Virus record (IMG/VR): IMGVR_UViG_3300006751_000059
Location: 1-34,133 of that record
Length of the DNA: 34,133 nucleotides
Source: a virus
Direction: 5' to 3' (one strand)
The translations under genes and the position numbers were made by a program. This document shows, one piece after another, positions 1 through 34,133 of this stretch. The notes beneath the pieces are model-generated. The model ran no database searches. It saw only the letters and a list, made by a program, of their open reading frames with translations, and was not told where the DNA came from. Position 1 is the first letter of the stretch; the number at the start of each line of letters is the position of its first letter.

Positions 1-3000
1 CCTCATTGTTTTTCCAGTTTGCTGTTTTGCCTAACATGTGCTGCACCTGCCCTTGAAGGCCGCTAATGCCGGCCTTTTTATAGGCATCACTATTCCAGAA
101 AACCGGACTATTTCTTAAAGCCTTTAGATTTTCTGATGTCAAGAACTTTTCAACTATGGAAAGAGGTCCGGCTTTGCCGCCGGCGTCCTTTTTCTTCTTT
201 ATGTTTTCTCGGAATTTTTGGATCTGTATGTCTACAATTTTTTGCTTAGTTTTGTTGGCGTCTGCGCCCTCCAAGGCTTGAACTTTTTCCCATTCACCAA
301 CTATGCCTTCACCGCCGCCACCCAGCTCTTTGAAAATTCTTATCCGCGCGGTCTTTAAAGCGCCGAAGGCTTCGGGGTCAAAATTGGTCATTGGGACCCC
401 GGAAGCTTGAAACTCCCTTAGGAGTATTCCTTTTTGTACGTCATTGAGGTTGGAGGTTCCCTTCTTTCCGTCTTTACCAAAAATTTGATCTGCTAAAAAT
501 CTTAATGGAACACTGCTTATTTGCTTCAGGGCGTGCTGGATCCCTTTGTTCACCTCTGGCCCATCTAGCCTCACGTCTTGGCCGGGCAACGGGTTTTGGC
601 CAGCGTCCAGTTGCTCATTTTTAGCTGATTTCCGCAGCCCCAGCTGCCTAAGCATTTTTATTCTTCCGGCATCATCGGCGGCTGCAAATTCTTCTGCAAA
701 TCTTTCCCCCGTTAATACTGATCCTCCATCATTTCGCATTTTGGAAAATAGGGTATGCTTGTCTCTTTCTTGATCACTCAGATCTCCCCATCCTGTTGCG
801 AATAAATACTCCCCAGCATTTTTTACCCCCGTTTCTTTGGCGACAATCTGGTCAACGCTTAAATCCTTATCGCTGAATTTAAATTTCTTTTTCAGCATCT
901 CAAGGCGCCCCAAGGGGTCATTGCCGGGCCTTTCGTATATACCGTGCAACGGGCGCTGTTTTGGACCTACTCTCATAGTGGTGTCGATGCCAGCTTTAGT
1001 AAACATTAATTCCGCCAATGCCGCCTCATCGCCGACCGATAGGATTTGTTGGCGCTTCTTTAATATGCTTATCGCGTCCTCGTGCTCCAGCGCTCTGTCT
1101 CGGAGCTTTTTCATTTGGTTTTCGTAGTACCGTTTCCCTTGATTGGTGAGGCCGCCCATGTCCCTATCTCGTCTATTAGTCTCTTCGTCCCTCCTTCGCT
1201 TCTCTAGGTCTTGGATTTCATTGTTAATGCCTCTTCTTCCTGCGCCCCCTATGAGGAAAGAGTTTTCTTGGTCTATTCTTTTTTGTAATCCGCTAGGAGC
1301 TACGCTTACTGCCTTCTTGGCTTCGTTTACTAACTGGGCGAATTTAACAGCTCCGCTAGAGGCCTTTACTTTTTGGTCTATATTTCCTAGGATTGCTTTG
1401 TAGTGCTTGTCCCTTAGGGCGTTGGCGCCTTCGATAGCACCTTGGCCTTCGTTGAATTCAAGAATGGAGTCGTCGAATTCTTTTTTCGATTTTATTTTTT
1501 CTTGTTCTTTGCGGATGTTGTCTATCTCTTCTATTCGTGCGTCTATAAGGTCCCTTCCGAACAGGGCCTCACCCCGCCCCAGAGGTTTTGCCCCGGGCTG
1601 CACCGGCCCTTGAATTTCAGCGCCTAGACCTCCATGCCTGTCAATGAAATTTTTCGCCTCCCCACCGAAACCTAATGGCATTTGGTTATCAGCCAACTTG
1701 CCATCTATGTCAAGCTCAAGAACCATCGCCTTAATCGACTCCATGGCCTTGTCGGCTCCCTCGCCATCTAGTTGAGTTAGTGTTTGCATTAGATTGCCGC
1801 CGTATCCAGCGCCAGCCGAAGGCAGGTAATTTTTAGCCATATCTAATATATTAGAACGTTTTGGGGCTGACTTGTCTTTTAAAGCGCTAATGAATCCATT
1901 GATTCGATCTGATGTACTTCCGGTAAATGGCCCAACTTCTCCCGGTACTAAAGCGTCGGTCAAAAGCCCTTGTTTGGAATGAGAGTACCACTCTTTAGTT
2001 TTACCATTTACCCCCATGGGAGAGAAAGGTGCCGAAACATAACCCATTCCCTCTTTTGCGAACGCTGGTGTTTGAGATATTTTGTCAAAAAATCCTTGGT
2101 AGTTTTCGCTTCTCTCGATGCCCGCCCATAATTGTTCACGAGTAGCTTGAACTATCTTTTCTTGTTCGGGGTTGGCTTTTTGAGGCAATCTATTAAGTCT
2201 CGCCTGCATTAAGTCTTTAATTCGGGCTATGTCTTCTTTTTTGTACTTAGCAGGCACTTGACTTAAAGTAGGCGCTCCTGTAGGGCTAGTCACCAAAGAA
2301 AGAGATTTGGGGAACTGTACAGCTCTAGATCCCGATTTTACGCTTTTAGCATAATCTCTTAACTGTTCTGAGAGTATAGCTGATGTCGCGAAGCTTGGGG
2401 AAAATTCATCAAGAGCTCCCACGTTAACCTTGCCCCCGCTAGCCAGCTCGTCAGCAACTCTCATCATGGTCGGACCAAACCTAAAAGGCTCAAAGTAGTC
2501 CCACTCGGGCGGCGACATTTCTATCCCTACGCCTCCTGAATGATCCAATCTTTTACTATTCTTGAAGAGTTTTTGCCGGAGTGGCTCTCTTTTAGTTATT
2601 TTATCTATCTGTGCTTGGGCGCTGTATTTTTTATCTGATGGCTTACTAGCCTCCAATAACCACTTTGCTTGATCTAAATTTGTTCCGGGGAACGCTTGGT
2701 CTGGATTGACTCCCGCCTCTTTTGCTATGCCGCCCCAGAAGCCAGTTGGGCTCCATCCTGTGGACGCTAATTGCCTTAGAAAGTCGTGGGTTACGCTACC
2801 TTCTTTATCTTTATAGGCGGTGTTTATAGGGGCATATCCAAACTGTTGAATATCATTTAGTAATGACTCTAACTGGCCTCCCCCAAGTGCCACTCCGGTA
2901 AGCTTCTTCAACCATGACATTTGCGAGATAGCTTTTACTGATGCGTGTACGCCTTTGCCCGCGTAAGTAATCGCTTTTCCTCCGGAAAAGACTAGCGCCA

Positions 3001-6000
3001 CGTTAGCAATGGCATCCGCAAAAGCTCCGCCTTCTCCCGTCCCTCCAGCTAGCTTGTTATAATCGCCAACATCTTCACCGATTCTATCCGTCATCCATGC
3101 TTGCAGGCTTTTTGTTAGACCCGATACTTTTGAGCTCCCTACGGTTTTGGCGATTCCAAATTCTTTTTTCGTGGCATCCGCCAACATTTGATCTATAGAG
3201 CCTCTATCCCCCGCCGTAATAAATGATGGCAATTCATTATAGACGTTGGGCAGAGCCTTTCCTAAATTGAAATCATTGAAAATATCTGGGGTTTTTCCGT
3301 ATCCGGGAATCGTTAGACCACGACCCTCCATTGGATTGTAGCCCAGTAAATAACCCTTTAGCTCGCTTCTTAAATCATCTATTCCTGATCCTTGACCCAC
3401 CGCCTTGGCCCATTCCATCACGGGCAAGAGCCCTCCGAAGTTCCCAATATTTTCTATGAAGTCAGTAGTTTGGGCCTTTTCTAACACTCTTTCCCTTTCG
3501 AGGTATGCGAGTTTTTCCTGAGTCGTTTTTCCTTTACTCCATTCTTTGAAATTCTGTAAATCAATAAGTCTATTACTGTTTGGGGCGAAATTAGGTGTAA
3601 ATCCGCTAGCCCCGCCCTGAAAAGATCTAGAGTTTTGCGTTGCTTTCTTTAGTCCTTCTGGATGGTCTCTCTTGACCGCTGCGAAATTGGGTTGAGTCGC
3701 AGCATCGCGAACGTAAGTTCCAACCTGCCGGTGATAATCTACAACCGGCCTTGACCCGGCTCCGCCCATCGCTCTTTCAGTTCCTAATGCTCGCGCTACA
3801 GCGGAGTGAGGGGCGTAATTCGGGACAAACCCTCCGGAAGCTTGGGGGCGGCCCGAACTTTGGGCGAGGCTTTTTATTAACTGCGTTGTTTGTTGGTGAT
3901 TCTTTTGAGATATTTCAAAACCCTTAAACATGGAGTTTCGAAGAGTTTCATTTTCCTGTTTTCTTGCGCTCCACGAATCAAAAGTAGCTTTCCTGTTTAA
4001 ACTGCTGGTTTCTCCCATCCGCTCTTTAATCTTATTTATTCCTTGAAGAACAACATTGTCGTTCGTCATGAAAGCCTCTTTCATCTTCATTAACTTTTCG
4101 GGCATGGCTAGATCCTTATTCATTCCGATCTTAGTCATCTCTTGCACTCTTTCAACCGTTTTCATTATTCCTCTCAGCATTCCAAAGGGGTTTACGAATA
4201 GGTTAGGTACAAAGTCTTTTCCTTCTTCTTTTGTTCTTGGCGGCGCAAAATTCGGGACAAACCCAGATGCAGCGGCAGGCCCTGCTGTTGCAGACTCCTT
4301 GAGTTTAGTAGCTGCGTCTTCTAGGGCTTTTGCTGAGATCATTAAGGCGCTTCCTCCTTCTTGAGCTGCTTGAGCGCCGATTTTCCCTGCCTCTATTATT
4401 ACCTCCGCTGCTGCTGCGGCTTTGAGTTGCGCGTCGGCAATCTTGTCGGCGTTTTGCTGCGAAGTGTCTTCTATAGCCTCCGCCCGACCCCCGACGTCTA
4501 GATCTAAATTCAACTGTTCTGCTATGGCAGTGTCTATATTTAGCAAGGGCGCCAGTCCGTCATTTATAGCTTGCGTAAGATTTTGAGTTAAATCACCCAA
4601 AGCTGCATCGCTTATGGATACCTCCATAGCTTCAGCTACCTCTTTTTCCGTAGCGACTCCGCCTTCTTGTAGACGAGAGAAGGCATTGTTAACAGCTTCT
4701 TGAAAAGAAGGGATTAAATTAGCGCTTGCGTCCTTTAAGTTGGTTATATCTAATGCCTTTAGTTCCCTCTCTAACCCACTTAGATCCAGTGCCTGCGACT
4801 CTTTTCCGGTTAAAGATTTAAAGACCTCCTTGAGATTGGAGAATTCAGTCAATGCTTTATTTTGTTCTTTTAGCGCGTTTAGTAAAGGATCATTTCCTCC
4901 GCCCATTTTTGACATTAGGTCAAGCGCCTTCTGTTGCTCTGAAAGCCTTTCTAACTGGGTTTTTTCGATAGCGGTCCCTTCCTTATAGGCGCTATCTAGG
5001 TTTCCAAGCATATTCAAGGAGCTCTCCGCTATTGCATTCCCCCTTAAAAACGCAGCCGCGAGGTTGTCTTGTTTTTGTAAATTAGCACTTAATTCGGCGC
5101 TGATTTTCATTTGAGACCCCTTAAGGTTAGCCCCAATATCCCTAAAAGCCCCAATGGTCTCGTTTGCGGCGGTTTTTTCTTCTGCGGTTCCGGTTCTTTG
5201 AATTTCGGTCAAAGTTTTGATCGCCTCGGTAGTAGATAGTGATCCATCTTTAATCTGTGACACAAACGCCTTGGAGATTCCCTGAAGCTCGGCCCCTTGC
5301 TTTTCTGAACTTGCTAATATTTTTGCAGCAAAAGTTGCCAGCTCAGCTTTTATACCTTGGGTGGCTGTCTGTCTAGCTTGTCCTATCGCTGCGCCCGCTG
5401 CACCTCTTGCTTGGGCTTGTGGGCTAACAGTAGACACTGCCTCCATCCTTTGAGATCGAGCGTTTGCGTTTATCTTACCCACTTGAGACAAGATAGAGAA
5501 GGCTTTTTTAGAGCTTGAACTTAGAACCTCAAAAGTTCCGCCTAACTTCGCTAATTCACCCCCTAGCCTTTGGGAGGCTGTTGTTTGGGCTTGAGTCAAC
5601 TCGGTTACAACCTGAACCGCAGCTTTTAGCCTAACTTGACCCTGTATCGTCTGAAGAAGACTATCGTTAAATTGGCTTTGCTCTCCTTTTGCGCTCCTAT
5701 TGGCTTTAACACCCTCTTCAAGAGATAAGAAGTACCCTCTTGCTTGACCATCTAATTTGCCCGTTACTTTTTCTATTGCGCTGAGTTGTTTTTCTGCCGA
5801 TTGAGCGCTAAATCCCGTAGCTTTAAAAGTAGCGGCGAGCTTTTGTATTTGCTGTGGGTTTAGGTCTTTAGTTAGAGTGCTTCCTAAGTCTTTTAACGAT
5901 ATCGACGTTTCGTCAAAATCTTCAAAACCATCGGTTGACTTAACTAGGTTTGTCAAGTCTTTTGCCAGTTCTTTAAGGTTCTTTCCTTGGTTTAAATCTC

Positions 6001-9000
6001 CTTTTGCCCCCTCGACCGCTTCGCTTAGTTTTTGCGGGTCTCCTATGGCATCAATTATTTTAGTGATGTTTTCGGGATTAACGTTACTCAAGTCCGAAAC
6101 TTGCATAAAGAACCCTTCCATAAATTTGCTAGCCGCTTCCATATTTCCGCTCTTTATGGCTTGTCCTAGATTGGCCGCACTAAGTGCAAATTTATCCATC
6201 TCTTCGATGGCTTTTTGAGTGGCTACCAGTTCTTTGTCTAGAGCGTCTGCATACTGTTGGGCTATCTCATCCCGACGACCATCGGTTTCAAAATCAAACA
6301 TTGCTAAAAGATCGTCCTTAAAGTCCCAAGCTAATCCACCGACAAACGCTAAAGCTTTTGCCAGTAATGTAAATTTTCCCCCTACCATTTCTATACCCGT
6401 CAAGGCAACTTGCGCCCCAGTTAGTGATTTTCCTGTCTGGTCGGCGATTGCGCTCAAACCAAACTGTGTAGCAATCATTCGCCCCATCCCCGCACTAGCG
6501 TCTTTTGCAGAACCTGCGGCTTCAGCCGCCTTTGTCTTCAGGATTCCAAGTCCTCTTCCTAAACCCAGTAAAGCGTCCTTCCCTTTTGTTGCGCCCACCG
6601 CTAATCCTTTTATTGCGGTGCCAGCGAAAAAATTAGGAACAAACCCTTGGGCAGCTCCATGAGTTTTTGGGTCTTGTCCCGATCTTATGGCTCTTTCCAC
6701 CCCTTGGCCGCCGCCCCTAGGTTCGTCCCTAGTATTGGCCACCAACAAGCCCATTGGGTTTTTGGGACCTTTTAATCTGGAATCAGTATCTGTATAAATT
6801 TTAGCTGATGAACCTTGACTGCGTAACGCCTCTTTTTCTCTAGATATTGCTTCTTCTAGAGAATTTGCCAAATTAGGAATGAACCCCGAAGCTGACCTTC
6901 GTGCTCGTGTGGGTATGTATTTCCTCTTATAACCGCCTTTTCCTTCAAGAGCTAAACTAATATCGTTAGAAGGAATAGTATTAAATATTTTTTGGCTACT
7001 ATATTTTTTGCCTGTTCTATTTACTTTTTTAATATATTCTTGGGCAAATCTTTTTTCGCTTTGCGGGTCTATTACTATAGGTTGTGGATCTAGTTGTAAG
7101 TCGTTTCTTTTCTTGGCTACATCTTTGATTGCGCCAACCACTTGTTTTTGGGTGAATTTTAAATTTCCCAGTATAGCTGCGTCTCGAACAGAAGAGGCTC
7201 CCCTTGAGTCTTTGTTCAGCATTTTTTGAGCGGTCTTTCTTTCGCCGCTCGTTGCGCCGCTCCCTTTTTTGAGTTTAGCCTCTAAACCGGAAATCATAGA
7301 GGGGCTTAATGCCATATTAGGTATGAAGCCCTGTGCTAAACCCTTTCGCCCTCTCCTTCCCGACTTTTCTGTCCTAAGGTCAAGCACTCTTACTTGATAG
7401 CCTCCTCCCTCAATGTTTCCTTGGTTCCCTAACGCTTCCCTGAAGGGTTCTCGCGGCAATCTATTTAGCTCGCCAGCCAATTGTTTTAAATTTCTAAAGT
7501 CTATAGACTTGAGCCCCGTAGACATATGAGCCAGAACATCCCCCGACGTCTTTATTCCTTTTACTTGTCTGGATTTCAATTGAGGGTAGGCATAAATTAA
7601 GTCTTCAAAGTTGTTTCTGGATCCTTGCTTAAAAGATCGGTTCTGGGTTATCCCTTTGCTGGTAAACGCTAGCCCCCTATCTATGTCTTTACTGGCAGCT
7701 ATTTGTTTCCATATTGCATGTTGACCGCCTCGTGCGCCGCTGTCTCCTCTTTGAGCCCATTCGATTTCTCTGCTGCCTCCGCTCTTATTGTAGTACAGTT
7801 TGGACCCCGTGTCGGCATCTAAATATTGACGATCATAATCACCCCCAAATACGTTCATGATGTTTCCGAAATTAGGAATGAAGCCGGAGGCTTGAGCGAG
7901 GCGCCCGTCTCTGGGCAAAATAACGGTGCTTTGTGGCAACTTAACCTTGTCGCGCCTTTTGTTTTTTAAGGACTTGCCTTTTATTCTTTCAGCGGTAGCC
8001 TTTCTTAGGATATCTCTGGCCGATTGCGGCTTCTTGACGGTCTTGACTTCTTCCCCTGTAATTAGATCAAAAGGAGCGTTTTTTCCGGCGACTTTAGTTC
8101 CTTTAGCTTTCGCTGCAGTCGCCTCACCCATAATACCCTTTATTGTATTCAGGATATTTCCGTATGCAGCCTGATCTCCGGGTTTGATATTGTTTAGCGC
8201 AGTTCTTAGTGCCTTGAGCTTGCTATCTCCTTTAGCGAAACCTTTCTTTTCGTATGACCTTATCCATCTGTTAATGTAATTGTCGTTTAGCTTCTTTCCT
8301 GTTCCTTTTTTTCCTTTTCCGCCCTTGCCCAAGCTGGTGATCATTTTGGAAGCCACTCGTTGAGACCACGCAGTGTATTGGCCAATATCCATTTTCTGAA
8401 ATTCTGGCACTATTAGGCTAGTGAATTCATCAAATGAATCTGTTTTCTTCCGTGAATTTCGAAGCTCATTGCTGTAATTAGGGCGTCCTAGCTGTGCGAC
8501 GGAAGCCGTGCTTAATATAGCTTTCCCTCCAAAGGGAGCTATTGTTTCTTTGGCCCTGTATCCTTGTGCCGTTAAGTCGCTGGGTATTGAGGTTACAAAA
8601 CTAGGAATAAAACCATCACCCGCTGCGATCCTCCCCTCGAAGTCCGGGTCAGAGTGGAGAGCATAAGCGCGTTCAATTTCCGGTTCCAGTTTTTTGTAGT
8701 ACTTCTCAATCTTTCTCTCGACATCACTCGAAAGACTTCTCTTTTGTTTAGAGTTGAAGAACTGCCTGAGGTCCCCAAGGTCCTTTTGTCGGCGGTTAGG
8801 CGATTGAGAGATATTGAAGAGTTTATCTTTATTGGTTAGCCGCAGATGGTGGCCCATGGAGTTAAAGCGAGAGACTGCCCCGCTCAACTTATTAAACTGC
8901 CGAGTGTCAAGCCCAGACCCTCCTTGGGAAAATTTAGATCTCTCTTTGGTGGCGTCACCCATACGGCCTATGAAATTGGGAATAAAACCATCAGCCTTAC

Positions 9001-11797
9001 CCTTTCCTTTTTTTCTTGCAAAGGATTCTCTAGCCTCCTTTAAAACCCTTCCGTCTATAGAATCCAAAATGCCCCCGGCTAATTGCGCGGGAAAAACTTC
9101 ATCAGTCGCTTTTTTGAGAACCTTGGCCCTCTCGCTGTCAGAGACCGTTCTCTTGGCATCAGCCCTAATGACTTTTTTTGTCCCAAAAAATTGCTCTTTA
9201 AGATAGCCCGGTATTGAACCCGCCGGCTCAAAATCCCATGTAGCGCTCTCATCTTTTCCTATATTCAGCGCAGACTCCTTGTTTCCTAATTTTAGAGCAG
9301 ATTCTAGAACCCCCCCCTCTACGGAACGGCTTACTATTTGCTTGTCTTTGTCCACTGAAGCGCGCACGCCTTTTATATATCCTGCGGTGTCAAAGTCTTT
9401 ACCGAAGTAGTTGCTGTATATTTTGGTCGCCACCTTTTCAACAGCATCAGCCATGTAAGGCTGAATTAGATTGGAGATAGGGCTGTTAAGCATGCTCTCT
9501 CCCTTTTTCCTGCTTATAGGTTCATTTGAAACTGTATTGACGGGAATATTTGTGAATTGAGTCATTCGCCCGCTGTAAAGTTTTGCGAAATCCTCGGCCT
9601 CTTTAGAATTTATACCCATACCCTTTGCCGCAAGGCTAACAAAAGGCTTCTTTAGGTCTGGATTTGAGAGCGGCCCTTTTATCCCTGACTTAGTCAGTCC
9701 GGGCGAGCCTCTTCCCCCAATGATTCCAAAGCCTTGAGTTGTTTTTTGAGTATCTACGCTCATGCTCCCTGAACCGTGCCCCGAGCCGTTCCAGAACTGT
9801 TTGAATTTAGGATCCCCCAATAGGGCGGCTTTTTTAGCGCCCTCTTTTTCTTTTCTTTGCTGTCTTGGATTGGCTGGGAAATTCGGGACAAACCCTCTGG
9901 CTACCGGAATGGCACCCTTGGGCATTCCGTGCTTTTTAACCATATCCTTGTTGAATATTGCCGACCCAGAACTGCCTCCGAACTTTGGCACAATAACCTC
10001 GTCTGTATTGGCAACCATGGTTTCTTTTCTACCCCCGCCAATTGGAAAATTATTTAAAACTTTAGTTCTTGCCCCCCTGCCTGCGCCACCTTCGCCTGCC
10101 GTAATGGCATCTCTTTCCGAGGATATTGCTCCTTGGATATTGTTGGCAAAATTTGGAATATAACCGCTGGCTCGTGACCTACCGCCCGTAGCCCCTGCTA
10201 CCGCAACACCCACAGCCCTAGACCCTGCTAGCTTCGCTATCATGGCTTGTTGGGCTTTATACTGCAGGGTTTGTTGTTCAAGCGTTTTTAACACCATCTC
10301 CTCCCGCTTTTCGTGAGTTAGGGATTCATTAGATATGTCTTGGTAAAGTTTGTCGTTGTGCTTTAATATCTGACCTATTTTGGCTTCTATTGCTGCTGTT
10401 TTTTGAGTGGCTGTATTAATTTTAAAAACCTCTTGTACGGCTTTTACTGATTGCCCTGTAATGAACTTAAATAATTTAACAAATGCAAGGCCTACGATGG
10501 CCAATCCCGGACCGGCTATAAAGTTACCTATAGCGCCAAACATTCCCTTGATCAAGCCGCTTCCCTTTTCTGGGTCCAGAGCTTTTGACAACCCTCCCGC
10601 CAGTGAGTTGAACACTTTCAGAAGATTTTCTATTGCGGGGGTGGCTACCAATTCCCCTAATGAAGAAGCAAGCTCCTTTACGTTCACTGCGGCTTCGTTA
10701 ACTAGTGCAGATAATGTAGTTTGAAGTTTTTCGTTTCTGCGAGCCGCTTCATCCGTTGCGCCTCCTGACTCCTTAAGGGCTCGCGTGTAAATACTGTAAT
10801 CGCTTCCCAAGTCTTTTATTATAGCTTTTAAATTATTGATTTGAAAAACGCCTGCTACTAACTCATCAGTATAAGCTCTTTGTGAGTCCGTTAGGGTAGA
10901 GTAAACTCCAGCATAATCCTGCAGAACACTCATAGCTCCTCGGATATTTCCTGCGGCATCTGTGGTGGCCACTCCAATTTCTTCAAGAGCTTCCCTGACT
11001 CCAGACCTAGAAAGACGGGTAAAAATACTTTTGAAAGCATTTCCTATCACGGCCCCACCTCGAGCCGTTTGCTGTTGAACGCTAGTTACCGCCGCCAAAA
11101 GCTCATCCATGCCTACTTTTGCACTCTGCGCGCTGGCACCGGCTCTAGCTAAAGCATCGGCCAAGTCATTAGTGCTAACCGCAAAAGCTGCGTCAACAGT
11201 AGCTAATTTATTTACTACCTCTGTAGTGGTTACTGCTGCATCGCCATAACTATTAACTGCAGCCGTCAATGTAGCAACTGACTTCGCCGCATCCATTCCG
11301 GAAAGCCGAGTCAATATCATCGCATCATTAATTCGGCTAAGGGTTTCTTCCGCACCCAGTCCTTGACGAGCTAATTCTACCGCAGCTTCCGATACAGAAG
11401 CAAAGCTCTGCCCTGTATTTCGCGCTACTTCAAACAGGTCTTTTGAGAAATTGGCTAAGTTTGAGCTAGTTAAATTAAGTATTACATTTACATCGGTAAG
11501 GGCTTTCTCTACCTCAATAGAGCTAGTGACCATCCCTTTAAATGCGTTGGCTACAGAGTTTACAACTCCCACAGCAGCTCCAAAAGCTAAGGTTCTGGCC
11601 ACCGAAGCATCTAAAGCGTTTTGGAATTCCCCTAAATCTCCGGTAATTCTGCCTAGCGGCTGCCGAAATCCTTTGTCATCCAAGGAGACCCTGAGGGGGC
11701 GAATATTCCTTTCCGCCCTTTGCACTTGACGCGCAATACTCCGCGTGTCAACTCTCGCGTCTAAATCTATCTCTATTGATCCTCTACCTAATGCCAT
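1..11797 (-). CDS. Giant tail tape measure protein with embedded domains (partial, C-terminus beyond window)
   Basis: This frame is open from ATG at 11797 to the left edge, at least 3,932 codons, with no stop seen. A TAAGG ribosome site lies about 8 bases upstream. Residues about 60-300 match the conserved N-terminal region of phage tape measure proteins: an Ala/Ser/Thr-rich helical stretch with SVSEAAVELARQGLG, NSYGDAA, GMDELLAAVTSVQQQTA and GGAVIGNAFKSIFTRL. Hydrophobic segments lie near 415-446, 1800-1820 and 2918-2946. Long helical stretches (about 1720-2500) fit tail-length determination. Residues 545-1720 and 2510-2735 instead hold a repeated G-[FY]-x-P-N motif that separates basic, compact-looking segments, two of them nuclease-like. 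It follows the tube and chaperone genes, the usual place for a tape measure. Identity as a tape measure is firm. The roles of the inserts are inference. The C-terminal 1,200 visible residues show no domain I recognise. Confidence 0.93.
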   Translation of the reverse strand, partial: MALGRGSIEIDLDARVDTRSIARQVQRAERNIRPLRVSLDDKGFRQPLGRITGDLGEFQNALDASVARTLAFGAAVGVVNSVANAFKGMVTSSIEVEKALTDVNVILNLTSSNLANFSKDLFEVARNTGQSFASVSEAAVELARQGLGAEETLSRINDAMILTRLSGMDAAKSVATLTAAVNSYGDAAVTTTEVVNKLATVDAAFAVSTNDLADALARAGASAQSAKVGMDELLAAVTSVQQQTARGGAVIGNAFKSIFTRLSRSGVREALEEIGVATTDAAGNIRGAMSVLQDYAGVYSTLTDSQRAYTDELVAGVFQINNLKAIIKDLGSDYSIYTRALKESGGATDEAARRNEKLQTTLSALVNEAAVNVKELASSLGELVATPAIENLLKVFNSLAGGLSKALDPEKGSGLIKGMFGAIGNFIAGPGLAIVGLAFVKLFKFITGQSVKAVQEVFKINTATQKTAAIEAKIGQILKHNDKLYQDISNESLTHEKREEMVLKTLEQQTLQYKAQQAMIAKLAGSRAVGVAVAGATGGRSRASGYIPNFANNIQGAISSERDAITAGEGGAGRGARTKVLNNFPIGGGRKETMVANTDEVIVPKFGGSSGSAIFNKDMVKKHGMPKGAIPVARGFVPNFPANPRQQRKEKEGAKKAALLGDPKFKQFWNGSGHGSGSMSVDTQKTTQGFGIIGGRGSPGLTKSGIKGPLSNPDLKKPFVSLAAKGMGINSKEAEDFAKLYSGRMTQFTNIPVNTVSNEPISRKKGESMLNSPISNLIQPYMADAVEKVATKIYSNYFGKDFDTAGYIKGVRASVDKDKQIVSRSVEGGVLESALKLGNKESALNIGKDESATWDFEPAGSIPGYLKEQFFGTKKVIRADAKRTVSDSERAKVLKKATDEVFPAQLAGGILDSIDGRVLKEARESFARKKGKGKADGFIPNFIGRMGDATKERSKFSQGGSGLDTRQFNKLSGAVSRFNSMGHHLRLTNKDKLFNISQSPNRRQKDLGDLRQFFNSKQKRSLSSDVERKIEKYYKKLEPEIERAYALHSDPDFEGRIAAGDGFIPSFVTSIPSDLTAQGYRAKETIAPFGGKAILSTASVAQLGRPNYSNELRNSRKKTDSFDEFTSLIVPEFQKMDIGQYTAWSQRVASKMITSLGKGGKGKKGTGKKLNDNYINRWIRSYEKKGFAKGDSKLKALRTALNNIKPGDQAAYGNILNTIKGIMGEATAAKAKGTKVAGKNAPFDLITGEEVKTVKKPQSARDILRKATAERIKGKSLKNKRRDKVKLPQSTVILPRDGRLAQASGFIPNFGNIMNVFGGDYDRQYLDADTGSKLYYNKSGGSREIEWAQRGDSGARGGQHAIWKQIAASKDIDRGLAFTSKGITQNRSFKQGSRNNFEDLIYAYPQLKSRQVKGIKTSGDVLAHMSTGLKSIDFRNLKQLAGELNRLPREPFREALGNQGNIEGGGYQVRVLDLRTEKSGRRGRKGLAQGFIPNMALSPSMISGLEAKLKKGSGATSGERKTAQKMLNKDSRGASSVRDAAILGNLKFTQKQVVGAIKDVAKKRNDLQLDPQPIVIDPQSEKRFAQEYIKKVNRTGKKYSSQKIFNTIPSNDISLALEGKGGYKRKYIPTRARRSASGFIPNLANSLEEAISREKEALRSQGSSAKIYTDTDSRLKGPKNPMGLLVANTRDEPRGGGQGVERAIRSGQDPKTHGAAQGFVPNFFAGTAIKGLAVGATKGKDALLGLGRGLGILKTKAAEAAGSAKDASAGMGRMIATQFGLSAIADQTGKSLTGAQVALTGIEMVGGKFTLLAKALAFVGGLAWDFKDDLLAMFDFETDGRRDEIAQQYADALDKELVATQKAIEEMDKFALSAANLGQAIKSGNMEAASKFMEGFFMQVSDLSNVNPENITKIIDAIGDPQKLSEAVEGAKGDLNQGKNLKELAKDLTNLVKSTDGFEDFDETSISLKDLGSTLTKDLNPQQIQKLAATFKATGFSAQSAEKQLSAIEKVTGKLDGQARGYFLSLEEGVKANRSAKGEQSQFNDSLLQTIQGQVRLKAAVQVVTELTQAQTTASQRLGGELAKLGGTFEVLSSSSKKAFSILSQVGKINANARSQRMEAVSTVSPQAQARGAAGAAIGQARQTATQGIKAELATFAAKILASSEKQGAELQGISKAFVSQIKDGSLSTTEAIKTLTEIQRTGTAEEKTAANETIGAFRDIGANLKGSQMKISAELSANLQKQDNLAAAFLRGNAIAESSLNMLGNLDSAYKEGTAIEKTQLERLSEQQKALDLMSKMGGGNDPLLNALKEQNKALTEFSNLKEVFKSLTGKESQALDLSGLERELKALDITNLKDASANLIPSFQEAVNNAFSRLQEGGVATEKEVAEAMEVSISDAALGDLTQNLTQAINDGLAPLLNIDTAIAEQLNLDLDVGGRAEAIEDTSQQNADKIADAQLKAAAAAEVIIEAGKIGAQAAQEGGSALMISAKALEDAATKLKESATAGPAAASGFVPNFAPPRTKEEGKDFVPNLFVNPFGMLRGIMKTVERVQEMTKIGMNKDLAMPEKLMKMKEAFMTNDNVVLQGINKIKERMGETSSLNRKATFDSWSARKQENETLRNSMFKGFEISQKNHQQTTQLIKSLAQSSGRPQASGGFVPNYAPHSAVARALGTERAMGGAGSRPVVDYHRQVGTYVRDAATQPNFAAVKRDHPEGLKKATQNSRSFQGGASGFTPNFAPNSNRLIDLQNFKEWSKGKTTQEKLAYLERERVLEKAQTTDFIENIGNFGGLLPVMEWAKAVGQGSGIDDLRSELKGYLLGYNPMEGRGLTIPGYGKTPDIFNDFNLGKALPNVYNELPSFITAGDRGSIDQMLADATKKEFGIAKTVGSSKVSGLTKSLQAWMTDRIGEDVGDYNKLAGGTGEGGAFADAIANVALVFSGGKAITYAGKGVHASVKAISQMSWLKKLTGVALGGGQLESLLNDIQQFGYAPINTAYKDKEGSVTHDFLRQLASTGWSPTGFWGGIAKEAGVNPDQAFPGTNLDQAKWLLEASKPSDKKYSAQAQIDKITKREPLRQKLFKNSKRLDHSGGVGIEMSPPEWDYFEPFRFGPTMMRVADELASGGKVNVGALDEFSPSFATSAILSEQLRDYAKSVKSGSRAVQFPKSLSLVTSPTGAPTLSQVPAKYKKEDIARIKDLMQARLNRLPQKANPEQEKIVQATREQLWAGIERSENYQGFFDKISQTPAFAKEGMGYVSAPFSPMGVNGKTKEWYSHSKQGLLTDALVPGEVGPFTGSTSDRINGFISALKDKSAPKRSNILDMAKNYLPSAGAGYGGNLMQTLTQLDGEGADKAMESIKAMVLELDIDGKLADNQMPLGFGGEAKNFIDRHGGLGAEIQGPVQPGAKPLGRGEALFGRDLIDARIEEIDNIRKEQEKIKSKKEFDDSILEFNEGQGAIEGANALRDKHYKAILGNIDQKVKASSGAVKFAQLVNEAKKAVSVAPSGLQKRIDQENSFLIGGAGRRGINNEIQDLEKRRRDEETNRRDRDMGGLTNQGKRYYENQMKKLRDRALEHEDAISILKKRQQILSVGDEAALAELMFTKAGIDTTMRVGPKQRPLHGIYERPGNDPLGRLEMLKKKFKFSDKDLSVDQIVAKETGVKNAGEYLFATGWGDLSDQERDKHTLFSKMRNDGGSVLTGERFAEEFAAADDAGRIKMLRQLGLRKSAKNEQLDAGQNPLPGQDVRLDGPEVNKGIQHALKQISSVPLRFLADQIFGKDGKKGTSNLNDVQKGILLREFQASGVPMTNFDPEAFGALKTARIRIFKELGGGGEGIVGEWEKVQALEGADANKTKQKIVDIQIQKFRENIKKKKDAGGKAGPLSIVEKFLTSENLKALRNSPVFWNSDAYKKAGISGLQGQVQHMLGKTANWKNNE
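8012..8155 (-). other. PD-(D/E)xK-like nuclease motif set B inside the tape measure
   Basis: Residues about 1215-1262 read IMGEATAAKA (Glu1225), then NAPFDLITG (Asp1244), then EEVKTVKK (Glu1250-x-Lys1252). This is the E...PxDL...ExK pattern of restriction-endonuclease-like folds, with a very short hairpin between the Asp and the ExK strand. A helical, Lys/Arg-rich segment precedes it (about 1100-1215). It lies between the motif copies at 1062 and 1305, so it is a second and separate insert. Confidence 0.5.
9128..9340 (-). other. PD-(D/E)xK-like nuclease motif set A inside the tape measure
   Basis: Residues about 820-890 of the tape measure carry an acidic helix motif EGGVLESAL (Glu832), then TWDFEPAG (Asp855, Glu857), then a beta-strand-like KVIRADAKRT with Asp880-x-Lys882. 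The order Glu, Asp, [D/E]-x-K and the hydrophobic residues around each are the hallmark of the PD-(D/E)xK nuclease fold. The set lies in the segment between the motif copies at 635 and 937. No activity can be proved from motifs alone. Confidence 0.5.
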
Positions 11798-11827
11798 AAC
11801 AATACCTTACCGGTATATACACTAGAT

Positions 11828-12823
11828 TTAGCCTAAAGCTACAAAATCTTCCATAGTCAATGATCCATCGGGATTGAGGCCCGCTAACTCAAACGGGCTA
11901 ACATCCGCTTCGCTGGCTACGCCCATTTCTTCCATATCCTTTCTTGTCGCTCCTACCACGCTAAATCCTTGCTTATCTTGACTTCTTTCTACCGCAGTCT
12001 TATTTCTTCCCTTGGACTCAGCAAAGGATATTAATTCATCAGGATTGTCTTTTATTCCTTCTGGTATTTTTTCTATATTCTCTAGTATGGAATGTAGTAT
12101 CTTGGCGTAATTCAATAAATTTAATTGATAAAATGATAAATGATATATAGGTCTATTAAAGAATTTATATAAATTTGCAGAACCAACGACATTATAATAC
12201 ATAGAAAAAACGTTATTAATTGCAAGATGTTTTATATTTTCAGTAGAAAGGTCACTGATTGCCTCGTTGTACCCGCCAAACCATTGAGCTAGCTCTTGCT
12301 TGGTTAGCTCGGCATACTCATCCTTGGTGAAGTATTTTTCCTCTCCGTGGGGACTTTTGTAAAAGGACAGGTAGATGCTGTAGTCATTGCTCTTATTTTG
12401 AGCATAACTTTCGCAGGTTTCGGCCAATAAGGACTGCCTTCTTACCATGATCTCGGAAAGCTCTTTTTGCGCCTCAGAAATTTCTTCAGTAATCCGTTCT
12501 CTCTGACTCGGAATTATTAAATTTTTTTTAGTTTCTTCTAAGCTTTGAACTTTTTCGCCCCGTTCTTTATAGGTCTCTTCATCTTCAGTTGTCCAGATAT
12601 CCTCCTCGATCATCAAGGCGAGAGTCTCCTCTTCTGTCGGGAGGCCATTTTTTCTAGCTTTATCATATACCTCGCCACGGAAGCGTTCGAGGCGGTATTG
12701 GTCCTCGTTTCCGAAGTGTTTGACGTAAGCCTTCTGTCCATCTAGCTCTACCGGAGAGTAACCCTCCGTAATTTGAGCTAGGACTTTTCTTAGAATCTCG
12801 TCGCTTGGGCAATCATTTGCCAT
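11828..12823 (-). CDS. Putative tail assembly chaperone, second gene of the pair (G/T-like)
   Basis: A 331-residue protein whose ATG lies inside the end of the preceding gene (11-base overlap, ATGGCAAATGA), so translation is probably coupled. It begins MANDCPSDE. Residues 90-135 form a charged coiled-coil-like helix (REEI/QKELSE type), followed by an aromatic-rich section at 150-245. There is no signal peptide or membrane segment. The position, directly before the tape measure and after the tube genes, is where long-tailed phages encode the chaperones that coat the tape measure during tail assembly. The sequence itself does not prove this. The gene ends 30 bases before the tape measure ATG. 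Confidence 0.5.
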   Translation of the reverse strand: MANDCPSDEILRKVLAQITEGYSPVELDGQKAYVKHFGNEDQYRLERFRGEVYDKARKNGLPTEEETLALMIEEDIWTTEDEETYKERGEKVQSLEETKKNLIIPSQRERITEEISEAQKELSEIMVRRQSLLAETCESYAQNKSNDYSIYLSFYKSPHGEEKYFTKDEYAELTKQELAQWFGGYNEAISDLSTENIKHLAINNVFSMYYNVVGSANLYKFFNRPIYHLSFYQLNLLNYAKILHSILENIEKIPEGIKDNPDELISFAESKGRNKTAVERSQDKQGFSVVGATRKDMEEMGVASEADVSPFELAGLNPDGSLTMEDFVALG

Positions 12824-13760
12824 CAGCCTTGGCTTTTTGTGGCTCTTCCTCGGCCTTCTCTTCCTCGGCCTTGGCTTCCTCGGCCTTGGCTTTTTCTGGC
12901 TCTTCTTCCGTAGCCTCGGACCCTTCTTCGCCTTGAGGGGCTATTACATCTGCCGCCGAAGATTCCTCCTCATTCATTTGATCAAGTATAGCGGTGAACT
13001 CATCTTGTTCTTGAACACCACTCATGTACCATATTGTGGCAATTGTGCTTAGCCTGTCAATGCTCTTGACAAAAAGCTGTTCCTGCTCTTCATCCGCCTC
13101 TTGATACGAGCGATACTTTTCATCAAAATCTGTCCCCGAAAACAAAGGTATCTCTTCTGCGTTTTCATCATCCTCACCCTTTATGAAATAGGCGAGGTGA
13201 AGAAGAAACCATGTGATGGTTTTGTTTCTAGCCTTTACGTCAGCCGTGTGATCAAATATAGAAGCTTGCGCTGCCTCAAAATCCGCTAGCTGTTTTCTGA
13301 TAATAGCCAAGGATGATACGGCCCCTTGCAATCGTTCTTTCTCGTCATTGCTCATGTTGTCGGGGTCTTTGGCGCTGTATCGAATTACGTTTTGCTGTTT
13401 CTCAAACAACTGTAAGTACAGCTTTGCATAATTCATTTTGTCGTCTTCATTGAGAACACCGCCCAAATCCACTTGCTTCTTCGCAAGCATTGCGCGTGTC
13501 AATAGACCCATCTTTATGAACTTATTTAGCCATATGCTGTAAAACATATCGCCATCTTCCACCTGCGTGCGGGTAGGCTTTCTTAAAAATATTCTAATAG
13601 GAGTCTTCTCGGTAACCGTCTTTTTAACCGTCTCTTCGACGGTTTCCATTTTTTTCGTCTCCTTGTTCTTGCGCTTGACTTCTTTGATGACTTCCTTTTC
13701 TATCTCTTCTTCAATATCAATTGAGAAGCTGTACAATTCTCTTTTAGTTTTTTCTGCCAT
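12813..13760 (-). CDS. Putative tail assembly chaperone, first gene of the pair (G-like)
   Basis: A 315-residue soluble protein with an AAGGA ribosome site (aaaaaggaaa before ATG). Residues 10-50 are a highly charged Glu/Lys helix. Residues 55-245 look like a folded alpha-helical domain (e.g. RIFLRKPTRTQVEDGDMFYS, then TWFLLHLAYFIKG). The C-terminal 45 residues are a low-complexity Glu/Ala/Lys/Pro tail. It is called a chaperone from its location, just upstream of the tape measure, and from its overlap with a second gene. Its folded part is not a family I recognise by sequence. A run of five A near the end could allow a -2 frameshift into the next gene; this is described as a finding. Confidence 0.5.
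   Translation of the reverse strand: MAEKTKRELYSFSIDIEEEIEKEVIKEVKRKNKETKKMETVEETVKKTVTEKTPIRIFLRKPTRTQVEDGDMFYSIWLNKFIKMGLLTRAMLAKKQVDLGGVLNEDDKMNYAKLYLQLFEKQQNVIRYSAKDPDNMSNDEKERLQGAVSSLAIIRKQLADFEAAQASIFDHTADVKARNKTITWFLLHLAYFIKGEDDENAEEIPLFSGTDFDEKYRSYQEADEEQEQLFVKSIDRLSTIATIWYMSGVQEQDEFTAILDQMNEEESSAADVIAPQGEEGSEATEEEPEKAKAEEAKAEEEKAEEEPQKAKADGK
12824..12910 (-). repeat. Short tandem coding repeat for a Glu/Ala/Lys tail
   Basis: The end of the first chaperone-like gene contains degenerate tandem copies of a 9-15 base unit. It encodes EKAKAEE, AKAEEEKAEEEP and QKAKADG. Such a tail is expected to be disordered or a single helix and to vary in length between relatives by slippage. Confidence 0.75.
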
Positions 13761-13773
13761 TTTCCTTTTTCCT

Positions 13774-14061
13774 TTATTTAGTGATTACTTGTAATTGTTC
13801 CAATTGCCCCACGATCTCTCGTAGCGCGTTGTTTCCGTTATCCAAAATTTTCTTTCTTAAAAAATCCATTGTATCTTCGTCCCAATAGTTGGCTTGTTCC
13901 AGCAAAGTCTCTTCTTCGGGCAATGCAGTCTTTAATTTTTCAAAATGAGTTGTATGCTGATAATGCATATCTTCCATTATAACCAAAAATGATTTATATA
14001 AGTTTATTACATTTCTGTTTATTTGGAATTCCAATAGTTCCGCGAGTTTACCTTGATCCAT
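13774..14061 (-). CDS. Small hypothetical protein between tube and chaperone genes
   Basis: A 95-residue, mostly helical acidic protein (MDQGKLAELLEFQINRN start, NALREIVGQLEQLQVITK end) with no cysteine, signal peptide or membrane segment. Its leader is AT-rich (atataatatagaat) with no clear ribosome site. It lies 34 bases after the last tube-like gene and 13 bases before the first chaperone-like gene, in the same direction. Its place suggests a tail-assembly accessory role. No family is recognised. Confidence 0.7.
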   Translation of the reverse strand: MDQGKLAELLEFQINRNVINLYKSFLVIMEDMHYQHTTHFEKLKTALPEEETLLEQANYWDEDTMDFLRKKILDNGNNALREIVGQLEQLQVITK

Positions 14062-14095
14062 ATTCTATATTATATGGAAAAACCATAAAATTCAA

Positions 14096-14881
14096 TTATA
14101 TAAATTGAATAATCTTAACGCCGGGAGCTTCTACGTTATCTATCGCAGCGGAACTTCCTCTGTCTTGCATGTATCCGCTGGTTATTGTGAGGGTTCCCAT
14201 TGTATTGTCATCACAATCTTTTACGGTTAGCGTGTAGTCTTTTGCTTCGGCTATGCAGGAAGAATAGGTATCGCTTGTCAATTGGTCGGTTAAGCTTGCT
14301 CCTTTGATCTCCAATACTATAGTGCCTTCATTATAAACTACTATAGGATCATTAAAACCCATTACCTCTATCTCTTGGTAACTTTGAGACAATGACCAAG
14401 TGGCGCTCTTAACGTCTACGCTTCCTCCTATAGCATTATAACCCGCGAGTTGTACTGTAGCTGGTGTTCCTACGGTTATAGGATCATTGCTCGTTGCAGG
14501 AGGGGTGACTTCGCCAAGAGCCCCGATATAATTAAAGGTTCTGCTGGTTGTAATGATTGCCCCCGGAGTTATATTAACGTTCATAGAAGTTAAGGTGCAT
14601 GGGCTGGGTAAGGAATAAGGCCCAGCGGACACTCCAATGCTATTATTATTAGTGGTGGCCATCCCTGCTGATATATCAAAACCGCTTTCTAGGTACCCAT
14701 TGATCGAAACAGAACCTTTGGGAGACCCTACATTAAATACGGCAGTAGAGCCTTTGATCCCCAAGGACTTGGCGGTCTGTAATCCTAAACCTTCAGAAAC
14801 CGAAACGCTGGTAGAGTTAAGTTTGCTGGTGGTGGTTCCATTTGTAACGGTAGTCCCAAACCTCTTAATGCAAGTTGACAT
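14096..14881 (-). CDS. Tail-tube-like structural protein, fourth of four
   Basis: A 261-residue, Ser/Thr/Gly-rich, beta-type protein with a strong GAGGAG ribosome site (ggcgaggagactaaaac before ATG). The start, MSTCIKRFGTTVTNG, resembles the neighbouring MGKTCYKNMEVSAYGTTQ. The C-terminal part (about residues 215-255: LTVKDCDD, then TSGYMQDRGSSA) resembles the matching part of the next gene upstream (SIDIQDCSG, then DSGVLEGRGTSA). I infer a tail-tube or tube-decorating protein of the same fold. It lacks the Ig-like C-terminal domains common in tail tube proteins of other phages, as far as I can see. Confidence 0.65.
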   Translation of the reverse strand: MSTCIKRFGTTVTNGTTTSKLNSTSVSVSEGLGLQTAKSLGIKGSTAVFNVGSPKGSVSINGYLESGFDISAGMATTNNNSIGVSAGPYSLPSPCTLTSMNVNITPGAIITTSRTFNYIGALGEVTPPATSNDPITVGTPATVQLAGYNAIGGSVDVKSATWSLSQSYQEIEVMGFNDPIVVYNEGTIVLEIKGASLTDQLTSDTYSSCIAEAKDYTLTVKDCDDNTMGTLTITSGYMQDRGSSAAIDNVEAPGVKIIQFI

Positions 14882-14906
14882 GTTTTAGTCTCCTCGCCTT
14901 TTTATT

Positions 14907-15803
14907 TTAAGCGCAGTCTTCTGTTTGGTCAGGGAAAACGTCGTTTGGAATTCTGGTTACAAAAGTCATGTTTGTCTTGGTTATACCTTCGGGAGATGCG
15001 CTCGTCCCTCTGCCCTCCAAAACGCCGGAGTCTGAAATGTCATAAATGCTGATTCCCGAACAATCCTGTATATCGATGCTGTAGAACCACAAAGTTCTCG
15101 TGTCTTCGCCATTTTCGCCGCAAAGGCCACTAGCTCCGGTGATTCTTACTATGTCGTAATTAATGGCCGCTGCATCTGAAGAGATTTCGAGCGTTATGCT
15201 TCCGTCTCCCATTTTTACTGTGGGCGTGGTGGATCCAATTTTTTTCTCTTCTTTGAAGCTTTGGCTAGCTGTGTATGAAAAACTCTGCATTCCGGATAAT
15301 TCAATAGGGGCGCCCATACCACCGTCTTTGGTGTAGGGTGTCATTGTTCCCGATATGTTGGCCGCTACCAAAGGATATATTTTTGCTGTGGAAGGGACGC
15401 TTGGAGTGCCCCCGAAATCGGTTTGGCCGGCAAAGGAGGCGGTAGAAGATATTTGTATAGTTCCTCCGGCTTCAGCACTAACGCTCATATTAGTCATTTG
15501 ATTATCGAGTGGACATTCAAGAGCGCCCGCCTTAAGTGTTTGTGGAGCGGATGCCCCTGCTCCGCCTGCCTTGGAGGCCTTTCCTATCCTACCTGTTAAT
15601 GAAGAGACCTGAGATGCGCTCGTCATCACAGAGTTGAACTGCATGGTTCCCTTTGGCTCATTTGTCATCACTTGAGCAGTGTTACCTCCTCCCATAACCG
15701 GAACCGCTTCCAGCGTAGCCGTCTCATTAAAAGTGACGCTTGTGGCGTACTGGGTTGTCCCATACGCACTTACCTCCATATTTTTATAACATGTTTTTCC
15801 CAT
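14907..15803 (-). CDS. Tail-tube-like structural protein, third of four
   Basis: A 298-residue protein rich in Ser, Thr, Gly and Ala with alternating hydrophobic residues typical of beta sandwiches. An AAGGAA ribosome site lies just upstream (aaaaaaaggaaaaaa before ATG). It shares end motifs with the following gene (cysteine-containing DCSG or DCDD strand, then S-G-x-[LM]-x-x-R-G-[ST]-S). The spacing between the two genes is 25 bases. It is assigned to tail structure from fold-like composition, paralogy and position between the main tube gene and the chaperones. It could also be a minor tube protein near the tail tip. Confidence 0.65.
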   Translation of the reverse strand: MGKTCYKNMEVSAYGTTQYATSVTFNETATLEAVPVMGGGNTAQVMTNEPKGTMQFNSVMTSASQVSSLTGRIGKASKAGGAGASAPQTLKAGALECPLDNQMTNMSVSAEAGGTIQISSTASFAGQTDFGGTPSVPSTAKIYPLVAANISGTMTPYTKDGGMGAPIELSGMQSFSYTASQSFKEEKKIGSTTPTVKMGDGSITLEISSDAAAINYDIVRITGASGLCGENGEDTRTLWFYSIDIQDCSGISIYDISDSGVLEGRGTSASPEGITKTNMTFVTRIPNDVFPDQTEDCA

Positions 15804-15874
15804 TTTTTTTCCTTTTTTTAAATTTTAAATACCGGCCGTTGCCTTGTTATGATAGATACACCGAAAATCAAGAT

Positions 15875-16744
15875 TTAGGAAAATATTTGTTGTACCCCGC
15901 TTGCGGAGTTATAGAAAGCCTCATAATTTACGCTTACCGTCATATTGTCGCCGATGTCCGCTGATACTGCACTTCCCATGAGTTCTCCGCTTTCTATGTA
16001 GAAAGATCGGATCCCTGATCCGTCACATGTTTCTAAGTCTATCCTGAGCTCGCTAGTGGATCTTTCACATATAAAATCATAAAGGTTTTTCACCTCGTAA
16101 TCTTTCACGACCATGTCAAAATCCAAAGACACCACTATCGGGACCTCCGTCAAGAATTCAGTGGAGTAATATTCGCCCACGCGCTCAGAGGCAACTCTCG
16201 GCAAATTTATATTTAAGCTATACGATTGTATACAATTCGTAGATCCAAAAGGAGTAGTTAATGATATATTTGAAGCTATTGCCGGCGTGGCCGTTATACT
16301 GGAGGAGGATGGGGTTTCGGAATTAATCTTTCCTATTTCACCATAGGCGGTCATGGTAATATCATTACTAACTACCTCTCCTATAGCGCAGGAACATTCA
16401 TAAGAATCTACATACGCGCTTTTAAAATTGAAAAACTCTCCATTTGATTGGTGGGGTCCGTATACCAAGTATCCACTTAAAGAGGTGTCTAGTAGCCCCG
16501 TTATGGGGTCGCTGGAATTAATAATGGATCTTGAAACAGCAACACTGCCTACTAGAAACCCATTTAAGGTGTTTCCCACAAAACCGTGGCCCATGACGTT
16601 CAAAGATTCATAAGGCACCTCCCAGCTCCCGTCAAACGATTGAACCCCATGAAGTTCCTCCGTTGATACCCCAGCCTCCCCAATGAATACTCGCTGGTCT
16701 GGATAAAAATTTCTACCGTAAGCCATGCCTATGTATAGGTACAC
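15875..16744 (-). CDS. Tail-tube paralog, second of four
   Basis: A 289-residue protein clearly related to the gene before it. Shared features in order are an N-terminal strand with G-x-x-G, then L-H-x-[VI]-Q and S-x-E-V; a C-[VI]-Q-S-x-S-[IL] strand; a [TE]-x-P-I-x-V strand; L-x-D-[FL]-[LI]-C; and near the end the signature I-G-D-N-x-T-V. ATG at 16744 (MYLYIGM) touches the upstream hairpin. ATG at 16726 (MAYGRNFYPDQ) is an equally good start. The C-terminus, SGVQQIFS, is short. The gene likely encodes a second tube subunit or a tube-end protein. Confidence 0.72.
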   Translation of the reverse strand: MYLYIGMAYGRNFYPDQRVFIGEAGVSTEELHGVQSFDGSWEVPYESLNVMGHGFVGNTLNGFLVGSVAVSRSIINSSDPITGLLDTSLSGYLVYGPHQSNGEFFNFKSAYVDSYECSCAIGEVVSNDITMTAYGEIGKINSETPSSSSITATPAIASNISLTTPFGSTNCIQSYSLNINLPRVASERVGEYYSTEFLTEVPIVVSLDFDMVVKDYEVKNLYDFICERSTSELRIDLETCDGSGIRSFYIESGELMGSAVSADIGDNMTVSVNYEAFYNSASGVQQIFS

Positions 16745-16774
16745 AAAAAAGCCCTCTAAAGAGAGGGCTTTTTT
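16745..16774 (-). terminator. Rho-independent terminator after the main tail tube gene
   Basis: A perfect 7-pair stem (gccctct / agagggc, 16751-16757 with 16762-16768) has a 4-base loop and a run of six T on either side. It can act on both strands. On the minus strand it ends transcripts of the 16796-17875 gene. Its T-run ends directly at the ATG of the next gene. Confidence 0.88.
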
Positions 16775-16795
16775 GGTATAATATATTAGTAAGGA

Positions 16796-17875
16796 CTAAG
16801 CGCCTTTACCGGAGATGAACAATCCGTTAGAACCATCATTGGCTCCACCGACTTGAGCACTGAATGATAAATCCACAGTTTTATTGTCACCAATTGAAGA
16901 ACTCATGTTTTGAGAGTCCAATTGCGCGTTCTTCAACGTGAAGGCTACGCTACCAGTGGCGCTGCATTTTTCATTCATTGTTATGGTGATATCTCGCTTT
17001 TGAGCCTCATTACAAAGAAGGTCCCTGAGCGTTCCTGACTGGATGTCCGAAACATTGGCGCTTACCGCCATTGTGACGTTGATGGGGAAGTCAAGCTCTC
17101 TAGAGGTTGGGAAAGTATCTCCAAGGCACTGCAAAGGAGTTCTTCCTAAAGGCATGTCGATGCTTACGCTTTGTACGCAAGATACACCAGTGCTGCTCGC
17201 CGCAGTCATTCCGGGAAGTACAACACCTCCGCCTTGAAGACTTGCTGCTCCAAAAGAAAGGGTCAAATCTCCGGGTCGCAATGCAGCTACCGAAAGAGCT
17301 CCAGTAGATGCGGCTGGAAGAGTGGTGGCGCTGCTGATAGCGCTCCCATCTGCAGGATTAATAGCTGGGCTTGCGAAGGAGACGGCGGTACTATCAAATC
17401 GGACATTAATGCCTTCCGCACTTACGCTAGCCGTAGGAATTTCTCCTACGGAAGCCTCTACTCCATAACTGGTAATATAGGCGTTGCCGATTCCGATAAC
17501 GCCATTCTGAGCGACGGTTGATCCAATTGCATCTTCACCCTCCTTGGAGGTCATGATGTAAAAATTTCTTTCGGCGCTGGAGCTGCCAGAGGCCATAACT
17601 CCCGATAGGGCGTTTGCCGTGCCGTTGGTAGTCAATCCTAGACCGCTCTCATTGTAACCGTCTACGACATAATAAGAAAAGTCGCAACTTACAGTTGGAG
17701 CTTCTATAACTTCTCGACTAAGAGCTGCCAGCCTTCCGAATGAGTTAACATCGGTACGAGTCACCTCTACAGAGTGACTTACGTCCTGTATTCGATGAAG
17801 CTGTAAGGGGGAGGCGTCTCCAGTCGGCCCTGTGTAAAGAGCCTCGCTTTGATATATAATACGTTTTCTAGCCAT
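16796..17875 (-). CDS. Major tail tube protein (probable)
   Basis: A 359-residue beta-rich protein with long Ser/Ala/Thr stretches. The N-terminus, RKRIIYQSEALYTGPTG, is followed by the strand LHRIQDVSHSVEVTRTDV. The C-terminal half (about 232-340) has C-V-Q-S-V-S-I-D-M, T-S-R-E-L-D-F-P-I-N-V, L-R-D-L-L-C and S-I-G-D-N-K-T-V-D-L-S-F. All of these recur in the next gene. It has a candidate promoter of its own upstream and a strong terminator directly downstream, as expected for a highly expressed virion protein. The assignment rests on these signals and on its place between the neck genes and the tape measure, not on a database match. Confidence 0.72.
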   Translation of the reverse strand: MARKRIIYQSEALYTGPTGDASPLQLHRIQDVSHSVEVTRTDVNSFGRLAALSREVIEAPTVSCDFSYYVVDGYNESGLGLTTNGTANALSGVMASGSSSAERNFYIMTSKEGEDAIGSTVAQNGVIGIGNAYITSYGVEASVGEIPTASVSAEGINVRFDSTAVSFASPAINPADGSAISSATTLPAASTGALSVAALRPGDLTLSFGAASLQGGGVVLPGMTAASSTGVSCVQSVSIDMPLGRTPLQCLGDTFPTSRELDFPINVTMAVSANVSDIQSGTLRDLLCNEAQKRDITITMNEKCSATGSVAFTLKNAQLDSQNMSSSIGDNKTVDLSFSAQVGGANDGSNGLFISGKGA

Positions 17876-17897
17876 GATATAAAATATTAGTTACCTT

Positions 17898-17926
17898 AAG
17901 ATACAGCAAAAAAACCCAAATGTGAA
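17898..17926 (-). promoter_or_regulatory. Candidate sigma70-type promoter before the tail tube gene
   Basis: On the minus strand TTCACA (-35, 17921-17926) and TATCTT (-10, 17898-17903) are separated by 17 bases, 23 bases before the ATG at 17875. A TAAGG ribosome site lies between. The -10 box is only a partial match. Confidence 0.35.
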
Positions 17927-17933
17927 CTTTTTT

Positions 17934-18839
17934 TTATATTTCTTGTTTGGGCAACCTAGGGGTGCTTAATGTAAAGTCGATAAACCCAATTCTCATCCCT
18001 CTTGGTATGTTTAGCGCTGAGCCTGCTGTATCGTATAATTTGGAGCAAGAGACCTTCTCGATAAAAGCATAAGGACCTCCTCCATTCATTTTGCTTTGAT
18101 ATAATCCCGAATAAGTATAGGGAGGATTTTTTATATGAAAATACTCGCCAAAAGGAAAATTTTCAAAATCTATTATGGGTACACAAACTTCTGTTGAGTC
18201 CCTGAACAGAGAAAGCGCTCCATCTAGAGTAAAGTTTTCATTAACCACTACCACGACTCTTATATTACTTTGCGTGTCTTGCATCCCTCCCAGCGCAAAC
18301 GGCTTGTTAACGCTAGAGTTGTAACTCAGGAACGCTGCGGGAACAGTGTAATTGGGTGAGCCCAGACCTGTTACTGTTTGCAAGAAAGTTTCATCATCAT
18401 CTCCAGCAACAATAAAATCTGTATTAAATAACAAATCTTCATCGCTTTCATTGGTTATGTAACAGTTTATGGTTTTCCGGTCAAAGTTTCCACTAATAGC
18501 TAAGTCGTCACCGACCCCTGAGTTCATGACTACGCGCCCTTTATCAAAGTCTATCATTAATCCTGTGGCGTCATTTCCATTTTGATCCACCCAAGAATAG
18601 GAAGATCCGAAAGCGCCTCCGCTAACATAAACCCCGGAAGGTACGTCAGCTCCATTTGCTACAAATTGCCTGTCGGGGCTGTAATATGCCACTTGGTTAA
18701 CCGGAACATCAACGTTGAGGCTTGAGTAATAGAAGTTCTGGGAAATTCCAGTCTCCGTGGCTTCTCCATATCTTGTCAGTCTATCGTCGAACCAGAGATA
18801 AAAACTGCTCAGAACTTTATGGTCAAATTGTGGCTTCAT
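17934..18839 (-). CDS. Neck or tail structural protein, function unknown
   Basis: A 301-residue protein without signal peptide, rich in aromatic residues and in Asn, Asp and Ser (N-terminus FDHKVLSSFYLWFDDRL). It has beta-type patterning such as NCYITNESDEDLLF and IRVVVVVNENFTLDG. Its ATG overlaps the stop of the previous gene by four bases (ATGA), so it is translationally coupled to the neck cluster. Position suggests a tail terminator or a neck-associated decoration. I do not recognise a family. Confidence 0.6.
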   Translation of the reverse strand: MKPQFDHKVLSSFYLWFDDRLTRYGEATETGISQNFYYSSLNVDVPVNQVAYYSPDRQFVANGADVPSGVYVSGGAFGSSYSWVDQNGNDATGLMIDFDKGRVVMNSGVGDDLAISGNFDRKTINCYITNESDEDLLFNTDFIVAGDDDETFLQTVTGLGSPNYTVPAAFLSYNSSVNKPFALGGMQDTQSNIRVVVVVNENFTLDGALSLFRDSTEVCVPIIDFENFPFGEYFHIKNPPYTYSGLYQSKMNGGGPYAFIEKVSCSKLYDTAGSALNIPRGMRIGFIDFTLSTPRLPKQEI

Positions 18840-19444
18840 AATCTTTTGAGGCTACCCTCTATGCGCTTGAGCATATTCTCCAGAACCTCAGACAGATAGG
18901 GCATCGCCTTAGATGTGGAGGCGCTTCTAAATTCCACTGAGGCCTCGATTGCTCCTCCTGACCGACTGGTCTTGAACCGGCCAGAACTTGAGTATAAGTA
19001 TTTCCCGAGACCGCTCATGCCTCTCTCTACGGCATCTACCCAACTATCTGTCGACCACGGAGAAGGCGAGACCGCCGCTATCTGTTCTCTACTCGGAACC
19101 GAGAATTTAAGTACGTAAGTAAGCGCATTGTTTTTCTTCCTCAGGCTTTTTATTTTTATAGATCTAGCCAAAAGGCTCCTTATCGGAGAAATCGGATCCG
19201 AGCCCCTATCAAAACCAATGAAAGTAAATAAATTTCCATACCCTCCTAAAGTTTTTGAAGTGTTTGGCGCACTAGCCCCTCCCTCTATTTCTTGGGTTAT
19301 AGGATGGCTTTCGAATTCCTCGAGAACTTTTTGAGTCTCTTTATTTAAAGCTTTTTCGATGCGGGGCAGTAATTGACTTTTTACTATCTTGTAGCCTTTC
19401 TTTGCTATTTCCGCCTTTAATTTAGAGACATTTACCCTAGCCAT
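18836..19444 (-). CDS. Probable neck / tail-completion protein (HK97 gp10-like position)
   Basis: A 202-residue basic protein starting MARVNVSKLKAEIAKKGYKIVKSQLLP. It has an amphipathic helix at 1-45, a beta-rich middle (NALTYVLKFSVPS) and a C-terminal helix (LSEVLENMLKRIEGSLKRL). A long N-terminal helix followed by a beta region is common in head-tail joining proteins of the HK97 gp10 type. The ATG and the stop of the previous gene share one base (TGATG). It is part of a tight four-gene cluster between the SAP-like protein and the tube genes. Confidence 0.55.
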   Translation of the reverse strand: MARVNVSKLKAEIAKKGYKIVKSQLLPRIEKALNKETQKVLEEFESHPITQEIEGGASAPNTSKTLGGYGNLFTFIGFDRGSDPISPIRSLLARSIKIKSLRKKNNALTYVLKFSVPSREQIAAVSPSPWSTDSWVDAVERGMSGLGKYLYSSSGRFKTSRSGGAIEASVEFRSASTSKAMPYLSEVLENMLKRIEGSLKRL

Positions 19445-19890
19445 CAGTCAGCCCTTCTTAAATAAATCGTGTAAAAATGAACCTCAAACGGCCCTACCTT
19501 AGAAGCGTCACTAACGATCCTAAATGCATCTCCATCGATTTCTATATTAGTGGCTTTCTTGAATAGGTCGTAACCGGCCTTCTCTATTTTTACCCTTACC
19601 TGACCCTCTCCCATGGGGACATTTACTTGAGCTTGTGTTCCCGGCAAGTCCATTTCCCCTTGGTCTTGCTGGTACCTTATTCGCGCCTGAACTGTTGTTT
19701 TGGTTACTTTTGTTCTCTTTGTAGTCTGATCTTTTAGTCTTGAGTAAAGCGCATTGTAAGTACCATTAGTAGCGACGAAAATTTCATTCTCTCTTTGAAA
19801 TACTATTACGGCACGGGCGAATGTATCGTGCATGTCATTAAATACGTTTCCAATACTGGTTTTATCGGAATCTGAAATCAACGAACCCAT
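19444..19890 (-). CDS. Probable head-closure (stopper) protein
   Basis: A 148-residue protein. An N-terminal helix (SIGNVFNDMHDTFARAVIVF) precedes a small beta barrel-like section (QARIRYQQ, GQVRVKIEKAGYDLF, NIEIDGDAFRIVS, EVHFYTIYLRR). That layout and size, and its place directly after the connector-like gene, fit head-tail stopper proteins. It starts 3 bases after the previous stop and is in one cluster with its neighbours. Function is inferred from position and shape. Confidence 0.5.
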   Translation of the reverse strand: MGSLISDSDKTSIGNVFNDMHDTFARAVIVFQRENEIFVATNGTYNALYSRLKDQTTKRTKVTKTTVQARIRYQQDQGEMDLPGTQAQVNVPMGEGQVRVKIEKAGYDLFKKATNIEIDGDAFRIVSDASKVGPFEVHFYTIYLRRAD

Positions 19891-19893
19891 GAC

Positions 19894-20400
19894 TTAATAA
19901 GGGGGGTAATAAAAGGGATATCTCCAATAGCCGCTGCCGGAAATAAATCCCCCATCAAATCCCGCAGTTTGTCGAGGCATCGCCTGATAGGAATTATAAG
20001 CGTAAACCAGCTTCTCCAATGATTCTCCCGCGTCTTTAGCTATCATTCGGTAGGTACGGGCCAAGTCGACCCTATTGCTCCGGACAATGGTTGTGTCTCC
20101 TTCGGTCAAGCGCGTCCAATCCATGCTGCCGGTCGCCCCCATATTTAAGACGACGCGGGCTTGCCGCGTATAGAAGTCCTTGAGGTATAGCTGACACAGG
20201 ATATTTTCCTCTTCCAGATGAAACGTACCAGTTTGAGAGAAGCTCGAATAAGTTAGGTTGTTTAGTTGCCCAACGTTAGACTCTAGCCAACCCGATATAT
20301 GCTGAATTTTAAATTCCCGTTTTAATTGAGTAGGCTCATCGTCAAACTCGTTATCATATATATTGGTAGCTATCTGCCCGACGCTGAGTCCAGAAAACAT
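19894..20400 (-). CDS. Probable head-tail connector / adaptor protein
   Basis: A 168-residue protein. It starts MFSGLSVGQIATNIYDNEF and continues with helices (KREFKIQHISGWLESNVGQLNNLTY; IVRSNRVDLARTYRMIAKDAGESLEKLVYAYNSY), ending in a Gly/Tyr/Pro-rich tail (YWRYPFYYPPY). Helical proteins of this size that open the neck cluster are usually gp6-type adaptors that bind the portal. It begins 1 base after the previous stop. The aromatic tail is unusual and might be a docking strand. Confidence 0.5.
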   Translation of the reverse strand: MFSGLSVGQIATNIYDNEFDDEPTQLKREFKIQHISGWLESNVGQLNNLTYSSFSQTGTFHLEEENILCQLYLKDFYTRQARVVLNMGATGSMDWTRLTEGDTTIVRSNRVDLARTYRMIAKDAGESLEKLVYAYNSYQAMPRQTAGFDGGFISGSGYWRYPFYYPPY

Positions 20401-20401
20401 T

Positions 20402-20815
20402 TTACAAACCTTCGCTGCTTATTCTGAGGATTTCTGCTGCTGCGTCGCTAGAGGGGTCTACGAGGGGTTTCTGGAACCCAATGTTGTACCCCGCGCCAGC
20501 TCCTGCATGAGACTTAAATGCCCGCACAATCTTATTCTTGAGGGTCAGCTTGTTTCCACTAGGGAGTATGCCTACCTGTATTGCCATTGTCTGAAGGTCA
20601 GTAAGGGTCATTTCCCCCATGCGCTCTTCTAGTATGGCCTTATTTGTAGTGCGAAAAGGGTTTGTCTGTTTTACTCCTAGCAGATCTTCTAAATCTTTAA
20701 TTTGGTCCATTTCGCTTTTTCCGTCTGCTACCTGCAGTTTGTCTAGTTTTCCCTTACTTCCTTTGGCGCTCTTCTTCGCCGGTGCCTTTTTCGATGTATT
20801 TTTTTTAGTTGCCAT
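20402..20815 (-). CDS. SAP-like (HeH/Rho-N type) small basic protein
   Basis: A 137-residue protein. Residues 1-25 are a Lys/Ala/Ser tail (TKKNTSKKAPAKKSAKGS). Residues about 68-102 match the SAP / HeH helix-extended-loop-helix pattern (LTDLQTMAIQVGILPSGNK, then LKNKIVRAF), a fold often used to bind nucleic acids or protein termini. It is the first gene after the capsid terminator and carries its own strong promoter. In the structural cluster it may act at the head vertex or bind packaged DNA; either is inference. Confidence 0.6.
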   Translation of the reverse strand: MATKKNTSKKAPAKKSAKGSKGKLDKLQVADGKSEMDQIKDLEDLLGVKQTNPFRTTNKAILEERMGEMTLTDLQTMAIQVGILPSGNKLTLKNKIVRAFKSHAGAGAGYNIGFQKPLVDPSSDAAAEILRISSEGL

Positions 20816-20837
20816 AATAATTATAGGTTAATTATGT

Positions 20838-20865
20838 ATTATACTTCAGTATACACAAATTTCAA
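20838..20865 (-). promoter_or_regulatory. Sigma70-like promoter for the neck gene cluster
   Basis: On the minus strand TTGAAA (20860-20865) and TATAAT (20838-20843) are 16 bases apart and 22 bases before the ATG at 20815. It lies just beyond the capsid terminator, so it would restart transcription for the SAP-like and neck genes. The -10 box is perfect. Confidence 0.7.
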
Positions 20866-20877
20866 GTTTCAGAGAAC

Positions 20878-20911
20878 AAAAAACCCGCCCCCTTTTGAGG
20901 GGCGGGCTTTT
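20878..20911 (-). terminator. Strong rho-independent terminator after the major capsid gene
   Basis: An 8-pair GC-rich stem (cccgcccc 20884-20891 with ggggcggg 20899-20906), a 7-base loop and, in the minus direction, a run of six T. It lies about 20 bases past the capsid stop codon and would cap the capsid mRNA. Confidence 0.9.
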
Positions 20912-20931
20912 CAACAACTAGTGGGTTTAAA

Positions 20932-22053
20932 TTAGTGACCCGCAACAACAATGCCCGTAAGAACACGATTGTCTACAACCATACGGCCCTCTTCGAGAGA
21001 ACCGAACCAACCTAGTTTTTGTTGGCGGTTGCTATATTGGTCGTCAGCGATCAAACTGAACTCAGCGCCGGTTTCGGCATCAGTGGCAACTGCACGAATC
21101 AAGGATTCGCGAGAGCGGTCGATACCAAGTACCAAGTCGTCTCCAACGGCGAAGCCAACCTTGCCGGGAACCGTCGAAGCGGCTTGGAAAGTTTGGAATA
21201 AGCGACAGAACTTGCGGTTAGGTCCGAGTTCATTGATTTCCATGAGTCCGATGCCATAAAGCTCGGGAACACCACCGCTCGAGAAAACTCGATCACGATA
21301 GGATTCTGGAGCAGCGACTAGCCCAGTTCCAGCTCCACCAGCAGGGCCGGTAGAGGTATTCACTGGGTTGTACGACAAAGCGCGAAGATCTTCCATAGTC
21401 TCGGGAGAGATTATGAGATCAGTGATGCCTTTAATGGCTCCTTCAGGAGTGCCACCCGTCCAAGCGGTGTTAATGCGCTTAGCCTTGGTAACAAGACTGT
21501 TAAAATCAGCCAACGTAAACCCGAGGGTTGCGGAAGCCTGATCCATAACATGAGGAACGTCATTAGTAGAAGCGTCTGCCAAGGATCCCAAAATGAGATT
21601 AGCAGAAGTCGACTCTTGCTTAAGAAGAACTTCTTGAGCGACACGAGTCATAGACTTGCCAACTACGTCAAGGCGCGATTGCAAAGCGTAACGACGATCA
21701 AAGCTTACGGCACTATCGAGACGATAGGTCGTGAACTTGAGTTCGCTAGCGGTAGGTAACACTTGGTTAGTGGGAAGACCACCGGGGACCGTAGTGCTAT
21801 ATACCTTAATGTAATCGTCAGCGTTGATGTCGTAATAGAGATCAAGCGGAAGACTCGGGTTGCTTTCAGCGTTAAACTGGAAAGAACTAAACAGATTGCT
21901 CACGGTAGGAGCCTGATTAATAACTTCAGCCAGAACCGGTCCCATAAATTCTGCCAAGGCGGCTTGCGCTTCATAAGCAACAGTACGGTCACGGGAAGCC
22001 ATAGCTTTTACAAGCTCAACTTGCTCGTCGGTGCGTTTAAGAGTAATATTCAT
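20932..22053 (-). CDS. Major capsid protein (HK97-fold, probable)
   Basis: A 373-residue protein with an AAGGAA ribosome site (attaaggaaaaaagata before ATG). The N-terminal helix (LKRTDEQVELVKAMASRD, AYEAQAALAEFMGPVLAEV) could be the delta or N-arm region. The body has typical coat-protein sections: FTTYRLDSAVSFDRRYAL, ITDLIISPETMEDLRALSYN, ELYGIGLMEINELG and GDDLVLGIDRSRESLIRAV. It follows the protease-scaffold and decoration genes and is followed by a strong terminator. It uses fewer rare-looking AT codons than its neighbours (gcc, gct, cgt, ggt are frequent), consistent with high expression. The fold is inferred, not proved. Confidence 0.85.
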   Translation of the reverse strand: MNITLKRTDEQVELVKAMASRDRTVAYEAQAALAEFMGPVLAEVINQAPTVSNLFSSFQFNAESNPSLPLDLYYDINADDYIKVYSTTVPGGLPTNQVLPTASELKFTTYRLDSAVSFDRRYALQSRLDVVGKSMTRVAQEVLLKQESTSANLILGSLADASTNDVPHVMDQASATLGFTLADFNSLVTKAKRINTAWTGGTPEGAIKGITDLIISPETMEDLRALSYNPVNTSTGPAGGAGTGLVAAPESYRDRVFSSGGVPELYGIGLMEINELGPNRKFCRLFQTFQAASTVPGKVGFAVGDDLVLGIDRSRESLIRAVATDAETGAEFSLIADDQYSNRQQKLGWFGSLEEGRMVVDNRVLTGIVVAGH

Positions 22054-22077
22054 TATCTTTTTTCCTTAATTTCAAGG

Positions 22078-22734
22078 TTAGCAATTAATCCGAGCAACAA
22101 TATAAGCTCCGCTAGTATTGGCAGCGCCAGTTCCAACCGAAGGTCCAGCGAATTGGTCAGGAGCAATACCGCGATTTACGCGAGCCCCTGTAGCCAAAAC
22201 TTGACCGATAGCTTGTGTAGTTCCCGTAGGATACGCGGAAACTCCTGTGACCTTACCAGCATTAGAGCTGAGGGTCAGCCAGTGTCCTTCAGAAGGAGTG
22301 CCGTCAACAGCCGCAGCTGAATCGAGAGTTACGATTCCTTTACCAAGAACCGGAACAGCTTCTCCGCTCAAGACGGACTGGGTTTCCAGTTTCTTTTGTG
22401 GGTAGTAAAGCAACTTCTCATCGTTCTCATCATACTGAGCGGTTTGAAGTAGCGTTACACCAACGCAAGAATCACCAGCCTGTGCGGCTGCGACGTTAAG
22501 TGGAACTACAGGGTATTGATCGCGACCAATGAAAGGATAATCCGTCTTACCGAGATAAGAGTTCGTTTCATATAGTACGGGATCAAGACTGAAGTCCCCA
22601 GCATTTACCTTAACAAAAACGCCGGCATCTCCGTCGCCACTGTCGCTAACTTGATTGTTAGCCGCAGTATTAGCGAAAAGATTAACGACATCTTCTTCGG
22701 CGTACTGACGGAATGGTAGTAGTCTTATTGCCAT
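22078..22734 (-). CDS. Probable capsid decoration protein
   Basis: A 218-residue protein with Ala/Gly/Val/Thr-rich beta composition: GVFVKVNAGDFS, VVPLNVAAAQAGDSCVGVTL, GKGIVTLDSAAAVDG and AIGQVLATGARV. The 'GQVLATG' type turn is common in phage lambda D / head-fibre-like decoration proteins. It lies between the scaffold and the coat gene, the normal place for such a protein, with 24 bases to the coat ATG. Codon use resembles the coat gene, so strong expression is likely. Confidence 0.65.
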   Translation of the reverse strand: MAIRLLPFRQYAEEDVVNLFANTAANNQVSDSGDGDAGVFVKVNAGDFSLDPVLYETNSYLGKTDYPFIGRDQYPVVPLNVAAAQAGDSCVGVTLLQTAQYDENDEKLLYYPQKKLETQSVLSGEAVPVLGKGIVTLDSAAAVDGTPSEGHWLTLSSNAGKVTGVSAYPTGTTQAIGQVLATGARVNRGIAPDQFAGPSVGTGAANTSGAYIVARINC

Positions 22735-22739
22735 GATGT

Positions 22740-24356
22740 TTAATAATTAATTGTTATGTTTTCTTTAGAGAAAGCGTGATTGAATTTTTCCCGGAGGGAT
22801 TGCTCTTCTGCCGAAGCTTCTTCGTTGTTATTGAGCAGGGCGGCAGAAGATTCCTCTTCTACTGTATCCAAAACTTCTTCAATAACTTCTGCGGTTTCTT
22901 CAGTAACAGCTTCGGAAGCTGCGCTTTCGGAAAGCTCAGAGAGGCGCTGTTGCACCGCTTCTTCGAGGTGAGCGTTAAATTTTTCTTTTTGACTTTCAAG
23001 ATAAGCCTTGGTCTTGTGCTGCCACATGACTTCAACTTTTTCCTGATAAGACGCAAAGGCTTCCGTTGCGCTATCGAGCTCAGAGAGTTCGGATGCAACG
23101 ATCTTAAGATCTTCTTCATTCAATTCAAAAGCTTCAGTAATTGCAGCCATGCGAGAATTGAAGAGGTCTTTAGCTTCGCGGAGACGTTTTTCTTCGGCCA
23201 GTTCTTCCAATTGTTTTTCTGTAGCCACAAGCTTCTCTTTTACTTCGTCAACTTCTGACGATAGAGCTTCATGACGATCTTGAGCTTCGGAAAGAGCATT
23301 CTCCTTTTCAGCCTTTTCTGTTTGCCACAGTTCGTCTTTTTGCTTGATGGCGTCCATCATTACCTTGGAAACGCTGGCGACGGCTTCTTCAAAATGCTGA
23401 CTCTCGCCAACTTTTTCCGAAAGAAGACCTTCGATTTGTTTTAGTAGATCTTTAGTATCCATAATTAATGCGTTTGTCTTGTTTACATCTTTTTTTCCGG
23501 AAAGGGAACTGTTTTTTTTCATTTCTTCTCTTTCGGAGTAAATTTCTTTATTGTTTACGAATATTGATTTGGCCTCTTTTGCGGCTCTTTCCTCTTCTTT
23601 TATTTTAATTGTTTTTTCGCTTTCTACGGTGACTCCTTTAACGTCAGCGGCCGGATTGGTGGTGAATCCTATGCCGAGAGGATATATCTCGCCAATCACC
23701 AAACGATGTACGCAGGTCCCATCTTCCATCTCCCCTTCTCCGTCATAAGCCTTGAGGTATTTACTAAACTCTTTGATTTGAGACTTTTCAGTAATTAGTT
23801 CAGCTTCACTGAGGTCATCACTGCCTACGGCTATGCAGTAATCATTAAATCCAATTTCCCAACTTGCAGATATTACATCTTCAAACTCCTGACCCTCTCC
23901 GCCTTCTTCTAGCATCATAGCAAAGGCCGGATTGACGACTTTATAAACTAGCGCTCCCAGTGCTATATTAAATGGGTAGTCGGTCGACGCCACGCTTTCT
24001 TCTTCGAGTAATTCGCTAGTTCCGTAATCACTGAATGACGAGGATATTATATGTCCAACAACTTTTTCTTTTTGATGCTCTATGTTAGTAGGTTTATTAA
24101 TGAAGTAATCTTTTATAGCAATGGCGGTCTTAGTATCAATTCCATCACCATTTTTATTAAATCTATTAACTACGGCAGCATTAAATGCAACACCAAGTAA
24201 ATCAATATTTTTACTGAGATCAACATCTTCCGGTATTAAGGGACGCAAATGATCAAGGGAGGCCTGACTAATCCCAAATGGGGTGCAGCTACCCTCAACA
24301 CAAGAGGCCGATACCGCGCTGTTGAAGGAGCTGGTATATCTAAAGGGAGTGGACAT
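22740..24356 (-). CDS. Prohead protease fused to scaffold
   Basis: A 538-residue protein with two parts. Residues 30-245 look like a prohead maturation protease: N-I-E-H-Q-K-E-K-V-V-G-H (candidate His94) and then V-I-S-A-S-W-E-I-G-F (candidate Ser163 or Ser165). This His...VG...[GS]-x-S-x-E-x-G-F layout resembles S78-type serine proteases. Residues 250-530 are highly charged and helical, with a long coiled coil (about 300-480), as in scaffolds. A KNGDGI loop occurs at 68-73. One polypeptide thus seems to carry both assembly functions, as in lambda C/Nu3. Met299 (codon at 23462) begins a plausible separate scaffold, but no ribosome site precedes it. The catalytic Asp or Glu cannot be assigned by eye. 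Confidence 0.75.
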   Translation of the reverse strand: MSTPFRYTSSFNSAVSASCVEGSCTPFGISQASLDHLRPLIPEDVDLSKNIDLLGVAFNAAVVNRFNKNGDGIDTKTAIAIKDYFINKPTNIEHQKEKVVGHIISSSFSDYGTSELLEEESVASTDYPFNIALGALVYKVVNPAFAMMLEEGGEGQEFEDVISASWEIGFNDYCIAVGSDDLSEAELITEKSQIKEFSKYLKAYDGEGEMEDGTCVHRLVIGEIYPLGIGFTTNPAADVKGVTVESEKTIKIKEEERAAKEAKSIFVNNKEIYSEREEMKKNSSLSGKKDVNKTNALIMDTKDLLKQIEGLLSEKVGESQHFEEAVASVSKVMMDAIKQKDELWQTEKAEKENALSEAQDRHEALSSEVDEVKEKLVATEKQLEELAEEKRLREAKDLFNSRMAAITEAFELNEEDLKIVASELSELDSATEAFASYQEKVEVMWQHKTKAYLESQKEKFNAHLEEAVQQRLSELSESAASEAVTEETAEVIEEVLDTVEEESSAALLNNNEEASAEEQSLREKFNHAFSKENITINY

Positions 24357-24358
24357 TT

Positions 24359-25534
24359 TTAATCCAACTTCTCAAGATTCTTTTTGTCTTCTTTTTCGTC
24401 CTTCTTTAAGTCTTTAACCTGCTTTTTGTCGTCTTTGATGGCGTCTTTCTCGTGCTCTTTTTTTTCTTTCTTGTCGTCTTGCTTGAGCTCTTTTTTATCT
24501 TTCTCTTCATCGTCGCCAACAGTCTTCACTAGTCGCTCGGGGTGTTTGACTCGTAATTGTTCCTCAAAGTCGATGTTATTCAACGGGGCAATGCCTTGAC
24601 CTTTGGATTCTTCTTTTTTCTTGGAATCTTTTTTGTCGTCTTTCTTGTCGTCAGATTTCTTATCGTCAGATTTCTTGTCTCCATCTTTGTCGTCGTCTTT
24701 GTCATCGCCACCCTTTTTCTTGCGAATCATTTCTAGAAATTTTTCTTTGGCTGCTTTTTGTTTATCGCTCGCCGCTTCGGACTCTTTCTTCTTGTCGTAC
24801 TTAATATCTTTCTTGAGATCGTGAGTCTCGACGCTTTTCTTTTCCGAGGGCTTGTCTTTCTTTAGCTTTTTAAGCTTGCTTTCGTCGTCCTTGACGGCAT
24901 CTTTATGGTGCTCTTTCTTTTCTTTCTTGTCGTCACGCTTTAGCTCTTTCTCATCCGTCTTCTCCCAGTCCTTGGCGGAAGATTCATCTTTCCATGTTTT
25001 AGGCAACGAACTTTCACAGCCCAATTTCTTGGCTCGAGCGGTAAGTTTCCGCTTAAACTCATCAAAGCTCATAGGCCCTTTATACATTCCCCACGTACTT
25101 ACAGCAGCCCGTACATTCTTGCAAGAGACCACAGGAAAAGAGCGACGTTTAGGATCTAAAAACGCACTCTCCTCGAGTTCGCTTCTTTTTTTACCATCGT
25201 AACGCTCGGCCGCGAGAGCCATGCCCTCGTCCACCTCAACGCCGAAAGCCGAAGCTTTGGTTTGGATAATAGCGTAAACTTCCGCTTTGCCCTCGACGGA
25301 TAGGGAGCTTTTTCCTACCTCAGCAAGAGAGCGCTGGATCGAGCTTTCGTCGTATACCGGAAAATGCCTTAAGCGGTGGGGTACTGTTTTACCCGCTACC
25401 TTACTACCGCCGGGCTCAATATAAGCAAAGGCGGTATCTGGTAATTCATTAATCTGCTTGTGCGTCTTGTGCTCTTCGAAGATCTTTTGTAGATTCGTAG
25501 ACTCGCTAATTTTTTTTGAAAAATCTAATTCCAT
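24359..25534 (-). CDS. Lys/Asp-rich head-module protein with DUF6582-like segments
   Basis: A 391-residue protein between portal and protease. Residues 52-100 (HFPVYDESSIQRSLAEVGK) and 130-172 (SFPVVSCKNVRAAVSTWG) are related halves that resemble the small DUF6582-type domain found in phage head-module proteins. Residues 190-391 are extremely Lys/Asp/Glu-rich. They contain two copies of a 33-residue unit (196-228 and 348-380, both KELK-x-DDKKEKKEH-x-KDA) and a KSDDKKSDDKKDDKK tract. The C-terminal half is probably disordered or a long single helix. It ends 2 bases before the protease ATG. It may be an internal or scaffold-associated head protein; function unknown. Confidence 0.6.
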   Translation of the reverse strand: MELDFSKKISESTNLQKIFEEHKTHKQINELPDTAFAYIEPGGSKVAGKTVPHRLRHFPVYDESSIQRSLAEVGKSSLSVEGKAEVYAIIQTKASAFGVEVDEGMALAAERYDGKKRSELEESAFLDPKRRSFPVVSCKNVRAAVSTWGMYKGPMSFDEFKRKLTARAKKLGCESSLPKTWKDESSAKDWEKTDEKELKRDDKKEKKEHHKDAVKDDESKLKKLKKDKPSEKKSVETHDLKKDIKYDKKKESEAASDKQKAAKEKFLEMIRKKKGGDDKDDDKDGDKKSDDKKSDDKKDDKKDSKKKEESKGQGIAPLNNIDFEEQLRVKHPERLVKTVGDDEEKDKKELKQDDKKEKKEHEKDAIKDDKKQVKDLKKDEKEDKKNLEKLD

Positions 25535-25551
25535 AATTTTAAAAGTTTATA

Positions 25552-25566
25552 GTAACAACTTGTTAC
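25552..25566. promoter_or_regulatory. 15-base perfect palindrome between portal and repeat-protein genes
   Basis: gtaacaa-c-ttgttac has 7-base perfect arms around one central base. It sits 18 bases before the ATG at 25534. With no T-run and almost no loop it looks more like a protein-binding site than a terminator. Confidence 0.4.
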
Positions 25567-25569
25567 ACG

Positions 25570-27684
25570 CTATTTTTGAGTTTGAGAATCTTGTTTGTCA
25601 TATTGGCTATGATAATATAGGGCAGCGGGATACAATTCCAATTGGTGTTCTTGAGAAGCTTCTAGTATTTGGGGCATTGCTGAGAGCTTTTCAATATTAT
25701 TAAAATCCTTAATGCAATTACTGACATTTTCTTCCCATTCTGTTGAGTCAGAAGAGACGACGACCGTTTTACATAGATCTTCCAGCAGGGACTTCTTCTC
25801 CTTGGATAATCTTTTTATATTGTTTACGGATCTCATTTCTTTTTGAGCAAAAGAGAATAATTCTTCCGTTCTATAAATAGTATCCTGAATTCCTTTTCTG
25901 TCGGCTAGCGCCATTTTTTCATTATTGGGAGCGCCAGTTGGCCGGCCTGTCTCCGATGGAGTTTTTTTGCGTGGGCGCCCAACTGTAATTGGTCCAGCTT
26001 TGGGCTCTATGCCCTTATCGTCGACCACGTCCTGTACTGCAGGTCGTTTGTTTTCAGGTTGGTTTGTTTTGGTTGGTTGTCCGTCACCCTCTTCTTCCCC
26101 TTCGCCGAAGGGTAGCTCTGGACCGCCCACCAGAGGCGTGTAGTATCCTTTCTGCCGGTCCTCTAGGTACTCTTTCTGGCCAGAATCTACATCCACGCTC
26201 GGTGGATACAGTCCTGTTTTTATGGTTTGAATGCCTTGCTCTGGCGTAAGGATGCCTAGCTCCATCAGTCGAGTGGTCACTCGCTGTAGTTGCACCTCAT
26301 CCTTAATATCAATCTCTTGAAATCGAATCATGGGATATTTCCTGAACCCCATGTTTTGACATATAAGCTTTACTTGAGGCTGTAAAAAATCATTTAAGAA
26401 AGCTGATCGAGCCTCCTTGAGGCGCTCGAGGAATATTTGAGCCTTAACCTGAGTGTTGCTGTAGCGCTCGTGTCCTACCACTACGTTCTGCAAAGCTTCT
26501 TTTATATCTTGATCTACAATCTTGTACTTCTCGGGCCCTAGTACTCTATTGAGGTCCGGAATAATGAATTCAGCCTTGGTGGTATAATCACTAACCAATA
26601 CGCGCCCAATGCTTTCATTTTGAAACAGAGATTGCATAGCTTTTAGATTATGCGGATTTATGCCTCCTTTGTCAGGAGTATTCCCCATAGTAATCAGGAG
26701 AATTACATTCTCAATGGTTCGAGTAACCGCTTGATCCACCTTTTTAAGTTCAAGCTTCCAGTTGAGATCGTCAAGAACGGGAAATCCAAAAGGTATAGCA
26801 AAAGGCTCGTAGTCCTGCTTCTTATAAAAAGAAAAAGTTAATTTATCAGGATCAAGTTCCATGGATATCCCGTCGTAGCCGTACGCGCCCTCCTTGATCA
26901 GTTTCTGCGTTTCTTTGGGAAGTCCTTTAAGCACTTCAATATCATAATCGGTTTTTGGATCTTGCAACCGCTCTAGTTCAAACTCCGATAATATCTTCCG
27001 GTAGACCTGCCCTTGGAAATTAGTAGATCGGATAGTGGCTATATCATAAGGGTTTAGCATGATATAGCGTATAGGTATTTCCCCGGGCTTCATGAATTGA
27101 GATCCATAGATCTGAGACATCTTATTAAAGTCTTCAGTGGTGAATTTGGAATCTATCCTATAGAGAAATACATTACCGCTCCTATAGTACTCCCGGAAGT
27201 ATTGATCCTTAACATTCCAGATTTTTATTTTCTGAAACCATTTGTCTATAAACTCTCTAGACTTGTCAGTGCCACCTTCAATGTATAGCTCGGTATTAGC
27301 AAACTCTGACATGATATCAATAACATTGCGAAAAATAGGAATATTAGCATAGGCTTTTTGACAAAGAAGAATACAATCCCTGACGTCCGCGCCCATCTTT
27401 GTGTAAAAATAGGGCATCATGCCTTCCCGAATATTGGCATACTTCCAAAGCTTGGGGCTTATAGTGGCAGTATTCATCCTAGTTTGGGTGCGGGTTATAC
27501 TCCCCCCCTTATCTGCCCCGGTCCGCTCGTAGGCTTTCAGTGTCTGGGTGTAATATGAATGCCCTGCCGAAGCTGGCTCCCATGAGGGGGCCTCCCCTTT
27601 TGTTTCGCCGATTAAATCATCGACGGTCTTGTCTTTAAATTTATCCCAGTACTCCGACTTTTTATTATATTTTCTTTTTGCCAT
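25570..27684 (-). CDS. Portal protein
   Basis: A 704-residue protein directly after the terminase. Conserved portal-type sections are PIFRNVIDIMSEFANTELY (about 113-132), FREYYRSGNVFLYRID (about 162-178), MLNPYDIATIRSTNFQG, EALQNVVVGHERYSNTQVK and ITLDPEQ-like MELGILTPEQGIQTIKTGLYP. It forms the dodecameric ring for DNA entry and tail joining. Residues about 535-620 are a Gly/Pro/Glu-rich linker with GRPRKK and GRPTGAP (AT-hook-like). The last 90 residues are helical. It is long for a portal because of this C-terminal extension. Confidence 0.88.
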   Translation of the reverse strand: MAKRKYNKKSEYWDKFKDKTVDDLIGETKGEAPSWEPASAGHSYYTQTLKAYERTGADKGGSITRTQTRMNTATISPKLWKYANIREGMMPYFYTKMGADVRDCILLCQKAYANIPIFRNVIDIMSEFANTELYIEGGTDKSREFIDKWFQKIKIWNVKDQYFREYYRSGNVFLYRIDSKFTTEDFNKMSQIYGSQFMKPGEIPIRYIMLNPYDIATIRSTNFQGQVYRKILSEFELERLQDPKTDYDIEVLKGLPKETQKLIKEGAYGYDGISMELDPDKLTFSFYKKQDYEPFAIPFGFPVLDDLNWKLELKKVDQAVTRTIENVILLITMGNTPDKGGINPHNLKAMQSLFQNESIGRVLVSDYTTKAEFIIPDLNRVLGPEKYKIVDQDIKEALQNVVVGHERYSNTQVKAQIFLERLKEARSAFLNDFLQPQVKLICQNMGFRKYPMIRFQEIDIKDEVQLQRVTTRLMELGILTPEQGIQTIKTGLYPPSVDVDSGQKEYLEDRQKGYYTPLVGGPELPFGEGEEEGDGQPTKTNQPENKRPAVQDVVDDKGIEPKAGPITVGRPRKKTPSETGRPTGAPNNEKMALADRKGIQDTIYRTEELFSFAQKEMRSVNNIKRLSKEKKSLLEDLCKTVVVSSDSTEWEENVSNCIKDFNNIEKLSAMPQILEASQEHQLELYPAALYYHSQYDKQDSQTQK

Positions 27685-27721
27685 GCCCTATGATACACCA
27701 AAGTTATTTAAAAGTCTAAGA

Positions 27722-27747
27722 AAAGTTAAAAGTTAACTTTCAACTTT
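27722..27747. promoter_or_regulatory. 26-base imperfect palindrome at the terminase stop, before the portal gene
   Basis: Two 13-base arms meet at the centre gttaac with 12 of 13 positions paired. Each arm is itself a repeat of AAAGTT. It overlaps the terminase stop codon (27746-27748) and lies 37 bases before the portal ATG. There is no loop and no T-run, so an operator-like site is more likely than a terminator. Confidence 0.45.
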
Positions 27748-29614
27748 AGGCCACGAACATAGGAGCGAAGCTCGTTTGGATATTCTCGTGTTCCATGTTT
27801 TCCATATCATAGTATATCTTGATCATCCAGTTCCCAAGGATTAATGCTGAGTAGGAGTCCTTTCTTGCCTTTTCAGGGCCAGTCTGTCGCCTTAGGTTGT
27901 CGGGGAGGTCAAAAGTTTGCGTTCCCTGTGCTGTCGTCTTTATTTGGATGAGGGCGCATTCCGCTTTTGTTTTTTCCATTAAGTCTACCTGATGCTCAAC
28001 CAGATCTATCATCTTGGCTGCAGCGCTCTGCTTGTCTTCCGGGTTCTTGAGGAATCGCAAGTCCTTAATTGGGATCTTTTTGTTTCGTTGTTTGAGATAG
28101 TCGTCATTCACGGCTCGGGCGCCAAAGAATATTCTCTTGTGGTCGAAATTAGCTTGAAGTAGTTCATTCGCACTTCTAATCCAATGGGAGGTAGGCTTAC
28201 GAAGTATGCAGATTCTTTTCTTATCTAAATTGTATTCCATCTTAGCTTCTCTTAAAGCCTTTTGATAATTATCTAAATTATCAAGCTCCGCGCTGATAGT
28301 GCCTATCTTCAGATTACTCTGCTTGAATAAGCTGCTTTCGTTGCACGCATTAAGAAATTGAACTCCGCCATTATAGTCACCAACGATTGCTACAATGTTA
28401 AAGTTGTTTAACAAATAATGAAAATAGAAAATATGGTCTTTAAGACGGGCTCCAGACACGGCGTAATTATGTACTAACGTCCCATGCCTACCATCATCAT
28501 TTAATTTAAAAACCTGTATGGCAAAATCATCCGAACTCTCACTTTCCGCCCAGCTAGGGTCAAAAGAAAGAAGGTATTTGTCCGAAGGCTCTCCGGCCAC
28601 CTCCACGCACGGAGAATGCCCGTCCTCAATGGTGCAGGCCGCCATTTTGGATATCTTGAAGTAGCCGGAACTATCATCCGTGAACACAGCCCCAAACTCT
28701 CTATCAAATTGACTTTGGCTCATGCTGGCTCGAGCTTGATTTATTAAATTTTGATCATAAAGCTGCAGGGGCGCACAATCATAGCTAAAATGCATTATGG
28801 TGCGATGGGCGTTGCCTTGTTCAGGTATATTTCCTTTTATCAAATGTTCGAACTTATCATACAGTTTATACATGTACTCAAACTTATATGAAGCCGACGA
28901 TAGCATGATCAATTTATTATTAGGCCACACATGACGATCCTCCTCGGTCATTCTTCCCTCTGCGATCATCTTGGTTTCCAAATTATAAAGTTCTTCACGC
29001 TCGGTGGGGTTCTCAACAACTGATAGGAAGGGAACAATAACTTCGTTATAAATCCTCTCGGGCATCAAGAGGAACTCATCAATAATAATTCGATGAAATC
29101 TAAAGCCCCGCAGTTTTTCTCCATCACCCAAGGGAAGCGCATGAATGCGGCTAGCGCCTAGTTCTAGTGTCCATTGGTCATTGTTCTTGGCTTTGCGGGT
29201 CACGCACTGTGCGAGGAGGGCGGCCTCTGGCTTGGCTAATATATCTTCTATTTTTTTAAATATCATTTTAGACTGACGGAAAGATTTGGATATAATGCCA
29301 ATCTCCACTCCTTGATTCATGATGGCGTCAAGAAATGCAAATATGCCTGTCGTGAATGATTTGGACATACCTCGACTCCAAACGCCCATAAAATAATCTG
29401 ATTCCATCATAGCTTTTATAGCCATATGTTGAAATGGAAATAATTTTATTCCACTAAGCATATCCACTGTAAAAGTGGTATTACCTTTCATAAATTCAAA
29501 CAATAGGAGCTTCGCCTCCTTTTCTTCCAAGAAGCCTTTCTTGGATGCGATGAGTTCGTTGATCTCGGAGGAATACTTTCCTCGCGGTGGTTGTTTACCT
29601 GCGTCCCATGTCAT
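27746..29614 (-). CDS. terL: Terminase large subunit
   Basis: A 622-residue packaging motor ATPase-nuclease. ATPase part: Walker A-like WSRGMSKSF (79-87), where the usual Gly before Lys is Ser; Walker B RIIIDE (175-180) with catalytic Glu180; coupling motif LIMLSSAS (235-242). Nuclease part (RNase H-like): Asp352 in LLSFDPSW, Asp413 in VGDYNGG and probably Asp535 in MIDLVEHQVD. The order and spacing are those of phage terminases. It overlaps the ERCC4-type gene by 20 bases. The best start is ATG 29614 (MTWDAGKQPP). Confidence 0.95.
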   Translation of the reverse strand: MTWDAGKQPPRGKYSSEINELIASKKGFLEEKEAKLLLFEFMKGNTTFTVDMLSGIKLFPFQHMAIKAMMESDYFMGVWSRGMSKSFTTGIFAFLDAIMNQGVEIGIISKSFRQSKMIFKKIEDILAKPEAALLAQCVTRKAKNNDQWTLELGASRIHALPLGDGEKLRGFRFHRIIIDEFLLMPERIYNEVIVPFLSVVENPTEREELYNLETKMIAEGRMTEEDRHVWPNNKLIMLSSASYKFEYMYKLYDKFEHLIKGNIPEQGNAHRTIMHFSYDCAPLQLYDQNLINQARASMSQSQFDREFGAVFTDDSSGYFKISKMAACTIEDGHSPCVEVAGEPSDKYLLSFDPSWAESESSDDFAIQVFKLNDDGRHGTLVHNYAVSGARLKDHIFYFHYLLNNFNIVAIVGDYNGGVQFLNACNESSLFKQSNLKIGTISAELDNLDNYQKALREAKMEYNLDKKRICILRKPTSHWIRSANELLQANFDHKRIFFGARAVNDDYLKQRNKKIPIKDLRFLKNPEDKQSAAAKMIDLVEHQVDLMEKTKAECALIQIKTTAQGTQTFDLPDNLRRQTGPEKARKDSYSALILGNWMIKIYYDMENMEHENIQTSFAPMFVA

Positions 29615-30566
29615 AATTATCTAAAAAATATTGCAAATCAACATTCCACAACTCTTTACCATAATAAAGTAATTTTGGAATCATTAATTCTGAGTTAGCT
29701 CTTGTACCTGTAAAAACAAATTGGCAATGCCCATGAAATTCATGGGTCAGTAAGCGCATGTTATGCCAGACATAAGAAAGATTGGACTTGTGCGGTCCGA
29801 AGTTGTTGTTTTTCTTTATTTTGTCTAAGCTGCTTTCCGTGACTATATATAAATAAGCATCGAACTGTTTGGCGCGAGCCAGTTCCTTTCGGAACCTTTC
29901 GAAGCCAATAGTCATTGTCCCCTTGAAATCCCCTTCGCTTTTGCGGTCTACAAAAGTATAATTATAATTATCTCCACCCATGGTATAATCACCGAAGTCC
30001 AACTTGTGGTTTTTGGTGTTTTTAAAAGAAAGAGGTTTTTGTTCGCGGGTGTCGATGTATATTGGAATTTCTTCTATTGAATTTTTTTTCTGGAAAAAGT
30101 CTTTAGTGATACCTTTATTATATAATGGTTTGACGCCAAGCCCTTGACAGGCTTGAACGTAACCGCCGAAATTATACTTATACATATCTATTGGCGGTAA
30201 TTTATTTATCTCTATCTCTAAGTGGTTAGGTCCATGCTTTAATTCTTTTTGATCTATTCTATTCTTTAGTTGTTTAAGTATGTATTCTTTTACTTCTTCT
30301 TTATCAGTGTGTTTGTAACACCATTGAATCAGTTGAGCTCTGGTAGAGAAATCGGTATTGAAGTAGTCGAATTTGTTCTTGAACGGGAGGGGATCCCCGG
30401 TAAGCCGATTGAGCCGAGGATATTCTTGAGTATAGTATTCCGCCACTGTGAGGCCATGAACCTTCAAATGACGGTGCAGGGCTGCATCGTTCTTGAAAGT
30501 CTCTTTGCAGACCCCGCATGAGACTTCTATGCCCGTGTCTGCCATCTCCTGAGTCTCCAAAAGCAT
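29595..30566 (-). CDS. ERCC4-type nuclease with N-terminal C2H2 zinc finger
   Basis: A 323-residue protein. A classic C2H2 finger comes first: Cys17, Cys20, His33, His37 (CGVCKETF...HRHLKVH). Residues 165-250 carry the ERCC4 / XPF nuclease core: YIDTREQKPL (Asp172), LDFGDY (Asp193) and VDRKSEGDF (Asp207, Lys209, Asp213), then a GFERFRKEL helix. These enzymes cut branched or flap DNA. The stop overlaps the terminase ATG. The first ATG (30566) or ATG 30545 (MADTG) could be used; neither has a good ribosome site. Next to terminase it may process branched or concatemeric DNA before packaging (inference). Confidence 0.85.
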   Translation of the reverse strand: MLLETQEMADTGIEVSCGVCKETFKNDAALHRHLKVHGLTVAEYYTQEYPRLNRLTGDPLPFKNKFDYFNTDFSTRAQLIQWCYKHTDKEEVKEYILKQLKNRIDQKELKHGPNHLEIEINKLPPIDMYKYNFGGYVQACQGLGVKPLYNKGITKDFFQKKNSIEEIPIYIDTREQKPLSFKNTKNHKLDFGDYTMGGDNYNYTFVDRKSEGDFKGTMTIGFERFRKELARAKQFDAYLYIVTESSLDKIKKNNNFGPHKSNLSYVWHNMRLLTHEFHGHCQFVFTGTRANSELMIPKLLYYGKELWNVDLQYFLDNYDMGRR

Positions 30567-31144
30567 CTAACTATAAAATTAGGTATTTTTAAATTAAAGC
30601 CTTTTGTGTTTGTCGTTGAAGCGTTTTCAGCGTATAGTCTTCTAGTCAATATTCTTTTCCACCAAGATATATTTTCTAGTTTGCAATTTATTATTTGTAT
30701 GTTTTTTGTTTTGGGCAAGTCTTTTTTATCATAGTTTCCCCAATTCCCCATATCGACGAGCGCCCCGTCCCAGATATGATTGAAGTCATTTCTAAATGTG
30801 CAATCTTTGATCTTAATGTCTCGGCTTTCACATTTAATGGTGAAATGATGTTTTGTTCCTTTGGCTATGAAAGTGCAATTTTCGAAGAGTATATTGTCCC
30901 CCCGCACAATGTCTACGCAATCCTCATACCCCCCTATGATCGTTGTGTTGCGAATAGTTACATTGCTAATATGAGTCAGCTTTAAACCTTCTGCTACTCC
31001 ACAGGCATTAATGTGACAAGAGTCGATAAGGGATTTGCGAGTGGTGCCGCCTAGCCCAAAGGCATTATCGTCTGCAGCTCCTTTGAATCGGGAAAAGTCT
31101 CCCTCGAACTCTTGATCCCTTATTATTAGTGCGTAAGTATCCAT
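30527..31144 (-). CDS. Right-handed beta-helix protein
   Basis: About 205 residues from ATG 31144. The in-frame ATG at 31192 would add 16 residues that look non-native and overlap the previous gene by 67 bases. The body is a stack of short strands with turns: SLIDSCHINACG, NVTIRNTTIIGGYEDCVDI, NILFENCTFIAKG, DIKIKDCTFRND and NIQIINCKLENISWW. The I-x-[NID]-C-x-[FIL] ladder is typical of pectate-lyase-like beta helices. No catalytic residues are clear. The basic C-terminus (IVRCFWRLRRWQTRA) overlaps the next gene. It could be a receptor-binding or decoration protein; its place among packaging genes is unusual. Confidence 0.7.
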   Translation of the reverse strand: MDTYALIIRDQEFEGDFSRFKGAADDNAFGLGGTTRKSLIDSCHINACGVAEGLKLTHISNVTIRNTTIIGGYEDCVDIVRGDNILFENCTFIAKGTKHHFTIKCESRDIKIKDCTFRNDFNHIWDGALVDMGNWGNYDKKDLPKTKNIQIINCKLENISWWKRILTRRLYAENASTTNTKGFNLKIPNFIVRCFWRLRRWQTRA

Positions 31145-31353
31145 ATGGAGATAGGAACAAGACTTCCCATAATTGTGGCTATGGCGTCCCATACGTCAGC
31201 CGTGTGATTCACTTTGCCCATGTCCCAGCCCTCTTTGAGGATTCCAGCTATCCCTCCAAGCGCAAAAAAGGGTGGCCACATAAACCCTAGAGACGATAGG
31301 CCACACCCTACAATAAAATGCAAGACTTTATCTTTTTGTTTAAATAACATCAT
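31126..31353 (-). CDS. Small two-helix membrane protein, YfiM/DUF2279-like
   Basis: A 75-residue hydrophobic protein. It has D-K-V-L-H-F (8-13), a first membrane helix (about 12-38), then K-E-G-W-D (40-44) and D-V-W-D-A-I-A-T near 53-60 and a second helix (about 60-73). The D-K-x-x-H...K-E-x-x-D...D-x-x-D spacing resembles the YfiM/DUF2279 type of small membrane proteins. It overlaps both neighbours. It may act in lysis or the host envelope; this is speculative. Confidence 0.55.
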   Translation of the reverse strand: MMLFKQKDKVLHFIVGCGLSSLGFMWPPFFALGGIAGILKEGWDMGKVNHTADVWDAIATIMGSLVPISIWILTH

Positions 31354-32398
31354 CTTTGGTTAACCCTAGAACTCTGGCTTTCCAGTCTGGCATTGATTCT
31401 AGAGCGTCGGCCTCTTCCGAAACTAATTCCTTTTGCATGTTAGCAATCTTCAACATCACCTTCCTTTCTTCCTCTTCTTGAAACAATTCTACCAGATTGA
31501 TAATAGAGGCGTTTTGTTGATGTTTGTTTTGAACCCGCTTTGCTCCATCCCCGTTTAAGCGGGTTATAAGGCTCTCCATGCGCTTTTCGCATTGATTATA
31601 CTCTTCGCTTTTTGTTTTGAGTAACTCAGCTAATCTAACAGTCATGTCTCTTTGGTCCTCACACTGTTCGAACATGTAATTTAATTTATCCACCGCTTTT
31701 TGTATATTCATTAAGTTTACATAATCTATGCATACATTGATATACAAATTAACCTCATCGGAGGTTAGGTCCGGCTTGTCCCATGTAGCTCTTACGAATT
31801 CCGCCTCAAATAAAGTTCTATCTTGTTTGTTAGTATAATTGTTTATCGTCAAAATCAACCTCGGAGACTGCATGAACTTTACAAGGGCTTCTACCCCCTT
31901 TTTAGTCTGTGCCTGCATCTTGACCACCTCTAGCTCCTGATTTGTCGTTTCGTTGACTTTTCTGAGCACTGCGTCAAAACCCTCTGGGGGGCAATAGGTT
32001 ACTCCAGCAGCCGTGTCGGCAGGATGGACGCTTTCTGGAGAATTCTCCTTAATGAATGTGGCAACCTCTATAGCCTCTTTGCTTAGTGGGGATATATCCT
32101 TCCCTTGAAACAGTAGCTGCGCTATGTCAAAGGCCTTCATCCCGGCATCCAGATTCTCAAGAATAAACTCCTTCTGGTCTTCTGTGAGCTTTATGGCTTT
32201 GACCTTTGTGTGCTTAGTTGTTTTGTACTTATAATCTTTTTCAGCCATATAAGCCCGAACTGCACGACCTTCCTTGGACCTTCCATCTAGACTTTCGGAC
32301 ATGAAGGCCGCGCACGTCAACTCATTCAAGTTGCAGATTTTTTGATAGTTGTTGTCGATGAACGCCTGCTGCTCTTTAGTTAAGTTTGTCTTTTCCAT
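31340..32398 (-). CDS. Protein with duplicated N-terminal helical unit, possible small terminase
   Basis: A 352-residue protein with an internal duplication. Residues 6-54 and 71-119 align at an offset of 65: L-T-[KE]-[ED]-Q-x-x-F-I, later a Phe (32 and 97), then S-K-E (41-43 and 106-108) and an [AE]-V helix. Each unit looks like a compact helical (HTH-like) domain. The middle and end (about 140-340) are helical, with coiled-coil stretches (e.g. EEEERKVMLKIANMQKELVSEE). Position, size and DNA-binding look allow a small terminase subunit or a transcription factor; neither is proved. It starts inside the sigma-like gene (23-base overlap). Confidence 0.55.
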   Translation of the reverse strand: MEKTNLTKEQQAFIDNNYQKICNLNELTCAAFMSESLDGRSKEGRAVRAYMAEKDYKYKTTKHTKVKAIKLTEDQKEFILENLDAGMKAFDIAQLLFQGKDISPLSKEAIEVATFIKENSPESVHPADTAAGVTYCPPEGFDAVLRKVNETTNQELEVVKMQAQTKKGVEALVKFMQSPRLILTINNYTNKQDRTLFEAEFVRATWDKPDLTSDEVNLYINVCIDYVNLMNIQKAVDKLNYMFEQCEDQRDMTVRLAELLKTKSEEYNQCEKRMESLITRLNGDGAKRVQNKHQQNASIINLVELFQEEEERKVMLKIANMQKELVSEEADALESMPDWKARVLGLTKDDVI

Positions 32399-33107
32399 AA
32401 AAGATATCCTTTGTTTTTAAAATTCTTTCTGCTTTAGCCTTGAATTGTTTTTTTAAGTTTTTGATTTGCTTGTACCCCGCCTTTCTTCCTTTTTCAGTAG
32501 TTCGGTAGCCCAATTTGGCTGCGGCCTCCTCTTCTGTCATATTTAAGATAAAAAGCATCTCATAGATCTCATAGTTTTTGGTGCTCAGGACTTTTTTCAT
32601 TTCGCTATGCAATTTCCTTTCGGCGTCCTCTAGCAAGAACGATATGCTCCCTCTGCATTCCACTTCATGAATGTGGTTCTCTATTGCGACGGGCATCTTA
32701 ATATCGAATGCTGCCTTTTTTGTTTTCTCCCATTTGGCATAAAGGGGGCATTCACTGCATTGGGTTCTGCTTGCAGTGAAGCCGCAAAACCCCTTTTCTC
32801 CGTCATCAGCTACCCCGCTTTGATTGAAGGGGCAATTCAAGCAAGGGCGCGCAAAATTACTATAGTAATTACGAAGTATGTTTTTTAGCTGATTCGATAT
32901 GATCCGATTCAGCCATGGCTTCAGGGGGCGCTCCTGATCCCATTGACTCCATTTTTTATAAAGGTGAGTGCGAATTATTTGCTTGACATCGTCATAGTCC
33001 ATCCATGCCAAGGACTTCAGGAACCATTTTCCTCGACGTTTATTAAGCTCTTCTTCTATTATTTCGTACTGGTCTTCATAGGTGAGTTTTTTCTTTTTAT
33101 TCCCCAC
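32376..33107 (-). CDS. Phage sigma-factor-like protein with cysteine cluster
   Basis: A 243-residue protein. Residues 28-85 resemble sigma region 2 (DYDDVKQIIRTHLYKKW, then PWLNRIISNQLKNILRNYY). Residues 177-222 resemble region 4 helix-turn-helix (NYEIYEMLFILNMTEEEAAA, then GYKQIKNLKK). Between them are Cys89, Cys92, Cys108, Cys117 and Cys120, which could bind zinc. It would redirect host RNA polymerase to phage genes, as late sigma factors do in other phages. It overlaps the zinc-ribbon gene by 11 bases. The targets it recognises are unknown. Confidence 0.7.
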   Translation of the reverse strand: MGNKKKKLTYEDQYEIIEEELNKRRGKWFLKSLAWMDYDDVKQIIRTHLYKKWSQWDQERPLKPWLNRIISNQLKNILRNYYSNFARPCLNCPFNQSGVADDGEKGFCGFTASRTQCSECPLYAKWEKTKKAAFDIKMPVAIENHIHEVECRGSISFLLEDAERKLHSEMKKVLSTKNYEIYEMLFILNMTEEEAAAKLGYRTTEKGRKAGYKQIKNLKKQFKAKAERILKTKDIFYGKDKLN

Positions 33108-33477
33108 CTAGGTCTGTTGGCTCCCGTGCCGAACGGCATTGATCCATGGTTTGCTGGACGACGTCTCCCTCATTCCCGCCTTTCGGCAGAGGTCGTGAGC
33201 CCATTTTTTGATATGTTTCATTAGGGTCTTTAGATGCTTGATTAACTAAATCCCCAAAGGTTAGAGGGTTGCCATTGGTGGCTATAGAGTACTCTAACTT
33301 AGTGATATTTGGAACGTGCTCCCCCTCATTTATATTCTCAGACTTATTCTCGGAGATTGAGGCTGTGGCGCTCTCGCTTGTGGGTTCCAATAGATTACCA
33401 CAAGACGAACAAAATTTAGGCTTGTCCAGCGTGTATTCTATCTTGTGCCCACATTTAGTACAAAACTCGGTGTTCAT
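33097..33477 (-). CDS. Zinc-ribbon protein with disordered tail
   Basis: A 126-residue protein. A double-knuckle zinc ribbon opens it: Cys6, Cys9, Cys23, Cys26 (CTKCGHK...FCSSCGN). The rest is Ser/Glu/Asn-rich and probably unstructured (SESATASISENKSENINEG; PLPKGGNEGDVVQQTMDQ). Its leader is very AT-rich. It overlaps the sigma-like gene by 11 bases, so it may be a partner of that factor or of RNA polymerase; this is inferred only from neighbourhood. Confidence 0.7.
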   Translation of the reverse strand: MNTEFCTKCGHKIEYTLDKPKFCSSCGNLLEPTSESATASISENKSENINEGEHVPNITKLEYSIATNGNPLTFGDLVNQASKDPNETYQKMGSRPLPKGGNEGDVVQQTMDQCRSAREPTDLGGE

Positions 33478-33515
33478 GTTTTATATTATATAAATAATAT
33501 ATCTTTTTCTATTTT

Positions 33516-34109
33516 TTAAACTAAATAGCCACCTAGTATTCGAGCCTGCGCCCTCATGAAGCGAAATTTACAATCTGTCATGAGGTCATCAGGTGGAGGG
33601 GATTTGACGTAATCAATCCCAAGAATTCCTATAATTTTTCCGTTTAATGTTTTGATGGGGACATTGTAGATTGCAGAAACCCCTTTGTCTTGTATCATCT
33701 TGAGAAAGCTTCGGTCTTCTACTCTAGACATGTCAGTATGTACAAAACAGCCATGGTCGATTAAGTCTTTGATGTATACATGGTAATTTGAGATTCTGTG
33801 GTTTTGTGAGTTTTCACACTCTACGCTAATCCCTTGTTCCACGGTTTCGTATGTGCAGCTAAATTTCTGTTGGCCCCGACCTGAGAAATAATGTTCTCCA
33901 TTATGAAACTCCATGATGTAAGCGCGATCCGCTCCCATCTCCCCTACTAAAAAACCTAGGGCGGTATAGACATTGGTATTCTGGAGGGTCTCTTTTATTA
34001 TGCAGTTTTTGTCTCTTTTGGCCATGTACTTCCGTCCGAGCCATACGCTGCCTAAGGTGGCCAATGCCGTTATTAATGAGGCCAATAGGGTTACAAATTC
34101 ATCACTCAC
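33516..34109 (-). CDS. Membrane-anchored GAF-like protein
   Basis: A 197-residue protein with an N-terminal membrane helix (about 5-25, LLASLITALATLGSVWLG) followed by a positive stretch (RKYMAKRDK). Residues 50-175 look like a GAF-type sensory domain: ADRAYIMEFHNGEHYFSG, then SAIYNVPIKTLNGKIIGILG. There is no output domain after it. It could bind a small ligand at the inner membrane. It is the first gene in the window on this strand; upstream of it only 24 bases remain. Confidence 0.6.
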   Translation of the reverse strand: MSDEFVTLLASLITALATLGSVWLGRKYMAKRDKNCIIKETLQNTNVYTALGFLVGEMGADRAYIMEFHNGEHYFSGRGQQKFSCTYETVEQGISVECENSQNHRISNYHVYIKDLIDHGCFVHTDMSRVEDRSFLKMIQDKGVSAIYNVPIKTLNGKIIGILGIDYVKSPPPDDLMTDCKFRFMRAQARILGGYLV

Positions 34110-34133
34110 AATGATATATACACACTTACTTGC

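Follow-up and report, generated by a model that had tools for sequence, protein, structure and literature searches.

The window, by which we mean the whole 34,133-nucleotide stretch of DNA analyzed here, is a viral fragment in which one tape measure protein (TMP) appears to carry a series of cargo domains, with one repeated peptide of about ten residues at nearly every junction. We put the probability of this cargo-array reading, in which the motif serves as the junction peptide, at roughly 0.7, a figure that does not apply to proteolysis at the peptide alone. Comparison with related loci shows that an array of independent, exchangeable domains lies between the N-terminal part of the TMP and the remaining TMP, and, as far as can be judged from sequence, the motif array system is widespread among tailed phages of a large group, most of which are uncultured. 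The genes and the TMP region on which the argument turns are these:

2..11797, minus strand: TMP gene, 3932 aa, its 3' end cut by the contig edge with the frame still open there
10172..11797, minus strand: TMP N-terminal region, residues 1-542, with PhageMin_Tail; the part in common with TMPs of cultured phages
11828..12823, minus strand: 331-aa protein directly upstream of the TMP gene, found in 81 loci
12813..13760, minus strand: 315-aa protein, the second conserved upstream gene, found in 66 loci

The product is recognizable as a phage TMP from the homology of its N-terminus to TMP families. PhageMin_Tail (Pfam PF10145) matches residues 125-308 with an E value of 3.9e-26, and nine TMP families of PHROG also match, chiefly over the first part of the protein (phrog_4211, 1.1e-44). 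The genomic position is that of a TMP, with a chaperone-like gene pair preceding and a block of tail genes around it, among them a minor tail protein (phrog_290). The product would putatively lie in the tail lumen and set tail length. Elsewhere in the window, the gene at 29595-30566 matches an ERCC4-type nuclease, has an N-terminal zinc-finger-like stretch (CGVC...HRHLKVH) and overlaps the start of the terminase gene, and a 221-aa protein near the terminase (30527-31192) matches a right-handed beta-helix at 1e-7.

The core G[FY][IVT]P[NS][FLMY] occurs 11 times in the 3932 residues of the TMP, a number that shuffling of its sequence does not approach (mean 0.0035, maximum 1). The core glycines are residues 545, 635, 937, 1062, 1305, 1490, 1638, 1718, 2512, 2656 and 2732. 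The initial annotation had described eleven copies of A-S-G-[FY]-[IVT]-P-N-[FLMY] at 3602-10165, and its count and positions are correct, residue 545 mapping to 10165 and residue 2732 to 3602-3604. Its consensus needs correction: A-S-G is found in only 5 of the 11 copies (545, 1305, 1638, 2512 and 2732), and the copy at 1062 reads GFIPSF, with S in place of N. A twelfth, degenerate copy was also recognized. The copies are:

10148..10171, minus strand: motif copy 1, ASGYIPNF
9878..9901, minus strand: motif copy 2, ARGFVPNF
8972..8995, minus strand: motif copy 3, ADGFIPNF
8597..8620, minus strand: motif copy 4, GDGFIPSF
7868..7891, minus strand: motif copy 5, ASGFIPNF
7313..7336, minus strand: motif copy 6, AQGFIPNM
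6869..6892, minus strand: motif copy 7, ASGFIPNL
6629..6652, minus strand: motif copy 8, AQGFVPNF
4247..4270, minus strand: motif copy 9, ASGFVPNF
4199..4216, minus strand: degenerate copy DFVPNL, residues 2528-2533, seen in the sequence
3815..3838, minus strand: motif copy 10, SGGFVPNY
3587..3610, minus strand: motif copy 11, ASGFTPNF

About 200 relatives, almost all of them on viral contigs, came from scans with DNA patterns and from one search that did not use the motif. The first pattern, A-S-G-F-[IV]-P-N-F-A applied at the DNA level, gave 88 stretches in IMG/VR; nearly all have at least two copies within one long frame, and none has the motif in another frame. Two further patterns, for other motif variants, added 106 loci, in which motif-like matches in other frames numbered five, weak and isolated. 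Applied to prokaryote genomes totaling 257 Gb, the first pattern found 18 stretches, two of them with arrays (L095 and L101); the other 16 were single or unmatched chance hits without arrays. The two array TMPs are on short, viral-looking contigs binned into bacterial metagenome-assembled genomes, and are probably misbinned phage contigs or infecting phage. The window array itself gave no hit against GenBank phages by tblastn, and retrieved nothing as the query in a search for related loci, where the motif DNA patterns succeeded. The array has no match in the 50,697 GenBank phage records, which align with the N-terminal part of these TMPs or with a C-terminal segment. The motif-independent search used as query the 315-aa gene two places upstream of the TMP. 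All 11 of the long-TMP relatives that it found carry the peptide, eight in the standard form and three as GLVPN or GIVPN, against the possibility that the motif is absent from related TMPs. In the open-access papers searched, we found neither the peptide nor the array.

The usual array TMP begins with an N-terminus of approximately 550 aa and a first motif; module A and a second motif follow, then one to six cassettes, each with a motif at its end, and lastly module B or C, another motif and the remaining TMP. Module searches find this order in most TMPs, and at least one module in 93 of the 106 loci of the second set, which was selected with other motif variants; junctions without a recognizable motif copy occur as exceptions, for example in L032 and L087. 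The window has module A, five cassettes, module B, a long motif-free stretch and a second, short array that ends with module C, the segments between motifs ranging from 67 to 785 aa, as unequal in size as had been described:

9914..10129, minus strand: module A, residues 557-628, the opening bracket (HMM E 5e-16)
8999..9877, minus strand: cassette 1, residues 641-933, commonest cassette family (phmmer, L201, 1.7e-11; HMM without the window, 1e-5)
8624..8971, minus strand: cassette 2, residues 943-1058, no assigned family (relative in L139, 1.2e-5)
7895..8596, minus strand: cassette 3, residues 1068-1301 (L056, 3.8e-21; HMM 1.7e-28)
7340..7867, minus strand: cassette 4, residues 1311-1486 (L059, 7.2e-31; L052, 1.1e-11; L016, 1.3e-10)
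6896..7312, minus strand: cassette 5, residues 1496-1634 (weak match to L037, E 0.0026)
6656..6868, minus strand: module B, residues 1644-1714, the closing bracket (HMM 6e-27; model pLDDT 78-88)
4274..6628, minus strand: motif-free stretch between the two arrays, residues 1724-2508, related to L014 and taken, from its sequence, to be a ruler region
3842..4246, minus strand: segment of residues 2518-2652, for which a search for relatives found none
3611..3814, minus strand: module C, residues 2662-2729, the second kind of closing bracket (HMM 1e-22)

Module B is predicted by a structure model to be an alpha-beta-beta-alpha mini-domain, for which a fold search gave no match. The similarity among profiles of modules A, B and C comes from the motifs shared at their ends, and homology among the modules is therefore not claimed.

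The 473 segments between motifs, modules included, fall into 121 families, of which 67 were seen once, and the families vary in ordinal position and in their neighbors; relatives of cassette 4, for example, occupy other positions in other phages. In the pair L022 and L081, DNA identity is 93, 86, 93 and 93% before a motif, 20-40% in the cassette and 90-100% from the next motif onward, and L011 and L035 show a similar drop and return in the same slot. Identity is lost at one motif and regained at the next, so the cassettes have been exchanged at the motif. Breakpoints lie within 12 residues of a motif in 51 of 104 cases against 16% expected, although the pairs are not independent. Alignment of related phages thus shows cassette exchange between them at the motif peptides, and the suggestion that the motif marks off apparent cargo domains is supported. 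Mosaicism of TMPs was found by sequence in a survey of mosaic phage proteins, which could not confirm genuine recent cases (PMC10684548); the swaps described here would be cases of this kind.

The nature of the cassettes is clearest in L052, where a tRNA nucleotidyltransferase occupies residues 1238-1518 of an unsplit TMP (phrog_2244, E 6e-56), with motifs at 1207 and 1682. CCA-adding homologs in the PDB (3aqm and 6ibp) match at approximately 1e-15 to 2e-15, and the catalytic motifs IIGGAPRD, KDWDVEV and RRDLTVNA, of the GG-x-x-RD, DxD and RRD types, are intact. By these sequence features the cassette is firmly identified as a complete tRNA CCA-adding enzyme, and it may possibly serve as an injected tRNA-repair enzyme. 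The surrounding segment (L052, 7575-8972, plus strand) holds the complete enzyme with an HD-like region inside the TMP. A cassette of L082 matches AAA_33 above the Pfam cut-off and, more weakly, polynucleotide kinase, and so resembles an ATPase of the polynucleotide-kinase kind. Among the relatives, firm catalytic domains come to one enzyme per TMP, the CCA-adding enzyme of L052 and the kinase-like domain of L082, and the window has nuclease-like cassettes at the motif level only. Matches of cassettes to GNAT (5e-5) and SNase (0.013) are suggestive, as are the HAD, HExxH and protein-kinase signatures spotted by eye. The kinase-like and HAD-like cassettes had no match in the PDB, and the HEASH motif, which lacks a Pfam match, is confined to L008 and L085, with none in the window cassettes.

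The commonest cassette family had 50 members in the first set and 101 in a later search. Its residues E204, D227 and K254 are nearly invariant in 42 sequences, and the pattern GxxFE...D...(D/E)xK makes it look like a PD-(D/E)XK nuclease by motif only. A fold search of the PDB gave no match (model pTM 0.44) and a PDB sequence search no confirmation; because a restriction endonuclease-like fold is unconfirmed, we do not file the family as a PD-(D/E)XK member. Cassette 1 of the window belongs here, with GxxFE...D...DAK, likewise PD-(D/E)XK-like by motif only, and cassette 3 belongs to a second nuclease-like family, with GE...D...EEVKT, again a resemblance of motif. Pfam, NCBIfam and PHROG searches left most cassettes without a family match, and that few cassettes match a known enzyme counts against the cargo-array reading.

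Cysteine is nearly excluded from the array TMPs, with 17 in 178,335 residues, and from the cassettes, with 1 in 42,721, compared with 1.15% in the other proteins of the window and 0.69% in the other open reading frames of the loci. Eight control proteins (L112-L119), of which six are annotated as TMPs, lambda gpH among them, and two are candidates without such annotation, contain zero or one cysteine each, which rules out cysteine exclusion as a trait specific to arrays. TMPs in general, those of the cultured phages lambda and SPbeta included, nearly exclude cysteine and are also poor in histidine. Since low cysteine is general to TMPs, we use it only to argue that the cargo seems, from its composition, to be under the same constraint as the TMP, which would fit travel within the tail.

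According to the cargo-array reading, the TMP would be the carrier, and the cassettes, being part of it, would travel inside the tail tube, enter the host with the TMP at the start of infection and act there as pre-made host-takeover or counter-defense enzymes in tRNA repair and nucleic acid processing. The motif may, with less certainty, be an exposed linker read by a trans-acting factor. In the one reasonable structure model, that of module B (mean pLDDT 71), values are 78-88 over the folded part and under 50 in the motif on either side, which places the motif outside the domain. The prediction thus agrees with a location of the motif at domain boundaries, and runs against its lying inside well-folded domains. 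The logo, [AM]-[AS]-x-G-[FY]-[IV]-P-N-[FY]-A, stands out sharply between -3 and +6, its flanks being at background; the search expression itself dictated positions 0 to +5, whereas -3, -2 and +6 were free except in each locus's selecting copy. The conserved core, G-F-[IV]-P-N-F-A, holds 3-5 bits per core site.

Motif copies within one TMP are more similar than shuffles at -2, -1 and +2, and the change of the +1 aromatic residue to L, I, M or V clusters by TMP, with 59 within-TMP pairs against a shuffle mean of 10 and a maximum of 26, in a test affected by the choice of loci and by shared ancestry. Such concerted change is what one would predict if the peptide is read by a factor particular to each phage. 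In L251, L252, L253 and L254, most or all copies read GL[VI]PN or GIVPN rather than GF[IV]PN, a lineage-specific and concerted variation. The motif-free parts of the window TMP are residues 1-542, 1724-2508 and 2738-3932, and the absence of the motif from long ruler-like stretches favors a cargo-specific role over a general chaperone site.

The likeliest use of the motif, which we nonetheless hold only tentatively and at less than even odds, is as a processing site at which proteolysis frees the cassettes, either in virion maturation or after ejection; we rank it slightly above docking. A nearly invariant core across very different phages fits a fast-evolving phage protease less well, and a search of the window for a dedicated protease identified none beyond one weak match. 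This match is a 391-aa protein of the head gene region (24359-25534), with a 5e-3 match to an annotated head maturation protease and no match in Pfam or PHROG. The cleavage consensus of T4-type prohead proteases has an acidic P1 residue, and no acidic residue is conserved from -3 to +6 of the motif.

Alternatively, the motif might be a docking peptide that binds the 331-aa protein, the tail tube or a hub protein, the cargo being threaded and held in register uncut, which we think only slightly less likely than proteolysis. It gains from a motif that is conserved, disordered and varies in concert, and from the 331-aa gene family, since in each of the 81 loci where a member adjoins the TMP gene that TMP has the motif; this co-occurrence was seen in a motif-chosen sample, however. 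The 331-aa and 315-aa proteins are placed like tail assembly chaperones, are unusually long, have no family matches and are candidate partners of the motif. Docking is harder to reconcile with a motif found only at cargo boundaries and absent from motif-free stretches that would also need chaperone or tube contact.

A passive hinge and recombination joint, that is, a well-tolerated linker spread by cassette swapping through the motif, would account for exchange breakpoints at the motif and for the slight excess of shared codons among copies (same-codon pairs 0.569 against 0.492 expected, 137 TMPs). It is nevertheless unlikely. In the same 137 TMPs, 599 of 635 18-nucleotide cores differ from the others within their own TMP, and it is therefore not similarity of the DNA that has been preserved; codons also differ among the copies of the window TMP, and the variation of codons and the selection at the protein level that had been claimed for the peptide are both upheld by this count. 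A plain linker would, moreover, neither keep its information content at each core site nor change in concert. That these are ordinary repeat-containing TMPs, whose segments are a structural ruler or coiled-coil and whose enzyme-like matches are chance or sporadic fusions, is very improbable: most cassettes do lack a family match, and variable length and sequence mosaicism are on record for TMPs (PMC10684548), but a complete CCA-adding enzyme (GG.PRD, DxD, RRD) sits between two motif copies and the 121 cassette families are exchanged whole.

Enzymes on TMPs have precedents. The TMPs of mycobacteriophage TM4, SPbeta (yomI) and Staley carry a peptidoglycan hydrolase domain, an enzyme on a TMP as here, but one that acts on the cell wall and lies outside any array; SPbeta and Staley share a homologous N-terminal region with the array TMPs, and no motif was found in the control TMPs tested. 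The internal proteins of T4 have a capsid targeting sequence that is cut by the prohead protease, and thus, as here, a short conserved peptide beside injected proteins, although they belong to the head rather than the tail, are encoded by separate genes and have the acidic P1 residue that is absent from the present motif. N4 virion RNA polymerase and P1 DarA and DdrB are large injected proteins with enzymatic cargo, as is proposed here; to our knowledge they are not TMPs, and we know of no repeated junction peptide in them.

The N4 and P1 proteins are discussed with the polyvalent proteins (PMC5512222), the nearest concept to the array TMPs. Polyvalent proteins of phages and conjugative elements join many catalytic domains of unrelated kinds (kinases, GNAT, nucleotidyltransferases, peptidases) in a single chain, which is predicted to accompany the DNA into the host (Iyer et al. 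2017, PMC5512222). We infer a comparable delivery for the array TMPs from TMP biology and cysteine exclusion. The array TMPs differ in having the TMP as carrier, a universal junction peptide and the A, B and C brackets, and PMC5512222 mentions neither tape measure proteins nor linkers. A zincin-like metallopeptidase is a frequent hub domain, in about 36% of the polyvalent set (PMC5512222), whereas zincin domains seem to be rare in the array TMPs. The Sle1-type TMP-like effectors of contractile injection systems, which are tube-loaded and ejected, resemble the array TMPs in being a TMP-related carrier with swappable effector domains; they have a single C-terminal effector beside a DUF4157 partner, in bacteria, and no repeated motif or cassette array is described for them (PMC13277306).

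It is conceivable, though we regard it as somewhat less than an even prospect, that the array TMPs are the dedicated cargo platform of a large phage group: a TMP polyprotein of enzyme cassettes, exchanged as units in the manner of a gene-cassette array, but at the level of protein, and freed in the new host by a reader of the universal peptide. A phage so equipped would be armed before any of its own genes is expressed. If the cargo-array reading is true, a means of delivery has been overlooked in the TMP, and hundreds of unclassified domains would become recognizable as injected effectors by their flanking peptide, the motif providing a search key for counter-defense and takeover enzymes in uncultured phages. 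The arrays would also bear on the passage of enzymes, whether folded or unfolded, along a tail tube, a passage that the rule of cysteine-free cargo makes testable.
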